A model generated the notes under the pieces. It had not been told where the DNA came from. It saw only the letters and a program-made list of their open reading frames with translations, and did not search any database. DNA of 64,000 bases. Source: an uncultured Myxococcales bacterium (GTDB lineage: Bacteria > Myxococcota_A > UBA9042). Below, piece after piece: positions 1-64,000 of this stretch. Where the stretch lies: contig CAIMLR010000027.1 in the NCBI GenBank assembly GCA_903842345.1, forward strand, positions 1 through 64,000, written 5' to 3'. Both the position numbers and the translations under genes were made by a program. Every line of letters begins with the position of its first letter. Position 1 is the stretch's first letter.

Positions 1-278
1 CCAACCTTTGGCGGTTCGCGGGGTCCTTGGGTCCCGCTCGCCGCGCCGGCCTGGTTGATGTGGGCTTTGCGTGTCGCTGAGCGCGCGCCCAGTTTTCCGC
101 AAAGCACCGCGCCCGACATGCGCGGCAAAAAGGTATTCGTGCGTTGGCGACTTTTGCCGCGCGACTTTTTGTACCAGCCTGAAATTTCTTCCGTAGATCC
201 TCCCCCGCTCCCGAGCGTCAGAACCACCAAGCGCGCACACGCCGCCCGCCGGTTCCCCACCCACGCGAAGGAGACACC
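1..278. other. non-coding leader region upstream of the vWA lipoprotein
   Basis: No convincing gene is visible here. A short open frame (55-282) has no ribosome binding site and runs into the start of the next gene, so I do not call it. The stretch holds one good hairpin followed by a T run (119-170, listed separately) and the strong ribosome binding site GAAGGAGA just before the ATG at 279. I could not pick out a confident sigma-70 promoter. Confidence 0.6.
119..170 (+). terminator. hairpin plus T-run, candidate intrinsic terminator
   Basis: CGCGGCAAAAAG at 121-132 pairs with CTTTTGCCGCG at 151-161, with one bulged A and an 18-base loop. The pairing extends outward by a G-C and a G-T pair. 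Five T residues follow at 166-170. This is the classic shape of a rho-independent terminator for a plus-strand gene lying to the left of the window. Because it sits about 110 bases before the vWA gene it could instead attenuate a longer transcript. Confidence 0.5.
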
Positions 279-2186
279 ATGAACATCCGTATTCTCTGCA
301 CCTTGGCCGCGAGCCTCGTAGCCATTGCCGCCTGCGACAAGCAACCTGCAAGGGTCGGCGCGCCTGAGGAAGCACACGCCTCGCTGCACGCCGCTCCGGC
401 TGATCAGGCGCCCGTCGCGGCGGCGGCATCGCCGCAGCCTGAGCAAGTCGTCGTGGAGGCGCCGCCTTTTCCAGAAGCCGTCGCCGAGGCGCCGCCTTTT
501 CCAGAAGCCGTCGCCGAGGCGAAGGCCGCCGACGTTCCGGCTGAACCTCAACCTGCGGGCATCCAGGCTGCCGCTGCCAAAGTCGCTCCGCGCGCTCAAC
601 GACCGGAATCCGGCAACGGCGCGGGCGGGCTGAGCATCCTCGGCTACGGTTCGGGCGGCGGCGGCATGGGCAGCGTCGGCGGCGTTGGGCGGGGCGTGAC
701 AACCAAGCGCTTCGCGGGCGATGGCGACATGGCCGCGCCGCCGCCTGTGCGTGAGGAACGCGAGCAGTATGGCAAAGTCGACGAGAATCCGGTGCGCCGG
801 GTCGTCGAGGCCCCCGTCTCGACCTTCAGCATCGACGTCGACACCGGCAGCTACGCCAACGTCCGTCGCATGATCCGTGAGGGCCGTCGCCCGCCGATGG
901 ACGCCGTGCGCGTGGAGGAGCTCATCAACTACTTCACTTACGACTATCCGGTCGCGCGTACCAGCGGCCATCCGTTCGCGGTCAGCACGGAAGTTGCGCC
1001 CTGTCCATGGAACAGCCAGAACCTGCTGGTGCGCATCGGCCTGCGCGCCACCGACGTGGACAAAGCGGAGCTGCCGCCGGCCAACCTGGTGTTCCTCGTC
1101 GACGTGTCGGGCTCCATGCAGCCTGACGAGCGCCTGCCGCTGTTGAAGAAATCGTTGAAGCTGCTTGTCGATCAGCTGCGGCCACAGGATCGCGTCGCGC
1201 TGGTGACGTACGCGAGCGGCACCCGCGTGGTGCTGGAGCCGACGAGCGGTGCGGAGAAGTCGAAGATCCTGCGCGCGATTGACGATCTGCAGGCGGGCGG
1301 GAGCACGGCGGGCGAGGCGGGCATCCAGCTGGCGTACCGCATGGCGCAGCAGGGTTTCATCCCCGGCGGCATCAACCGGATCCTGCTCGGCACCGACGGC
1401 GACTTCAACGTCGGCATCACCAACTTTGACGACCTGAAGACGCTCGCCGCGGACAAACGCAAGACCGGCGTGTCGCTGACGACGCTCGGCTTTGGCGTGG
1501 GCAACTACAACGAGCACCTGATGGAGCAACTGGCGGACGCGGGCGACGGCAGCTACGCCTACATCGACACGCTCAACGAAGGCCAGAAGGTTCTCGTCGA
1601 CCAGATGACGCAAACGCTGGCGGTGGTGGCGAAGGACGTGAAGATTCAGGTCGAGTTCAACCCGGCAGCGGTCGCGGAATACCGGCAGATTGGCTATGAG
1701 AACCGGGCGCTGAAACGCGAGGATTTCAACAACGACAAGGTGGACGCCGGCGAAGTCGGCGCCGGGACCGTCGTGACTGCGCTGTACGAAGTGACGCCGG
1801 TGGGCCAGCCTGGGACGGTGGATCCGCTGCGCTACGGATCGCAGCGGGATCGCCGGCTGGACGTCGCGCCCGTGGAAGCGGGCGAACTGGCGTTTCTGCG
1901 GGTGCGCTACAAGGCGCCGGCGGGCGGCGCATCGCAGTTGCTGGAGGTGCCCATTCGCCAGCCGACGGACCGCATTCAGAACCGGGAAGCCAGCGCGGAT
2001 ATGCGGTTTGCCGCGTCGGTGGCGGCGTTTGGCCAACTGCTCCGCGGCGGCAAGTATCTGGGCGCATTTGGCTGGGAGCAGATGCTGGCGCTGGCGTCGT
2101 CCAGTCAAGGCCAGGATCGCTTTGGCTACCGCGGCGAGTTCGTTCAGCTTACCCGGCTCGCGCGGTCCCTGCGCCTGACGGAGTAA
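279..2186 (+). CDS. von Willebrand factor type A domain lipoprotein (YfbK-like)
   Basis: This 635-residue protein is probably exported and lipid-anchored: the N-terminus is a signal peptide ending in a lipobox (IAAC at about residue 19). A Pro/Ala/Glu-rich and then Gly-rich linker (to about 150) holds an exact 30-bp tandem duplication. The rest matches the YfbK family: a vWA N-terminal segment (STFSIDVDTGSYANVRR), a vWA domain with the MIDAS motif DVSGSM and the distal metal-site segment GTDGDFN, then a C-terminal DUF3520-like region. Such proteins are thought to bind ligands through a metal ion on the cell surface; the partner is unknown. The start is fixed by GAAGGAGA seven bases before the ATG. 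It may be co-transcribed with the FHA/sigma-54 regulator 65 bp downstream. Confidence 0.9.
   Translation: MNIRILCTLAASLVAIAACDKQPARVGAPEEAHASLHAAPADQAPVAAAASPQPEQVVVEAPPFPEAVAEAPPFPEAVAEAKAADVPAEPQPAGIQAAAAKVAPRAQRPESGNGAGGLSILGYGSGGGGMGSVGGVGRGVTTKRFAGDGDMAAPPPVREEREQYGKVDENPVRRVVEAPVSTFSIDVDTGSYANVRRMIREGRRPPMDAVRVEELINYFTYDYPVARTSGHPFAVSTEVAPCPWNSQNLLVRIGLRATDVDKAELPPANLVFLVDVSGSMQPDERLPLLKKSLKLLVDQLRPQDRVALVTYASGTRVVLEPTSGAEKSKILRAIDDLQAGGSTAGEAGIQLAYRMAQQGFIPGGINRILLGTDGDFNVGITNFDDLKTLAADKRKTGVSLTTLGFGVGNYNEHLMEQLADAGDGSYAYIDTLNEGQKVLVDQMTQTLAVVAKDVKIQVEFNPAAVAEYRQIGYENRALKREDFNNDKVDAGEVGAGTVVTALYEVTPVGQPGTVDPLRYGSQRDRRLDVAPVEAGELAFLRVRYKAPAGGASQLLEVPIRQPTDRIQNREASADMRFAASVAAFGQLLRGGKYLGAFGWEQMLALASSSQGQDRFGYRGEFVQLTRLARSLRLTE
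456..515 (+). repeat. exact 30-bp tandem duplication in the vWA linker
   Basis: Two perfect 30-bp copies lie at 456-485 and 486-515, followed by the first five bases of a third. Each unit encodes the ten residues EAPPFPEAVA in frame, so copy-number change would keep the reading frame. Identity at the DNA level suggests a recent duplication. Confidence 0.95.
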
Positions 2187-2251
2187 CCCGCGCCGCGCGC
2201 GTCTCGCTTGACCGATGGGCTGCCGCTGGCGCACCCTTTCGCCACGGGCTG

Positions 2252-3691
2252 ATGCGTGTCACCCCGCGGGATTCAGCCACCATGCAAGCAGATTTGACGG
2301 ATCGCGTGCTCACTACTCGGGCCGCCGCCGGCCCGCGTTCGCACGGCGTGTGGCGCCTGCACGTTGTGGCTTCGCCCGATCCCAAGTGGCGCGGGGCGAT
2401 CCTGAAGATGACCAAGGATGGTCCGTTCGCCGACGGCGCGCAGATTGGCCGGGTACCGGACGCATCGGCGGCCTTGCGCATCGACGATTCCACCCTCTCG
2501 CGCCGCCACGCCATGTTCACCAAGGACACGGACGAGTTGCTGCGGGTGACCGATCTCGGCAGCTCCAACGGCACGTTTGTGGGCGGGGAGCGCCTGCAGC
2601 AGGCGTTGGTCGGTCACGGGTCCGTGCTGCGGCTGGGCGCCAACGTGCTCGTGCTGGAGCGCGATATGGGCGTGCGCAGTGAACACGGCGAGCCGTCGGC
2701 GGACATTCCGGGCCGATCGGAGCGTGCGCGGCAGTTGCGCGGGGCGCTGGAGGATGCCGCCCACGACAGCCTGCCGGTGCTCCTGCGCGGGGAAACGGGC
2801 ACGGGCAAGGAGCACGCGGCGCACGAGTTGCACGTCCGGTCCGGCCGCAAGGGCAAGCTGGTGCGGCTGAACGCAACGGCGATTCCCGAGTCGCTGTTTG
2901 AGGCGGAGCTGTTCGGCCACGTTGCGGGCGCCTTCACCGGCGCATTGGCGGCGCGGCCAGGTCGGGTGCGCGAGGCGCAACACGGCACGTTGGTGCTCGA
3001 CGAGATTGGCGATCTGCCGCTGCACCTGCAGGCCAAGCTGCTGCGGTTGCTGGAGGAACGCACGGTGCGCGCGGTGGGCGGTGTGAAGGACGAGCCGATC
3101 GACGTGCGTTTTTGCGCCTCAACCAACGCCGACTTGGCAGTGCGCGTACAGGATGGCCGCTTTCGCCGCGACCTGCTGGCGCGTTTCCACACCCACGCGG
3201 TCGTGCTGCCGCCGCTGCGGGAACGCCGGATGGACCTGTTCCACTTTGCCGACGCGCTCCTGCCGCTGCGCAACAGCGCGGGTGCGCCGGTGGCGTGGCC
3301 GACTGTCCTGCACGAAGAGACCGTTGAAGCCCTGCTGCTCTACGACTGGCCCGACAATCTGCGCGAACTGGCTGGAACGCTCGTGCACTTGCGGCGGCAT
3401 ATCGGCGAGCAGCCGGTCCCGCGGGCGGTGCTGTCGCCGACGATTCTGCGCCACGTGGGCGGCCATCCGGCGGTCGACGAGACTGCGCGCTTGGGCGCGG
3501 CTCCGCCCGCCGCGGTGAATCCGCTGGAGGCGCCTGATGCGACGGCGCTGCGGCAGGCGTTGCAGGAAGAGCGCGGTGTGCTGGAAAACGTCGCGCGGCG
3601 TTACGGCCGGCACCGCAAGCAGGTGTATCGTTGGCTGGAGCAGGCGGGGATCGATGAGGCGGAACTGAAGCGCTACCGCGACGGCGGCTGA
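2252..3691 (+). CDS. FHA-domain sigma-54-dependent transcriptional activator
   Basis: This 479-residue regulator joins an N-terminal FHA domain (about residues 40-125, with SRRH and LGSSNGTFVGG) to a sigma-54 AAA+ domain (about 155-385) and a Fis-type helix-turn-helix (about 425-470). The AAA+ part keeps Walker A (GETGTGKE), the sigma-54 contact loop GAFTGA, and Walker B (LVLDEIGDLP), so it should be an active ATPase that opens sigma-54 promoters. The FHA domain suggests control by a Ser/Thr-phosphorylated partner, a layout common in Myxococcota. Starts at 2252 and 2282 are both possible. It follows the vWA gene by 65 bp, which may be its partner or target. Confidence 0.93.
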   Translation: MRVTPRDSATMQADLTDRVLTTRAAAGPRSHGVWRLHVVASPDPKWRGAILKMTKDGPFADGAQIGRVPDASAALRIDDSTLSRRHAMFTKDTDELLRVTDLGSSNGTFVGGERLQQALVGHGSVLRLGANVLVLERDMGVRSEHGEPSADIPGRSERARQLRGALEDAAHDSLPVLLRGETGTGKEHAAHELHVRSGRKGKLVRLNATAIPESLFEAELFGHVAGAFTGALAARPGRVREAQHGTLVLDEIGDLPLHLQAKLLRLLEERTVRAVGGVKDEPIDVRFCASTNADLAVRVQDGRFRRDLLARFHTHAVVLPPLRERRMDLFHFADALLPLRNSAGAPVAWPTVLHEETVEALLLYDWPDNLRELAGTLVHLRRHIGEQPVPRAVLSPTILRHVGGHPAVDETARLGAAPPAAVNPLEAPDATALRQALQEERGVLENVARRYGRHRKQVYRWLEQAGIDEAELKRYRDGG

Positions 3692-3697
3692 GCCGTC

Positions 3698-4969
3698 TCA
3701 GGCGTGCTGCGGATCGGCGTAGCGAAGGCTGATGCGCATCGCCACCAGTGCCAGCGCGCTGCCGCCCGCGGCAAGCAACAGGATCAGCTCGGCTGTGGAC
3801 AGGTCGCCGCCAAACAGGCCGTGCGGCAGTTCCTGATGCAGAACCAGGATCAGAACCGAGCCGACGATGTAGCCAAACGAGTACATGCTGCCTTCCACCA
3901 GCGCCGCCACGCGGCCGCGCAGGTGCGCCGGGGTCCGCACCAGGTACGCACTGACCGCAGGACTTTCCACCGCGCCGGCGACAACAAGGAACGTGCTGAC
4001 GCCGATCGCCACAATCTCGCCCGGCCAGATCGCCACGGTCGCCAGCGCCATCAGCAGGGAAATCGGCGTGACGATGAACACGCGCTCAAAACCCAGCCGC
4101 CGCACCAGATACGCCGGCAGCACGGAGCCGGCTGACGCCGCAACTGCGCAGATGAGCAGGCGATACTTGCCATACGGCGCCTGCAGGTCAGCCATGTCCT
4201 TGGCCGTGCCGGACATCGACTGGATAACGTGATGGGCAACCGCCGTCTCCGCAATGCCGTTGGTCAGGAGCAGCAGCGCCACGCCGCGCAGCACGGGCGA
4301 GTGCAGCAGGTACCGCAGCGGCGAGTCGGTGTGCTGTTGGGGCTCCGAGGGATCGTCGGGCGTGGGGGCAGGATCGGCGAGCGTCACATGGCGCAGCGCG
4401 CGCAGTCGCCGCAACATCACGGCGGCGAGGAGCAGGCAAATCCCGCCGACCGCCATGAGCGGGTCCGGTGCGATGTGCGCCACGCCAGCCCACGTCGCGA
4501 ATGCGCCGCCAATGAAGGAGCCGGCGTAGCTGATGGAGTTGATCGGGCCAAACCAGGTGATCGCCTCTTCGTCGGTCATCATGTCGCGCGCCAGGGCCCA
4601 GACGGTCAGGGGCACGAGGCGGCTCTCGATGCTGTTGATGGAGTACAGCACGCCGTATGACTTCGCTGGCGAGACGCCGGACAGGCGCATCACCCAGGTC
4701 GCGATGTAGGCCATGCCGAACACGCCAAGCAGGCCGATGGCGAGGCGGCGGCGCGGCGACCGGTCGATGATGAGGCCCAGGCCCAGCGCGCAGACGACCG
4801 CGATGATCGCGTCCAGCACCCAGAGGCCGAGCAGCGGGTCCACGCCCGCATCCGCGACGACGCCGCTTGTGCCGATGATGCCGGCGACTTCCTGCATCAG
4901 CGCCGAACACGTCAGCACCGCCGCAATGGCCAACGCGCGCCGTCGGACGCTGGGGATCGTCTGAATCAC
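3698..4969 (-). CDS. MFS/Tlc-like multi-spanning membrane protein, copy 1
   Basis: A hydrophobic protein of about 423 residues with roughly 10-12 membrane segments. I chose the GTG at 4969 because GGAGGG lies nine bases upstream and because the frame upstream of it reads as Pro/Gly-rich non-coding sequence; an ATG at 5101 would give 467 residues. Motifs include WALARDMMTDEEAITWFG after the first bundle and VRTPAHLRGRV near the end. The first resembles the loop after the first half of nucleotide-transporter (Tlc/Npt)-type MFS proteins. A second copy of the same family lies at 47847-49133. Substrate unknown. The gene converges on the sigma-54 regulator, stop codons six bases apart. Confidence 0.8.
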   Translation of the reverse strand: MIQTIPSVRRRALAIAAVLTCSALMQEVAGIIGTSGVVADAGVDPLLGLWVLDAIIAVVCALGLGLIIDRSPRRRLAIGLLGVFGMAYIATWVMRLSGVSPAKSYGVLYSINSIESRLVPLTVWALARDMMTDEEAITWFGPINSISYAGSFIGGAFATWAGVAHIAPDPLMAVGGICLLLAAVMLRRLRALRHVTLADPAPTPDDPSEPQQHTDSPLRYLLHSPVLRGVALLLLTNGIAETAVAHHVIQSMSGTAKDMADLQAPYGKYRLLICAVAASAGSVLPAYLVRRLGFERVFIVTPISLLMALATVAIWPGEIVAIGVSTFLVVAGAVESPAVSAYLVRTPAHLRGRVAALVEGSMYSFGYIVGSVLILVLHQELPHGLFGGDLSTAELILLLAAGGSALALVAMRISLRYADPQHA

Positions 4970-5100
4970 AGCGCCTGACCCTCCGCGTGGGCCGCGGTGA
5001 GGCGCATTCCCGTCAGCGGGAGGCTCGGGAGCCGAGAGGCCGTCATGGCAACCTTGGGGCGCGACAAAACCGGCCCATTGCGAGGGGAAGAGTGCGGTCA

Positions 5101-5137
5101 CAACCGTGACGGGTCAAGTTGTCACCCGTCCCGGTTG
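5101..5137 (-). terminator. hairpin downstream of rpoD
   Basis: Arms at 5101-5114 and 5124-5137 pair over 14 positions with one mismatch, leaving a 9-base loop. It begins 11 bases after the rpoD stop codon, where a terminator or 3'-end stabilising hairpin is expected. No T run follows on the minus strand, so it is not a canonical intrinsic terminator. Confidence 0.5.
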
Positions 5138-5148
5138 GTCTGCTCGCT

Positions 5149-7872
<2,724 letters not shown>

Positions 7873-7916
7873 AAAAACCCCTGATGCTTGCGATTCTGAC
7901 TCAAAAAACCAATCGA

Positions 7917-9863
7917 CTAGATCCCTGACGCCGCCGCGACCGCTTGTCGCGCGCCCGCTTTGGCAAATTCCTGAAGCCTTCTCATGATGTCGCTCAAATG
8001 CGTGGACAGCTCCGCCAGCTTCTCCGGCGTCACTTCCCGGCTCTTCATCTGCTCGGTCACTTGTTCGCGCTCGCGCTTCAACTGCCGTTCCTGCAGCCGC
8101 CACGTCACCTGGACCAGCCAGCCCTGCGCCTGATCCGGCTTGCACAGCGGCGCTTCCACCAGCAGGCGCAGGATCAACCGCCGCGCCCGACCGTCTGGCA
8201 GCGCTTGCGCCCAGCCGCTCAGCGTGTCGATGTCGACCTCTTGCTCGCGCGCCACCGCGCACAGGTCGCGCAGCGCGAGGCGAATGCCCGCGTGTTCCAG
8301 CAGATCCAGCGCGCCATACTGCGTCGCCTGACCGCACAGCGCCGGATACCACACCAGTACCGCGCAGAGATCCTGTTCCAGCTTGCCCACTTCCGGCTCG
8401 CCAAACGTCGGGTCAGGGCGCATTTGCTGCTGCGGCTCGGCCTTGGGCGTCGGCGGCGCCAAACGCTGGAGGTAGCGGTCAAAAGTCGCGCGGTGCGGCT
8501 CAATCGCGCCCTTGGTCAGCTGCGCTTGCAGGTAGTTGCGCGCCATGTCGCGGCTGATGCCGTCCTGGATCGCGCTCAGCAGCGGCCCGGCTTTTTGCAG
8601 GATCACCGAGTTGGCCTGCAGGGAGTGGTCAGACTCCGCGACAAGCGCGTCGATGTAGCCGTCAATCAGCGGCGGCGCCTTTTGCAGCAGGTCGCGGAAC
8701 GTTTCTTCGCCAAATTTGCGGACAAAGCTGTCCGGATCCTCGCCCTGCGGCAGGACGACGTAGCTGCCCTCCAGGCCCGCGCCGACCACGACCGGCACCG
8801 CTTTCATCGCCGCTTTGCGGCCCGCGGCGTCGCCGTCGAACACGAGCGCCACGCGATCGGCAAAACGCTTGATTTCCTTGGCCTGGGCGTCGGTCAGCGC
8901 CGTGCCCATCGCGCACACCGCGTTGTCAAAACCGGCCTGCGCCAGCGTGATGACGTCCAGGTTGCCTTCCACGACGATGGCGGTGCGGGTGCGGCGAATG
9001 GCGTCGCGCGCCTGCCACAGGCCAAAGACACAGTCGCCTTTCTTGTAGAAGTGCTTGAAACGGCTGTTCTCTTCCTCGCCGTCCAAGGTGATTTCGCTGG
9101 AGTTGATGTACTTGGCGACTTCCTTGTCGCCCGTCAGATCGCGGCCGCCAAAGCCGACGAGATCGCCAGCCGCGGTGTAGATTGGGAACATCAGGCGGTC
9201 GCGGAAACGGTCGTAGGTGCCGCCCTTGTCGCCGACTTTGGCCAAGCCGATGGCGATGATGTCGTCGCGGTTGAAGCCGCGGCGCACGAGGTGGTCCAGC
9301 AGGTCGGTCCAGCCGATGCCCGCCGCGCCGAGGCCAAAGCGCTCGATCGTCTCCGCCGTCAGCCCGCGCGTCTGGGCGTAATCGTGGGCCTTGCGGCCTT
9401 CCGCCAACTGCAGCCGTCCGCGAAACCAGGCTTGTGCTGCGCGGTCCAACTCCAGCATCCGTCCCCGCGCCGACTTGGCTTCCGCGCGCCGCGCGCTGTC
9501 TTCTGGCCGCTCCGCTTCGCGCTCCAGCGTGATGCCGACGCGCTCCGCGAGCATCTCAATCGCTTCCACAAAGTTCAGTCCGCGCGTTTCCTGGACAAAG
9601 CGAATCACGTCGCCGCCCGCGCCGCAGCCATAGCAGTGGTACAGCTTGAGGCCCGGATTGACGTGAAAGCTCGGCGTTTTTTCTGCGTGGAACGGGCAGC
9701 AGCCCTTGAAGCTGGAGCCGGCTTTCTTGATTTCCACCATCTCGCGCACGATTGCCAGCATGTCCGTCTGCGCCACGACGTTGCGCACGGACTGCATGGG
9801 AATCCGGCCGTGATCGCCACCGCGTCCGTGATCGGCTCTGCGTCCGTGATCCGTGCCGTGCAT
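7917..9863 (-). CDS. dnaG: DNA primase DnaG
   Basis: DnaG (648 residues) makes RNA primers for replication. The N-terminal CHC2 zinc-binding domain is clear ([12 protein letters not shown], then [11 protein letters not shown]). The Toprim core follows, with [11 protein letters not shown] and the acidic [13 protein letters not shown], and a C-terminal helicase-binding region of about 180 residues. The start at 9863 places three copies of a DHGRxx hexapeptide before the normal beginning of the family (GRIP). An internal ATG at 9797 would remove them but would also lose GRIP, so I prefer 9863. Together with rpoD it forms a macromolecular-synthesis pair; rpsU is absent. A strong promoter lies about 160 bases upstream. 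Confidence 0.97.
9798..9851 (-). repeat. three 18-bp imperfect repeats at the dnaG 5' end
   Basis: Three successive 18-bp units on the minus strand encode [12 protein letters not shown] and DHGRIP. The third is the conserved GRIP start of primases, so the two upstream units look like duplications that lengthened the N-terminus. Confidence 0.8.
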
Positions 9864-10024
9864 GCGGGCCTATCCTGACGAAAGCAAAGCGGATTGATTC
9901 GGCGGCGCGGGCGTCATCACTGGACGCAGGCGCCGGGGAATCCGTTCAAACGTACGCACCCGGAGCCGCACTTGCTGCCGCCTTTGGGCTCGCTGGAGGC
10001 CGAGGCTGGGCCAGCGAACGCTCC

Positions 10025-10052
10025 ATTCTAGAGGCGACCTGCCATTTGTCAA
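10025..10052 (-). promoter_or_regulatory. sigma-70 promoter of dnaG-rpoD
   Basis: On the minus strand a perfect TTGACA (-35, 10047-10052) is followed by 16 bases and TAGAAT (-10, 10025-10030). Transcription would start near 10018 and leave a leader of about 155 bases before dnaG. Confidence 0.75.
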
Positions 10053-10144
10053 GGGGCTGGCCACGCGGTTCTGTCGGTCAAAATGTGTAAGTTCAGTGAC
10101 TTGCGTGAATTGTCTTGTCAAGTCCTGTTGGGATCTTTGTCAAG
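10046..10144 (+). repeat. three TTGTCAAG octamers, possible operator sites
   Basis: Identical octamers lie at 10046-10053, 10115-10122 and 10137-10144. The first covers the -35 element of the dnaG promoter on the other strand. Copies two and three are 22 bases apart, about two helical turns, so a regulator could bind them on one face. No regulator is known. Confidence 0.4.
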
Positions 10145-10236
10145 AGGCGCGATCTGCCTCCGGCGCGTTTGCTACCCCCGGCAGCCATGCTAGACTTCAG
10201 CCCCTTTTGCGCACCCCGCGCCAGAACGAGATCGCC

Positions 10237-13200
10237 GTGTCCGACCCCATGCTTTCATCCAAGGCCGCCGCGGCCGATCGTCACTGGTGGTGGCTGACGC
10301 CATTGCTGCTTGCCGCGCTGATTCTGCCGGGCCTGGGCGCGGCGGGGCTGCTTGATCCGTGGGAAATGGACCGTGCGGCGGTCGCCCGCAAGATGGCGGC
10401 GGCGCCGGCTGTGCTTGTTGTGGAGTCGGGCGCGGGCCACCTGCTGGACGCACTCAGCAAACAGGCGGCTGGCCGCTACGGACTCGCTCATCCATTTGAC
10501 CAAAAAGACGCGACGGCGGCGACCGCGCTGCAGCTCGCCGTGACCCGCACGGGTCGGCAAGTGGCCCACGCGGTGGTTGTGGATTTGGACGCGCTGACGG
10601 CTGACGCGGACGACAAGCAGCTCAAGACCATCGCCGGCGAACTGGCGACGATTGAAGGGCAAAATCGCGGCACGGCGGTGATCCTCGCCTCGGCCAACCG
10701 CGATCCCGATCGCGTGCGCTGGCCGCTGGCGATGGCGCGCGCCCACCAACTGGCGGAGACCCTGCGCGGGACCGCCGTGCACGCCTTGTTTGAGCCGGAG
10801 ACGCAGGACATCGTCCTCGCGCCGCTGTTCCTCAAGACCCTGGAGCTCGTGCCGCCCGATCGCGTGCCAGCGACGCTCGACGCGCGTTGTCCGGCCCCGC
10901 TGGCGATGCCGGCGTTCAAGCAGGATTCGGTTTCCGTGCCGGCGCCGTGGCTCGATTCCGCGCTGTCGGCGCTCGCTGTCAAGGCGCTTGGCGTCAACGA
11001 GTTTGCCGTGCGATTGCCGGCCGCCCTCTTGGCGATCCTCGTCGGCTGGATGCTGGTGCTCACGCTGCGGCGGCTGTGGCGGCCGCGGACCGGATGGCTG
11101 GCGCTGGCCGTGTACGCGACGCTGCCGATGACCTGGGGTCTGGCGCGCGCGCTGACGCTGCAGGCAACGGAATCCGCGGGTCTCGCGCTCTTCGCGTTTG
11201 CGCTCGCGCTGGGCGCTCAAAGCGCGGCGCGGGCTTGGCCGTTGCTGGCGTTGCTCGGTCTGGGTCTGCTGGCGGGCGGCGCGGGCATGGGCGGCTTGGC
11301 GACGGCATGCGTCGTCGCAGTTGGCGCTGTGCTCGCCACGGGTCGGTTCCGCGGCGCGTTGGGCATCGGCGCGCTGATGGCGCTCGCCGCCACCGGACTC
11401 CTGGCGTTGCTCGTCTACGGCGGCGATCCGGAGAGCCTGCTGTTGCGGAGCTTTCGCTTGACCTCATGGCCGTTTGGCGGCGGACCTGACGTGGTGCATC
11501 GCGACTTCGCGTGGGTGATCGGTCAGGTCGGTTTTGGCTTGTATCCGTGGAGCGCGATCGTCGTGCTCGGCGCCGGCAAGCTGCTGGCGGACGATGAAGA
11601 AACGGCCGATCGGCAGTCGGCCCGCGCCGTGCTGCTGATCGCACTTGTCGCCAGCCTCGTCGTCAACGCGGTGCTCATCCGCAAATTTGGCCACTTCGTC
11701 GCGCCGGCTGGACCGCTCGCGGCGGTGGCTGCGGCCGTGCTGTTGGAGGCGCTGCTGGCCGGTACAGTCGCGGGGCGCACCGTCGCGATCTTCGCCGTGC
11801 TCGCGACGCTGCTCCTGCATCGCGAAATCGGCAAGGGCGCGGAAGCCGTCGTGCGTTTTGTCGTCTTTGACCCGCCGTTCTCCAGTGGCGGCGGCAATCA
11901 CCCGTGGCCGGCGGAATTGGACATGCCGCGGGCGCTGCGGGCGATCGCGCTGCTTCTCGTCTTCGCGTTTGCGCTGGGCGCGGCGCGGCCGGCGGCGACG
12001 ATTCGCAACGCGGTCGCGAAGTTGCGCACAACGACGGGCGCGGCTTGGGCCTTGGCGGTGATCTTCATCCTCTGGGCGCTGGACGGCATCGTGTCCCTGG
12101 GCACCAAGCTGGACGTGATGCTGAAGACGCTCGCGACGACCTGGAACTACCCGTATGACCGCATCTGGGTCACGATTCTCGGCATCCGCCCGGAGATCAT
12201 CGCCGGCGCCGTGCTGTTCTTCGCGCTGCTGCTCTACGCCATCCTGACCACGGTTGGGCCGCGCGCGCTCAACCGCGTGACAACCTTGCCGCTGCGTTTG
12301 GCGCGACCTTTTGCCGCGCCAGCGCTGTCCTTGTCGCTCGCCGCGGTGGGCGCGGTCGCCGTGCTGCTCGGCGGCGTGGCGCGCTTGACGGAAGGCGGGC
12401 ACGACAGCGTTGGGCACGCCCTGGTGGTTGGCGCGCAGTCGCTCGCGTTCCTCATGCCGCTGCTCGGGCTGATCAAGGGCGTCGTTCTGCGCGCGCTGGT
12501 CAAGACCGACGGCTTCCTGGACGCCGATCGCGAAGGCGACATGCTCCAGCCGTTGGCGGCGGGTCTCGTGCGTGCACCGCTGCTGATCTTCGGTCTTCTC
12601 GCGCTCTGGGCGCTGGCGGGGCTCGGCATCGGTGCTGCGCAAGCCTCCGGTACGTGGAATTGGCCCTACCTGCTCGGCATGTGGCTGCTGGCGATCGCGA
12701 CGCTGCTGACCGTCCTCGGCACGGCGCAGGATCGCCCCAGTGGGTACGGTTACCCGCTTGCGGCGATCGGCGTCACCGTTTTCTTCACGGTGATGGGCCC
12801 GATGGGCGCGCGCTACGTCGACGAGACGATGCAGGCGGCCATCAAGGGCCAGGAAAGCGCGGCGGCCAAGGAAGCCATCAAGTACCTTGCCCACGTGCTG
12901 GCGACAGCGCCGGATACCGGCGGCCTCCTCCTGCTGGCGCTGCTCGTGCTCGTCAATCGCCTCGCCGGCAAGAAACCGCTGGCTGACCGGCTGGTCGGCC
13001 TTGCCATGACGGCGGTGGAGAAGCTGGAACAGCCGCGCTTTGCCGCGCTGGCGCTGGTGCTTGCCGGGACCGTGTTCACGGCGGGTTACAGCTGGTCGTT
13101 GCTGCCGGGGCTGTCCGTGCACTACTCGCAGAAGCACCTGCTCAACCGCATCGCGGAGGCCGAAGGTGCGACCAAGGATCCGGGCGGCGCGCCGCGCACG

Positions 13201-14331
13201 TTCACCCACGGATCGGCCAAGTCGGGCGGCGAGAGCAATTTCTACACGGCCTCCATGCCGCAGATCGACGACCGTCCCGCGGTCCTCGCGCTGCTGGCCG
13301 ATCGCAACGTCGCGGTGCGTTTGGCGGACAATCAGGAAGGCGGGCTCTCCGGGCCGCTGGGTCTGCCGGGCTGGTCGGACGTCGTCGACGCCAATCACGA
13401 CGGCAAACGCGATGCGCCGGCCTGGTTTGGCGTGGCGCACAAGGTCGAAGCGGCGCGGCTCACGGTTCAGGCCGCGGCGTGGCAACCGGGACAGTGGAAG
13501 GGCGCGCAGTTCACTGGCCCCAACGGCTCGCCGCAGACCGTCACGGACAATGGCGCGGATTGGCTGACGCTGGGCGCGCTGGCGGACCTCGTCGCGGACG
13601 ATCCCGTCCGGGGCGCGTTCACCTTGGACAAGCTCAGCGGCGTCGCGGGCTCGAGCGCTTTCGCCGCGCCGGAGCCGTTGCAGCGCTTCGTCGTGGTGCC
13701 CAAGGACGCGTTCTCGGAGATCAACCACGCGTTCCGCGAAGCGTATGGCCGGCACATCGCGGTCATCGACGCGGCGTCGTCGCGGCTTGTGCTGACCGCC
13801 AATCACCTCGCGGCGGGTCAGATCGACCAGAACTGGCTGATGAAGGCGCTGCTGACCCAGGCAGAGTTCGACGCGATTCCCGGCGTCAAGAAGGTGTTCG
13901 CCAACTTCGACAACAGCATTCACCTCATCGGCTTCAAGATGGCTGAGTACTCCGTGCAGCGTTCCGGCAAGTACAAGATGACGCTGTACTGGAAGGTCGT
14001 GAAGCCGACGGCGACGTCCTGGAAGCTGTTCATGCACCCGCATCCGCTGAACCTCGACCGTTGGCCGTTGACCGACCCGGATCCGAGCGAGGACGAAAAC
14101 AAGCCGTGCGGCGGGTGTTTTGCGACGAATCACTGGATGCAAGGCGACATCATCGCCGACAGTTTCGAACAGGAAGTCGCGCTGGGCACGCAATCCGGGC
14201 CGAACGACATCATCATGGGCTGGTACAATCCGTCCAGCGAGCAGCGTCTGCCTCTGCTGGCGGCGAGCGGTCAGGGCGTCATCAAGCACAGCGATAACCG
14301 CGTGACGATCGGCCAAATTCAGGTGCGCTAG
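10237..14331 (+). CDS. very large PMT/ArnT-like membrane glycosyltransferase
   Basis: A 1364-residue membrane protein. Its first part follows the PMT/ArnT fold of lipid-linked sugar transferases: TM1, then the acidic loop motif DPWEMDRA (D40-D45), and later KQDSVSVPAPWLDSAL (from K228), which corresponds to the KPPLxYW substrate loop, followed by GVNEFAVRLPAAL. Between these two motifs, usually about 40 residues apart, lies an insertion of about 150 residues. After the usual membrane core come further membrane segments (about 620-960) and a soluble C-terminal region of about 350 residues. It probably transfers a sugar from a polyprenyl carrier on the periplasmic side; donor and acceptor are unknown. 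I chose GTG 10237 for its AACGAG ribosome site; ATG 10249 is an alternative. Confidence 0.8.
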   Translation: MSDPMLSSKAAAADRHWWWLTPLLLAALILPGLGAAGLLDPWEMDRAAVARKMAAAPAVLVVESGAGHLLDALSKQAAGRYGLAHPFDQKDATAATALQLAVTRTGRQVAHAVVVDLDALTADADDKQLKTIAGELATIEGQNRGTAVILASANRDPDRVRWPLAMARAHQLAETLRGTAVHALFEPETQDIVLAPLFLKTLELVPPDRVPATLDARCPAPLAMPAFKQDSVSVPAPWLDSALSALAVKALGVNEFAVRLPAALLAILVGWMLVLTLRRLWRPRTGWLALAVYATLPMTWGLARALTLQATESAGLALFAFALALGAQSAARAWPLLALLGLGLLAGGAGMGGLATACVVAVGAVLATGRFRGALGIGALMALAATGLLALLVYGGDPESLLLRSFRLTSWPFGGGPDVVHRDFAWVIGQVGFGLYPWSAIVVLGAGKLLADDEETADRQSARAVLLIALVASLVVNAVLIRKFGHFVAPAGPLAAVAAAVLLEALLAGTVAGRTVAIFAVLATLLLHREIGKGAEAVVRFVVFDPPFSSGGGNHPWPAELDMPRALRAIALLLVFAFALGAARPAATIRNAVAKLRTTTGAAWALAVIFILWALDGIVSLGTKLDVMLKTLATTWNYPYDRIWVTILGIRPEIIAGAVLFFALLLYAILTTVGPRALNRVTTLPLRLARPFAAPALSLSLAAVGAVAVLLGGVARLTEGGHDSVGHALVVGAQSLAFLMPLLGLIKGVVLRALVKTDGFLDADREGDMLQPLAAGLVRAPLLIFGLLALWALAGLGIGAAQASGTWNWPYLLGMWLLAIATLLTVLGTAQDRPSGYGYPLAAIGVTVFFTVMGPMGARYVDETMQAAIKGQESAAAKEAIKYLAHVLATAPDTGGLLLLALLVLVNRLAGKKPLADRLVGLAMTAVEKLEQPRFAALALVLAGTVFTAGYSWSLLPGLSVHYSQKHLLNRIAEAEGATKDPGGAPRTFTHGSAKSGGESNFYTASMPQIDDRPAVLALLADRNVAVRLADNQEGGLSGPLGLPGWSDVVDANHDGKRDAPAWFGVAHKVEAARLTVQAAAWQPGQWKGAQFTGPNGSPQTVTDNGADWLTLGALADLVADDPVRGAFTLDKLSGVAGSSAFAAPEPLQRFVVVPKDAFSEINHAFREAYGRHIAVIDAASSRLVLTANHLAAGQIDQNWLMKALLTQAEFDAIPGVKKVFANFDNSIHLIGFKMAEYSVQRSGKYKMTLYWKVVKPTATSWKLFMHPHPLNLDRWPLTDPDPSEDENKPCGGCFATNHWMQGDIIADSFEQEVALGTQSGPNDIIMGWYNPSSEQRLPLLAASGQGVIKHSDNRVTIGQIQVR

Positions 14332-14373
14332 ACGAGACGGCGCCAATCGCCGATCGGACAAGTGGGTGTTGCA

Positions 14374-15474
14374 ATGGAAACTTCCAGTCATTTTCAAGCA
14401 GTAGCCTGGTCCGACGAGGGGCCGATTGTGCGGCTCCTGGATCAGCGCGCCTTGCCGGGCGAGACGATCTATCTGGATTGCCGGCAGCCCGACGAGGTGA
14501 TGGAAGCCATCCGCACGCTGACGGTGCGCGGCGCGCCCGCGATCGGCGTGGCTGCGGCCTATGGCATTGCCCAGGCGATGCAGCTCGCGGTTCGCACCAA
14601 GGACCTGCACGCCAACAGCTTTGACGCCATCTTTGACGAGACCTGCAAGCGCTTTGGCGCGACGCGACCGACCGCGGTCAACCTGTTCTGGGCCATCAAG
14701 CGGATGCAGGAAACGGCGGCGCGGTGGCATATCCGCGGCCTGCACGAGCGCGCGGCGATGTTGGTGGAAGAGGCCAAGCGCATTCACGCCGAGGACGTGG
14801 AGATGTGCCTGGCGATCGGTCGCCATGGCGCGCCGCTGATGCCGCAGTCGGGCGGCGTGATCACGCACTGCAACACGGGCGGGCTGGCCACGGGCGGACA
14901 CGGCACGGCGCTTGGCGTCATCCGCACCGCGGTGGCACAGGGCAAGCAGATCCACGTGTGGATCGACGAGACGCGGCCGCTGCTGCAAGGTGCGCGGCTC
15001 ACGGCGTGGGAGTGCGCGCAGGACAAGCTGCCGGCGACGCTCATCACGGACAACATGGCGGCGCACGTGCTGAAGCTCGGCCACGTGCACGCGGCGATCG
15101 CGGGTGCGGATCGCATCGCGCGCAACGGCGACTCGGCCAACAAGATCGGCACGTACGGCCTGGCGATCCTGTGCAAATACCATAACATTCCGTTCTACAT
15201 CGCCGCGCCGACTTCGACGGTCGACATCGGCTGCGACAGCGGCGCGCACATTCCGATCGAAGAGCGCAAGGCGGAAGAGGTCACGCACCTGGGCGGCCAG
15301 CGCGTCGCAGCAGCGGGCGTGGACGTCTTCAATCCGGCGTTTGACGTCGTGCCGCATGAACTGATCGCCGGCATCATCACTGAACACGGCGTCGCCAAGG
15401 CGCCGTTTGAGCCGGACCTGGTCGCCATGGTCGCCCGCGCGCGGGCCCATCACAATCAGGTCGAGCCAGCCTAG
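14374..15474 (+). CDS. mtnA: S-methyl-5-thioribose-1-phosphate isomerase
   Basis: MtnA (366 residues from the ATG at 14374; an in-frame GTG at 14362 would add four) converts methylthioribose-1-phosphate to methylthioribulose-1-phosphate in methionine salvage. The family signature TVRGAPAIGVAAAYG is near the N-terminus. The two catalytic residues are present: Cys166 in HCNTGGLATGGHGTALG and Asp246 in GADRIARNGDSANKIGTYG. The eIF2B-like fold runs the whole length. No other mtn gene is nearby. It lies 42 bp after the glycosyltransferase and 18 bp before the M16 peptidase, probably in one transcript. Confidence 0.96.
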   Translation: METSSHFQAVAWSDEGPIVRLLDQRALPGETIYLDCRQPDEVMEAIRTLTVRGAPAIGVAAAYGIAQAMQLAVRTKDLHANSFDAIFDETCKRFGATRPTAVNLFWAIKRMQETAARWHIRGLHERAAMLVEEAKRIHAEDVEMCLAIGRHGAPLMPQSGGVITHCNTGGLATGGHGTALGVIRTAVAQGKQIHVWIDETRPLLQGARLTAWECAQDKLPATLITDNMAAHVLKLGHVHAAIAGADRIARNGDSANKIGTYGLAILCKYHNIPFYIAAPTSTVDIGCDSGAHIPIEERKAEEVTHLGGQRVAAAGVDVFNPAFDVVPHELIAGIITEHGVAKAPFEPDLVAMVARARAHHNQVEPA

Positions 15475-15492
15475 CCGCTGGCACTGGAACAT

Positions 15493-18057
15493 ATGCAGAG
15501 TCAAAAACTGGTCAGCGGTCAGACTTTTCTGGCCATCCCCGTGCCTGAGATGCCCGTCGTGGCGATTCAGGTGTGGATCGGCGTGGGCAGCTACGACGAA
15601 CAGGACGGCGAGCACGGCCTCGCGCACCTGCACGAGCACATGCTCTTCAAGGGCACGGAGCGCAACGGCGTGATGCACCGCGGCGTGGGCGACGTCGCGC
15701 ACGCGGTGGAAGTTGTGGGCGGGCAGATCAACGCGTGGACGAGCCACGACCAGACCTGCTACCACGTGGTCATGCCGGCGACGCAGTGGCGCGTGGGCTT
15801 GGACGTGCTGGCGGACGCGGTGTGTCATCCCGCCTTTGACGCCGACGAGCTGGCGCGGGAAATCGAAGTCGTCGTCGAGGAACAGCGGCGCGCGGCGGAT
15901 GATCCGGGGAGCGTGGCGTTTGAGCGGCTGTTTGAGCTGGCGTTCGGCGGCCATCCGTACGCGCTGCCGATCCTCGGAACGCCGGAGAGCGTGCGGGCGG
16001 TGACGTCGGACGCGATGCGGCGCTTCTGGCGGCGCCATTACGTGGCGGAGAACACGGCGATCGTCGTGGCCGGCGCATTTGATCCGGCGGAGCTGCACGC
16101 GGCCGTCACGGAGTTTTTTGCCGGGCAGCCGCACCGCGAAATCGAGCCGGTCGCCGGTGTGCCCGCGCCGCGCCTCAAGGCGGGGATCGATCTGGTCGGC
16201 ACGGCGTTTTCGGAGGCCAAGGTCCTGCTCTCGTGGCCCATTCCGTCGCTGCTCGAGCACGACGTCGCCGCGCTGGACGTGGCGGCGATCGCGCTGGGTC
16301 AGGGCGAATCGTCGCGGCTGGTGCGGCAAGTGCTGCGCGACAAAGAGCTGTGCAATGACATCGGCTCGGCGACGTGGACGCCGCCGCGCGCGGGGCTGTT
16401 CACGGTGACGTTCTCGACGAGTCAGGAGCGTCTGGAAGCTGCGGTCCTGGCGACGGTCGCCGTTGTGCAGGCGATGCGCGTCGGCGGAATTGAGGAAGCG
16501 GAGCTCGCCAAGGCGCGCGCCAACCTGCTGAGCGATGCGACGTGGAAGCGCGAGACCGCGCAGGGCCTTGTGCAGAACCACGGCTACTTCCTGATGGCGA
16601 CGGGCGATCCCGAATGGGAGCGCCTCTACCACGCGCGGATCGCCGAACTGACGACGGCGGAAGTGCAGCGCGCGGCGTATACGTGGCTGACGCCGGAGAG
16701 CGTGCAGATCGTCGTGCTGCCCGGGAAGTCGGATGCGCCGCCGGTGGACGCGGCGCGCCTGCTGCGGCAGGTGCAGGATTCCCTGAAGCCGGTGCCGGCG
16801 TCGCTGGCGCTCCATCAGCCGGACGTGCTGGACGGTATCGAGCGCATCGTGCTGCCGAGCGGCGACGTGCTGCTGATCCAGCCCGATGCGAGCGTGCCGG
16901 TGTGGGGCATGCGGGTCGCGGCGCTGGGCGGTCAGCTCGCGGAAGATCCGTCGACGGTGGGCCGGACGTGCATGCTGGGGCAATTGCTGACGCGCGGCAC
17001 GGAGCAGCTGTCTGGCGATGCGATTGCCGCGCGCATTGAAGGCCTCGCGGCGGGCGTGCAAGGCGTCGCGGGACGCAACAGCCTTGGCCTCAGCGCCGTG
17101 TCGCTCAAGACGACGACGGACGCGGTGCTGGACCTCGCGTGCGGCTGCCTCTTTGGCGCGACGCTGCCGGAAGACGAAATCGCCCAGCAGAAGAAAGTGC
17201 AGCTGGAGGAGCTGCGGCACGAAGAGGATGCGCCGGGCCGTCGGGCCATGCGGGCGATGGCGCGGACGCTGTATGGCGATCATCCTTACGGTTTTGGCAT
17301 TCTCGGTTCGCCGGAGAGCCTCGCCCGGCTGCAGCGCCCGGAGCTGCAGGAGTATCTCCGCGGCCGCTTGGTGCCCGGCCGCCTCGTCTGGGCAATCTCG
17401 GGCGACGTGCATCCGCAGCGCATGGCCGAGGCGATCGCTGCGCACACGCCCACGGATCGCGTGCCGCTGCCGGCGCCGCCGAGCCAAGCCGTGCCGTTCC
17501 TCAGCGAGCGACGGCAGGTGCGGCTGACCGCGGACAAACAGCAGGCGCACATCGTGCTGGGCTTCCGCGGCGCGACGCTTTTTGAACCGGAACGCTACGC
17601 GCTGGAGGTCCTCGCGACCGCGCTGGGCGGCCAGTCTGGCCGGCTGTTCCTGGAGCTGCGCGATCGGCAGTCGCTGGCCTATTCGGTGGGCGCGATGAAC
17701 GTCGATGGCGTGGACCCGGGCTACTTCTCGTTCTACATCGGCACGACGCCCGACAAGGTGCCGCAAGCGCTCGCGGGCCTCTACGCGCAGTTGGAGCGCG
17801 TGCGTCAGGAGCCGCTGCATCCGGGTGAGCTGGAGCGGACCCGCGCGTCGCTGGCGGGCGGGCATCAAATCGGCCTGCAGCGGCGGTTGGCACGGGCGGC
17901 GACGCTGTGCCTGGACGAACTCTATGGCCTGGGGCGCCCGGCGTGGCAGGGCCATCTGCAGCGTCTGCTGGCGGTGACGGCGGAGGATGTGCTGAAGGTG
18001 GCGCGCGAGCGGCTGGATCCGCAGCGCTGCGTGGAAGTGGTTCTGGCGCCAGAATAG
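15493..18057 (+). CDS. M16-family zinc metallopeptidase, two-lobed
   Basis: This 854-residue protein has the pitrilysin/insulinase-type arrangement of two homologous halves in one chain. The first half carries the inverted zinc motif HxxEH as HLHEH (H45, E48, H49), with the downstream glutamate in VVVEEQRRAADDPGS. The second half (from about residue 440) keeps the fold but lacks the motif, as is normal for the non-catalytic lobe. There is no signal peptide, so it is probably cytoplasmic and cleaves small peptides or misfolded protein. The last residues before the stop show no export or anchor signal. It sits 15 bp before selB. Confidence 0.94.
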   Translation: MQSQKLVSGQTFLAIPVPEMPVVAIQVWIGVGSYDEQDGEHGLAHLHEHMLFKGTERNGVMHRGVGDVAHAVEVVGGQINAWTSHDQTCYHVVMPATQWRVGLDVLADAVCHPAFDADELAREIEVVVEEQRRAADDPGSVAFERLFELAFGGHPYALPILGTPESVRAVTSDAMRRFWRRHYVAENTAIVVAGAFDPAELHAAVTEFFAGQPHREIEPVAGVPAPRLKAGIDLVGTAFSEAKVLLSWPIPSLLEHDVAALDVAAIALGQGESSRLVRQVLRDKELCNDIGSATWTPPRAGLFTVTFSTSQERLEAAVLATVAVVQAMRVGGIEEAELAKARANLLSDATWKRETAQGLVQNHGYFLMATGDPEWERLYHARIAELTTAEVQRAAYTWLTPESVQIVVLPGKSDAPPVDAARLLRQVQDSLKPVPASLALHQPDVLDGIERIVLPSGDVLLIQPDASVPVWGMRVAALGGQLAEDPSTVGRTCMLGQLLTRGTEQLSGDAIAARIEGLAAGVQGVAGRNSLGLSAVSLKTTTDAVLDLACGCLFGATLPEDEIAQQKKVQLEELRHEEDAPGRRAMRAMARTLYGDHPYGFGILGSPESLARLQRPELQEYLRGRLVPGRLVWAISGDVHPQRMAEAIAAHTPTDRVPLPAPPSQAVPFLSERRQVRLTADKQQAHIVLGFRGATLFEPERYALEVLATALGGQSGRLFLELRDRQSLAYSVGAMNVDGVDPGYFSFYIGTTPDKVPQALAGLYAQLERVRQEPLHPGELERTRASLAGGHQIGLQRRLARAATLCLDELYGLGRPAWQGHLQRLLAVTAEDVLKVARERLDPQRCVEVVLAPE

Positions 18058-18072
18058 CCAGCGGGGGATAAC

Positions 18073-20049
18073 GTGCTGACCTTGGGAATCGCCGGCCACG
18101 TCGATCACGGCAAGACCTCGCTGGTCCGCGCCTTGACCGGCATCGAGACCGACCGGCTTCCGGAAGAGCAGCGCCGTGGCATCAGCATTGAGCTTGGATT
18201 TGCCTGGCTGGACGTGCCGGAAGTCGGGCGCGTTGCGCTCATCGACATGCCGGGCCACGAGCGGTTTGTGCGGCGGATGATCGCCGGCGCGGTCGGCGTC
18301 GATGCCCTGCTGTTGGTTGTTGCGGCCGATGAGGGCGTGATGCCGCAGGGCCGCGAACACCTCGCGATCGCGCAACTGCTGGGAATCCGCCACGGCGCGG
18401 TCGTGCTGACAAAGACGGATTTGTGCGACGCTGACATGCTGGAGATGGCGCGCGACGACCTTGCGCAGCTGACCAAGGGCACGTTCCTGGCCGACGCGCC
18501 GGTCTGGCCGGTCTCCGTGCGCGCGCCCGAGAGCGTCGCGGCGTTGCAGGCGCACCTCCAGGCCTTCTGCCAGGCGCTGCAGGTGGTGCGGCGACAGGAG
18601 ACTGACACGCTCGGGCGGCCGTTCCGGCTGGCGGTCGATCGCAGCTTCTCGTTGAAGGGCCGCGGCACCGTGGTGGCGGGCACCGCGGTGGCGGGCCAAG
18701 TGGAAGTCGAGCAAATGCTGGAAGTGCTGCCGCAGCAGACGACCTTTCGCGTGCGTGGGCTGGAGAGGCACGGCGTGGCGCAGGCGCGCGTCCAGGCACC
18801 CGGGCGCGTGGCGCTGAACCTCGCCGGTGCGACGCTGGACGACGTGCCGATCGGCGCGATGCTCGCAACCCCGGGCACCGTGGCGGTCAGCGATCGGTTT
18901 GACGTGGAGCTGACGCTGCTGCCGCACTGCAAGCCGCTGCCGATCCGCCGCCGCGCGGCAATCCAGCTGGGCACGGCGCTGAGCGAAGGGGCGATCGTGC
19001 TTCTGGAAGGCCAGCCGCTGCAGCCGGGCCAGACCGCGCTCGCGCAGATCCGCCTGGATGCGCCCCAAGCCGTCGCTGCGGGCGAGGGCTTTGTGGTGCG
19101 CGGCTCGCGCGTCGATCCGCGCTTTGGCCAGACGCTGGGCGGTGGTCGCGTGCTGCATCCGCAGCCGCAGCGCCACAAGCTGGGCGATCCGCTGGTCCTG
19201 GAGTCCCTGCTTCGCCTGAGCCAGCCGGATGCGGAGTCGCAGATTCTCGGCGCCGTCGCGCTCGCGCATGGCCGCGGCGCGAGTGACGACGAACTGCAGC
19301 GGATTTGCACCGTGCCGCCGGGACAGCTGCAAAAAGCATTGAAACTGCTGGGGGATCGCAAACAGCTCCAGCGTCTGGGCGCGCCGCCGCGCTGGCTGCA
19401 GCCGCAGGATGTCCAGAACTTGAGCGTCGCGGTGCTTGACGCGGTGCGGCAGTTTCACAAGGCCCAGCCCAGCCGACCGGGCGCGGAGATCGCCGATCTG
19501 CACCGGCAGCTCGCGCCTTGGCTGGAGGTTTCGGCTTTTGCCCAGATCTGCGCGCTGGTGGTGCGTCAGGGCCAGTTGACCGCGCTCGGGACCGCGCTCG
19601 CGCTGCCCGGTTTTGTCGCCAAGGCCACGGCGTCGCCGGAACTGGTGGCGGCCATTGAGGCGCTGCTGGCGGCCCAGCACCTGGCGACGGAGACCCCGGC
19701 GCAGCTGGCGGACATGCTGCAGGTCGACGCCAAGGCGGTCCTGGTGGGCCTGCAGGCGGCCCAGACGGCGGGGCGCGCGATCCGCATCGCGGAGGACTAT
19801 TGGGTGCTGGCAAGCGAGGTGCACGCGGCGCGCGATCGCGTGTTGGCGGCGTTCGTCGATGTGGCGAGCTTCAGCACGGGCGAGCTCAAGGACATCCTTG
19901 GCCTGACGCGCAAGCACCTGATCCCGTTTGCTGAGTATCTGGACGGCGAACGCCTCACAGTGCGCGACCCAGCCGGGAATCGCCGCGTGCGCGAGCGGGC
20001 CCGCGACGCTTGGCTTGCCCGGCAGGCGGTCGACGAGGCGTCGCCGTGA
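18073..20049 (+). CDS. selB: selenocysteine-specific elongation factor SelB
   Basis: SelB (658 residues) delivers Sec-tRNA to UGA codons next to a SECIS hairpin. The G domain has G1 GHVDHGKTS (8-16), a switch region rich in [14 protein letters not shown]3 DMPGHERF and G4 TKTD. EF-Tu-like beta domains follow, and the last 250 residues form winged-helix repeats that bind SECIS RNA ([22 protein letters not shown]). The start is GTG behind GGGGGA. Its presence implies that the organism makes selenoproteins, yet neither selA, selD nor a selenoprotein is in this window. The stop overlaps the GTG start of ogt (GTGA), so the two are translationally coupled. Confidence 0.96.
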
Positions 20050-20585
20050 GCGCCGATCCCGCGGTGCTGTATACGACGCTGGCAAGTCCGCTCGGCCCGC
20101 TGCTGCTGACTGGCGACGGCGCCGCGCTGACTGGCGTTTACCTGGCCGAGCATCGGCATGGACCCGCGATCGCGGCGAGTTGGCAGCAGGCAGACGCCGC
20201 CGCGCCGTTTGCCGCCGCGCGCCAGCAATTCGACGCTTATTTTGCCGGGACGCTGCGCGCTTTCGACCTGCCGCTGCAGCCGGTTGGCACGCCGTTCCAG
20301 CAGCAAGTGTGGCAGGCCCTGGCGGCGATCGCGTACGGCCAAACGCTCAGCTACGGCGAATTGGCGCAGCGCATCGGCAAGCCGGAGGCAGCGCGCGCGG
20401 TCGGCCTCGCCAACGGCCGCAATCCGCTGTCGATCGTGGTGCCGTGCCATCGGGTAATCGGCGCGTCCGGGGCGCTGACGGGCTATGGCGGCGGAATGGC
20501 GCGCAAGGCGTGGCTGCTGGCGCATGAGCAGGGCCGTCCGCTGCCGCTGCTGGATGGCCAAACGCAGTTGTCGCTCAAGCTTTAG
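20046..20585 (+). CDS. ogt: methylated-DNA-protein-cysteine methyltransferase
   Basis: A 179-residue suicide enzyme that removes methyl groups from O6-methylguanine. The C-terminal domain has the helix-turn-helix [21 protein letters not shown] and the active site IVVPCHRVI, with the acceptor Cys134. The N-terminal ribonuclease H-like domain is degenerate, as in other Ogt proteins. I start at GTG 20046 because GAGG lies six bases upstream and it overlaps the selB stop as GTGA; the frame upstream runs inside selB. The last 11 bases overlap the convergent gene at 20575. Confidence 0.96.
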
Positions 20586-20967
20586 GGCTGGTCTTCATGC
20601 CGGTGATGCGGCGATCGTCAGCCGTCTCGATCGGCGGCGGCTCATCGGCCACCGGGAACGGACCGGTGCCAAGGTGCGGAACGGGGCCCCACGCCTGCCA
20701 TTTGCCGGTCGGCGTGCAGAGGCGAATGCGCCGTGGTTCAAAGCCGCGGTGCTCCAGTTGGCCGACAAAACGCCCGAGCAGCGCGTCGAAATCCGGCGCA
20801 TCGCGGATGATAAACTGGATGACGAGGTGAAACGGATCGGAGCATTGCGTCTCAGCGAAGTAGCGTTTGCGGCGCCGCTCTTCCTTCTCAAAGACCGTGA
20901 CCTGGAACACGTGGTCGCGGCCGAGCTTGCTGGCTTCGAGCTGGAAACGTGCGTGTTCGTTGATCAT
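20575..20967 (-). CDS. hypothetical protein, about 130 residues
   Basis: I do not recognise this gene. The conserved-looking part begins at the ATG at 20967 ([20 protein letters not shown]), gives 130 residues, and reads as a small soluble alpha/beta protein with an [18 protein letters not shown] start and a Pro-rich tail. An ATG at 21081 would add 38 Arg/Gly-rich residues that overlap a strong promoter for the next operon, so I reject it. There is no clear ribosome site. It converges on ogt with an 11-bp overlap of coding ends. Confidence 0.5.
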
Positions 20968-21080
20968 AACGGCACCGACGCCAATGGGACGCCCACGGCA
21001 TTCTGTGAACCGCGCGCGGCCAGTGTCAAGCGGCCTCCCCACGTCGCGCGCCAAGCCGCATCCGCGGGTGCAGGATTCCA

Positions 21081-21109
21081 TTGACAGTCTCGCCGCCCGA
21101 CCCTAGCAT
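21081..21109 (+). promoter_or_regulatory. sigma-70 promoter of the yceD-rpmF-rpiB-nrdR-rib cluster
   Basis: TTGACA at 21081-21086, a 17-base spacer and TAGCAT at 21104-21109 form a near-consensus promoter. Transcription would start near 21116, about 50 bases before the yceD start. Confidence 0.75.
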
Positions 21110-21165
21110 ACAGCCCCCTTTCCGCCCGGCGTTTGCCGTATGGTCTTGGGTCTTTCGAGGGTTTT

Positions 21166-21717
21166 GTGGCTGTCTCACTTCCTATCTCCAGTCTGAACGC
21201 AACGCCGCAAACGCGTGAGGCAAGCCTTGCGACGTCCTGGTGCGCGGAGCGTTTGGTCGGCGTCTACGAAGCGGCGGCGCCCACGATGGCGATCGCGGTG
21301 ACGGCTTCGCGCCATGCGGAAGTTGTGGAAGTGCATGCCCACGTGCAAGGCAAGTTTCGCTGCGCCTGCAGTCGTTGCGCGGAACCGATTGAATTGACGG
21401 TGGATACCGAGTTCGATCATCACTTTGTCGGCCCAGGACAGCTGGACGCTGGCGACGAGTTTGACGCCGAAGCCGCCGATCTGGACGCTGATCCGGACGT
21501 GAGCGAGCACGACGGCGCCACCATTTTGCTCGACGAATTGTGCATTGAGCACACGATCCTGGCGCTGCCGGACGTGCCGCTCTGCAACGAAGACTGCAAG
21601 GGCTTGTGCCCGCGCTGCGGCATCAACCGCAACACCGAGACGTGCACGTGCGACCTGAGCGAAGAACGCTCGTCGCCGTGGGCCAAGCTCGCTGAACTGC
21701 GGGTGCCGAAGAACTAA
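21166..21717 (+). CDS. yceD: YceD/DUF177 family metal-binding protein
   Basis: A 183-residue protein of the YceD (DUF177) family, whose gene nearly always precedes rpmF and which is linked to 23S rRNA accumulation and ribosome assembly. Cysteine pairs are visible at CACSRCAEPIEL in the middle and CNEDCKGLCPRCGINRN near the end, with an Asp-rich linker between. I place the start at GTG 21166, five bases after GAGGG; an in-frame ATG at 21133 would lie only about 17 bases after the predicted transcription start. It is 95 bp upstream of rpmF. Confidence 0.9.
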   Translation: MAVSLPISSLNATPQTREASLATSWCAERLVGVYEAAAPTMAIAVTASRHAEVVEVHAHVQGKFRCACSRCAEPIELTVDTEFDHHFVGPGQLDAGDEFDAEAADLDADPDVSEHDGATILLDELCIEHTILALPDVPLCNEDCKGLCPRCGINRNTETCTCDLSEERSSPWAKLAELRVPKN

Positions 21718-21812
21718 GGGTCGCGCGTTGCGGGACCGCAAGGTTCAGTGCGCGGGAATGAGTGGAGCGGCAGCGGAAGTTGCCCTGAGAGCGAAAGTAA
21801 CCGGAGGATAAG

Positions 21813-22022
21813 ATGGCAGTTCCAAAGAAACGCATGTCCAACTCGCGCACGGCCATGCGCCGCGCCCAGTGGGACAAGATGACCGCGCCGACCCTTTCCA
21901 CCTGCAAGAACTGCAGCGAGGCCCTGCGCCCGCACCGCATCTGCGGGAACTGCGGCCACTACGCGGGCAAGGAAATCATCGCCGGTCTGCAGCCGGGCGC
22001 TGCGGCGTCGAGCGAGTCCTAA
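21813..22022 (+). CDS. rpmF: 50S ribosomal protein L32
   Basis: L32 (69 residues) is recognised by its start MAVPKKRMSNSRTAMRRAQW and by the zinc-ribbon cysteines CKNC and CGNCGHYAG; this is the zinc-binding (C+) form. GGAGGATAAG directly before the ATG is a strong ribosome site. The leader holds a small hairpin (TTGCGGGACCGCAA around 21730). The C-terminal tail is Ala/Ser-rich. Confidence 0.98.
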   Translation: MAVPKKRMSNSRTAMRRAQWDKMTAPTLSTCKNCSEALRPHRICGNCGHYAGKEIIAGLQPGAAASSES

Positions 22023-22037
22023 GTCGCGAGGCCGGTG

Positions 22038-22469
22038 ATGCGCATCGCCATCGCGTCCGATCACGCTGCTGTTGAGTTGCGCCAAAGCGTTGCTAAACGC
22101 CTCGTGGAGCTCGGCTACGTCGTTGATGACCTGGGCTGCGGTCCGGGCGAGCGCGTTGACTATCCGCGCTACGCTGCGGCCGTCTGCGGTGCCGTGATGC
22201 AAGGGGCTGCCGATCGCGGCATCCTCCTGTGCGGCACCGGCATCGGCATGAGCATCGCTGCCAACAAGATCGTCGGCATCCGCGCAGCGCTGGTGCATGA
22301 CGTGACGACGGCCCGCCTCTGCGCGGAGCACAACAACGCCAATGTGTTGTGCCTCGGGGCGCGGAGCACCGGGCCGATGATCATCCAGGAATGCGTGGAG
22401 ACGTGGCTGACGACGGCCTTCGATCCGCGTCATCAAGCCCGTCTGGACCTGATTTCCCAGATGGAGTGA
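22038..22469 (+). CDS. rpiB: ribose-5-phosphate isomerase B
   Basis: RpiB (143 residues) interconverts ribose-5-phosphate and ribulose-5-phosphate. The family start MRIAIASDHAAVELR and the motif GILLCGTGIGMSIAANK, which forms the phosphate-binding site, are both clear, as is the segment CLGARSTGP. It starts at ATG 22038 (an adjacent GTG at 22035 is less likely). Close linkage to nrdR and ribD is common in deltaproteobacteria, where glyA often lies between; glyA is absent here. Confidence 0.96.
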   Translation: MRIAIASDHAAVELRQSVAKRLVELGYVVDDLGCGPGERVDYPRYAAAVCGAVMQGAADRGILLCGTGIGMSIAANKIVGIRAALVHDVTTARLCAEHNNANVLCLGARSTGPMIIQECVETWLTTAFDPRHQARLDLISQME

Positions 22470-22475
22470 GCCAAA

Positions 22476-22952
22476 ATGCGCTGTCCCCGCTGCGGTGATG
22501 AGGCCGACAAGGTCGTCGATTCGCGGCTGTTGCCGGGCGGCGATGCGATCCGTCGTCGTCGCGCGTGCGAAGCCTGCAACCACCGGTACACGACCTACGA
22601 GCGCATCGAGCTGCAACTGCCGCTCATCGTGAAGAAACAGGGTCAACGCGAAGAATTTGGCCGCGAGAAACTGCGCGGCGGCATCGTCAAGGCCATGCAC
22701 CGCCGGCCGATTCCCGCCGACACGGTGGACGAGTTCCTGCGCAGCGTGGAAACGCGGCTGTCCGAGACCGGCGAGCGCGAAGTGCCTTCGACGCTGCTCG
22801 GCGACATGGTGATGGAGTTCCTGCGCAAACAGGATCACATCGCGTACGTGCGGTTTGCCAGCGTCTATCGGGAATTCCGCGACATCACGGAGCTGCTCGA
22901 TGAAGTGCGGCAGTTGGCGGATGACGAATCGGCCGCAAGCGGCAACCCATGA
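22476..22952 (+). CDS. nrdR: transcriptional repressor NrdR
   Basis: NrdR (158 residues) represses ribonucleotide reductase genes according to ATP/dATP levels. It has an N-terminal zinc ribbon (MRCPRCGDEADKVVDSR, then RRACEACNHRYTTYER) and an ATP-cone (PLIVKKQGQREEFGREKL to about residue 140). Six bases separate it from rpiB, and its stop overlaps the ribD start as ATGA. No NrdR box or ribonucleotide reductase gene is seen in the window. Confidence 0.97.
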   Translation: MRCPRCGDEADKVVDSRLLPGGDAIRRRRACEACNHRYTTYERIELQLPLIVKKQGQREEFGREKLRGGIVKAMHRRPIPADTVDEFLRSVETRLSETGEREVPSTLLGDMVMEFLRKQDHIAYVRFASVYREFRDITELLDEVRQLADDESAASGNP

Positions 22953-24043
22953 ACGCCGCGGGTGATCGCGCGTGGATGCAGCGGGCGATCGCGCTCGGTG
23001 CGGAAGCGACGCGCGCGGTACGGCCCAATCCACTCGTCGGTTGCGTGCTGGTTCATGGCGACGTCGTCGTTGGCGAAGGCTTTCACGCGGTCGTTGGCGG
23101 TCCGCACGCGGAAGCCGTCGCCCTGGCGCAAGCGGGGGATCGGGCGCGCGGCGCGACGGCTTACGTGACGCTGGAACCGTGCAATCACTGGGGACGGACG
23201 CCACCTTGTGCGCAGGCGCTGATCGCCGCGGGCGTGGCGCGCGTGGTCATCGGCGTACGCGACCCGCACGCGACGGCGTCCGGTGGGACAGAAACGCTGC
23301 GTGCGGCCGGCATTGCGGTAACGACTGACGTCCTGGCAGAAGCCGCTGGCGATCTGGCGGCGGTCTTCCTCACCGGCATTGGCCAGCAACGGCCGTTCCT
23401 CCAGTACAAGCTTGCCGCGACCGCCGATGGCCGCGTGGCCGCGGACGATGGCACGACGCGCTGGATCTCCAGTCCCGATGCGCGCCGCCTCGTGCACGGC
23501 ATGCGCGCAGAAGCGGACGCCGTGCTCATTGGCAGCGGGACGGCGCTGGCCGATAACCCGCGTCTCGATTGCCGTGACCTGCCCGCGCCGCCGCGCCATT
23601 TGCCGCTGCGCGTGGTCCTGGATCGCCGCCTGCAACTCCCAACGGCCAGCCATCTGGCGCAAACCGCGGCGCAAGCGACGCTCGTCGTGACCGACGATCC
23701 GCGGCGTGAAACCTCGACGCACGCCGATCAGCTGCGCGCGTTGGGCGTTGACATCCTGTGCGTGCCGGCCGCGCCGACGTGGCTGCGCGACGTCCTGCGG
23801 GTGCTTTATCAGCGCGGGGTCCATCACGTGCTGTGCGAAGGGGGGCCGACGCTGGGCACGGCGCTCTGGGCGGCACGGTTGGTCGATCGGCTCGATCTGC
23901 TGCTGGCGCCCAAGCTGCTCGGCAGTGGCACGGCGTGGCTGCAGCCGCTGGGGATTGCGACGCTGGACGACGCGCGCGCGCTGCGCTGGACGGCGGTGCA
24001 GCAGGTGGGTCAGGACGTGTGGCTGACAGCGCGACCGCAGTGA
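22949..24043 (+). CDS. ribD: bifunctional riboflavin deaminase/reductase RibD
   Basis: RibD (364 residues) catalyses the deamination and side-chain reduction steps after GTP cyclohydrolase II in riboflavin synthesis. The N-terminal deaminase domain has the zinc ligands HAEAVAL and LEPCNHWGRTPPC. The reductase domain starts at about residue 150 (YKLAATADGRVAADDGTTRWIS) and ends with the NADPH-binding CEGGPTLGTALW region. It overlaps nrdR by four bases and precedes ribE by 25 bp. Confidence 0.97.
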   Translation: MNAAGDRAWMQRAIALGAEATRAVRPNPLVGCVLVHGDVVVGEGFHAVVGGPHAEAVALAQAGDRARGATAYVTLEPCNHWGRTPPCAQALIAAGVARVVIGVRDPHATASGGTETLRAAGIAVTTDVLAEAAGDLAAVFLTGIGQQRPFLQYKLAATADGRVAADDGTTRWISSPDARRLVHGMRAEADAVLIGSGTALADNPRLDCRDLPAPPRHLPLRVVLDRRLQLPTASHLAQTAAQATLVVTDDPRRETSTHADQLRALGVDILCVPAAPTWLRDVLRVLYQRGVHHVLCEGGPTLGTALWAARLVDRLDLLLAPKLLGSGTAWLQPLGIATLDDARALRWTAVQQVGQDVWLTARPQ

Positions 24044-24068
24044 TGGTCGCCACGGAACGGGAGGCAGG

Positions 24069-24704
24069 ATGTTCACAGGTTTGGTGGAAGCGCTCGGGAC
24101 CTTGACCGCAATCGCCCATCGCGGCGGCGGCGCGCAATTGAGCGTGAGCGTGCGGTGGCCAGACGGCGACGGTGCGACTGGCTTGGGCGACAGCGTGGCG
24201 GTGAACGGCGCGTGCCTGACGGCCATACGCATCGCTGCGGATGAGGCGGGCGAAACCCTGACGTTTGACCTGTCCCACGAGACCCTCGCGCGGACCACGT
24301 TTGCCACGGCGGTGGTCGGTCAGACCTGCAACCTGGAACGTGCGATGCGGGTCGGCGATCGTCTGGGCGGCCATATTGTGACAGGGCACGTCGACGGCGT
24401 TGGTCACCTGTTGGAGAAGCGCGCGCATCCGGCGGGCTGGGACCTGATCTATGGCCTGCCGCTCGCGCTGCTGCCGGAAGTTGTCGAAAAAGGCAGCATT
24501 TGTCTGGACGGCGTGTCCTTGACCGTCAACCGGGTCGGTGGCGGCGATCTGCCGATGCATTGCGTTGGTGTGACGATCGTGCCGCATACCGCGCAGCACA
24601 CCCAGCTCCTCGCGGGGGAAGTCGGCAAGGCCGTGCACGTGGAAACGGACATTCTCGCCAAGCATATCCGCCGTTTGACGCAGTTTTCCCTGCCGCTGAC
24701 GTGA
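24069..24704 (+). CDS. ribE: riboflavin synthase alpha chain
   Basis: A 211-residue lumazine-dismutating synthase made of two repeated beta-barrel halves. The first begins MFTGLVEALGTLTAI and contains GDSVAVNGACLT; the second begins with GGHIVTGHVDGVG and contains KGSICLDGVSLTVN. This internal repeat is diagnostic. The ribosome site GGGAGGCAGG is strong. No ribA/ribB or ribH follows, so the pathway is split. No FMN riboswitch is visible, and ribD and ribE are probably read from the yceD promoter. Confidence 0.97.
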   Translation: MFTGLVEALGTLTAIAHRGGGAQLSVSVRWPDGDGATGLGDSVAVNGACLTAIRIAADEAGETLTFDLSHETLARTTFATAVVGQTCNLERAMRVGDRLGGHIVTGHVDGVGHLLEKRAHPAGWDLIYGLPLALLPEVVEKGSICLDGVSLTVNRVGGGDLPMHCVGVTIVPHTAQHTQLLAGEVGKAVHVETDILAKHIRRLTQFSLPLT

Positions 24705-24899
24705 GCCCGGTGCATGCCGAGTTTCGCCAGATGGTGCGAGTTCTTGCCGCCGCGCAGGACCTGACGGACACTGCGTGGTTGGCGCCGTACTTGTGCGGGG
24801 CTTCGCATTGCGGGTAAGGTGCGGGTTACGCCTGTGCTGGAGCGTTTGCGGTCTGAGAAGTGATAGCGGAAGGGCGCCCCGGCGTCCGGAGTTTCGGCA

Positions 24900-26702
24900 A
24901 TGCAAGTGCGGTTGAACAAACCCAACGCGATTTCCAGGCGGGTAGCGACACCGCTCATTTTGCGCGGGATTTTCCTGCTGCTGGCGGCCGCGTGCGTGCT
25001 CTATCCGCTGGTCGCGACCGCCGCCGCCCGTCACGGCAAAGCCGCCGCGCACGCCAAGCCAGCCAAGAAAGCCAAGGCCTCCAAGGTCCTGCGCGCCAAG
25101 TCGACAGTCCCGGCGGCTCCCGCGCCCGCTGCCCCTGCTGCGGCCGTAGCCAAGCCCGCACCTGCGCTTTCCCTGCCCGCCGCCGCGACGCCGGTGGCTG
25201 CGGTTGCCCTGCCGCGCGCTGCGACGCCTGCCGTCGCCCTTCCGCACGCCGCGACTCCGGTTGCGGCCGCAGCTAAACCGGTTGGCGCCAAGCCTGACGC
25301 GAAGGGCGGCAAGCCCGCCAAAGCAGTTCCCGCCGCCAAGCCCGCTGCCGTTGGCCTTGCCGCCGCGTCGACCCCATCGGCGGCTCCGGCTGCTCCTGCC
25401 GCGGCGCTCGCCCAGCCCTTGCCCGCAGCTGTCTCGCCCACCGCGGCGGCTGCACCGGCCAAGCCGCGCGCCAATGCCGGGCCTGTCGCGACCGCGTGGG
25501 CGCTGCCGCAAGTGCCGCCGGAAAAGCTCAAGAGCGACGTGAAACACGGGTCCATCGTCCGCCTGATCCAGGCCAGCAAGTTCAGCGAAGCGCTCGCGGA
25601 AGTGGACGCGCTTCTGGTCAAGTCCCCGGACGATGACGAACTGCTTGTCCAGCGCGCGCGGCTGCTGTTTTGGCTGGACCGCCGTGAAGCGTCGCGCACC
25701 GTGCTGGCGCCCGTGCAGGTGCGGCACCCGGAAGACGCGGAGATTCGCGAGCTTGACGCCCAGCTGCTGCTTTCTGACGGCGACAAGTCCGGCGCGCTCG
25801 CGCAATACCGCGCGCTGGAACTTGCCGGCGATGGCCGACCGGAATTGCATCAGCGGATCATCGATCTCGCGCTGGAACTGGAAGAAACGCCGACTGTGAC
25901 CCAGGAGCTGAAGTCGGGCGGGCAGCTGAACGACGAGCAGGACATGCTCTACGCGCGGCTTGTGCACCCGTGGTTCTCCGACGTCGCGGGCACCACGACG
26001 CTGCACAGCGGCTCGACCTGGTGGCGGGCGGACGCGCACATCGGTCGGCGGCTCAGCAAGCGCTTCAGCTTCCTGCTGGGCGGGATTTACGAGCGGCGCG
26101 CTTTTGGCACCGAGACGGAGTGGGCCGCCGCAGCAAAGGGCGAGTTCTACTTTGGTTTCAGCCGATTGGACGGCATGATCCACTTTGAAGGGTCGCCCAA
26201 CAAGACCATCCTTCCGGCCTACGACGGCCGCGCGGATTTGGCGCTCAGCATCGTCAAGGAATTCTCGCTCGGGCTGTATGGCCGGCTCGCGCACTACGCG
26301 ACGTCCGCGACGTCCCAGACCTTCCCGACGACGGCGTGGACGCTTGCGCCCAATGTGATTTTCTATGTGAAGGACTGGACTCTTCAGCCCGGCTACATGT
26401 TGATGCACCTCGCGCCCAGCGCGACGACTTCAACAACTTATTATCACACAGGTTTTGTCAAGGCGCGCTGGGAGCCGCATCCGCGCTGGATGGCGTTTGC
26501 GTGGCTGTACCTCGGCACGGATCCCACCTTCGTCGAGCGCTTTGGCATCAACACGCCCGTCGGCACGTCGCTCGTTCTCGGCGGCGAGCACTGGTGGACC
26601 GCGCGCTGGGGCACCCGCCTCTCCGTGTCGCGCGTCCAGCCGTTTGACGCCAAGAACGACCCCTTCACCGACATCACCCTCGTGCTGCGAGGTCGGCTGT
26701 GA
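24900..26702 (+). CDS. YaiO-like outer-membrane beta-barrel with TPR region
   Basis: A 600-residue exported protein. A hydrophobic signal segment (about 20-42) is followed by a long Ala/Pro/Lys-rich linker (45-205), a helical TPR-like region (about 210-330; ASKFSEALAEVDALLVKSPDDDELL) and a C-terminal beta-barrel rich in aromatic strands (about 345-600) ending in LVLRGRL. This domain order matches YaiO and, in principle, PgaA/BcsC exporters, where a periplasmic TPR feeds a polymer into an outer-membrane pore. GGAG precedes the ATG. The stop overlaps the next start as GTGA, so it is coupled to the HEAT protein and the GT2. Confidence 0.8.
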   Translation: MQVRLNKPNAISRRVATPLILRGIFLLLAAACVLYPLVATAAARHGKAAAHAKPAKKAKASKVLRAKSTVPAAPAPAAPAAAVAKPAPALSLPAAATPVAAVALPRAATPAVALPHAATPVAAAAKPVGAKPDAKGGKPAKAVPAAKPAAVGLAAASTPSAAPAAPAAALAQPLPAAVSPTAAAAPAKPRANAGPVATAWALPQVPPEKLKSDVKHGSIVRLIQASKFSEALAEVDALLVKSPDDDELLVQRARLLFWLDRREASRTVLAPVQVRHPEDAEIRELDAQLLLSDGDKSGALAQYRALELAGDGRPELHQRIIDLALELEETPTVTQELKSGGQLNDEQDMLYARLVHPWFSDVAGTTTLHSGSTWWRADAHIGRRLSKRFSFLLGGIYERRAFGTETEWAAAAKGEFYFGFSRLDGMIHFEGSPNKTILPAYDGRADLALSIVKEFSLGLYGRLAHYATSATSQTFPTTAWTLAPNVIFYVKDWTLQPGYMLMHLAPSATTSTTYYHTGFVKARWEPHPRWMAFAWLYLGTDPTFVERFGINTPVGTSLVLGGEHWWTARWGTRLSVSRVQPFDAKNDPFTDITLVLRGRL

Positions 26703-27778
26703 GCAATTTTCGCCTTGAGCTGCTGACCCTGCCGGAGCTGCTGATCATCTTGTTCGTGGCGCTGGAGTTGGTGATCGTGCTCGTCGCGCTCGTCGCGATG
26801 CTCATCGTCCGCAACCGCGCGATCAGCCGTGAAAAAGCGTTCCAGACCACGCGCGCGGCGCTCCTGGACGCCGTGCAGCGGATGACCGGCGCTGAGCCTG
26901 ATCCGACGGCCAAGTCCAAGGCCCTTGCCGCGCTCGGTTCGCTGTCGCGCGACTTTGCCCGCCGCCTGCTGACGGAAATGGCCGAGCTGGCCGGGCCAAC
27001 GGGTACGGCGGCCTTTGAAGAGCTCTACGCAGCGTCCAACCTGGCTGTGGAAGCGCGCGCCAACGCGGTCGCCCGGCCGTGGGAGCGCCTGCGCGTCGTG
27101 CGTGAGGCGCGGGCCCTGCACGATCCCGCGCGCCTGCTCGCCGGCTTGGTGCGCGATGAAGTTCCCGACGTGCGCCTTGGCGCCTTTGAGGCGCTGTGTG
27201 CCTTGAGCCGCGCGGATGAAGCGGTGGTGGCGATTCCGCTGCTGGCGGCCGACGGCCGTCTCAACCGCGTGCGCGCGATCGACGCAATGTCGGCTGCGAG
27301 CCCGCTGCCCGTGCAGGCGATGGTGGAATTGTCCAATTCAGAGATCGCGGACGTGCGTCAGATCGTCGTGGCGGTGCTCGGGACCGCGCGCGTGCGCCAA
27401 GCGGTGCAGGTCGTCGTGCACGCTGTGACCGATCCGGACGCGGAAGTGCGCATTCAGGCGGTGAAAGGCCTGCGCGAAATGAACGATGCGTCGGCCCTTC
27501 CGGTCTGCCTCAGCGCGCTTCAGGACGAACGCTGGGAAGTGCGGTCCGAGGCAGCGCGCACGTGTGGCGCGTTGGGCGGTGGCGGTGCGGCGGAAGCGAT
27601 CGCCGTGCTTTTGGATGACGAGGCGGAGTGGGTTCGGCACAATGCATCGCTCGCGTTGTCCCGCTGTGGGCCGGCCGGTATTGCGGCGCTGCGTTCAGCG
27701 GCGGCGCGCGGCAATGAATCGGCGTCCAGTGCGCTCGCTGAAGCGCGCCTGTCGGTGACGGAAGGCGGGCTGGTCTAG
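26699..27778 (+). CDS. membrane-anchored HEAT-repeat protein
   Basis: A 359-residue protein with one N-terminal membrane segment (about 8-40, LLIILFVALELVIVLVALVA) and a cytoplasmic array of HEAT repeats (about 140-345; e.g. LVRDEVPDVRLGAFEALCAL and DERWEVRSEAARTCGALG). HEAT arrays act as binding scaffolds. The GTG start overlaps the barrel gene by four bases, behind GAGG. Position between a YaiO-like barrel and a processive GT2 suggests that it holds the synthase or a regulator at the inner membrane; this is inference. Confidence 0.8.
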   Translation: MSNFRLELLTLPELLIILFVALELVIVLVALVAMLIVRNRAISREKAFQTTRAALLDAVQRMTGAEPDPTAKSKALAALGSLSRDFARRLLTEMAELAGPTGTAAFEELYAASNLAVEARANAVARPWERLRVVREARALHDPARLLAGLVRDEVPDVRLGAFEALCALSRADEAVVAIPLLAADGRLNRVRAIDAMSAASPLPVQAMVELSNSEIADVRQIVVAVLGTARVRQAVQVVVHAVTDPDAEVRIQAVKGLREMNDASALPVCLSALQDERWEVRSEAARTCGALGGGGAAEAIAVLLDDEAEWVRHNASLALSRCGPAGIAALRSAAARGNESASSALAEARLSVTEGGLV

Positions 27779-27833
27779 TGGTTGTCATGGTACTTGCGCA
27801 AACTGGGTTGATGGAGGTTGAGAGCACACCCGC

Positions 27834-30329
27834 ATGTTGATGGATGTCTTCAATATCCTTGTGCTTCTCTACTTCGTGTTGCTCACGTCGGGCTACATCG
27901 CGCTTTTTGTTGCAGCTTCCGTCGGCATCATCCAGGTGCGCCGCGATTTGGAAGGCAGTTCACCGGAATCCGTGTCCATGCGCGGCCGTGCCACGCTGCC
28001 GATTTCCATCCTGGTGCCTGCGCACAACGAAGAAAAAACCGTGGTGGAGTCCGTGCGCGCGCTGCTCAAGCTGCGCTATCCGGAACACGAAGTGGTTGTC
28101 GTGAACGATGGCTCGTCGGACAAGACGATGAAGCGGCTGCGCACCGCGTTTGCGCTGGAAGCCGTGCCGATCGACCTGCGCTTGGATCTGGCCTGCAAAC
28201 CGATTCGCGCGACCTACCGCTCCGCGATCTACAACCGCCTGATCGTCATCGACAAAGACAACGGCGGTAAAGCCGACGCGCTCAACTGCGCCATCAACGC
28301 CAGCCGCTTTCCGCTGGTCTGCGCGATTGACGCGGATACGCTGATTCTGCCCGACGCCCTGCTGCGTCTCGTGCGGCCATTCCTGACGGACGTGGACGTG
28401 GTCGCCGTCGGCGGCACGATTTGCCTCGCCAATGGCTGCACGATCGAGCGCGGCGCGGTCGTTGAAATGGGCCTGCCCAAGTCCTGGCTCGCGCGCTTCC
28501 AGGTTGTTGAGTACCTGCGCGCCTTCCTCGTGGGTCGCCTTGGCTGGGACCGCATGGGCGGCAACCTCATCATCTCCGGCGCGTTTGGCCTGTTCCGCCG
28601 CTCCGCTGTCACAAATGCCGGCGGCTATGCGCACGACTCCGTGGGCGAGGACATGGAGCTCGTCGCGCGCCTGCGGCACCAGATTCCGCAATGGCTGCAA
28701 GGCCGCGCGATCGCCCATTTGCCCGATCCGGTCGCGTTCACGGAAGCGCCTGAGAGCATTCGGATTCTCGGCAACCAGCGCGATCGCTGGCAGCGCGGCC
28801 TCGCGGACACCTTGTGGCGTCACCGCAAGATGGCGTTCAACCGCCGCTACGGCCCGATTGGCCTCGTCGTGATGCCGTTCTTCGTGGTCTTTGAGCTGTT
28901 CGGACCGATCATCGAGCTCTTCGGCTATTTCTACTTCCTGCTGATGCTCGTCGGCGGCTTCATTGAGCCCGTCTTCACCGGCCTGTTCCTGATTCTCGCG
29001 GTGCTCATTGGCTTTTTGCTGTCGCTCGGCGCGATTTTGCTGGAAGAGCTGTCCCTGTCGTTCTTCCGCGATCGCGGCGACTTGTGGCGCCTCGTCAGCG
29101 TCGCGCTGCTGGAAAACATGGGCTACCGGCAGCTGATCCTCTGGTATCGCATCCGCGGGCTTTGGGGCTACGTGCGGCGCCGCAAGACGTGGGGCCGCAT
29201 GACGCGCCTTGGCTTTGCCGGCGGCACGGGTCCGCGCGGTGAGGCCCGTTCCAGCGCGCTGCCGATTCTCGTCACGTTGTTGCTGGCGTCGATCGTCATG
29301 CTGCCGGTGGGCTGGCTCATCAAGCCGCGCCCGGCGGTCAAGCCGCAGATCCTCGACAAGACGGTGCCGTTTGAGAATCGCCGCGAGCACTTGCGGCTGA
29401 TGTGGCTGTTGACCCAGGCCAAGGTCCAGCCGCCCACGTCGCGGTTCATGTGGGATCCGGTCACGGACTACGTGGGCTGGAATCCGACGACGAAGATGCA
29501 CCGCGAATTGGCCGACGAGGACTTGAAGGAGCGCAACCTGCTCTTCATTTCCGACACCTATGGCGTGTACGTCGACGACTACGACGCGATGCCGCGGCCG
29601 GTTGCCCACTTGGAGCTGTCCAAGAAGATTTTTGGCGGCCTGTCCGACGCGGAGATGGATGTCATCGAGCGCTTTATGGCGCGCGGGGGTCGGGTTTGCG
29701 CGGAATTCAACACCTACGCAACGCCGACGCCGTACAGCGCGCGGGTGCGGATGGAGAAGATCCTGCATGTGAAGTGGTCGGGCTGGGCGGGTCGCCGCGT
29801 GGACGATTTCTCCGACGATCGCGAGATCGCGCAGTGGGTGCAGAAGCGCTGGGCGGAGGAGACGGGCCGGCCGTACGACCTGGAAGGCCCCGGCATTCTG
29901 CTCATCCATGAAGATGGCCGCGTGGTATGCCTGCAAGAAGAGCTGGACATCCCCAAGGATCCGCTGGTGTTGTCCTACGGTTCAGAGAGCGTGCCGGTCA
30001 CCTACTGGTTTGACATCAATGAAGCGACGGACGCCAAGGAAGTGCGCGCGACCTACAAGCTGCACACGCTTGAGCCCGGCGCCGTGCTGCTCGCGAAATT
30101 CGGGATTCCCGACGCGTTTCCGGCGATCGTGTACGACGACAAGCTGACGCACACGTACCTGGCGGGCGACATGACGGACGCCGAAGCGCATCTGGGTCCG
30201 CCTTGGCTCGCGTTTGTCCCGACGGTTCGCCGCTGGATGGCGCAGACGGGCATGGTGCCGGAGGATATTCGCCTGCTGTGGCGCGTGTACGCCCCGACGA
30301 TCACGCGCGTGCTGAACGGCGAACTGTGA
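27834..30329 (+). CDS. processive family 2 glycosyltransferase with extra C-terminal domain
   Basis: An 831-residue inner-membrane polysaccharide synthase. An N-terminal membrane segment (7-37) is followed by a GT-A domain with the nucleotide-sugar residues VVVVNDGSSDK (about 90), the metal-binding DADT (166-169), the catalytic GED (about 270) and QRDRW (315-319), which marks processive synthases such as PgaC and BcsA. Membrane helices lie at about 340-405 and 478-500. The last 330 residues form a soluble domain, probably periplasmic, with ERNLLFISDTYGVY and GGRVCAEFN; it is not a feature of PgaC-type enzymes, and the GATase-1-like look is only a guess. No PilZ domain is seen. Confidence 0.88.
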   Translation: MLMDVFNILVLLYFVLLTSGYIALFVAASVGIIQVRRDLEGSSPESVSMRGRATLPISILVPAHNEEKTVVESVRALLKLRYPEHEVVVVNDGSSDKTMKRLRTAFALEAVPIDLRLDLACKPIRATYRSAIYNRLIVIDKDNGGKADALNCAINASRFPLVCAIDADTLILPDALLRLVRPFLTDVDVVAVGGTICLANGCTIERGAVVEMGLPKSWLARFQVVEYLRAFLVGRLGWDRMGGNLIISGAFGLFRRSAVTNAGGYAHDSVGEDMELVARLRHQIPQWLQGRAIAHLPDPVAFTEAPESIRILGNQRDRWQRGLADTLWRHRKMAFNRRYGPIGLVVMPFFVVFELFGPIIELFGYFYFLLMLVGGFIEPVFTGLFLILAVLIGFLLSLGAILLEELSLSFFRDRGDLWRLVSVALLENMGYRQLILWYRIRGLWGYVRRRKTWGRMTRLGFAGGTGPRGEARSSALPILVTLLLASIVMLPVGWLIKPRPAVKPQILDKTVPFENRREHLRLMWLLTQAKVQPPTSRFMWDPVTDYVGWNPTTKMHRELADEDLKERNLLFISDTYGVYVDDYDAMPRPVAHLELSKKIFGGLSDAEMDVIERFMARGGRVCAEFNTYATPTPYSARVRMEKILHVKWSGWAGRRVDDFSDDREIAQWVQKRWAEETGRPYDLEGPGILLIHEDGRVVCLQEELDIPKDPLVLSYGSESVPVTYWFDINEATDAKEVRATYKLHTLEPGAVLLAKFGIPDAFPAIVYDDKLTHTYLAGDMTDAEAHLGPPWLAFVPTVRRWMAQTGMVPEDIRLLWRVYAPTITRVLNGEL

Positions 30330-30342
30330 TCGGCGCTGCCTG

Positions 30343-31623
30343 ATGCGCCGCGCGATCCTCCTCCTGCTGGGCATGACGCTCCTGTCGGCGTGTCGGCCCT
30401 CGCAGCTGATGCGCACCGACCTGCCGGCGAAATGCCAACAGCCGGATACCCACGCGTTGCTGCAGGTCGCGCGCGAGTCGCTGGTGCTGGAGGCCTATCG
30501 GCCGCGGACGATCTACGACCTGGATGCGACCAACCGGCCGGTGCCGTTTCTCGCCAACCCGCTCGCTGCGGACGCGCTGGCCGTCCTGAGCTATCCCGAG
30601 CCGCGGCGCTTTGCCGGCGGCGACCGCGATTTTGCCCGGATGGCGCACCGGTCCTTCCTCTACGACAACGCGCTTGTCGTGTTGTGGCTTGTGCACGAGG
30701 GCGATCTGGCGCGCGCGCGGCGGGTGCTGGCGACGATCGCCGCCTTGCAGCGCCCGGACGGCGCGTGGGGATTCGGCTTCAACGCCGGCGTTGACGACGG
30801 CTACTACAACGCCGCGTATGTCCGCACGGGCACGGTCGCGTGGGTTGTCTATGCGCTCGCCCACTACCGATCAGCCAGCCGCGACGCGCGCTACGACGCT
30901 GTTCTCGAGCGCGCCACGCGCTGGCTGCTCGCCCAGCGGGACGCGCCGAGCGACCTGTTCTTCGCTGGCTCCGGTCGCTGGATCGACGCCGCGCACTTCC
31001 AACCGCAGTGGCCGGCGCGCTTCTTTGCCACCGAGCACCAGATCGACACGTGGTTTGCCCTGCAGGCCGTCACCCACGCGTGGCCGGCGCTTGCGCAGGC
31101 GCAGCATTTGCCGGGTGTGGCCCGAGCGCTGGCTGCGGCCATCCAGCAGCGGCTGTGGCTGCCCGACGAGCAGCGTTTCGCCCAAGGGCAGGCCGGGAGC
31201 CATCTGGACGCGACGAGCGCGCTGGATGCTGCGGGGACGTGGTCAGCGCTCTGGCTGCTGGCCCAAGGCGATGCGGTGCGGGCACGGCAGGCGCTGGCGT
31301 GGGTCACCGCGCAACACGCGGTGGTGGCGCGCGGATGGAACGGGCTGCGACCGTACCGCGATGCGCCGCCGGAGACGTGGTTCGTTGAAGCGAGCATCGC
31401 CCAACCGCTGGCCCACGCGCGCATGGGCCAGCGTGAGGTTGCGCAGCAGCAGTGGCTGCCGTTGGCGCAGCTGGCCTGCGCGGGCGGCCTGCCGGTGGTC
31501 TATGCCCCGGACTGGCATGCCGATTTTCCGTTCACGCCCGCCACCGCGCCGACGATCTGGTGGTTGATTGCCGCCGAGGAGATCGCCGACGGCGGCGCGC
31601 CGTGGCTTTGGGCTGAGCGCTGA
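30343..31623 (+). CDS. lipoprotein with (alpha/alpha) toroid fold, possible glycan-active enzyme
   Basis: A 426-residue lipoprotein: signal peptide with lipobox LSAC at about residue 17. The mature part is helical with repeated hairpins containing aromatic/Trp motifs (RPDGAWGFGFN, WFALQAVTHAWPALAQ, TWSALWLLAQGD, PTIWWLIAAEE), the look of six-hairpin glycosidase or polysaccharide-lyase folds. I cannot assign a family or the catalytic acid. It starts 13 bases after the GT2, so it is probably co-transcribed and trims or modifies the polymer in the periplasm, as GH8/GH105-like partners do in other loci; this is inference. Confidence 0.7.
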   Translation: MRRAILLLLGMTLLSACRPSQLMRTDLPAKCQQPDTHALLQVARESLVLEAYRPRTIYDLDATNRPVPFLANPLAADALAVLSYPEPRRFAGGDRDFARMAHRSFLYDNALVVLWLVHEGDLARARRVLATIAALQRPDGAWGFGFNAGVDDGYYNAAYVRTGTVAWVVYALAHYRSASRDARYDAVLERATRWLLAQRDAPSDLFFAGSGRWIDAAHFQPQWPARFFATEHQIDTWFALQAVTHAWPALAQAQHLPGVARALAAAIQQRLWLPDEQRFAQGQAGSHLDATSALDAAGTWSALWLLAQGDAVRARQALAWVTAQHAVVARGWNGLRPYRDAPPETWFVEASIAQPLAHARMGQREVAQQQWLPLAQLACAGGLPVVYAPDWHADFPFTPATAPTIWWLIAAEEIADGGAPWLWAER

Positions 31624-31656
31624 GCGGTCGTGCGCTTGAACTGCGGTGGGGTGACG

Positions 31657-32754
31657 CTAGCGGCCCAGCACGTGGCTCAAGCCCGCGTAGAGCGCAGCGC
31701 CGAGCGCGGCCGAGATCGGCAAGGTCAGCACCCAGGCGATCATGATGTTGCCCGCGACGCCCCAGCGCACCGCGCTCAGGCGCTTGGAGGCGCCGACGCC
31801 CATGATGGACGACGAGATGACGTGGGTCGTCGAGACCGGCGCCTTCATCCAGGACGCGGTGAGGATGACGATCGCGCCAGCCGTTTCCGCGGCAAAACCG
31901 TGAATCGGCTGCAGCTTGATGATCTTGCTGCCCATCGTCCGGATGATCCGCCAGCCGCCTGCGGCCGTGCCTGCGGCCATCGCACACGCGCACGCACCGA
32001 TGACCCAGAACGGCACCACGAGGTCAGGATGCTGCGCGTCCGGCAGCGTCAGCCAGCCCGGGTGCGTCGTGCCGTGCTTGGCGTAGTAGGCGACAAGCGA
32101 CATCGTGACGATGCCCATCGCCTTCTGCGCGTCATTGGAGCCGTGCGACAGCGCCATGGAACTCGCCGACAGCAGTTGCAGGTGGCGGAACACGCTGTTG
32201 ACCTTCGTCGGGCCTGTGCGGCGGACCATCCACGTCAGGGAAACCATGATGATGAAGCCGATGAAGAAGCCGGCGATGGGTGAGATCACCAGTCCCATCA
32301 TCACCTTGTAGACGCCCTTGGAGTGCAGGAGGACGCTCAACGCGTCCCCGAGCTTGGCGTTTTCATCGAGCACGCGGTGGCAAGCGACCGCGCCGACGAG
32401 GCCGCCGACGAGCGTATGGCTCGACGAGGACGGCAAGCCGAGGGCCCAGGTGACGAGGTTCCAGATGATGCCCGCCAGCAGCGCGCAAACGACCACGGTC
32501 TGGGTGATCGAGATCGGGTCGGCGATGTCACCGCCGATGGTCTTGGCGACGCCGGTGCCGAGGAACGCGCCGCCGAAGTTGAAGACCGCCGCGAGCATGA
32601 CCGCCGTGCGCGGCGACAGCACGTTGGTCGAGACGACGGTCGCGATCGCGTTGGCCGTGTCGTGAAAACCGTTGATGTAGTCGAAGACCAGCGCCGTGAC
32701 GACGACGACCACCAACAGGATGAACGGGTCGACCATCGCTACGGCATCAGCCAT
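31657..32754 (-). CDS. pit: low-affinity inorganic phosphate transporter (Pit family)
   Basis: A 365-residue membrane protein of the PiT family, which imports metal-phosphate with protons. The duplicated family signatures are present: GFHDTANAIATVVSTNVLSP near the N-terminus and SHGSNDAQKAMGIV in the second half. The ATG at 32754 overlaps the DUF47 gene upstream by 8 bp. Ten or so helices can be counted. An alternative start at 32736 (MVDPF) is possible. It converges on the toroid lipoprotein with a 33-bp gap. Confidence 0.95.
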   Translation of the reverse strand: MADAVAMVDPFILLVVVVVTALVFDYINGFHDTANAIATVVSTNVLSPRTAVMLAAVFNFGGAFLGTGVAKTIGGDIADPISITQTVVVCALLAGIIWNLVTWALGLPSSSSHTLVGGLVGAVACHRVLDENAKLGDALSVLLHSKGVYKVMMGLVISPIAGFFIGFIIMVSLTWMVRRTGPTKVNSVFRHLQLLSASSMALSHGSNDAQKAMGIVTMSLVAYYAKHGTTHPGWLTLPDAQHPDLVVPFWVIGACACAMAAGTAAGGWRIIRTMGSKIIKLQPIHGFAAETAGAIVILTASWMKAPVSTTHVISSSIMGVGASKRLSAVRWGVAGNIMIAWVLTLPISAALGAALYAGLSHVLGR

Positions 32755-33394
32755 GCTTCACGACCACGGAACGAATCAGATCGCACACGTCGTCGCAGGC
32801 ATCGATGGCTTTTTCCAGCGAGTCGAGGATTTCCTTCTCGCGGATCAGGTCGATGGCGTCCGGCGGCGACTGGAACAGCCGGCCGACCGCGTTGCGATAC
32901 GCGGTGTCCCCTTCGTTTTCCAGGGCGTGGACGCGGACGAACCAGACGTGCAGCTCCGAGTGATTGTCGCCTGAACGCAGCAGTTGCACGCAGTGCGCGA
33001 CGCCGTGGGCCGACTCGCGGGCGATCCGCACCAGATCGCGCATCGCGTCGGTCAGGACGCCAACGCGGTAAATCACGATGAGGCCTGCGGTTTCTTCCAT
33101 CAAGTCGATGATGTCGTCCAGCGCTGAGACAAGGGCGTGCAAATCCTCGCGATCGATCGGCGTGACGAAGGTCTTGTCGAGTTCGTCATACACGACGTGA
33201 GCGACTTCATCGCCTTCGTGCTCAATCCGCCGCATCGCTTCTGACACGCGGGCGAAATCCGCGGTGGTCTCCGCGGTGGCCAGCTTGGCAAACTCGTCGG
33301 CGCCAATGGTCAGGTTGCGCGCCAACGCGTCAAGGTAGCCAAAGAAGCGATTCTCTTGCGGTAACAAAGACTTGATGATGCGATCGAGCCACAT
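32747..33394 (-). CDS. DUF47 (PhoU-like) partner of the phosphate transporter
   Basis: A 215-residue helical protein of the DUF47/PhoU-like family, almost always found directly upstream of pit genes and thought to regulate transport. The family start MWLDRIIKSLLPQENRFF and metal-binding acidic motifs such as RRIEHEGDEVAH and ALDDIIDLMEE are visible. It overlaps pit by 8 bp, so translation is coupled. No Pho box is seen in the upstream divergent region (33395-33558). Confidence 0.95.
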   Translation of the reverse strand: MWLDRIIKSLLPQENRFFGYLDALARNLTIGADEFAKLATAETTADFARVSEAMRRIEHEGDEVAHVVYDELDKTFVTPIDREDLHALVSALDDIIDLMEETAGLIVIYRVGVLTDAMRDLVRIARESAHGVAHCVQLLRSGDNHSELHVWFVRVHALENEGDTAYRNAVGRLFQSPPDAIDLIREKEILDSLEKAIDACDDVCDLIRSVVVKHG

Positions 33395-33558
33395 GCGGTT
33401 GCCTTGGCGCGTCGGACGGGCGCGCGGTGCGGCAGAGTATCTGCGACGTTGGCCTTGGCGTCACCCCCGCGTCGCAGCAATGTCGCATTCCTGACACCGA
33501 GCGCGGAATGGTGCAATCGTTTGACCGCATCGCGACGCGCGTTTACGCTCTTGCGGCG

Positions 33559-34878
33559 ATGAACGGATTTACTTACGAGCCTGCCCACCAGATTCAGCAC
33601 CGGAACGCCGGACTGCTGCTGCTCCTGCTGGTTTTTGCCGCCGCTTGCGAAGGCGAGCGCCAAAGTGCTCCGGAATCCGCGGTCGTGCTGGCTCGCCACA
33701 TTGACCAACTGCTGGACGATCCGAGCGGCCTGCCGCGCGAGGCTTCAGCGACCGAAATGGCTGCCGACGCGACGGCCGCACAGCCGGCTGCTGCCGCTTC
33801 GCCGACCGTGCCCGAGGCGGATGCCGGGGTCACGGCGCCCGATGTCCAGACGGCGCCAGACGTGAAGACCGAGCCGGATGTGCCGGCAACGCCCGACGTG
33901 AAGGCGACGCCGGACGTGTTTCAGGCGCCCGACGTGAAGCTGGCCCCCGACGTGCAGCAGAAGCCCGATGCCGCGAACAAGCCGGACGCGGCGGCGCCGA
34001 TTGTGCCGATTCCAGTGCGCCGCGACGGCACGCCGATCGCCAAGCCTGAACCCACACCGAAGTCCGACGTGCCGGTCGCCAAGCCGGTGCCGGCGACGAA
34101 GCCGGAGCCGGTCGTCAAGCCGGCCAAAATGACCGCCGCCGAGCGCAAGCAACAGGCGAAATTGGCTGCCGCAGCCGCCAAGGAAGAAGCCAAGGCCGCC
34201 GCGAAGAAAGCCAAGGCCGACAAGAAGAAGCACGCGCTGGCCGCGGTGCGCGACAAGAAGAAGCGCGCGGCGGCGGCCAAGCAGAAGAAAGCAGACGCCA
34301 AGGCAGAGGCAGAAGCGGCCAAGAAGGCGGCGATCGCGGCCAAGAAAGCTGCGGCGTGGGCCAAGAAGCACCCGAAGGCGGCACAGCAGGCCGTTCCCGT
34401 CAAACCGGAGGCGGCAAAGCCGGCCAAGCCGGAGCCGGAAAAGCCCGCGAAGCCGGAGCCTGCGAAGGCCGGCAAGGCGGATCCCGTCAAGCCTGAGCCC
34501 GCCAAGGCAGCCGCAACGGCACCCGCGGCAGTGGCCGGTGGCGATGCAACGGAGCTGTTCTTCAGCGGCAAACGCAAGCAGGACGCCGGCGACTTCAAGG
34601 GCGCAATCGAGGATTTCAAGGCCTCGCAGGCGTCGCGCCCAAGTCCGCGGACGCTGACGGCGCTCGGCCGCGCCTATTTTGACGCCGGGGAAATGAATGC
34701 CGCGACTGGCGCGTTGCGCAAAGCGGGCAACCACGACGACGCGCAGCTGCTGCTCGCCACGCTGTACCAGCAGACGGACAAAGCGGACAAGGCGCGCAAA
34801 GTGTATGAAGAGTTCTTGAAGGCGCATCCCGATCATCCCAAGGCCGATTGGGTGCGCAAGTTGCTGAAAACGCTGTAG
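33559..34878 (+). CDS. lipoprotein with PDV and Lys/Ala-rich repeats and C-terminal TPR
   Basis: A 439-residue protein, probably a lipoprotein: the ATG at 33559 gives a signal peptide ending in VFAAAC; starts further upstream lack a signal. After a variable stretch come about eight PDV/PDA repeats (33835-33993) and then a Lys/Ala-rich region (about 185-330) likely to form a long charged helix. The final 110 residues look like TPRs (ELFFSGKRKQDAGDFKGAIEDF, TLTALGRAYFDAGEMNAA). It probably spans part of the periplasm and binds another envelope component. Exact function unknown; a weak ribosome site leaves the start uncertain. Confidence 0.7.
   Translation: MNGFTYEPAHQIQHRNAGLLLLLLVFAAACEGERQSAPESAVVLARHIDQLLDDPSGLPREASATEMAADATAAQPAAAASPTVPEADAGVTAPDVQTAPDVKTEPDVPATPDVKATPDVFQAPDVKLAPDVQQKPDAANKPDAAAPIVPIPVRRDGTPIAKPEPTPKSDVPVAKPVPATKPEPVVKPAKMTAAERKQQAKLAAAAAKEEAKAAAKKAKADKKKHALAAVRDKKKRAAAAKQKKADAKAEAEAAKKAAIAAKKAAAWAKKHPKAAQQAVPVKPEAAKPAKPEPEKPAKPEPAKAGKADPVKPEPAKAAATAPAAVAGGDATELFFSGKRKQDAGDFKGAIEDFKASQASRPSPRTLTALGRAYFDAGEMNAATGALRKAGNHDDAQLLLATLYQQTDKADKARKVYEEFLKAHPDHPKADWVRKLLKTL
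33835..33993 (+). repeat. PDV peptide repeats
   Basis: Six-residue units of the form x-x-PDV are repeated about seven times (APDVQT, APDVKT, EPDVPA, TPDVKA, TPDVFQ, APDVKL, APDVQQ), followed by two PDA units. The DNA copies are not identical, so this is an old, diverged repeat. Confidence 0.9.
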
Positions 34879-34938
34879 TTGATTGGCGGTTTCCCAGCAG
34901 CGTTGGCTACGACGCCCTCGCGTCGCGCAGGTCCAGAC

Positions 34939-35568
34939 ATGATGCGAAGTTCGATGCGGTTGGCAGGTTATTGCGGAATTCTGGCGCTCAGCCTCGCGGC
35001 TTCGGCGTGCGGCAAATCGCCCCCGTCCACTTCTGCAGCGCCCGTTGGGGCGACGGCTCCCGGTGCCGCGCCGGCGCCTGCCGGGACCGCCGCGGGCAAT
35101 GTGACCGCCCAGGCCAGCGAATCGATCGCCACCAACACCGCGGATCCGACTTGCCCGACTTGCCAGCGCGCCGACGCGAGCAGCAGCAGCGACGTCGTCA
35201 TCAAGCCGCTGGATCCCGTGTTCCGCGACGACCTGAAGATGACGATCGGCATGACCTGCCAGTTGCTGGAGGACGGCGTGGCGATCCTGGAGGGTCACGT
35301 CAAGGATCCCGCCTCTGCGCAGGCGGCGCTCCTGGCCTACCGCGAGAAGAACAAGACGCACATCGCGGAGATGACGATCAAGACGCGCGACATGGCCGTG
35401 CGCCTCAAGGAACTGGGCTTTGAAGCCGATATTCCAGAAGAAGTGAAGGCCGACTACGAGGACCGCATGAGCAAGGCGCTGGCCCGCCTGGAAGCCGTGC
35501 GGACGATCTACGCCAAGCACCCCGCCGTGCTTGAGGCTTTTGGCCCGTTCATCCGCTCGGCTGAGTAG
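34939..35568 (+). CDS. small lipoprotein, function unknown
   Basis: A 209-residue lipoprotein starting at ATG 34939 (or 34942), with lipobox ASAC. A Pro/Ala linker and a CPTC pair (about residue 70) lead into a helical domain with acidic/basic heptad-like spacing (VKDPASAQAALLAYREKNKTH onwards), probably a coiled coil. I do not recognise the family. It follows the repeat lipoprotein by 60 bp and precedes the rhomboid by six, so these may be one operon. Confidence 0.65.
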   Translation: MMRSSMRLAGYCGILALSLAASACGKSPPSTSAAPVGATAPGAAPAPAGTAAGNVTAQASESIATNTADPTCPTCQRADASSSSDVVIKPLDPVFRDDLKMTIGMTCQLLEDGVAILEGHVKDPASAQAALLAYREKNKTHIAEMTIKTRDMAVRLKELGFEADIPEEVKADYEDRMSKALARLEAVRTIYAKHPAVLEAFGPFIRSAE

Positions 35569-35574
35569 CCCATC

Positions 35575-37179
35575 ATGGCCGCGCCTGAACGGGAGCCGCA
35601 ATCCAACGCGGATCGCGAGCAACTGCGCCAGCAGCTCATCTTGCAGCATCTCCTCGTCAAGACGTTGCGGCGGCAGCCCCGGCTGATTCCGCTGCTCGTC
35701 GTCGCGCTTGTCGCCGCCCACGTGCTGCTGCCGTCGCTGGCCCGCAGCGGCGGAAGCAATCCGACCTTGCCGGTCATTCTCGCTTTTGGCCACCTCGATC
35801 ACGCGATTCGCGCCGGCCAGTGGTGGCGGCTGCTCTCGTCGTGGGTGTTGCACCAGGGGAGCTTTCACCTGTTCGGCAATATCCTGTTCCTGCTTGTCCT
35901 CGGTCGGCCCGTTGAGGCGGCCTGGGGCCCCGCGCGCACGTGGCTCATTTGCCTCGGCGCTGGTCTGGCCGGCAGCCTGCTGGCGCTGAACGCGCACACG
36001 CCGATCATGGTCGGCGCGTCTGGCGTCATCATGGGCTTGTGCGGCGCGACGATCGCGCTGGGCATTCGCCTCTGGCCGCGGCTCAGCGGCCCGCTGCGCG
36101 GCGCGCTTGTGTACGGTCCGGTGGCGTTTCTGGTGCTGCGGCTGACTTTTGACGGGCTGTTTGGCGAAGTCGAGCACCTCAATCCGCAGGCCCATCAGGG
36201 CGGCGCGCTCGCGGGCTTCGTCCTTGGCATGGTCCTGCATCCGCAGTTGCCGGGTCTTGGCGCGCGGCGCATGCGGCGTGGCTGGACGCGTCTCGCGGTC
36301 GCGGCGTCGTCGTTCGTGTTCGCCGTCGCGCTCGGTCAGGCGCTCGGCCACCTGCGCCATCCTGTGCGGCTGCCGTCGGTGGTGACGCAGGAGGTGACGG
36401 TTGGCGGCCAAAAGCTCGTGTTGCCGGCCGGTCTGCAGCGCGGCCTGCTGCGCCGTGGTCAGTGCGTGGGCGAGGATACCAACATTGACTGGGCGCTCCA
36501 AACGGGCCGCACGGTGTGTTTTCCGCTCGAGCCGTTTGGCATGTTGCTGCTGGACCGCCGCGACCACCTGTTGACGCTGGACGCCAACGACCTTGCGGCG
36601 ATGCGCGCGGCCGATCAAACCGGTCGACTGGTGCAGAGCGAGCCGAGCGTCATGTTGTACCCGCTGGGCGAAAACCTGCTGTGGCTGCTCCAGGCGCCGG
36701 ATCCGGCGCTGCGGTGGCACGCTTCCGCGCTCATTCCGCTGCTGCCCCCACCGGGCTCGGCGATTGTGCGGTCGCTGCCGCTGACGGGCCGCTGGCTGTT
36801 GCCGTGGCAAATCGCGCTGGCGCTGGCCGTGGATGCGCCGCTGCCCGACGCCATCGATCTGGGCGACGGCGTGCAGCTCCTGATCGGCGACAACCGGGTG
36901 CTGCAGGATCCGCGCGGCCGCGACGTTGTGCCGCTGGCGATGGCCGGGCGCGCGCGCCAGTTCATGCGCCTCCAACCCGGCGTGATGGCGTACCCGCTGC
37001 CGACAGACCGGCTCGCGGTGCTCCTGGGCCCGGATTCGCGTCTCGACGATTTTGCCGCGCGGCTGCTGCCGAACCTTCCGCCGTCGATTGTCCCGCCGCC
37101 GCCGTCGATGGCAGCGTGGCTGGATTGGCTCGCGACCCCGCTGGGCTTGCCGCCGTCCCCGACGCCCGCGTTCAAGTGA
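35575..37179 (+). CDS. rhomboid intramembrane serine protease with long C-terminal extension
   Basis: A 534-residue membrane protein. The rhomboid core spans about residues 35-240: the catalytic serine is S149 in GASGVIMG, and the catalytic histidine is H207 in HQGGALAGFVLG; HQGSFHLFGNILFLL upstream is the usual first-loop/TM2 segment. One more hydrophobic helix (about 240-260) is followed by a C-terminal region of about 270 residues that rhomboids do not normally have. It looks soluble and is rich in PLG, LLL and DNR segments, but I cannot name a fold. It probably cleaves membrane-anchored substrates. No partner substrate is identifiable. Confidence 0.9.
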   Translation: MAAPEREPQSNADREQLRQQLILQHLLVKTLRRQPRLIPLLVVALVAAHVLLPSLARSGGSNPTLPVILAFGHLDHAIRAGQWWRLLSSWVLHQGSFHLFGNILFLLVLGRPVEAAWGPARTWLICLGAGLAGSLLALNAHTPIMVGASGVIMGLCGATIALGIRLWPRLSGPLRGALVYGPVAFLVLRLTFDGLFGEVEHLNPQAHQGGALAGFVLGMVLHPQLPGLGARRMRRGWTRLAVAASSFVFAVALGQALGHLRHPVRLPSVVTQEVTVGGQKLVLPAGLQRGLLRRGQCVGEDTNIDWALQTGRTVCFPLEPFGMLLLDRRDHLLTLDANDLAAMRAADQTGRLVQSEPSVMLYPLGENLLWLLQAPDPALRWHASALIPLLPPPGSAIVRSLPLTGRWLLPWQIALALAVDAPLPDAIDLGDGVQLLIGDNRVLQDPRGRDVVPLAMAGRARQFMRLQPGVMAYPLPTDRLAVLLGPDSRLDDFAARLLPNLPPSIVPPPPSMAAWLDWLATPLGLPPSPTPAFK

Positions 37180-37221
37180 CGCCGCGGCGCGCTTGCGCTA
37201 CCCTGACGCCAGCGGGCGACG

Positions 37222-37893
37222 ATGCCCCACGAGCTGAACATGAGCCAGACGCCTGCCGCCCAGAAACCGCCCAAACCGCCGCGCAAGTTGCCGCGTTGGG
37301 TCTACTTGGTGCTCTTCGTCGTCGTGGTGGCGCTGCCGTTCATGCGCCAGTTGACCCAGCGCAGCGGCGCCGACAAGGAAGCGCTGGCGACGCTCACGGA
37401 GATGGGCGCCGAGCCGATCAACCGGCCGCTGCGCGATGAAGAACTGGACATGCCGGTCCAAACGCACGACGGCAAGACCACGACGCTGCGGACGCTGATG
37501 GCGAGCGGGGACGCAGTCATTCTCCATTTCTGGGCGAGCTGGTGCGGGCCGTGCATGGAAGAGCTGCCGGAGATCGGCAAGCTGGCCCAAGCGCTGCGCG
37601 GTCGGCGCGTGCAGGTGGTCTCCGTGAGCCACGACGACGAGTGGGCGGACGCGGACGCTGCGTTGGTCAAGACCAATGGCAAGGCCCAGCCGGATGCCGG
37701 CGTGTGGCTCCGCGAGCTTGAAGGGCAGTCGGGCGAGGAGAGCAAGATGCTGCGCGTCCGTCTGGGCACGCTGCAACTGCCGGAAACGTACATTCTTGTC
37801 GATGGCCAGGCGCTGGTTCGGCTGATCGCCAGCCAACCTTGGTCCAATCCGCGGCTGATGCGCGCGCTGGAACGTCTGGCGCCGCTGCGCTGA
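37222..37893 (+). CDS. membrane-anchored TlpA-like thioredoxin
   Basis: A 223-residue protein with an N-terminal anchor (about 30-42, VYLVLFVVVVALPF) and a thioredoxin-fold domain facing the periplasm. The active site is WASWCGPCMEELPEI, the TlpA/ResA type. It probably keeps cysteines reduced in the periplasm, for cytochrome c or lipoprotein maturation, though no ccm gene is nearby. Starts at 37222 and 37240 are both possible. The next gene begins 13 bases later. Confidence 0.92.
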   Translation: MPHELNMSQTPAAQKPPKPPRKLPRWVYLVLFVVVVALPFMRQLTQRSGADKEALATLTEMGAEPINRPLRDEELDMPVQTHDGKTTTLRTLMASGDAVILHFWASWCGPCMEELPEIGKLAQALRGRRVQVVSVSHDDEWADADAALVKTNGKAQPDAGVWLRELEGQSGEESKMLRVRLGTLQLPETYILVDGQALVRLIASQPWSNPRLMRALERLAPLR

Positions 37894-37905
37894 CAAAAGG
37901 ACGCC

Positions 37906-38934
37906 GTGGAAGACGCCCAGCCCACTTCGCCTGACGCCGCGCCTTTGGCGGACGCTGCCGTTGAGCCCGTGCTCCTGCCGCCGCACGGTCTTTGGGCCGT
38001 GGCGCTGGCGCTGTTTGTCCTGAGCGCCGTGGCGGCCATCGTCTGGTCGCCGCCCTTGCACCCGCACTTGCAGCCGAGCCTGGTGCTGGAGACGTGGCGC
38101 GACGTCGATCTTGCGGCGCTTCGTCAGCCCGACGACGCGCTGCTGCGGCTGCCGGCGGGGGGACCCGAGCAGCAGGCGCTGCACGCGACGATCCAGACGC
38201 AATTCAAGCAGTACTTGCGGCGCGAGGCGGCCTTGCGCGGTGAAACTGGCGACGACGCGGCGGCGCGGTTGGCGTTGGGCGCGGTGGAGGAATCCGTCCG
38301 CACGCTGGTCCAGCGCTGGGGTGCGGACGCGCTGCGGCGGCTGGCGGTGCAATTTGGCCGCGACGTGCGGGTTGCCGCCGAACGGGCGATCCTCACGGCG
38401 CGCGCGGCGCATCAGCCGTTTTCCGTGCATTTGCAGGCGCAGCCCTTGCCATCGGACGTGTCCGCATTGACCGACCTCGCGGGTGCGCTGGGGACGACGC
38501 TGGCGCACGCCGGCATCGATCGGCAAGTGCACGACGGCAAGCTGGATCCGGCCGCGGGCCAAGTGATCGAGAGCATCGCCCAAGCGCGCTTTCTGCGACT
38601 GGGCGCGCGCGTCGTGGGTGGCGCACCGCAGCTGCCGTCGGCCGCGTGGCTCTTCGTGCAGCATTTCCGGGTTGAGGCGCACGCGGGTCTGGATCTGGAC
38701 CGCCGTCTGGCGCTGCTCGACGAGCTTGCAACGGCCGATCCGGCCTATCCGAGCGATTACGCCCGCGGCGTCCTGTTGGCACGCGAGGAAGAGTACGCCA
38801 AGGCTGTGCCGTGGTTTGAGCGGGCAAGCACGCATGGGCCGTTTGCCCGCCAAGCGCACGACAACGCCCGCTGGTGTCGCGAACGCGCCGCCGCTGCGTC
38901 AGCTAACGGGCAACAGCCGTCGCCAGCGCCTTGA
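37906..38934 (+). CDS. membrane-anchored TPR-like protein, function unknown
   Basis: A 342-residue protein with one hydrophobic segment (about 28-46, GLWAVALALFVLSAVAAIVW). The rest is helical and Ala/Arg/Leu-rich; a weak TPR-like unit (EEEYAKAVPWFERASTHG) lies near the end. I see no enzyme motif. The GTG start follows AAAAGGAC. It is coupled with the thioredoxin upstream. Its last 32 bases overlap the convergent end of murD, an unusual but acceptable overlap. Confidence 0.65.
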   Translation: MEDAQPTSPDAAPLADAAVEPVLLPPHGLWAVALALFVLSAVAAIVWSPPLHPHLQPSLVLETWRDVDLAALRQPDDALLRLPAGGPEQQALHATIQTQFKQYLRREAALRGETGDDAAARLALGAVEESVRTLVQRWGADALRRLAVQFGRDVRVAAERAILTARAAHQPFSVHLQAQPLPSDVSALTDLAGALGTTLAHAGIDRQVHDGKLDPAAGQVIESIAQARFLRLGARVVGGAPQLPSAAWLFVQHFRVEAHAGLDLDRRLALLDELATADPAYPSDYARGVLLAREEEYAKAVPWFERASTHGPFARQAHDNARWCRERAAAASANGQQPSPAP

Positions 38935-40381
38935 CCGCGTCCTGAAAGACATCGCCGCGGTGCGCATAGCTCTTGAACATGTCAAAACTGGCGCACGCAG
39001 GGCTCAGGAGCACGATGCCGCCGGGCGACGCCAGCTGCAGCCCGCGCGCCACTGCTTCCTCCATCGACGCGCAGCGTTCCGCGGACAGCGATTCCGGCAG
39101 CGTGGCGGCGATGCGATCGGCCGTCTGGCCCAGCAGCAGGACGTGCGCCGCGCGCTGGCCGACGACGTCGCCGAGCTCGGCAAAATCGGAGTCCTTTTCA
39201 CTGCCCCCGCCGATCCAGACGAGCTTCTCGCCCGGCTTGAGCGTCATCGCTTCCAGGCCCGCGATGGCGGCGTGCGGATTGGTGGCCTTGGAATCGTCGA
39301 CAAACCGCACGTTGCCGATGCTGCCGGCCGGCTCCAGCCGATGCGAGGGCAGCGAAAACGTCTGGAGACCGCGGCGAATCGCCGCGAGCGACGTGCCGAG
39401 CCCGAGCGCCAGGCCACATGCGGCCAGCGCGTTTTCCACGTTGTGGATGCCGAGGATCGGCGCCTTGCCCAAGCGCCCCATTTCGCTGAACCAGCCAAGC
39501 TCCACGCGCGCGTCGTCGGCCAGCGACAGGATCAGCCGCTCGCCGTCAAAACCCAGGCCGACGTCCGGCACGCGCTTCACCGTGAACGGCAGGTAATTCA
39601 GCTTGCGGCTCGCCTGCGCGTCGCGGTGCGGCGCCAGGTCGGGATCGTCGCCGTTGATGAGGAAGGTGTCGCCCATGGCCATGGCGCGGCCAACGGATAC
39701 TTTCTGCGCGACGTAGGCGGAAAAGTCGCCGCCAAACCAATCCATGTGATCTTCCGCGACGTTGGTCACGACGGCGACGCGCGGGCGAAAGAGCGAGCAG
39801 GCGTAGAGTTGGAACGCGCTGATTTCCGCGACGACCACGTCGTCGGGCCCCATCGTGTCGAGGAAATCGCAGAGCGGATCGCCGATGTTGCCGCCGACGA
39901 CGACCGTGTGACCGGCCTCGCGCAGGAGGTGGGCAAGCCACAGCGTCGTCGTGGTCTTGCCGTCCGTGCCCGTGATCGCGGCGATGGGGTGGCCGGCGCC
40001 CTGATTGGCGGCGCGATCCAGCCGGTAAAACAGCTCCACTTCGCTCACGACCGCCGTGGCCAGCGCGGCGATGCCTTTGTAGCGCGGGGCGTGCGGCATC
40101 AGGCCGGGGGAGACGACGAAGATGTCGCCGCGGCGGCCAATCGGACCGGTGCCACCGAGGCCGACCTGTGCCACCACGCGTCGGTCCAGCGCGGCCAGCG
40201 ACTGTGCCAGTTTGTCGGCCGGCTGATCGTCAATCGCCAGGACTTCCGCGCCGCGCTTGCACAGGGCATTGGCCGCGCTCACGCCGGACTTGCCGAGGCC
40301 CACAACGGTGAAGCTTGCGCCGCTCAGGTCGTCCCACACCGCGTGCTTTGCCAGCGCGGCGTTGCGTTCCAGACTGCTCAT
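38903..40381 (-). CDS. murD: UDP-N-acetylmuramoylalanine-D-glutamate ligase
   Basis: MurD (492 residues) adds D-Glu to UDP-MurNAc-L-Ala. I start at the ATG at 40381 (MSSLERNAALAKH), behind GAGG; the longer frame upstream overlaps murC. The N-terminal Rossmann part has VVGLGKSGVSAANAL; the P-loop is GTDGKTTTT; further Mur signatures are NVAEDHMDWFGGDF and FVDDSKATNPHA. It lies ten bases after murC. The usual ftsW/murG neighbours are absent. Confidence 0.96.
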   Translation of the reverse strand: MSSLERNAALAKHAVWDDLSGASFTVVGLGKSGVSAANALCKRGAEVLAIDDQPADKLAQSLAALDRRVVAQVGLGGTGPIGRRGDIFVVSPGLMPHAPRYKGIAALATAVVSEVELFYRLDRAANQGAGHPIAAITGTDGKTTTTLWLAHLLREAGHTVVVGGNIGDPLCDFLDTMGPDDVVVAEISAFQLYACSLFRPRVAVVTNVAEDHMDWFGGDFSAYVAQKVSVGRAMAMGDTFLINGDDPDLAPHRDAQASRKLNYLPFTVKRVPDVGLGFDGERLILSLADDARVELGWFSEMGRLGKAPILGIHNVENALAACGLALGLGTSLAAIRRGLQTFSLPSHRLEPAGSIGNVRFVDDSKATNPHAAIAGLEAMTLKPGEKLVWIGGGSEKDSDFAELGDVVGQRAAHVLLLGQTADRIAATLPESLSAERCASMEEAVARGLQLASPGGIVLLSPACASFDMFKSYAHRGDVFQDAVKALATAVAR

Positions 40382-40391
40382 GGTGGCCTCG

Positions 40392-41801
40392 TCAATGGGC
40401 GTTGCGGATCGCGGCGTAGCGATCGGCCATTTGGAACAGGTCGTCGCCGCCAAAAAACAGCACGGTCGCGGGCGCTATCACCTGCTGCTCAAGCCAGCCG
40501 GGAATGTCGTCCAGCGCGTGGATGTAGGTGACGTCCGGCACGACTTCGCGGATCTTCGCGCACAGCGTGTGGACGTCCGTACCCGGAATCGGAACTTCAC
40601 CCGCCGTGTAAAGCTCCGTCACCAGCACGCGATCGGCCAGCTTGAACGCCTCACGGTAGTCGTCCTGCAGGTAGTGGATCATCGTGAAGCGGTAGGGTTT
40701 GAACACCGCGATGATCGGCCCGTTGGCCTGCTCCTTGGCCGCTTCAAGCACGCGCGCGATGCCCGTCGGATGCGAAATGTAGTCCTTGACCACCTCCACG
40801 CCGTTGGCGTCGACGAGCGTGAAGCGGTTCTCCAGGCCCTTGTACTGCGGCACCGCCGTCTGGATGTCGGCAAAAGCCGCGCCCGCCGCCAGTGCCGTGG
40901 CGATCGCGCCGAGGATGTTGGACGCGTTGTACTTGCCCGGCAGCGCCGTGTGCACGCGACCCAGCAGTTGGTAGGACCCGTCCTCCTGCCGTTGCTCGAC
41001 GTCGAAGCTCGCGGCCATGCGCCGGGTCTCCACGTTGGAGCCGCGGATATCGGACGCGCCGCCAAAGCCAAACGTCAGCAGCTTGGCGCCTGAAGGCAGC
41101 CGCAGCTTGGCGAGGATCTTGCGCACGCCGTCGTCGTCCGCGTTCAGCACGGCCACGCGCAGGTTCTTGTTGTCGTGGAAGAACTGCAGGACCGCGGATT
41201 CCAGCTTGGACCACTCCGGGTAGTAGTTCAGGTGGTCGAGTTCCAGGTTGTTGAGAACGGCGTATTCCGGCTGGCTGTTGATCAGCGAACCGTCCGACTC
41301 GTCCACTTCCGCGACAAGCCATTCCCCGTGCTTGCCCGCGACCGGCGCCCGCGCGTTGAGGCGGTAGTTCTCCAGCAAGCCGCCGATCACGAAGCCGGGC
41401 TGAAATCCCGCCTGATCCAGCAGCCACGTGATGCCCGCGGACACCGTGCCCTTGCCGTGCGTGCCAATCACGCCCACGCCGTGCACGCCTTCCAGCAGCG
41501 CCCCCAGCGCCTCGGAGCGATGCAGCAGCCGCAGGCCATCGTGCTTGGCGGCGACGAGCTCCGGGTTGCCCGACGGAATCGCGGTCGACACGATCACCGT
41601 GTCCGCCTTGCCGAGGTTGTCCGGCTTCTGGCCGATGGTGATCGGAATCCCCAACTCACGCAGCTGCTTGGTGATTTGCGACTCGCGCACGTCCGAACCC
41701 TGCACGTGCAGGCCGCGGGCGTGCAGCAGGCGAGCGACGGCTGATACGCCGATTCCGCCAATGCCAATGAGGTGATAGATGCCAGGCGTGAGGACGGTCA
41801 T
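40392..41801 (-). CDS. murC: UDP-N-acetylmuramate-L-alanine ligase (MurC-type)
   Basis: A 469-residue Mur ligase that joins L-Ala to UDP-MurNAc. The start is the ATG at 41801 (MTVLTPGIYHLIGIGGIGVSAVA); the frame upstream is Arg/Ala/Gly noise. Two usual MurC motifs differ: the P-loop reads GTHGKGTVS rather than GTHGKTTTT, and the DYxHHPTE segment reads DYISHPTG. The GKG(S/T) form occurs in folylpolyglutamate synthases, so ATP binding may still work. It could be a true MurC in a divergent lineage or a sister ligase such as Mpl. Position immediately upstream of murD favours MurC. Confidence 0.82.
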   Translation of the reverse strand: MTVLTPGIYHLIGIGGIGVSAVARLLHARGLHVQGSDVRESQITKQLRELGIPITIGQKPDNLGKADTVIVSTAIPSGNPELVAAKHDGLRLLHRSEALGALLEGVHGVGVIGTHGKGTVSAGITWLLDQAGFQPGFVIGGLLENYRLNARAPVAGKHGEWLVAEVDESDGSLINSQPEYAVLNNLELDHLNYYPEWSKLESAVLQFFHDNKNLRVAVLNADDDGVRKILAKLRLPSGAKLLTFGFGGASDIRGSNVETRRMAASFDVEQRQEDGSYQLLGRVHTALPGKYNASNILGAIATALAAGAAFADIQTAVPQYKGLENRFTLVDANGVEVVKDYISHPTGIARVLEAAKEQANGPIIAVFKPYRFTMIHYLQDDYREAFKLADRVLVTELYTAGEVPIPGTDVHTLCAKIREVVPDVTYIHALDDIPGWLEQQVIAPATVLFFGGDDLFQMADRYAAIRNAH

Positions 41802-41884
41802 GGTGTTACTCGCGGGCGGGGATCGGGTGCGCGTGGTGCGCGAGACGCGTTTAGCAGAGGTGAACGGCCGTGTCGATCCTCGCG

Positions 41885-43786
41885 CTATTGCCCACACGCC
41901 GCGCGCAACTCCGCGAGCGTGGCCTTTTCCGCGTCGGTCATGTCGGCGAATTTGGCGGCTTCTGCGAGCGCGCGCTTGCACCCGGCGGCATCCTGCTCCC
42001 CTCGCCACGCGACCTGCGCCGCCCCGAGCCAGCCGTGCGCGGCGCCGAGCTGCCCAGCGTCCGTGAACAGCGACTTCGCCATCCGGCTGTTCTCCGCGAT
42101 GTGCAGCTTTTTCCCCGCCACCAGCCGCTGCGCCTGCTCCAGCAGCCGGGTGCGCAGGGACGCCTGCCATTGCGCGCGGTCGTCGACGAGTTCCGTGCCT
42201 GGCCGCACGCCGCATTTGCCCGCGAGCAGCGACATCTCCGCGTCGCCCTGCTGCGCGGTCAGCGCCCGCAGCGCGTGTTTCTGGCAGCGCTGCCGTTGCG
42301 CCGGCAGGTAGTGGATCATCAGCCGCGCGAGCTCGCGATCGCCGCGCCAATCGCCTTCAAACGCCGCGACTTCCCACTTGAGCGCGGCAAAAACCGGCTG
42401 CGTTTGCGCCACCGCGCTCCCTTCCTCAAACTTGTGCCGTGCTGCCTGCCGCGCCGCCTCGCGCGCCTGTTCCGCAACGCGCGCGGACGTTGTGCTCGCC
42501 GCTTCCGGCAGCGGCGCGGTCTCCGTCGCTTCATGGCCGCCGCGGGTCCTGGCCACGACTGACGCCACGCCGCGATCGTCGATGTGCACCTGGTGTTCGC
42601 CGTTGCGCCTGGGCGATCGCGCCGACCCGAGCATCCGCGCGCCAACGCCGACGATGACGACGAGGATCACCACCTGGCCGATCAACAGCAGCTGCTTCTG
42701 TTTGCGCACGGCGGGCGTCAGCGCCGACGAGGGCCGCCGACCTCCCGACCACGCCGGCTGACGGAAAGACTCTGGCGACAAGTCCGGAATTGGCCGGGAC
42801 GGCGTGCGGTGCCGCGCTTTGGGCTGCGCGAGTCGTGAATCGGCCGCGAGGTTGCCCGACAAATCGTGGTTCTCCAGCCACGCGACGTGCTCGCCGCGCT
42901 TTTCCAGCCACTTGGACAGCGGCCATTCGCCGTCCGGCCCCGCGATGCTCGTCTCGACCGTCATTTCTGAAGGATCGTGGCGCAGTTGCAGGCGCTTCAG
43001 GCCCGGCGCCGCGGCGAACAGGAAACACTGCGTGCGCTTGAGCCGCGGATGCGGCAACGTTCGGATGAACGGCGAGAGCTCCAGCAACGCCGACGCGTCC
43101 GGATTGCTCCAATACACGGTGTCCAGCAGCAGGTGCGCCGTCCACGACGCTTCGACCGATGGCGGTGTCTCGCCGCCGCCGACGAGGAACTGGATGCGCC
43201 CGGTAAAGCCGTTGTTGCGCAGCGTCGTCAGCGTCGCCGGCCGCAGGAGACGATACGGCCCGAGCCACGAGAGCGACTCGCAGAGCGCGAGCGTCGCCAC
43301 CACCAGGCGTTCCGTCGGTGTGCCCGACTCCTCGATGACCAGCGTGTCCGCCTCGTACATCAGCTCGCGCCGCAGCTTGAGCACTTTTTCGAGCAGCCGC
43401 TGGCCCGCGGCCGGCTCACCGCGCGGACCGTGCGCCCAGACGAGCAACTCCAGGGCAAAGGGTCGCGGTTCCGTGCGGCGAAAAATCGCGTCGACGCACG
43501 CGTTCAGCAGCGCGTACCACGTGTCTGGCTGCGGCTCATCCAGGCTCGGCAGCAGGTTCTCAACATCCTTGACGGGCGGCCCGCGGAGGTAGTCGCTGAG
43601 CGCCAGCACGCCCAGCGTGCGCAGCAGCACGTCGATGAGCCCGAGGAGCCGCTGTTCCAGTTGCGCGTTGGTCCGGGCCAGCAGGACTTGCTGCCACGCC
43701 GCGGCAATCGGCTGCGGCAGGTGCTTGCACACCGCCTGCTGCTCCTCGTCGAGACTGCCAACTGTGCCGATGGCACCGGTATTCAT
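41885..43786 (-). CDS. single-pass membrane protein of unknown function
   Basis: A 633-residue protein I do not recognise. The start is ATG 43786 (MNTGAIGTVGSLDEEQ), behind GGGG; a TTG at 43798 is possible. The N-terminal 345 residues are soluble and helical in the first third (LPQPIAAAWQQVLLARTN...LLGLIDVLLRTLGVLALSDYL) and mixed after that. One membrane helix follows (about 365-385, LLLIGQVVILVVIVGVG), with basic residues on the N-terminal side, so the N-terminus should be cytoplasmic. The C-terminal 240 residues would be periplasmic and helical. It lies between an S1-domain gene and murC on the same strand. Confidence 0.65.
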   Translation of the reverse strand: MNTGAIGTVGSLDEEQQAVCKHLPQPIAAAWQQVLLARTNAQLEQRLLGLIDVLLRTLGVLALSDYLRGPPVKDVENLLPSLDEPQPDTWYALLNACVDAIFRRTEPRPFALELLVWAHGPRGEPAAGQRLLEKVLKLRRELMYEADTLVIEESGTPTERLVVATLALCESLSWLGPYRLLRPATLTTLRNNGFTGRIQFLVGGGETPPSVEASWTAHLLLDTVYWSNPDASALLELSPFIRTLPHPRLKRTQCFLFAAAPGLKRLQLRHDPSEMTVETSIAGPDGEWPLSKWLEKRGEHVAWLENHDLSGNLAADSRLAQPKARHRTPSRPIPDLSPESFRQPAWSGGRRPSSALTPAVRKQKQLLLIGQVVILVVIVGVGARMLGSARSPRRNGEHQVHIDDRGVASVVARTRGGHEATETAPLPEAASTTSARVAEQAREAARQAARHKFEEGSAVAQTQPVFAALKWEVAAFEGDWRGDRELARLMIHYLPAQRQRCQKHALRALTAQQGDAEMSLLAGKCGVRPGTELVDDRAQWQASLRTRLLEQAQRLVAGKKLHIAENSRMAKSLFTDAGQLGAAHGWLGAAQVAWRGEQDAAGCKRALAEAAKFADMTDAEKATLAELRAACGQ

Positions 43787-43831
43787 CAGGAGCCCCAAAT
43801 GGCCGCGGCGAGAGTCGCCCGAGTCAATGGG

Positions 43832-45403
43832 TTACTTCTTGCCCTGATTCAGCTTTTGTCGCAACAGTTCGCCAAACGAACCGACCGACTCGGCCAGATT
43901 GGCCGGTTTCTGCTGCGCCATCCACGCATCCGCTTCCATGCGCTCAAGCGCAGCGGTGGCGGCCGCGCGCGACAAACGCACCTTGCCGTCGGGGCGAATG
44001 TCCTGCACCAGCGCGTCAAACTCCGAGCCGATCGGCACGAGCTTGCGCAGATCCGCGCCGTGCGGCACGCCGAGCTCAAAATTCGGCACCAGGCCGCGGC
44101 CGGTCGGCCACGACACGAAGACGCCAAAGCTCTCGATCTTGTCGACGGTCACATGGACGACCGTGCCCATGACCGGCGGCGGCATCACCGTGCGCTCGTT
44201 GCGCGGCGCTTGGTTCATGCGCTCCGTCGTGGCTTGGGTCGTCGTGCTGGGGCGCGCCCAACCGACCACGCGCAGGCCCGCAACGCTCGCCGGTGCCGGG
44301 CGATCGGCGTCCAGCACGTCCGTCAGGATCTGCGGATCGACGTACGACAGGGAAATCCGCCGGCTCAGGCCATCGGCGAGCTCAATCTGCACGATGATGT
44401 CCTGGCCCGGCTGGACGATGTCCGACGCCCGCGCGACGCGGCGGCCAAATGCGCTGACGTGAATCAGGCCTTCCACCGCCGGAATCAGCTCGACGAACGC
44501 GCCAAACAGCTCGACGCGGGTCACGATGCCGTGGACAAGCAGGCCGGACTGCAGCGACGGCAGCACCTGTTCAAAGGGATCGCGGGCCAGCGCCCGCATC
44601 GACAGGCCGATCTTCTCGACCGGCCGACCTTTGTGGTCGAGGCCCGGCTCGATGCGCGTAATTTCGACTTCCACGACCTGGCCTTCTGACACGACGTCCT
44701 GCGGACGCTTGCGGCCCCACGCCAGTTCTGAAGCCGGGACCATGCCTTCCAGGCCGCCCAGATCGACGAACGCGCCAAAATCCAGCACGCGGGTCACAGT
44801 GCCGGCCATCCGCGCGCCAATTGCGATCTTGCCGCGCGTTTCTGCGGCCTTCTGCGCCTGACCTTCTTCCAGCAGCGCGCGCCGCGAGACCAGCAGGTCG
44901 CGGCCGTTGCGCACTTCCATCACGCGGAACTGCATCTTCTGGCCGACGAGCGTGGCCGGATCCTCGATGCGCCGCGTGTCCATCTGGCCCAGCGGGCAGA
45001 AGCCGACCGTTCCGGAGATGTCGACGAGGTAGCCGCCTTTGTTGACGCCGGAGATCGTGCCTTCCACCGGTACGCCCGACACTGCGGCGTCAGACAGCGC
45101 CTGCAAGTTGGCGTGGCCCTTGGAAATCGACTGGGCAAGTTCAACGACGCGGTCGCGAATGCGCACGACGATGGCGTCGACGCGGTCGCCGGCCTTGATG
45201 GTCGGCTGGCCGTCCTTGTCGATCAAGCCGGCGAGGTCGAGGAGCGCATCCAGGCCGCCGCCGAGGTCGATCGTCGCGCTGCTGCTGCCCAGAAACATCA
45301 CTGTTCCCGAGACTTTGTCGCCTATGGTGACGCGTTTGCGCGGTTTGGTATTGTCTTCTTCAAACAGCGCGCCAAAGTCATCTTCGTCCATCATCTGCGA
45401 CAT
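43832..45403 (-). CDS. S1-domain RNA-binding protein (S1-like)
   Basis: A 523-residue protein with about five S1 OB-fold domains (about residues 28-95, 105-175, 188-260, 275-345 and 400-475), shown by repeated motifs such as GTVTRVLDFGAFVDLGG, GIVTRVELFGAFVELI and VDKIESFGVFVSWPTG. This is the RpsA type, though it may be a paralogue: the N-terminus is acidic (DEDDFGALFEEDN), and a Pro/Thr linker precedes the last domain. The start is fixed by AGGAGG nine bases before the ATG. A TTGCCA-17-TACAAC promoter lies just upstream, and the divergent GntR gene follows it. Confidence 0.85.
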   Translation of the reverse strand: MSQMMDEDDFGALFEEDNTKPRKRVTIGDKVSGTVMFLGSSSATIDLGGGLDALLDLAGLIDKDGQPTIKAGDRVDAIVVRIRDRVVELAQSISKGHANLQALSDAAVSGVPVEGTISGVNKGGYLVDISGTVGFCPLGQMDTRRIEDPATLVGQKMQFRVMEVRNGRDLLVSRRALLEEGQAQKAAETRGKIAIGARMAGTVTRVLDFGAFVDLGGLEGMVPASELAWGRKRPQDVVSEGQVVEVEITRIEPGLDHKGRPVEKIGLSMRALARDPFEQVLPSLQSGLLVHGIVTRVELFGAFVELIPAVEGLIHVSAFGRRVARASDIVQPGQDIIVQIELADGLSRRISLSYVDPQILTDVLDADRPAPASVAGLRVVGWARPSTTTQATTERMNQAPRNERTVMPPPVMGTVVHVTVDKIESFGVFVSWPTGRGLVPNFELGVPHGADLRKLVPIGSEFDALVQDIRPDGKVRLSRAAATAALERMEADAWMAQQKPANLAESVGSFGELLRQKLNQGKK

Positions 45404-45418
45404 ATCGGGGATCCTCCT

Positions 45419-45429
45419 GGTCCGGGACC
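45419..45429. promoter_or_regulatory. palindrome at the S1 transcription start, candidate GntR operator
   Basis: GGTCCGGGACC is an 11-bp perfect inverted repeat, longer as CTGGTCC-GGGACCGG with one mismatch. It covers the predicted +1 of the S1 promoter. The half-site TGGTCC resembles the FadR/GntR-type operator, and a FadR-like regulator is encoded divergently next door, so autoregulation or cross-control is plausible. This is inference. Confidence 0.4.
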
Positions 45430-45432
45430 GGG

Positions 45433-45461
45433 GTTGTAGCGGGGTCAGCCGGGTGTGGCAA
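45433..45461 (-). promoter_or_regulatory. sigma-70 promoter of the S1-domain gene
   Basis: On the minus strand TTGCCA (45456-45461), a 17-base spacer and TACAAC (45433-45438) fit a sigma-70 promoter well. Transcription would begin near 45426, giving a leader of about 23 bases that contains the strong ribosome site. Confidence 0.7.
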
Positions 45462-45579
45462 CTGATCGCGTGGTTTTTTGCCGCTGTTGCCCCGGCAAGC
45501 GCGCCATGCGCCAGGAGGGACTGGCCCGCGCGCGCCGCGGATTCTTGACGCGTGGGCAAATAGGTCCAACCATAAGCGC

Positions 45580-46323
45580 ATGCTGGCCCAACCACCCAAC
45601 GCTGCCGTTTCGTCGCCCTCCAGCGCGGTCGACGCCTGCTTTGCGCACTTGCGCCGCGCGATCGTGTCTGGCCAAACGGCGCCCGGCCAACAGTTGCCGC
45701 CCGAGCGCGAGTTGGCGCAGCAGCTTGGCGTCAACCGGACGACGCTGCGTTCTGCGCTCACGCGCCTGGACGCCGCCGGGTTGATCGCCTCCCGTCAGGG
45801 GTCAGGCACGCTGGTGCGCGATTTTCGCCGCGCGGCGGGACCGGAGCTGCTGCCTGAACTGCTGCAGCAGACCGCGGATCCCGCCGAACGTCAGCGGATG
45901 TGCGATGACCTGCTGCTGATGCGCCGGCAAATGGCCTCGGCGGTCCTCGCGCGGCTGGTTGCGGGCGTCACCCCGCGCGCCCGCGCTACGGTTGCCGCGG
46001 CCGTGGATGCGCTGGCGCGGACCATTGAATCCTCCGCGACGACCATCGACCTGGCCGAGGCCGATCTGGCCGTGCTCGCCGCGGTGCTGGACGCGACGCA
46101 GAGCCCGGTCCTGGCTCTCTGCCTGAATCCGGTCAGCGACGTGCTGCGCCACAGTCCAACGCTGCGCGACGCGATGTACGCCGACCCGCACAGCCATCTC
46201 CAGGGCTGGCTGGATCTCTGCGACTGGCTGGCGGCGCCGGACGGCGCGGCGATCGCGCGGATGCTGGCGGCGATCGACGAGCGCGATGCAGCGACGCTGG
46301 AGCGGTTGGCGGAGCAGTCGTGA
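45580..46323 (+). CDS. GntR-family transcriptional regulator, FadR/FCD type
   Basis: A 247-residue regulator with an N-terminal winged helix (about 15-80; AIVSGQTAPGQQLPPERELAQQL, then VNRTTLRSALTRLDAAGL) and a C-terminal all-helical FCD domain (about 95-240), which binds small acids in this family. The likely ligand is unknown. The ATG at 45580 gives the standard N-terminal length; upstream frame is not conserved. It is divergent to the S1 gene, with a palindrome at the S1 start that it might bind. No clear promoter of its own is seen. Confidence 0.9.
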   Translation: MLAQPPNAAVSSPSSAVDACFAHLRRAIVSGQTAPGQQLPPERELAQQLGVNRTTLRSALTRLDAAGLIASRQGSGTLVRDFRRAAGPELLPELLQQTADPAERQRMCDDLLLMRRQMASAVLARLVAGVTPRARATVAAAVDALARTIESSATTIDLAEADLAVLAAVLDATQSPVLALCLNPVSDVLRHSPTLRDAMYADPHSHLQGWLDLCDWLAAPDGAAIARMLAAIDERDAATLERLAEQS

Positions 46324-46371
46324 AAATACTCAGATGTTCAGGCAGTTCAATGTTCTTTGCAGGGGGGCGCG

Positions 46372-46917
46372 ATGGTGAAGGCAAGTGACTTGTGGCAGCA
46401 GAAGAACCCGCAGTTGCGCGCCGTGCTCAGTCAGGGCGAGCCGATCGCCCAGGATGAGCTGGCCGGATGGGAATACCGCGGCGTGGCGCTGGGCCTCCCG
46501 CCGTTCATCGAACGGTTGACGTGGAAGACCTTTGTGAAGGCGTTCTGGCGCGATCCCGGCGCGGATCACGTGCGCGGCTGGAATGTGCGCCTCGTGCAGA
46601 CGGGGCTGGATGGCGCGATCGAATTCAAGCAGAAGCAAGGCGCGCCGTTCAGCTTTGGCCCGTACCGCGTGACGGCGCTGCCGCACAAGCTGCCGTTCGC
46701 GATCCAGGGCGGCTTGCTGCTGGATTACGGTCTGGAAACGGGCTTTTTTGACGGCATGCACCTGGTGCGCGATCCGCTTGTCGCGCTCAATCCCGGGGAT
46801 CCGACGCAGCTGCTCGGCTGGACGTACCTGCAGTTGGGGCCGTGGCAGTTGCCGACACCCAGCTATTTCACGCTGGAGCGGCTGCGCCCGGTGACGCACG
46901 TGCACCCGAATCGCTAG
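46372..46917 (+). CDS. hypothetical protein, 181 residues
   Basis: I do not recognise this gene. It starts at ATG 46372, behind GGGGGGC. The protein is soluble, without signal or membrane segment, and rich in Trp, Gly and Phe (WEYRGVALGLPPF, LTWKTFVKAFW, LLGWTYLQLGPWQLPTPSYF), which suggests a compact beta-rich, lipocalin-like barrel. This is only a fold guess. It lies 48 bp after the GntR gene and converges with the JmjC gene, so it may be part of the GntR operon. Confidence 0.6.
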   Translation: MVKASDLWQQKNPQLRAVLSQGEPIAQDELAGWEYRGVALGLPPFIERLTWKTFVKAFWRDPGADHVRGWNVRLVQTGLDGAIEFKQKQGAPFSFGPYRVTALPHKLPFAIQGGLLLDYGLETGFFDGMHLVRDPLVALNPGDPTQLLGWTYLQLGPWQLPTPSYFTLERLRPVTHVHPNR

Positions 46918-46962
46918 CTGCTTCTGGCGACGGGGACCTTGTTGGACACTCAATTTTCTCGC

Positions 46963-47814
46963 TCAGACTGAATGGGCCAGCGCGGCGCTGATCGCGGCCT
47001 GGACGCGCGGCGCCGCGTTTGCGCTCACGTGTTGCAGGACGTCGGCCAGATCGAGCGAGCCGGCTTGACCGAGCGCCTGTTCACGCCGCCAGACGGACAT
47101 GCCACGCCGCACGTGGCCAGCGGGGAGGAACGCGCCGCCAAAACCGACGCACCGCACGGGGGTCGCTACGCGATGCACAAAGCCGGGCGGGCAGACCATC
47201 ATCTCCCCGGCGCTCAGCATCGTGGTCCACGTCGGCGTGTGCTCCGGCCAGTCGCCTGCGCGCGGATCGGCGTAGTCCTGGGTCGTTTCATTCCACAGCC
47301 GCGCGGCGTGCTCGGCATGCACGAGCTCCCATTCTTTCTGGCCTGAGATCAGGTACATCCAGCCGCCACATCCGTAGCTGTCGACGTGCATCGGCGTGTA
47401 CGCGCCCGGCGCGGTCAGGACCACGCTGCGGCGGTAGTGGGCTGTGCGCGGATCGCCGTTCAGCAAATTCGCGGCGTCAAAGGCGGGGTGGACCGGGAAG
47501 ACGGCGTCAAAACGCGGGTCCTGCAGGTAGACGTCCACGACGTTCAAGCCGGGACTCGGGTTTGGCGCGGACCACGCGTCGACAAAATCCTCGGCCGACC
47601 ATTCCCGCCACGCGTCGCCGGCGTTGCGCTCGTAAACCCACAGCAATTGCCCGTGCAACCACTGCTTGAGTTCCTCGGCGGTCAACGCCCGCGGCGGCGC
47701 AGGCCAGCCCGTGACGACGATCGGCGTGGTCAGGCCGTCCAGCACTTCCGGCGTCAGTTCCTGGTAGTTGATCCGCGGCACGGGGGTCGCGTAGGGGTTG
47801 GCGGAAAACGACAT
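46963..47814 (-). CDS. JmjC/cupin-8-type Fe(II)/2-oxoglutarate oxygenase
   Basis: A 283-residue cupin-like protein. The iron-binding triad fits: H143 and D145 in PMHVDSYG, and H214 in GFVHRV, the HxD...H pattern of the JmjC (cupin_8) superfamily. Such enzymes hydroxylate proteins or small molecules. MSFSANPYATPVPRINY is the likely N-terminus, preceded by GGGAGG. It lies 32 bp downstream of the second MFS-like gene on the same strand, so the two may be co-transcribed; the link is unknown. Substrate cannot be given. Confidence 0.82.
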   Translation of the reverse strand: MSFSANPYATPVPRINYQELTPEVLDGLTTPIVVTGWPAPPRALTAEELKQWLHGQLLWVYERNAGDAWREWSAEDFVDAWSAPNPSPGLNVVDVYLQDPRFDAVFPVHPAFDAANLLNGDPRTAHYRRSVVLTAPGAYTPMHVDSYGCGGWMYLISGQKEWELVHAEHAARLWNETTQDYADPRAGDWPEHTPTWTTMLSAGEMMVCPPGFVHRVATPVRCVGFGGAFLPAGHVRRGMSVWRREQALGQAGSLDLADVLQHVSANAAPRVQAAISAALAHSV

Positions 47815-47846
47815 GCGTGACCTCCCGGGGGGCAGATGCGGTGGTT

Positions 47847-49133
47847 TTACGCCACTTCAGGCGCGTCAGCAAACGCCCGGCGCAAACGGCCGCCGGCCGC
47901 CACGTTGGTCAACGCCGCCAGCACGCCAATCGCTACGGTGAAGCGCATCGCGTTGGTTTCATTCCAATGCAGCGCGTCGGTGAACCAGCGGGCGGCAAAC
48001 AGCAGGCCGCAGCCCAACAGGTAGCCGGTTTGTGGCAAGGTCCCCATCACGAACGTGCCCACGCGCCCGCGCATGTGCCCCGGCGTGCGTACCAGGAGCG
48101 CGTGCGCGGCGGCACCTTCCGCACCAAAGGCAAATTGGATCAACAGGCTCGCGGTCCACGCCGACGCCAGGTGCGGCGCCATGCCCAGCACAAACAGGTT
48201 GAACAGCAACACCAGCGGGGTGATCAGGAACAGCTTGCCGTAGCCCAGCCGGCGCAGCAGCCAACCGGATACGGCGGCCTGAACCATCGCGTGCGCCAGC
48301 GGCCCGACGATCCGCACGTGCGAGTAGGCTTGCTGCAGGTCAGCGTTGTCCGAGCCGACGGAACGCAGGGCGAACAGCACGGCCAGCGACATCATCGTCC
48401 AACTCGCCGCGTTGCCGACCTGCAGCGCGCTCAGCCAGCGCAGCGTCGGCTGCTCCCAGAGATACCGCAGCGTCTGGCCGTCAAACACACTGTGCAGCGT
48501 CAGCGGCGTCTCCTCGTCCGGTTCAGGCGGCTTCATCTGCACATGGGGCGGCACCAGCCACGCCACGATCAGCGCGGTGATGAGGGCGAGCACCGCGCAC
48601 AGCGGCAACAACAAATCCGTCGCCGCCATGCCGAACACCAGTTTGCGCGCGACAAAGCCCGCCAGCCCGGTGCCCGCCAACGTGCCGATGTACGCGACGC
48701 CGCCGAGCAGGCCAAACAGGCGAATCGCCTCGACTTCATTGAAGAGATCGCGGGCGAGCGCCCACGCCAGCAGCACCACGAGATTGGACTGGAGCGTGTC
48801 GACGACGCCCAGCGCGCCCCACCAAAACGCCGTGTGGGCACTGTGCAGCGTGCGGCTCCACACGAACAGATAGCACGCCGCAAAGATCATCAAGAGCGTG
48901 ATGCCGAGGCGCCGTCGGTCGACGCTGTCCACCCCGCGGGCGAGCGCGCCGATGCCGAGCAGGGCGATGCCGGCGTCCACGGCCCACATGTAGACGATGC
49001 CGCGTTCGCCGACGCCGCTGGTGGCGAGCACGTCGCAAATTCCCTGGATCATCGCGCTGGCGATCAGGATGGAAGAAATGGCGACAGCCCGCTGCCATTC
49101 GCCGCGCTGTGGCCAGGAGACCGGTCTAGCCAC
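47847..49133 (-). CDS. MFS/Tlc-like multi-spanning membrane protein, copy 2
   Basis: A hydrophobic protein of about 428 residues (from GTG 49133; the real start is uncertain, an ATG at 49208 would add 25). It is a paralogue of the protein at 3698-4969: both contain an early D-A-G segment in TM2, a WALARD loop (here AWALARDLFNEVEAIRLFG), an LLRRLGYGKLFLITPLVLL helix and VRTPGHMRGRVG near the end. The loop matches the Tlc/Npt nucleotide-transporter branch of the MFS. It lies directly upstream of the JmjC gene. Substrate unknown. Confidence 0.78.
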   Translation of the reverse strand: MARPVSWPQRGEWQRAVAISSILIASAMIQGICDVLATSGVGERGIVYMWAVDAGIALLGIGALARGVDSVDRRRLGITLLMIFAACYLFVWSRTLHSAHTAFWWGALGVVDTLQSNLVVLLAWALARDLFNEVEAIRLFGLLGGVAYIGTLAGTGLAGFVARKLVFGMAATDLLLPLCAVLALITALIVAWLVPPHVQMKPPEPDEETPLTLHSVFDGQTLRYLWEQPTLRWLSALQVGNAASWTMMSLAVLFALRSVGSDNADLQQAYSHVRIVGPLAHAMVQAAVSGWLLRRLGYGKLFLITPLVLLFNLFVLGMAPHLASAWTASLLIQFAFGAEGAAAHALLVRTPGHMRGRVGTFVMGTLPQTGYLLGCGLLFAARWFTDALHWNETNAMRFTVAIGVLAALTNVAAGGRLRRAFADAPEVA

Positions 49134-49305
49134 GGCGTGGCCCCGTTTGAACTTGCCGATGCAGATGGACGGGCATCCTGGGACTCTGGAGGCGCGACGG
49201 GCGCGCACGCCCTTGTAGCCTCAGGTTCGCCCGCCGCTGCGTCAAGGGGAACGCGGACTCGACGGCGTTTTGCGGCTGGAGTAGCGTGTCGAGCCGGAGG
49301 ACAAG

Positions 49306-50532
49306 GTGGCTGAAGCGCGTGACAATTTGCAGTCCCCGTATGCGTCGGCGCTGCGGGACCGGGCCTTGCCGGTGGCGTTCGTGGACGTCGAGGCCTTCGA
49401 TCACAATCTGGCGCGCCTGCTGCTCCCCGCGGGCTTGCACGGCAAGCGGGTGCGTCTGGCGACCAAGTCGCTGCGCTGTCCGGCGCTTGTCGACCGCGCC
49501 ATCCAACGGTCCGGCGGGCTGATCAGCGGGCTGATGACGTTCACGGCGCGCGAAACGCTGCTGTGGGCGGAGCGCGGCGCGGCGGACTTGCTGCTCGGCT
49601 ATCCGATCGGCGGGCCGCCCGACGCCCAGTTGCTCGTCCAGGCCAACCGTCTGACGCGTGCGGCGGCGATGGTCGATGCGCCCCAGCACGTCGCGTGGCT
49701 TGGGCAGGCGGCGCGGGCGGCGCAGATCAGGCTGCCGGTCTGGCTGGATCTGGACCTGGGCTGGCGGCCTTTTGGCGGCACGCACATCGGCGTGCGCCGG
49801 AGTCCGTTGCGCACGCCCCAGGACGTGGTGACGCTGGCGCGGCAGATCGCCGGTGAGCCGTTCCTGCAGTTGCGCGGGCTGATGGGGTACGAGGCGCACG
49901 TCGCGGGATTGCCCGACGATGGCCGGCTCGCATCCTGGCAAAATCCCATGAAGCGCTGGATCAAGGAGCGCAGCTGGCCTGACGTGCTCGTGCGGCGGGG
50001 CGAAGCGGTGCGCGCGCTGCAAGACGGCGGCTTGTTGCCCACCGATGGCGACTGGAGCTGCAACGGCGGCGGCAGTGGCTCTGTGGACCGCACGGCCCAG
50101 GATCCCAGCGTCACGGAGATCACGATCGGCTCCGGGCTGCTGGTCGGCCATCTGTTTGACGGCTACCGCGGCCTGAGTCTCAAGCCCAGCCTGCATTTTG
50201 CCTTGGCCGTGACCCGCATTCCCGGCCCGGGCCTCGTCACGTGCGGCGGCGGCGGCTGGAGCGCGTCGGGAAGCGCTGGCACCGATCGCTTGCCCATGCC
50301 GGTCTGGCCTGCGGGTAGCGCGCTCCTTGCCGTCGAGGGCGCTGGCGAAGTCCAAACGCCGGTCAGCTTGCCGCCTGGCATCGCCGCGGACATTGGCGAC
50401 GCGATCGTGTTCCGCCCGGCCAAATCCGGTGAGTTGGCTGAAGTCTTCGCCGCATACGCGCTCTGGTCAGAAGGCGCTTTTGGCGCACACGCCGCGACGT
50501 ACCGCGGCCTTGGATGGTCAGCATGGGGTTGA
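49306..50532 (+). CDS. PLP-dependent amino acid aldolase/deaminase-like protein (alanine racemase N-fold)
   Basis: A 408-residue protein with an alanine-racemase-like barrel, of the D-threonine aldolase/D-serine deaminase type. The PLP lysine is in RLATKSLRCPAL near residue 45; GLMGYEAHVAG and CNGGGSGSV are later conserved segments, and a C-terminal beta-domain carries metal-binding-type acidic residues. The start is GTG behind GGAGGAC. It may degrade D-amino acids or beta-hydroxy amino acids. The end overlaps the next gene's start by ten bases, so the two are translationally linked. Confidence 0.88.
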   Translation: MAEARDNLQSPYASALRDRALPVAFVDVEAFDHNLARLLLPAGLHGKRVRLATKSLRCPALVDRAIQRSGGLISGLMTFTARETLLWAERGAADLLLGYPIGGPPDAQLLVQANRLTRAAAMVDAPQHVAWLGQAARAAQIRLPVWLDLDLGWRPFGGTHIGVRRSPLRTPQDVVTLARQIAGEPFLQLRGLMGYEAHVAGLPDDGRLASWQNPMKRWIKERSWPDVLVRRGEAVRALQDGGLLPTDGDWSCNGGGSGSVDRTAQDPSVTEITIGSGLLVGHLFDGYRGLSLKPSLHFALAVTRIPGPGLVTCGGGGWSASGSAGTDRLPMPVWPAGSALLAVEGAGEVQTPVSLPPGIAADIGDAIVFRPAKSGELAEVFAAYALWSEGAFGAHAATYRGLGWSAWG

Positions 50533-52556
50533 ATTTGCGGTCTCACGGCGCGCTGCTCGGCCTGCTGACGGTGCTGGCTTGTGGCCAAGCAGTGGCGCCG
50601 ACGCCGCCGGCGGCGGGCCCGCCGTTCGCCATGGATTTCCAGCGGCCGACGTCGCTCTTTGACGCGCCGTTTCCGTCCGACGATCTCATCAAGGCTGGTC
50701 ACGTGGACCTGCAGCAGTGGGCCAATCCGGACAAGGTGACGCTGATTGACCAGTGCCTCGCGCTGCTGACCCGCGACGCGCGCGCGTTTGCCCAGGCAGG
50801 CGCGATCTACCTGCGCGCGGGCGCGGCGCTCGATCCCGCGAGCCTGCCCGCGCTGGCGACGAGCGTCACGGATGAGACGGCGGTGTTCGTGACCGCCGTC
50901 GACCCGCAGTCGCCCGATTTCCTGAAAAAGCATCCCGTCCAGGTCGCGTTTCTGGCCGATGGCGGGCCGATGGGCGCCGCGAACCTGCTGGCGATCCTCC
51001 CGCTCCAGGGTGCGCCGCTGCGGCCACATACGCGGTATGCAGCCGTCGTGACGTCGCGCGTCCGCTATGCCGATCAAACCGCGCCAGCGCGTTCCGTCAC
51101 GCTGGATCTTGTCCTGGCCGGTCAAACGCCGCCGGGGCTCGGGACCAGCCTCGCGCACGCCTATCGCGACGCGTTTGTGCTGCTCACGGCCGGACTGCAG
51201 CCGGAGAACGACATCGTCGCGATGGCGCTTTTCACGACGGACGACCGCGCCGCCGAGATTCTGACGGTGTACAACGACGCGCTCGCGCACCATCCGGTCA
51301 CGCCGCTGGCGAGCGCGCCGACGCTGACAGAGACTTACGACAATTACTGTGTTTTTTCCTCGACGCTCGACGTTCCCGTCTACCAGCACGGCACGCCGCC
51401 GTACAACACGGAAGGCGGCGATTGGCAGTTTGATGCCGCCGGCAAGCCGATTTTTGACCACATGGAGACCGCGCGGATCTGGTTCACCGTGCCGCGCCAG
51501 CCGGTGCCGGAAGCCGGCGTGCCGGGCGTCGTGTTCATTGGCACGGGCGGCGGCGGTGAGAGGCCGCTCATCGAGCGCGGCGTCGCGGTGAGCCAGGGCT
51601 TCACGACGGCAGTCAAGCCAGGTTCGGGACCTGCGCAGGAATTCGCGCGCGTCGGCTGGGCGGGCGTGCAGATCGACGGCACGCTGGAAGGCATTCGCAA
51701 CACGACGCACGGCAACGAGGATTTTCTGCTGTTCAACGTCTTCAACCCGGCGGCGCTGCGCGACAACGTGCGGCAATCGGCGCTGGAAATCCGGCTGCTG
51801 CGGGCGGCGCTGCGGAGCGTGGCGTTTGACGCGCAGGCGTGTCCCGGCGTCGGTGCGTCGCCGTTCCGGTTGCACGATCAGCGCGTGGCGGTGATGGGCC
51901 ACTCGATGGGCGCGACGATCCTGCCGCTGACGCTGTCAGACGCCACCGCTTTTGACGCAGCGATCCTGTCAGGCGCGGGCGGGAGCTACATTGCCAACGT
52001 CATGGACAAGCTGCTGCCGTTGCCGGTCAAGCCGGTCGCGGAAGGCCTGCTGGGCTACGACGTGCGTGGCCGAACGTTGACGGCGCTCGACCCGGCCCTG
52101 ACGCTGTTCCAGTGGGCGGTGGAGTCGTCCGATGCGCAGATCTACGCGCCGCGCATCCTCACGCAGCCGGGCGCGCCGCACATTTTGATGCTGCAGGGGC
52201 TTGTTGACCACTACATCCTGCCGAGCATCGCCAATTCCGTGAGCCTGGCGATGGGCCTGGATCTGGCGGGACCGGCGCTGGACGCGCAGCAGCCGGAGTT
52301 GCAGAAACTGCTCCAACCGTTCCTCGCGGACATGCTGGCGCTGTTTGGCAAGCAGCCGCTGCAGCTGCCGGTGACGGGCAACCACGGCGGGACGACGGCC
52401 GTTGTGGTGCAGAACCTGGGCGACAACCTGGAGGATGGCCACGAAGCCAATTTCCAGACGGAGCGGCCCAAGCAGCTCTACCGGTGCTACCTCGCGGACA
52501 TCGCGGCGGGCAAAGTGCCGACGATTCGCGCGACAAGCACCGAGCCGTGCTGGTAG
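50523..52556 (+). CDS. secreted alpha/beta-hydrolase lipoprotein
   Basis: A 677-residue lipoprotein (lipobox VLAC at about 20). It belongs to a group of large deltaproteobacterial hydrolases with the N-terminal motif DAPFPSDDLI and a late alpha/beta-hydrolase domain: the nucleophile is in VMGHSMGATI (about residue 465), a candidate acid in GLVDHYILPS and the histidine in DGHEANFQT near the end. The substrate may be an ester or lipid. ATG 50523 is preferred to 50514. The gene overlaps the aldolase-like gene by ten bases. Confidence 0.82.
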   Translation: MGLNLRSHGALLGLLTVLACGQAVAPTPPAAGPPFAMDFQRPTSLFDAPFPSDDLIKAGHVDLQQWANPDKVTLIDQCLALLTRDARAFAQAGAIYLRAGAALDPASLPALATSVTDETAVFVTAVDPQSPDFLKKHPVQVAFLADGGPMGAANLLAILPLQGAPLRPHTRYAAVVTSRVRYADQTAPARSVTLDLVLAGQTPPGLGTSLAHAYRDAFVLLTAGLQPENDIVAMALFTTDDRAAEILTVYNDALAHHPVTPLASAPTLTETYDNYCVFSSTLDVPVYQHGTPPYNTEGGDWQFDAAGKPIFDHMETARIWFTVPRQPVPEAGVPGVVFIGTGGGGERPLIERGVAVSQGFTTAVKPGSGPAQEFARVGWAGVQIDGTLEGIRNTTHGNEDFLLFNVFNPAALRDNVRQSALEIRLLRAALRSVAFDAQACPGVGASPFRLHDQRVAVMGHSMGATILPLTLSDATAFDAAILSGAGGSYIANVMDKLLPLPVKPVAEGLLGYDVRGRTLTALDPALTLFQWAVESSDAQIYAPRILTQPGAPHILMLQGLVDHYILPSIANSVSLAMGLDLAGPALDAQQPELQKLLQPFLADMLALFGKQPLQLPVTGNHGGTTAVVVQNLGDNLEDGHEANFQTERPKQLYRCYLADIAAGKVPTIRATSTEPCW

Positions 52557-52557
52557 T

Positions 52558-54948
52558 TCAGACGCGACGGCGGCGCAGGAGGATCGCGCACGCGAGCGCC
52601 AGCGCGAGGCCAACCGACCGCGTGGCACCGCCCGCTTGGCAGCCAGAAGCGCGCGGGGCGGCGGCCTGAGCGGCGACGTCGGCGGCTTCCGTGTCGACGG
52701 GGATCGCGGAATCGGCGGGCGCATCGGCAACCGCGGTGTCCGCGTCGGCCGTCGCGGCTGTTGCGTCGACCGCGCCGTCCACCGCGTCGCTTTCCGCGAC
52801 CTCGGCGTCCGCGGCTGAGCCGGCGTCCGGTTCGGCTTCAGCGACCTGCGGATCATCGGCGACCGTTGGCGGATTCAGGCAAGCGCCGAGGTCGTCGCCC
52901 CACATTTCCCCGCCCAGCCACAGCGCCATCGCCCCCGCGCCAAATCCGACCATCGGCATCGCGCCGTCAAATTGGCCAGCGTTCTTGCCCTGCGTCCCGA
53001 TCAGCTCCGGCACCACACCGCCGCCCGCGACCCGTACCTCCAGCATTCGCGCCTGCAGCCCCGCCACATCCGCCGCGACGTTCTGGCCCGCCGCCTGCAT
53101 CCGCTCCAGCATCCGCAGCACCCGCAGGTCGATGAACAGCCACTCCGCGCTGTCGTAGATCCCGCCGTCATCGTTGCGGATCAACCCGGGTCCGCCGCCC
53201 GCGCTCAGCTTCTGCTGCCACGCTTGCCAGGTCGCGAGCGCCGTTTGGCTTCCTGGGTCAATTTGGCCGTCCAGGAACGCCTCCACCGCCGCGACGTCCA
53301 ACGCCAGCGCCGTCTTCTCCTCCAGATTGCCGCGCAGCACGTGGTCGCTGCCGACAAAGTGGCTGACAATCGCATCCCGCAGCGCCAGCGCCGCGGCGCG
53401 GTACGTCGCGCCCAGAGGGTGCTCGCCCGCGCGATCCGCAAGGTCCGCCGCGCCGCACAGCCCGCGCACCGCGACGATGTCCGAGTAGGCAAAGTGCTTC
53501 TGCTTGCCGTTCCAGTGCACTTCCCAAATGCTCGAATCTTTTTGCAGCAGCCCGGTCGGATCGCGCAGCGCGAGCAGCCGCTCCGCCACCAGATCGCGCA
53601 GCTTGGCCCAGTGACTCGTCAGCCACACCAGATCGTTGGTCGCCGCGACGTAGCGCGCGGATTGCCACAGATAGAGGCCCAGGCCGTCAAACTCGATGTT
53701 CGGGCCGTTCTGGTCGGTGTCCGTCTCCTCCAGTCCGCCGCCAAAATAGCGCACGGGCGAGACCAGGTATTTGCCGCCAAAATAGCTCTCGTAGCCGCCG
53801 GTCTGGCCGTGCTGTACAAAATCCAGCGCGTTCCTCGCCTCCAAGCCATGTCCGCTCGCCGCGAGCACCACGCCCGCGTACGCCTGATCGCGCACCCAGG
53901 TGATGTGCCAGATCCCCGGCGGCAGGCTCGCGACCACCTGGCCGTAGGGCGTCTGGTTCTGGCCGAGCGGTCCGAAGTCCTGCTCGCGGACCTGCGCCAT
54001 GCGGATCGTCGCCAGATTGCGCTGGAGCTGAAGCGTGGCGTCCACGTCCAGGTTGGCTGGAATTTGGTCCAGCGCGTGCCACGCCTGCCAATTCGCCTGC
54101 TCGTCGGCCAGGACGTCCGCCGCCCCGCGCCCCGCCAGCCAGAGGTCCGACGCGGCGCTGAACTGCGCATCGTCCGTGCCATTGCCGTACAGGATCAGCC
54201 AACCGCGCGTCACCGTCTCGCCCGGCTGCAGCGTCACCGGCTGCCACTGCATTCCCGCAACGCGATCGCTGCCAACCGTGCCGGCACCGCCTGTGAATGC
54301 CTGACCGTTCAGCCATTTGCCATACGGATTGACAACTTCCAGCGCGGCAGGCACGTCGCCAATCGACCTGTACAGCATCCGGTGCGGCGTCTGCGCATCC
54401 TGCTCGACGACGGCGTCCGTGCCCAGCGCATGGATGGACTCGCCGTCCAGACCCGGCGGATCGCCTGCGCCGAGGTGGCAATTGCCAATCGCGGCGAGCG
54501 TCACGGTCTGCGGCAGCGCCGTGGTGTTTGTCACCTGCGCGAGCACGACAGCGCCCGGCGCCGGCAGCGTCATCGGCGCGAACGTCAGCGTGGCGATGTC
54601 CACGCCATTTTGAGTCCGCCGATCGCGGACAATGCCGGTCGCGTCGACGACGCCAAAAACGTCGCTCCCGGCCGGATGCGCGAGACCGTTGGTCCAGACT
54701 GCAGCGGTATCACCAATCTTCACGCCAAAGTAGGCGTCGTAGAGCAGGTCCGGCGTCGTCTGCGTCGCGTCCAAATGCGCGTACAGGTGCGGCCAAAACC
54801 CGGTGACTTTGGCGCTGGCCTCGTCGACGGTCAACGCGGCGTAACCATTGGCGGTTACCCGAACCGCGAAGGGCTGCATCGCGGGGAGCGCGGCCTGCGC
54901 CGGCACCGCCAGAAAACCCAAAAACGCTGTGATCAGAAGCCGCTGCAT
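52558..54948 (-). CDS. secreted GH15-like (glucoamylase fold) protein with MYXO-CTERM-like tail
   Basis: A 796-residue exported protein. A signal peptide (MQRLLITAFLGFLAVPAQAA) leads into a beta-rich domain, then an (alpha/alpha)6 barrel with GH15 signatures: ITWVRDQAYAGVV and SIWEVHWNGKQKHFAYSD, which holds a probable catalytic Glu. A long Asp/Ala-rich linker (about 700-765) ends in SGCQAGGATRSVGLALALA then ILLRRRR, a Gly-Cys-hydrophobic-Arg tail similar to MYXO-CTERM sorting signals. It probably cleaves alpha-glucans or related polysaccharides at the cell surface. The start is ATG 54948, behind AGGGTGGG. It is divergent to the RodZ-like gene. Confidence 0.85.
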   Translation of the reverse strand: MQRLLITAFLGFLAVPAQAALPAMQPFAVRVTANGYAALTVDEASAKVTGFWPHLYAHLDATQTTPDLLYDAYFGVKIGDTAAVWTNGLAHPAGSDVFGVVDATGIVRDRRTQNGVDIATLTFAPMTLPAPGAVVLAQVTNTTALPQTVTLAAIGNCHLGAGDPPGLDGESIHALGTDAVVEQDAQTPHRMLYRSIGDVPAALEVVNPYGKWLNGQAFTGGAGTVGSDRVAGMQWQPVTLQPGETVTRGWLILYGNGTDDAQFSAASDLWLAGRGAADVLADEQANWQAWHALDQIPANLDVDATLQLQRNLATIRMAQVREQDFGPLGQNQTPYGQVVASLPPGIWHITWVRDQAYAGVVLAASGHGLEARNALDFVQHGQTGGYESYFGGKYLVSPVRYFGGGLEETDTDQNGPNIEFDGLGLYLWQSARYVAATNDLVWLTSHWAKLRDLVAERLLALRDPTGLLQKDSSIWEVHWNGKQKHFAYSDIVAVRGLCGAADLADRAGEHPLGATYRAAALALRDAIVSHFVGSDHVLRGNLEEKTALALDVAAVEAFLDGQIDPGSQTALATWQAWQQKLSAGGGPGLIRNDDGGIYDSAEWLFIDLRVLRMLERMQAAGQNVAADVAGLQARMLEVRVAGGGVVPELIGTQGKNAGQFDGAMPMVGFGAGAMALWLGGEMWGDDLGACLNPPTVADDPQVAEAEPDAGSAADAEVAESDAVDGAVDATAATADADTAVADAPADSAIPVDTEAADVAAQAAAPRASGCQAGGATRSVGLALALACAILLRRRRV

Positions 54949-55021
54949 CGCCCACCCTGCCAAGGCCGCACGGTACCCGTTTCGCGATGAGGTCGCCAGT
55001 CCCCAAAACGCCTCGCGAAGC

Positions 55022-55051
55022 TTGCATGCAACGCCCTCTCCCTGCTATCAC
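55022..55051 (+). promoter_or_regulatory. weak sigma-70-like promoter before the RodZ-like gene
   Basis: TTGCAT (55022-55027), an 18-base spacer and TATCAC (55046-55051) give a fair -35/-10 pair 43 bases before the GTG start. Matches are only 3/6 and 4/6, so the call is tentative. Confidence 0.3.
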
Positions 55052-55093
55052 CGCCCGCCGGTCAGCCCGTCTGACCCGAGCCAGGACCTCCGC

Positions 55094-55636
55094 GTGTACA
55101 CTGTCGGTTCCAAGTTGCGCCAACGCCGTGAGAATCGGGGGATTTCCCTCGAGGCCGCGATGCGTGCGACAAAGATGACCCGGTCGGTGCTGATGGCGTT
55201 GGAGGAAGACCGCTTTCACGAGCTGGCGGCGCCCGTCTACACGCGCGGTTTCCTGAAAATCTACGCACAGTTCCTGGAAATTTCGGCCGACGCGGTTGTC
55301 GAAGCGTATGAGGCGCAGATGGCCGCCCAGGAAGTGCCGAGCGCCGCTTCTGGTGCGCAACTGCCCGACTACCTGCGCGATCACGCCCGCGCGCCGGGCG
55401 GCCTCTCGCCCGCGCAGTCGTTCCTGCTCGTGGCGGTTGCGGCGATCGCTTTTGTGTTCCTGTGGTCGGTCAACCGGACCAAGAAGCCCGTGCAGATGAC
55501 CGCGCGTCCGGGCATTTCTGCGCCCGCGACCGCGACCGGCCCGACCGCCGCTCCGACCTTGCCCAACGCGCGCCGTCCGGTGCCGGGCAAGGACGTGCTT
55601 GTCGACAAGCCCAGCTCGCCCAACCAGCCGCACTAG
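55094..55636 (+). CDS. RodZ-like helix-turn-helix membrane protein
   Basis: A 180-residue protein that begins with an HTH_25-type domain (VGSKLRQRRENRGISLEAAMRAT, residues 4-26, then YTRGFLKIYAQFLEI) and has one membrane helix (about 113-132). The periplasmic part is short and Pro/Ala-rich. This is the RodZ architecture (cell-shape protein linking MreB), but the family usually has a longer C-terminal domain, so it may be a RodZ-like protein only. The start is GTG 55094, behind AGGAC. It is followed nine bases later by recO. Confidence 0.8.
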   Translation: MYTVGSKLRQRRENRGISLEAAMRATKMTRSVLMALEEDRFHELAAPVYTRGFLKIYAQFLEISADAVVEAYEAQMAAQEVPSAASGAQLPDYLRDHARAPGGLSPAQSFLLVAVAAIAFVFLWSVNRTKKPVQMTARPGISAPATATGPTAAPTLPNARRPVPGKDVLVDKPSSPNQPH

Positions 55637-55645
55637 CCGCCCGCC

Positions 55646-56404
55646 ATGCCGCCGCGCACGCGCCTCGACGGCATCGTGATTCGCCAGCAGCCCATCGCTG
55701 AAGCGGACGTGATCTTGTCGCTCGTCTCTGCCGATGAAGGCCGCGCGGATGTGCTGGCCCGCGGCGCCCGCAAGAGCAGCAAACGGTTCGCCGGCGGCAT
55801 CGCGCTCTTCGGCGAGATCTCCGCCGTCATTGAACAAGGCCGCGGTCACCTGCCCACGCTTGTCGAATCGAGCCTGCACGCCGCGTTCCTGCACATGGCC
55901 TCGAGTTACGGTCAGTTGACGCTGGCCTCCTACGTCGTTGAATTGGCTGCGTGCGCCAGTCAGCCGAGCCACGCCGATCCGGCCCTGTATGCGTGGCTGC
56001 GCGCCAGCCTCGCGCTGGTGGAGACGGTGAGTGACGCGCACCTGCGCGCGCCGCGTTTGGCGATTGAGATGGGCTTCCTGCAAGCGCTGGGCGTTTGTCC
56101 CGACCTGCAGGCGTGCAGCCAATGCGGGCAGGACACGGCGGCGGGCGGCACGTGGCAGGACGCCGACGATGGGCTGGTCTGCACGCGCTGCTTCCGCGCC
56201 AATCCGGAGACGCTGCCGCCGTCGCTCGTGCGCGCGCTTGTGCTGTGGACGCTCGCGCCCGCGGAGCCGCCGGTGGATCCGCTCCCGCCGTCCGCCGCGC
56301 TGCGGGCGACCGAGAAACGCGTCGCCGTCCTGCTGGGCCACGTCGTGCCGCAAACGCTGCGCTCCGCCGTGGCACTCCGCGAACTGCTGAGGTTTGAGGC
56401 CTGA
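55646..56404 (+). CDS. recO: DNA repair protein RecO
   Basis: RecO (252 residues) loads RecA onto SSB-coated single-strand DNA. The N-terminal OB fold (RTRLDGIVIRQQPIAEADVILSL) and the zinc-binding cysteines of the C-terminal domain (CPDLQACSQCGQ, then CTRC) are visible. It starts nine bases after the RodZ-like gene. No era or rnc gene, common partners, is in the window. Confidence 0.94.
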   Translation: MPPRTRLDGIVIRQQPIAEADVILSLVSADEGRADVLARGARKSSKRFAGGIALFGEISAVIEQGRGHLPTLVESSLHAAFLHMASSYGQLTLASYVVELAACASQPSHADPALYAWLRASLALVETVSDAHLRAPRLAIEMGFLQALGVCPDLQACSQCGQDTAAGGTWQDADDGLVCTRCFRANPETLPPSLVRALVLWTLAPAEPPVDPLPPSAALRATEKRVAVLLGHVVPQTLRSAVALRELLRFEA

Positions 56405-56461
56405 GACACTTGCCGCGCGTCGGCCGATCCGTTACCACACTGCCCGCAACTGGAGTTGGAC

Positions 56462-57958
56462 ATGCCCACGCCGTACACAGAACTGAGTCAACGCCTTGCC
56501 GATCTGACGGCGCTGGAAGAAGTGGTCGGGATCCTGTCCTGGGACCAGGAGATCGTCATGCCGTCGGGCGCAGCGGAAGCGCGCGGTCGGCAGCTGGCGA
56601 CCGTGCAGGTCATCGCCCACGAGCGCCTGACGCATCCCCGGCTCGCGGCGCTGCTCGACGGGCTGCAGCACGACGCGGCGCTCGATGCGACGCAGGCGGC
56701 GAACGTGCGCGAAGCGCAGCGCGATGTGCGAAAGGCCACGCGCGTTCCGTCCGCGCTGGTGCGCGCCCAAGGCGAGACCGCGGTGCGCGGCCATGAAGTG
56801 TGGGTCAGCGCGCGCAAGCACAAGAATTTCCAGGAATTCGCGCCGGTGCTCGGCGAACTCGTGGAGCTGGCCAAGCAGCGCGCGGCGGCGATTGCGCCGG
56901 ACATGCCGGCGTACGATGTGCTGCTGGACGACTACGAGCCGGGCATGACCATGGCGCGGCTGGATCCGGTGTTTGCGCGCCTCAAAGAGGTGCTGCTGCC
57001 GCTGATCGCCCGCGTGCGTGCCGCCCGGAACGTGCCGGACATGGCGTGGCTCAGCCAACACGCGCCGGCGGAGATGCAGCGGCAGGTCGGCGAGAACATC
57101 GTGCGGGCGATGGGCTACGATTTCACGCGCGGTCGGCTGGACACCGCGGTGCACCCGTTCTGCGGCGGCGCGGGTCCGACGGACGTGCGCATCACGACGC
57201 GCTACAACGAAAACGCGTTTCTCGGCTCGCTGACCGGCATGATCCACGAGACGGGTCATGCGCTGTACGAGCAGGGCCGCGACCTGGTGCTGGCGGACCA
57301 GCCGGTGTCCCGCCCGCGGTCGATGGGCATCCACGAGAGCCAGTCGCTGTTGTGGGAGAAGCAGGTCGGCCAGGGCGCGGCGTTTTGGCAGGCGCACTAT
57401 CCCAAGCTGCAGCAGGCCTACGGTTTCCTGCGCGAGAAGCCGCTGGAGGACTTCTTGTTTGGCGTCAATTACGTCAATCCCCGTAACTTCATTCGCGTGT
57501 CGGCCGACGAACTGACCTACCCGCTGCACGTGATCCTGCGCTACGAGATCGAGCGCGAGCTGTTCAGCGGTCGGCTGGCGGTCCACGACTTGCCCACGGC
57601 GTGGAACGAGCGGATGCAAGGCTATCTGGGTATCACGCCGCCGGACGACGCGGTCGGTGTGCTGCAGGACGTGCACTGGTCAGGCGGCGCGTTTGGCTAT
57701 TTTCCGTGCTACACGCTGGGCGCGCTCTACGCCGCGCAGTTCTATCAAGCGGCGGTCGCGCAGCACCCGGAGATCCCGGCGCAGTTGGCGCACGGCGCGG
57801 TGGAGCCACTGCTGGGTTGGCTGCGCGCCAACATCCATCAGGTCGGCTCCCGTCTGGAGACCGATGCGCTGGTGACGGCGGCCACAGGGCGCACGCTCGA
57901 TCCGGAAGCGTTCCTGCGCTACGTCACGGCGAAGTACACGCGGCTCTACCAGTTGTAG
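56462..57958 (+). CDS. carboxypeptidase Taq-type (M32) metallopeptidase
   Basis: A 498-residue enzyme of family M32. The zinc site is HETGH (H262, E263, H266) in MIHETGHALYEQG, and the family motif MGIHESQSLLWEK lies 40 residues later. GILSWDQEIVMPSGA near the N-terminus is also typical. It removes C-terminal residues from peptides in the cytoplasm. The ATG 56462 follows GGAG; a TTG six bases earlier is less likely. No signal peptide is seen. Confidence 0.95.
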   Translation: MPTPYTELSQRLADLTALEEVVGILSWDQEIVMPSGAAEARGRQLATVQVIAHERLTHPRLAALLDGLQHDAALDATQAANVREAQRDVRKATRVPSALVRAQGETAVRGHEVWVSARKHKNFQEFAPVLGELVELAKQRAAAIAPDMPAYDVLLDDYEPGMTMARLDPVFARLKEVLLPLIARVRAARNVPDMAWLSQHAPAEMQRQVGENIVRAMGYDFTRGRLDTAVHPFCGGAGPTDVRITTRYNENAFLGSLTGMIHETGHALYEQGRDLVLADQPVSRPRSMGIHESQSLLWEKQVGQGAAFWQAHYPKLQQAYGFLREKPLEDFLFGVNYVNPRNFIRVSADELTYPLHVILRYEIERELFSGRLAVHDLPTAWNERMQGYLGITPPDDAVGVLQDVHWSGGAFGYFPCYTLGALYAAQFYQAAVAQHPEIPAQLAHGAVEPLLGWLRANIHQVGSRLETDALVTAATGRTLDPEAFLRYVTAKYTRLYQL

Positions 57959-58028
57959 AACAGCGATCCGCTTGAGATTGCCGCCGAGAGAGGCCAAGAT
58001 GTGCAGGGGAATCGCCGTGGAGCAAACC

Positions 58029-59108
58029 ATGATCGTTGGCACTGGACGGATGCGCGCGCGGTGGCTGTGCGCGGCTTTGTGGATCGCGGGCTGCAGCACG
58101 ACGACCGCGGGCGGCGGCGGCAGCGCGGTGGCGGACGTCGCGCCTGATTTGGCGATCACCTCCTTTGGCAACAAGGACACGGCCGCGGGCAAGGACATCG
58201 CCACGTTCAAGGACACCGGCGCTGGCGCTGCCGACGCGATCGCGGGCGATGACGCCGCGCTCGACGACACCGGTGCCGACGACGTTGCGCTGGACGACAG
58301 CGGTCCAGACGACGCGACGGACCTCACCGATCAGGACACCGGCATCGTGGATGTTCCGGACATCACCACGCCCAAGGACACCGTGGCCAAAGACACGGTT
58401 GCCAAGGACACCGGGACCGACACCGGCGGCAAGGACACCAGCACCGCGGACGTCGGCGCCACCTGCGGCAACGGCACCTGCGGCGCGGGCGAAACGTGTG
58501 AAAACTGCGCGGTCGACTGCCCCTGCAAGCCGTGCAATCCGTTGACGTCCGTGGGCTGCACCACGTCGCAACAGTGCTACGTCGCCACGGCCGGTCTGCA
58601 ATGCGGCGGCTTTGGCACCGTCGCCGATGGCGGCCCCTGCAAGTATCTCAACGACTGCGCGCTCGGCTCGATGTGCGTCGGCGCCATCTGCCGCAAAGTG
58701 TGCGCGACCGCGGGAACCAGCCTGGGCTGCACTGCGCCGGCGGTCTGCGAGGAGCTCGCCAATGGCACCACCTCGCTTGGCTACAACCTTGGCGCGTGCT
58801 TTGCCCCGGAAAACTGCAACCTCGTCACGAGCGTCGGCTGCCCGACTGGCCAAGCCTGCCTGCCCAGCAGCAACGGCAAGCAGTGTGCGCCCGCCGGCAA
58901 GGTCGGCCTCGACGGGGCGTGCAAGAGCGTGTCGGATTGCGACATCGGCTTCCTCTGCCTCAACGGCGCGACGACGAGCACGTGCAAGAAGCGCTGCAAC
59001 ACCACCGACGCGACGACCTGCCCCAGCGGCCTGGCCTGTGGCCCGATCACGATTGGCAGCCCGCCCGTCTCCGTTGGCGAGAACTTTGGCGTGTGCGACA
59101 AGCCGTGA
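58029..59108 (+). CDS. Cys-rich lipoprotein with KDT repeats
   Basis: A 352-359-residue lipoprotein (start 58029 or 58050, lipobox IAGC). An Asp/Thr/Lys-rich linker has repeated KDT units (58371-58443). The rest is Cys-rich (about 30 cysteines) in repeated modules such as CGNGTCGAGETCENCAVDCPC, CGGFGTVADGGPC and CAPAGKVGLDGACKSVSDC, the pattern of small disulfide-stabilised EGF/VWC-like modules common in myxobacterial surface proteins. No enzyme motif is seen. It probably binds something at the cell surface. It lies 70 bp after the carboxypeptidase. Confidence 0.8.
   Translation: MIVGTGRMRARWLCAALWIAGCSTTTAGGGGSAVADVAPDLAITSFGNKDTAAGKDIATFKDTGAGAADAIAGDDAALDDTGADDVALDDSGPDDATDLTDQDTGIVDVPDITTPKDTVAKDTVAKDTGTDTGGKDTSTADVGATCGNGTCGAGETCENCAVDCPCKPCNPLTSVGCTTSQQCYVATAGLQCGGFGTVADGGPCKYLNDCALGSMCVGAICRKVCATAGTSLGCTAPAVCEELANGTTSLGYNLGACFAPENCNLVTSVGCPTGQACLPSSNGKQCAPAGKVGLDGACKSVSDCDIGFLCLNGATTSTCKKRCNTTDATTCPSGLACGPITIGSPPVSVGENFGVCDKP
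58371..58443 (+). repeat. KDT repeats in the Cys-rich lipoprotein
   Basis: The peptide repeats PKDTVA, KDTVA, KDTG, TDTG and GKDT lie in tandem. The DNA copies vary. Other Asp/Thr-rich stretches precede this one from about 58170. Confidence 0.85.
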
Positions 59109-59123
59109 CGGCGGCGCGAGCGG

Positions 59124-60329
59124 CTACTTGCGCTCGGATGGAAACACGATACCGGCGGGCTCAGCGGCCATCAGCGGCTCTTCTGCCGTCGCTTCGCCCA
59201 ACAGTGTCCGGCCAAAGAACGCGCCGACCAAGCGCGCGCCAATCGACCGCGCCGTCGTGTTGTCCAGGTAGGTGAAATCCGATTGGTCGGCCATGCGCAG
59301 GCCTTTGCCGCAGCCCGCATCAAAGCCCGGGATGATGCCGGCGATGTCCGCGAAGGAAAAATGCCCCGCGTCCGCGACCTCAACCAGCCAAACCGGCGGA
59401 TTGGCATCGGCGAAATTCTGGCGGATGAACGTGTTGCCGACTTCCAGGATCGAGTTGTCCTCCCGCGCCAGCACAAACGCCACCGGCACATGGATTTTTG
59501 CCATGTCGACGCCGGGCAGCAGCGGTTGCGCCATCGGCACCGCCAGCGCCATGGCCGCCTTGGGCCGCGGATCGTCCATCAGCAGCTTGCCCACCGTGAC
59601 GCCGCCAAAGCTGTGGCCGAGCGCGCCGATGCGCGTGCTGTCGAATTTACCGCGCAAGCTCGCCGGAATCGCGGTGTTCTTGGCGTCCAGGATCTGGTCG
59701 AGCACGAACTTCATGTCGTCGGCGCGCACCTGCAGGAACGCCGCGCCCAGGCCAGCGGACGTGCCCGCGAGGCCTTCAAAGATCGTGTTGCCGGTGTGAT
59801 CGGGCGCAATGACGGCGATGCCGTGGCTGGCGAGCCGCTCGGCGATCGTCGTCGCCTCAAAGCGCGTGCAGGTGTGGCAATGGGAGAACGCGACGAGCGG
59901 CCAATTCGCCGTCGTGGCTGGCGCTGCGTTGGCGGCGGAATGCGTCTGGGCGCGCGTACACGAGGCGGGCGCGCCGGCGAGCAGCGTCGTCATCGTCGCG
60001 TGTTCAGGCGAGTCGACCGGATAGAAATCGGCCAAGCTGATCCCCGCTTCAGCCGCCGCGCGCGCGCTTTCCGCCGCGGGATACCACACGGTCACGCGCA
60101 ACGTCCGGGTCCGCGCGGCATCGGTCAGGACAAAATCGGCGTGGCCCACCGGATAAGCGCCGTCCTTGCGCCAGTCGTCTGCGGACGCGCTGGCATCCGC
60201 CTGATCGCCGGTGTCCGCTGCACTATCTGCGGCAAGGGCGGCATCGTCAGTCGTCGCCGCCGTCTTGCTGCACGCCGCCAGCGCGATCAGCGCGGTCAGG
60301 ATGCCACTCAGCCAAAATCGCTTGTTCAC
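59124..60329 (-). CDS. alpha/beta-hydrolase lipoprotein, PAF-acetylhydrolase/dienelactone-hydrolase-like
   Basis: A 401-residue lipoprotein with lipobox LAAC and an Asp/Ala/Thr linker, then the family motif VGHADFVLTD...TRTLRVTVWYPA. The nucleophile is in GALGHSFGG, a likely Asp in LAREDNS and the His in ADAGHFSF near residue 335. This is the COG4188 type, acting on lipids or esters. The start is GTG 60329, behind AAGGCGG, overlapping the upstream gene's stop as GTGA. It converges with the Cys-rich lipoprotein. Confidence 0.84.
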   Translation of the reverse strand: MNKRFWLSGILTALIALAACSKTAATTDDAALAADSAADTGDQADASASADDWRKDGAYPVGHADFVLTDAARTRTLRVTVWYPAAESARAAAEAGISLADFYPVDSPEHATMTTLLAGAPASCTRAQTHSAANAAPATTANWPLVAFSHCHTCTRFEATTIAERLASHGIAVIAPDHTGNTIFEGLAGTSAGLGAAFLQVRADDMKFVLDQILDAKNTAIPASLRGKFDSTRIGALGHSFGGVTVGKLLMDDPRPKAAMALAVPMAQPLLPGVDMAKIHVPVAFVLAREDNSILEVGNTFIRQNFADANPPVWLVEVADAGHFSFADIAGIIPGFDAGCGKGLRMADQSDFTYLDNTTARSIGARLVGAFFGRTLLGEATAEEPLMAAEPAGIVFPSERK

Positions 60330-61051
60330 TGGGACCGCCTTTGTGCCGCGCCGCCCTGTTCCGGCGGCGGCCATGTTGACTGCAGCACGCCAGCGGCCGC
60401 GTCGATCGGTGTACCATAGGCGATCGCCCGCGTCACACAGGGCGTCAGCGCGCGCGCCCAGCGGTCGATTTGCCGGCCGCTGCTCTCCGCGACGTACCAT
60501 GGCTGCGCGACGTCCTCCGGGTACCGATCGCGGCCTTGTCGCCACGCGATCTCGCCGATCGCTTCCCCCAGCGCGTGGTCCAACCAGCGCCACAGCCCCT
60601 GGCCAATCGCGGTCGCGAGCGCTTCGTCCAGCAGGTCCGCCGCGGGCTTGGCCAGACCGGGGATGCGCGCCGTGATCCCGCTGCGCTGCTGCAGCGCGTG
60701 CACGGCTTCGTGGACAATCACGTCGACGCGCCGATCCGGGCTGTCTTCTTCCCGAATCTGCACGGCCAGATCGTCGGCCAACGTGCGTGCGCGCAGGTGA
60801 TCGCCCGCGCGCAGGGCCACGAGGTGCAGCCGCAGCGGTCGCGCCGCGTCGAGTCGGGTGGCAAAAACCGGCGCCACCAGTTGCAGGAACACGTCGACCT
60901 GATGCTGCGCCAGCCACGCGGAATAGCGCTCCGGCGCCGCAGCGAGCCAAGGGGCGTCAGGATCCGGCACGGCGTCCACGACAAGCAGCGGCGGCGCAGC
61001 CAGCACGGGCGTGGCGGTCAGCAGCAGCAGGGCAAGGGGCAGGTGGCGCAT
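60326..61051 (-). CDS. small secreted zinc-metalloprotease-like protein
   Basis: A 241-residue protein with a signal peptide (MRHLPLALLLLTATPVLAAP) and the gluzincin-like motif HEAVH (H114, E115, H118), with a third acidic ligand candidate E143 in LLDEALAT 25 residues later. No known family name comes to mind. The stop overlaps the hydrolase start downstream by GTGA, so the two secreted enzymes are co-expressed. It is divergent to the FKBP gene. Confidence 0.72.
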   Translation of the reverse strand: MRHLPLALLLLTATPVLAAPPLLVVDAVPDPDAPWLAAAPERYSAWLAQHQVDVFLQLVAPVFATRLDAARPLRLHLVALRAGDHLRARTLADDLAVQIREEDSPDRRVDVIVHEAVHALQQRSGITARIPGLAKPAADLLDEALATAIGQGLWRWLDHALGEAIGEIAWRQGRDRYPEDVAQPWYVAESSGRQIDRWARALTPCVTRAIAYGTPIDAAAGVLQSTWPPPEQGGAAQRRSQ

Positions 61052-61170
61052 CCGGAAAGCCTCGTCGCGCGAGCATCGCATGCCCGCACGGACGTGTCAC
61101 ACGGGATTGCGCGGGCCCTTGAGCGCGCCTCGCCTTGCCAGCGCGGCGCGAATCCGGCAGCCTGCGCGAC

Positions 61171-61956
61171 ATGAAATTGCCCGCCCAGCTCACCTCCGTC
61201 GTCGCCGCGTTTGTCCCCCTCCTGTTGGCGTGCAGCGGGCCAAAAACCGCTGAATTGCCGCCGCCCGGCGTTGAAATCGCTGCCGAACCGGGTGCGGAAG
61301 ACGGCGCCAACAAGCCCGTGGATGGCAAAATCACCGTCACCGATGCGGAGGTCAAAGCCGCCGCGAAGCGCGCCAAGCAGGCCGCGCATGACCAGCAGGT
61401 GGCCCGCGGTCGCAAGAGCCACCAGACGCAGCGGGAACGCGAGCGCGACGAGGGCAAAGACCGCGACGCCGACAAGGACCGGGCGGACGACAAGGACAGC
61501 CCGGATCTGGACGGCAACACGGACGCGAAGCCGGCGGCCAAGGCGGAGCGCAAAGCGTTGCCGCGCAATCCCAATCCGCCGTCAACGGTGCCCGCGCCTG
61601 ACGATGTGGCCAAGGCGCCGCTCGATGCCGCCCGCACCGCGAGCGGCGTGTGGCACAAGGTCATGAAGCCCGGGTCCGGCACGGAGCACCCGACGGAAGA
61701 AGACATGGTCGTCGTGCACTACACCGGCTGGACGACGGACGGCAAGATGTTCGACAGCTCAGTCGTCCGCGGCGTGCCCGTGCGGTTGTCGCTGTCGCAG
61801 GTGATTCAGGGCTGGCGCGACGGCGTGCGCCTGATGGTTCCCGGCGAGACGCGGCGCATGTGGATTCCGGAACATCTGGCCTATCAAGGTCGCGCCGGTG
61901 CGCCGCGCGGGATGCTGGTTTTTGACGTTGAGTTGCTGGACATCGAGACGCCATGA
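61171..61956 (+). CDS. lipid-anchored FKBP-type peptidyl-prolyl isomerase
   Basis: A 261-residue lipoprotein (lipobox LLAC). A Lys/Arg/Asp-rich linker (about 70-130) precedes a canonical FKBP domain at the C-terminus: VVVHYTGWTTDGKMFDSS, QVIQGWRDGVRLMVPGE, RRMWIPEHLAYQG, and MLVFDVELLDI. It helps proline isomerisation of exported proteins. The start is ATG 61171. The region between it and the divergent metalloprotease-like gene has no clear promoter. Confidence 0.92.
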   Translation: MKLPAQLTSVVAAFVPLLLACSGPKTAELPPPGVEIAAEPGAEDGANKPVDGKITVTDAEVKAAAKRAKQAAHDQQVARGRKSHQTQRERERDEGKDRDADKDRADDKDSPDLDGNTDAKPAAKAERKALPRNPNPPSTVPAPDDVAKAPLDAARTASGVWHKVMKPGSGTEHPTEEDMVVVHYTGWTTDGKMFDSSVVRGVPVRLSLSQVIQGWRDGVRLMVPGETRRMWIPEHLAYQGRAGAPRGMLVFDVELLDIETP

Positions 61957-61978
61957 GCGCTCAATACGCGTAATCTCC

Positions 61979-62007
61979 TTGACTTGAGCCCCGCGGACAG
62001 GTAAACC
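61979..62007 (+). promoter_or_regulatory. weak sigma-70-like promoter before the 62050 lipoprotein
   Basis: TTGACT (61979-61984), a 17-base spacer and TAAACC (62002-62007) give a promoter with a good -35 and poor -10, 43 bases before the start. Confidence 0.35.
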
Positions 62008-62049
62008 GCGCGGCCATCAGGGCCAAAGTAGCCGCCAATGAGGAGCGTC

Positions 62050-62976
62050 ATGCGTCGCAATGTTTTGAATTCTCTGTGCTTTGTGGTTCTTGCTGGCTCG
62101 GCTGCCGCGTGTGGTGGCGCGCAGTTCAAGGCGACCCCGAACGAGAAGCCGCAGCGCGCACTGAAGCATGGCGCCAAGGTCGAAGTGGTGGAGACGGCGG
62201 ATGCCCTGCCGCAGCCGGTGCTGGTTGTCGGCACGCTGACTGAAGTGACCAAGAAAGGCGAAGACGACCGCAAGAGCGTTGAGAAAGACTTCAAGTTGCT
62301 GGCGGCGGGCCGCGGCTGCGACGCGGTTGTTGGCCTGAAGTTGGACGTCGAGGAGCAGCGCGGCAACCAGAAGGTCTACCACAAGGACGCGGACGGCAAG
62401 GTTTCGATGGCGGTGGAAGAAGTCGTCACGCAGACCCACCGCTGGAAAGCGCAGTGCGCCCGCTCGGCGGCGGCGGATGGGGCTGCTCCGGTCAAGTCGT
62501 CGGCCGTGGCGCCGGGTCCCGCGCCGGAGCCCGCTGTTGTTTCTGGCGACACCGATCCGGCTGTGCAGAGCGTCGCGGCCAAGCTCGCGGGTTTTGAGAC
62601 CAACTACCTGCGCCAGTGGAAAGACAAACTGCACGCCACGACCGTGGATCCGTTGGACGCCGTGGGCGCGACGTTGGAGCTGATGGTGCAGGTCGACAAG
62701 TTCTGGAAGGTGACCGTGCCGATGGATTGGCTGGGCTGCCGCACGGATCCGCGCAGCGAGGCGTGCGTCAATCATGCCAAGCTGATCAAGGATTTTCGCC
62801 GCGCGGATGAACTGCGCCACGAGATGGAGCGCCTGGACCGCAGCGTGTCGGCGCTCAACTGGCTGCGCAAGAACGGCAGTCGCGTCGCGGTTTACCTCGA
62901 TACCTTTGTGCCGGCTGAGACAAGCGACTCCGCGATGCGCGCGACGCAGTTCTGGACGGAGCATCAGGCGCGCTGA
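62050..62976 (+). CDS. lipoprotein, function unknown
   Basis: A 308-residue lipoprotein (lipobox SAAAC), starting at ATG 62050 behind AGGAG (an in-frame ATG at 62038 is less well placed). The first half resembles envelope stress or Rcs-type small-domain lipoproteins (VLVVGTLTEVTKKGEDDRKS, GRGCDAVVGLKLDVEE), with a C-terminal helical domain. I do not recognise the family. An upstream TTGACT-type promoter fits its position. Confidence 0.65.
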   Translation: MRRNVLNSLCFVVLAGSAAACGGAQFKATPNEKPQRALKHGAKVEVVETADALPQPVLVVGTLTEVTKKGEDDRKSVEKDFKLLAAGRGCDAVVGLKLDVEEQRGNQKVYHKDADGKVSMAVEEVVTQTHRWKAQCARSAAADGAAPVKSSAVAPGPAPEPAVVSGDTDPAVQSVAAKLAGFETNYLRQWKDKLHATTVDPLDAVGATLELMVQVDKFWKVTVPMDWLGCRTDPRSEACVNHAKLIKDFRRADELRHEMERLDRSVSALNWLRKNGSRVAVYLDTFVPAETSDSAMRATQFWTEHQAR

Positions 62977-63122
62977 GCGCACTTGCGGCCAAGGAAGCAA
63001 CCGTCCAAGATGGCTTGGGGCGCGTCGGACCGGGTCTATGCGCAGGGGTCAAGCACAACCAGACGGGCATAGCGACTGGCGTCCACGCGCGCTGGCAGCG
63101 TGTTTGCGCAAATGGGGCAGGC

Positions 63123-64000
63123 ATGCGGAACAGCGTGAATGTGAACGATCGAGCGGGGAAGTGGCTGCTGCTGGCAGTTGCGATTGGGCTCGCAATGCCG
63201 GGTCCGGTTCTGGCCAATCCCTTTGATGTCTATGGTTTGGGGGCGCGTTCTTCCGCCATGGGCAACGCGGGCACGGCGATCGCCGATGATTTCAGCGCGA
63301 CGTATTACAATCCCGCCGGACTCGCGCTCGCCCAGCCGACGTTCAGCGCTGGCCTGACGCTGACGTATGACGACGTCGCGATTCGCCTGAAAGACCGCCC
63401 CGCGGGCTACGATCTGCCGGATCTGGGTTCCAAGAGCCCGCTGATTCCGACCAAGTATCGCCTGTCGACGCGCGGCGATACCACGGATATCCCAGCGACT
63501 TATGCGCTGCACCTGGGCGGCGTCGTGGCGCCGTGGATCGACCAACTGCGTTTCGGTTTCGCCGCAGGGCTGCCGGTCGGGTCGGTGGGCGAGCAGACCG
63601 CGCGTTTCTCGGACGAGCGCGAGCAGTATTTCAGCAACCGCCTCGACTTTGAGCTGCTGGGTCACCGTCAACAGCAGATGTCCGTGCTCCTGGGCGCCGG
63701 CTTCCGCGTCACAGACTGGTTGGCGGTCGGCGTCGGCTTGTCCCTGCTGCCGAATTCCACGACAAACGCGGGCGTCTACCTGGCGGATTCCGGCCACCAG
63801 GACCAGATCCAGATGACGGTCCAGAACAGCCAGAAGTGGAATCCGACGATGCACGCCGGCTTGATGCTGACGCCATCCTCGAAATGGCAGTTTGGCATGG
63901 CGTGGCGCGGTCAGAACGCGTTCAACCTCGACATTCATAACGACGTCCAGATCAAGGGCTTTCAGGGCACGTCGAGCGGCTTTCCGATTCCGCAGAACGC
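63123..64000 (+). CDS. outer-membrane transport protein, OmpP1/FadL/TodX family (3'-truncated by the window)
   Basis: A gene running off the right edge, 292 codons visible without a stop. It begins ATG 63123 behind GGGGCAGG, has a signal peptide (to about residue 34, ending in AMPGPVLA), and the mature N-terminus ANPFDVYGLGARSSAMGNAG is the FadL/OMPP1 hallmark, with DDFSATYYNPAGLAL right after. Further aromatic beta-strand segments follow. FadL-type barrels take up long-chain fatty acids or other hydrophobic compounds. Full length and function need the next window. Confidence 0.9.
   Translation, partial: MRNSVNVNDRAGKWLLLAVAIGLAMPGPVLANPFDVYGLGARSSAMGNAGTAIADDFSATYYNPAGLALAQPTFSAGLTLTYDDVAIRLKDRPAGYDLPDLGSKSPLIPTKYRLSTRGDTTDIPATYALHLGGVVAPWIDQLRFGFAAGLPVGSVGEQTARFSDEREQYFSNRLDFELLGHRQQQMSVLLGAGFRVTDWLAVGVGLSLLPNSTTNAGVYLADSGHQDQIQMTVQNSQKWNPTMHAGLMLTPSSKWQFGMAWRGQNAFNLDIHNDVQIKGFQGTSSGFPIPQN

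Follow-up and report, generated by a model that had tools for sequence, protein, structure and literature searches.

The window, a stretch of 64,000 nucleotides (positions 1-64000 of contig C27 in G000, a draft genome of 5.85 Mb), contains a compact locus of four genes on the forward strand between 24900 and 31623. Gene 1 (24900-26702, 600 aa) encodes a TPR protein with a YaiO-type barrel, gene 2 (26699-27778, 359 aa, GTG start) a HEAT protein with a TM helix, gene 3 (27834-30329, 831 aa) a GT2 synthase fused to a C-terminal part, GT_C, and gene 4 (30343-31623, 426 aa) a lipoprotein with a predicted toroid fold. Genes 1 and 2 overlap by the four bases GTGA at 26699-26702, and gaps of 55 bp and 13 bp separate gene 2 from gene 3 and gene 3 from gene 4; strand, coordinates and spacing were all verified as originally described. 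Upstream of the locus are what we take, from reading their translations, to be rpiB-, nrdR-, ribD- and ribE-like genes; downstream, on the opposite strand, there are presumably, again from the translations, a phosphate permease gene and a DUF47-like gene. The third-position GC of the four genes (0.80-0.86) is in line with that of two neighbours (0.79 and 0.86), so there is no sign that the locus was recently acquired. No sugar-nucleotide genes adjoin it, and no signalling genes (receiver or GGDEF) were found in the window or in the loci of the window's family. Elsewhere in the genome there are ten GGDEF and eight PilZ matches.

The first 470 residues of gene 3 (27834-29243, forward strand) make up the GT2 synthase domain (Glycos_transf_2, 5.6e-20), with TM segments on both sides of the catalytic domain. 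The NDGS, DADT, ED and QRDRW motifs are invariant in the alignment out to 43-50% identity. QRDRW is a motif of processive synthases. A GT2 profile run against PDB sequences finds cellulose, chondroitin and hyaluronan synthases, and the matches to cellulose and hyaluronan synthases run past the nucleotide-binding part of the domain. Taken together, the motifs and flanking TM segments predict an inner-membrane GT2 polysaccharide synthase. The description of gene 3 as a processive GT2 therefore holds for its motifs and domain, but it missed a fused C-terminal module of about 350 aa. This part, GT_C (29265-30329, forward strand, from about aa 480), consists of a TM helix at aa 478-496 and a domain running to aa 831 that is predicted to be periplasmic. 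After its own TM helix GT_C measures about 330-350 aa and forms a conserved family of its own, with recurring motifs DTYGVY, EFN..A.PT and W.GW.GR; neither Pfam nor a sequence search of the PDB gave a usable match for it. It is a stand-alone gene directly after GT2 in two genomes (G023, locus L068, and G094, locus L070) and lies behind the barrel in two Neomarinimicrobiota loci. Several Bacillota have it as the N-terminal portion of a protein of about 1000 aa, the remainder of which has no Pfam match and presumably, judged by eye, resembles a TIM-barrel hydrolase. The best PDB structures for the AlphaFold2 model of GT_C (pLDDT 90.1) are the ThuA-like 4jqs (E 1.8e-4) and 4pxy (4.0e-4), followed by GH42 galactosidases. 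Because TM-scores normalised to the query are just 0.32-0.37, we read the ThuA/GATase1 likeness as one of core fold and not as a family assignment. GT_C probably lies in the periplasm as a partner of the synthase.

Gene 1 combines a signal peptide (hydrophobic segment at aa 24-42, preceded by basic residues), a long Ala/Pro-rich linker, TPRs at about aa 222-289 (TPR_19, 9.3e-6) and a C-terminal YaiO-type outer-membrane barrel at about aa 374-594. The barrel had been called YaiO-like, and profile searches bear this out. TIGR04390 (YaiO) matches gene 1 with E 3.9e-6 at 27.0 bits, and at 28.9 bits in a second search, neither of which reaches the curated cut-off of 32. Of 31 homologous barrels encoded by this operon in other genomes it matches 28, at best with 4.5e-61. 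A relationship to YaiO through intermediates is thus sound on sequence grounds, even though the protein's own score falls under the curated cut-off. The YaiO-matching part spans about 220-240 aa only, and a barrel of this size may be too little for a polymer pore. A TPR gene at 33427 was considered as a second barrel and rejected, as the barrel profile matched it through its TPRs only.

The gene 2 product matches HEAT_2 (1.4e-28) and has one TM helix near its N-terminus, at aa 14-32. The net charge is -1 before the helix and +3 after it, and under the positive-inside rule the HEAT domain is therefore predicted to be cytoplasmic. Basic residues after the helix also occur in distant HEAT members, and the solenoid keeps invariant positions down to 22% identity.

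The gene 4 product had been proposed to be a toroid-type lipoprotein, and both halves of that description stood. It has a lipobox, LSAC, with a nearly invariant cysteine at position 17 (23 aligned rows), and its model, with pLDDT 94.8, is an (alpha/alpha)6 toroid of glycosidase type. Four acidic residues that are candidates for a catalytic role, E231, D235, D295 and E349, do not vary across the 23 sequences aligned. The toroid had no Pfam family at a useful score and no usable PDB match by sequence. Foldseek, however, returned 236 PDB matches at E <= 1e-3, headed by a methylmannose polysaccharide hydrolase, rhamnosidases and invertases. Epimerases are also among the matches, the fold being common to epimerases and glycosidases. 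Going by the model, gene 4 is a probable polysaccharide-active enzyme. The window protein and several family members have a lipobox, which speaks against a cytoplasmic toroid; some automatically chosen starts are without one.

To place these proteins, we used the parts list of a 2020 survey of synthase-dependent polysaccharide operons, which covers five systems (PMC7112194) and mentions neither HEAT nor YaiO in its main text. In addition to the predicted synthase, a TPR domain and a predicted outer-membrane pore are represented, at the level of profile matches, by TPR_19 and the YaiO-type barrel. GT_C, with its ThuA-like fold, and the toroid, with its glycosidase-type fold, are model-based candidates for periplasmic polysaccharide modification. 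As to the c-di-GMP receptor or co-polymerase subunit, the locus gave no match to PilZ or BcsB, and the HEAT protein may be a stand-in for it. Our best reading is that HEAT would be a membrane-anchored cytoplasmic adaptor where PilZ or PgaD-type subunits sit in known systems. The claimed absence of PgaB, PgaD, BcsB and PilZ was upheld: Pfam and NCBIfam profiles of these families gave no match among the four proteins, and BcsB (PF03170) had no match anywhere in the genome.

The four genes stay together in relatives, as anticipated. Across 22 genomes of the window's family the order barrel, HEAT, GT, GT_C, toroid is constant in the stretches retrieved, with the set cut by contig ends in three (G003, G006 and G020), and the GT2-GT_C gene is full length in 22 of 22, the window genome included. 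The rpiB-nrdR-ribD-ribE genes lie upstream in 18 family loci and are absent in three (L058, L059 and L061); one contig is too short to tell. In the phylum, a close GT2 (E <= 1e-60) occurs in 38 of 237 genomes. Each of the 24 genomes with GT_C also has GT2, and GT_C adjoins it except where it is on another contig (G233 and the second copy of G014). Toroid matches at E <= 1e-38 are no more than about 2 kb from GT2, apart from one at 6 kb (G165) and one on a separate contig (G006), while three weak matches (G127, G192 and G204) lie away from it. Two outcomes had been named as counting against the original prediction, namely loss of synteny and an unrelated barrel family with a cytoplasmic toroid. 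Both were looked for and neither was found.

Beyond the phylum, genome contigs were scanned with a profile of the GT2 alignment alone, and the best 80 loci by GT2 similarity, a biased sample, were inspected. HEAT lies directly upstream of GT2 in 73 of the 74 loci among them with at least 1.3 kb upstream. Automatic scoring gave 72 of 74; one miss, L103, comes from an over-extended GT2 start, the HEAT gene being at 7904-8980, and in the remaining one, L135, HEAT and barrel are about 4 kb off. When all loci used are considered, the HEAT gene in 98 of 105 ends no further than 60 bases into the GT2 match and no more than 250 bases ahead of it; of the other seven, four are contig-end cases and three are L069, L073 and L135. 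An Emticicia neighbour annotated as hypothetical is HEAT by profile (E 1.2e-18). Annotated plasmids, with GT2 identities as low as 28%, also show the pair in Deinococcus radiophilus, Erythrobacter, Haloarcula, Mesorhizobium, Bacteroides, Legionella, Planococcus and Devosia. Two GT2s that fall on the PgaC side, those of Deinococcus taeanensis and Sulfitobacter (27-28% identity), stand without a HEAT gene beside them. In total, HEAT-GT2 pairs occur in at least 15 phyla, including many bacterial ones and some archaea. The combination is not peculiar to this locus: its HEAT-GT2 core recurs widely and the pore is an optional part.

A GT2 tree (50 rows, quick IQ-TREE, LG+C20) contains one branch, with SH-aLRT 100, that splits 43 rows from BcsA, PgaC, YaiP and four other GT2s. 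The 43 comprise 41 rows labelled HEAT, L073, and the Emticicia sequence with its HEAT neighbour. Long branches carry the E. coli sequences of BcsA, YaiP and PgaC, and their exact places are unsure. That the window GT2 is an orthologue of PgaC or BcsA was rejected on its score and on the tree. Distances between GT2 sequences correlate with those of HEAT (Mantel 0.77, 84 loci), GT_C (0.82, 17 loci) and the barrel (0.51, 47 loci), with species relatedness left in, and none of the three values was reached in 2000 permutations.

The presence of the barrel varies with the envelope. Full flanks were available for 55 loci: none of the 16 from Bacillota (11), Actinomycetota (four) and an archaeon (one) has the barrel, versus 25 of 39 others (Fisher p 8e-6). 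About one third of non-monoderm loci have no barrel nearby, and an exception in the other direction is a Clostridia MAG with short flanks (L122), which has barrel matches. The pore is an optional part of the HEAT-GT2 system, depending on the envelope. Of the 55 loci, 47 have a receiver-domain gene within 4.5 kb and 23 a GGDEF gene, both raw counts with no matched background rate, and Pfam confirms receiver, Hpt, GGDEF and kinase domains near example relatives. In this the window's family, which lacks nearby signalling genes, differs from most relatives. Genes for a nucleotide-sugar dehydrogenase and for epimerases flank the Legionella copy; for that species alone they hint at a uronic acid.

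We consider it rather likely that the locus is an operon for synthase-dependent polysaccharide production and export, belonging to a distinct and widespread HEAT-GT2 class. In favour are the gene order kept in the family, the invariant motifs, the pairing of HEAT with GT2, a barrel whose presence follows the envelope type, GT_C and toroid genes next to GT2, GT2 distances that co-vary with those of its partners, signalling genes near most relatives, and the sugar genes beside the Legionella copy. The modest size of the barrel, the lack of signalling and sugar-nucleotide genes next to the window locus, and the third of non-monoderm loci with no barrel nearby weigh against it. Gene order, conservation, co-occurrence, domain families and modelled folds are what the analysis shows, while activity, localisation, secretion and regulation are what we infer. 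The GT2 domain would polymerise a sugar nucleotide and pass the chain through the inner membrane. HEAT, with one TM helix and a cytoplasmic solenoid, would bind the synthase as an assembly or regulatory adaptor. In most relatives it would probably relay a signal from nearby receiver-domain proteins, often with GGDEF, and in the window's family the input to HEAT would have to have another source. On the periplasmic side, GT_C, linked to the synthase, may bind or modify the emerging chain, the lipoprotein toroid may trim or edit it as BcsZ does cellulose, and the TPR/YaiO barrel would take it across the outer membrane. PMC7022856 cites a HEAT-type protein from the chemotaxis region of haloarchaea without which signals are not responded to. 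HEAT could possibly read receiver proteins in relatives. Evenly balanced, in our view, is the broader proposal that HEAT-GT2 is a further general class of synthase-dependent machinery for surface polysaccharides, found in many bacterial phyla and some archaea, in which a membrane-anchored HEAT adaptor couples phosphorelay or c-di-GMP signalling directly to the synthase, diderms add a YaiO pore, and individual lineages add GT_C or a toroid.

Several alternatives bear on this reading. HEAT could be a PgaD-like structural subunit or an assembly chaperone instead of a signal adaptor, the receivers of relatives having other targets. We regard this as plausible though on the whole doubtful. HEAT is indeed kept at loci that have no receiver gene close by, among them all those of the window's family, and its single TM helix could pack against the synthase. 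However, a large solenoid with positions invariant out to 22% identity speaks for more, as does an FHA-domain TM protein that occupies the HEAT position at L073, a paralogue in G014; this suggests a swappable sensory module, albeit from a single case. Another alternative, which we find unlikely, is that the product of the GT2 is a short glycolipid or a modified component of the envelope, with YaiO and the toroid acting on this or on the outer membrane without an export pore. The GT2 family includes non-processive enzymes, and the small barrel, the lack of adjoining sugar-nucleotide genes and the barrel-less third of non-monoderm loci fit such a role. It is less easily reconciled with an invariant QRDRW, profile matches to cellulose and hyaluronan synthases, TM segments flanking the catalytic domain, and a TPR and barrel protein that sits beside the synthase and is missing in monoderm phyla. 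A divergent pga system, with poly-beta-1,6-GlcNAc as its polymer and HEAT, GT_C and toroid replacing PgaD and PgaB, is very improbable: pgaABCD/icaADBC likewise joins a TPR outer-membrane porin (PgaA, whose model is touched by 23 of 31 homologues of the barrel) to a processive GT2, and PgaC_IcaA is the best NCBIfam match of the window GT2 (E 3.6e-36) and its best curated relative, but the match scores 125 bits against a cut-off of 422.3, the GT2 falls in a branch of the tree separate from the PgaC side, PgaB, PgaD and deacetylase families have no match among the four proteins, and the fold of GT_C is ThuA-like.

The functional layout is the one seen in bcsABZC, where a GT2 synthase, a periplasmic partner, the (alpha/alpha)6 enzyme BcsZ and the TPR barrel BcsC occur together. 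The window genome, however, has no BcsB, its synthase lacks a PilZ domain, and the best structural matches of the toroid are in glycosidase families other than that of BcsZ. In E. coli, yaiO-yaiP-yaiS clusters a YaiO barrel with a GT2 (YaiP) as here, but no HEAT gene is annotated and YaiP lies outside the HEAT-GT2 branch, on a long branch. No description of a HEAT-GT2 polysaccharide system was found in full-text searches of a literature that included few subscription journals or preprints. Papers among the hits dealt with type III effectors, with chemotaxis in haloarchaea or with unrelated genes, and one on a P. stutzeri EPS273 locus does not mention HEAT. The parts are already annotated singly in RefSeq, and it is their HEAT-GT2 combination that is apparently undescribed. 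The class as a whole is of greater interest than the single window locus: if the reading is true, the pair would represent a large source, so far undescribed, of polymers for surfaces or biofilms, testable in culturable relatives such as Stutzerimonas, Mesorhizobium, Deinococcus and Exiguobacterium. On RefSeq plasmids of Mesorhizobium, Deinococcus, Erythrobacter and Legionella, where no function is assigned and no toroid or GT_C is annotated among the neighbours, the same order of barrel or TPR, HEAT and GT2 is seen, with a response regulator upstream in several.

The HEAT-GT2 pair is plasmid-borne in several genera, ranging from Deinococcus to Bacteroides and Haloarcula (loci L163, L164, L165, L166, L171, L172, L174, and L175), and this carriage suggests that the pair has spread horizontally. 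At the second HEAT-branch GT2 locus of a relative, genome G014 (L073:9255-11611, contig C16, minus strand), the usual HEAT place directly upstream of the GT2 is occupied by an FHA-domain protein with a TM helix at its C-terminus. This replacement, a single case only, is possibly an adaptor swap. The HEAT gene that precedes the GT2 in Calidithermus chliarophilus (L155:7864-9001) is apparently split between two reading frames, the first half sharing the frame of the GT2, and the split appears to be a sequencing error, decay, or frameshift.

The window's own genome encodes a second GT2 on another contig (L080, G000:C50:7847-8968), within an open frame of about 1500 aa. In the GT2 tree, it falls outside the HEAT branch and clusters with GT2s of the PgaC-like kind.

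GT_C, the ThuA/GATase1-like-core domain, is N-terminal in Bacillota proteins of about 1000 aa (L121:10362-13595, L126:10373-13642, L127:4138-7215, and L142:4800-7850). The C-terminal part of these four proteins gave zero Pfam matches and is possibly an undescribed glycosidase family. A small gene family encoding 168-171 aa is common to two Gemmatimonadota loci, lying immediately 3' of the GT2 in each (L104:10405-10920 and L139:10354-10860).

Elsewhere in the window, a SelB-like selenocysteine-specific elongation factor is encoded at 18073-20049, and no tRNA genes were found within the 64,000 nt. Two genes downstream of the operon, the TPR protein at 33427-34878 was considered as a barrel protein and rejected, as its match to the barrel profile covers the TPR part only. 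Short repeats of the PDV type follow one another in this protein (TAPDVQTAPDVKTEPDV...), which also has stretches rich in Lys and Ala.
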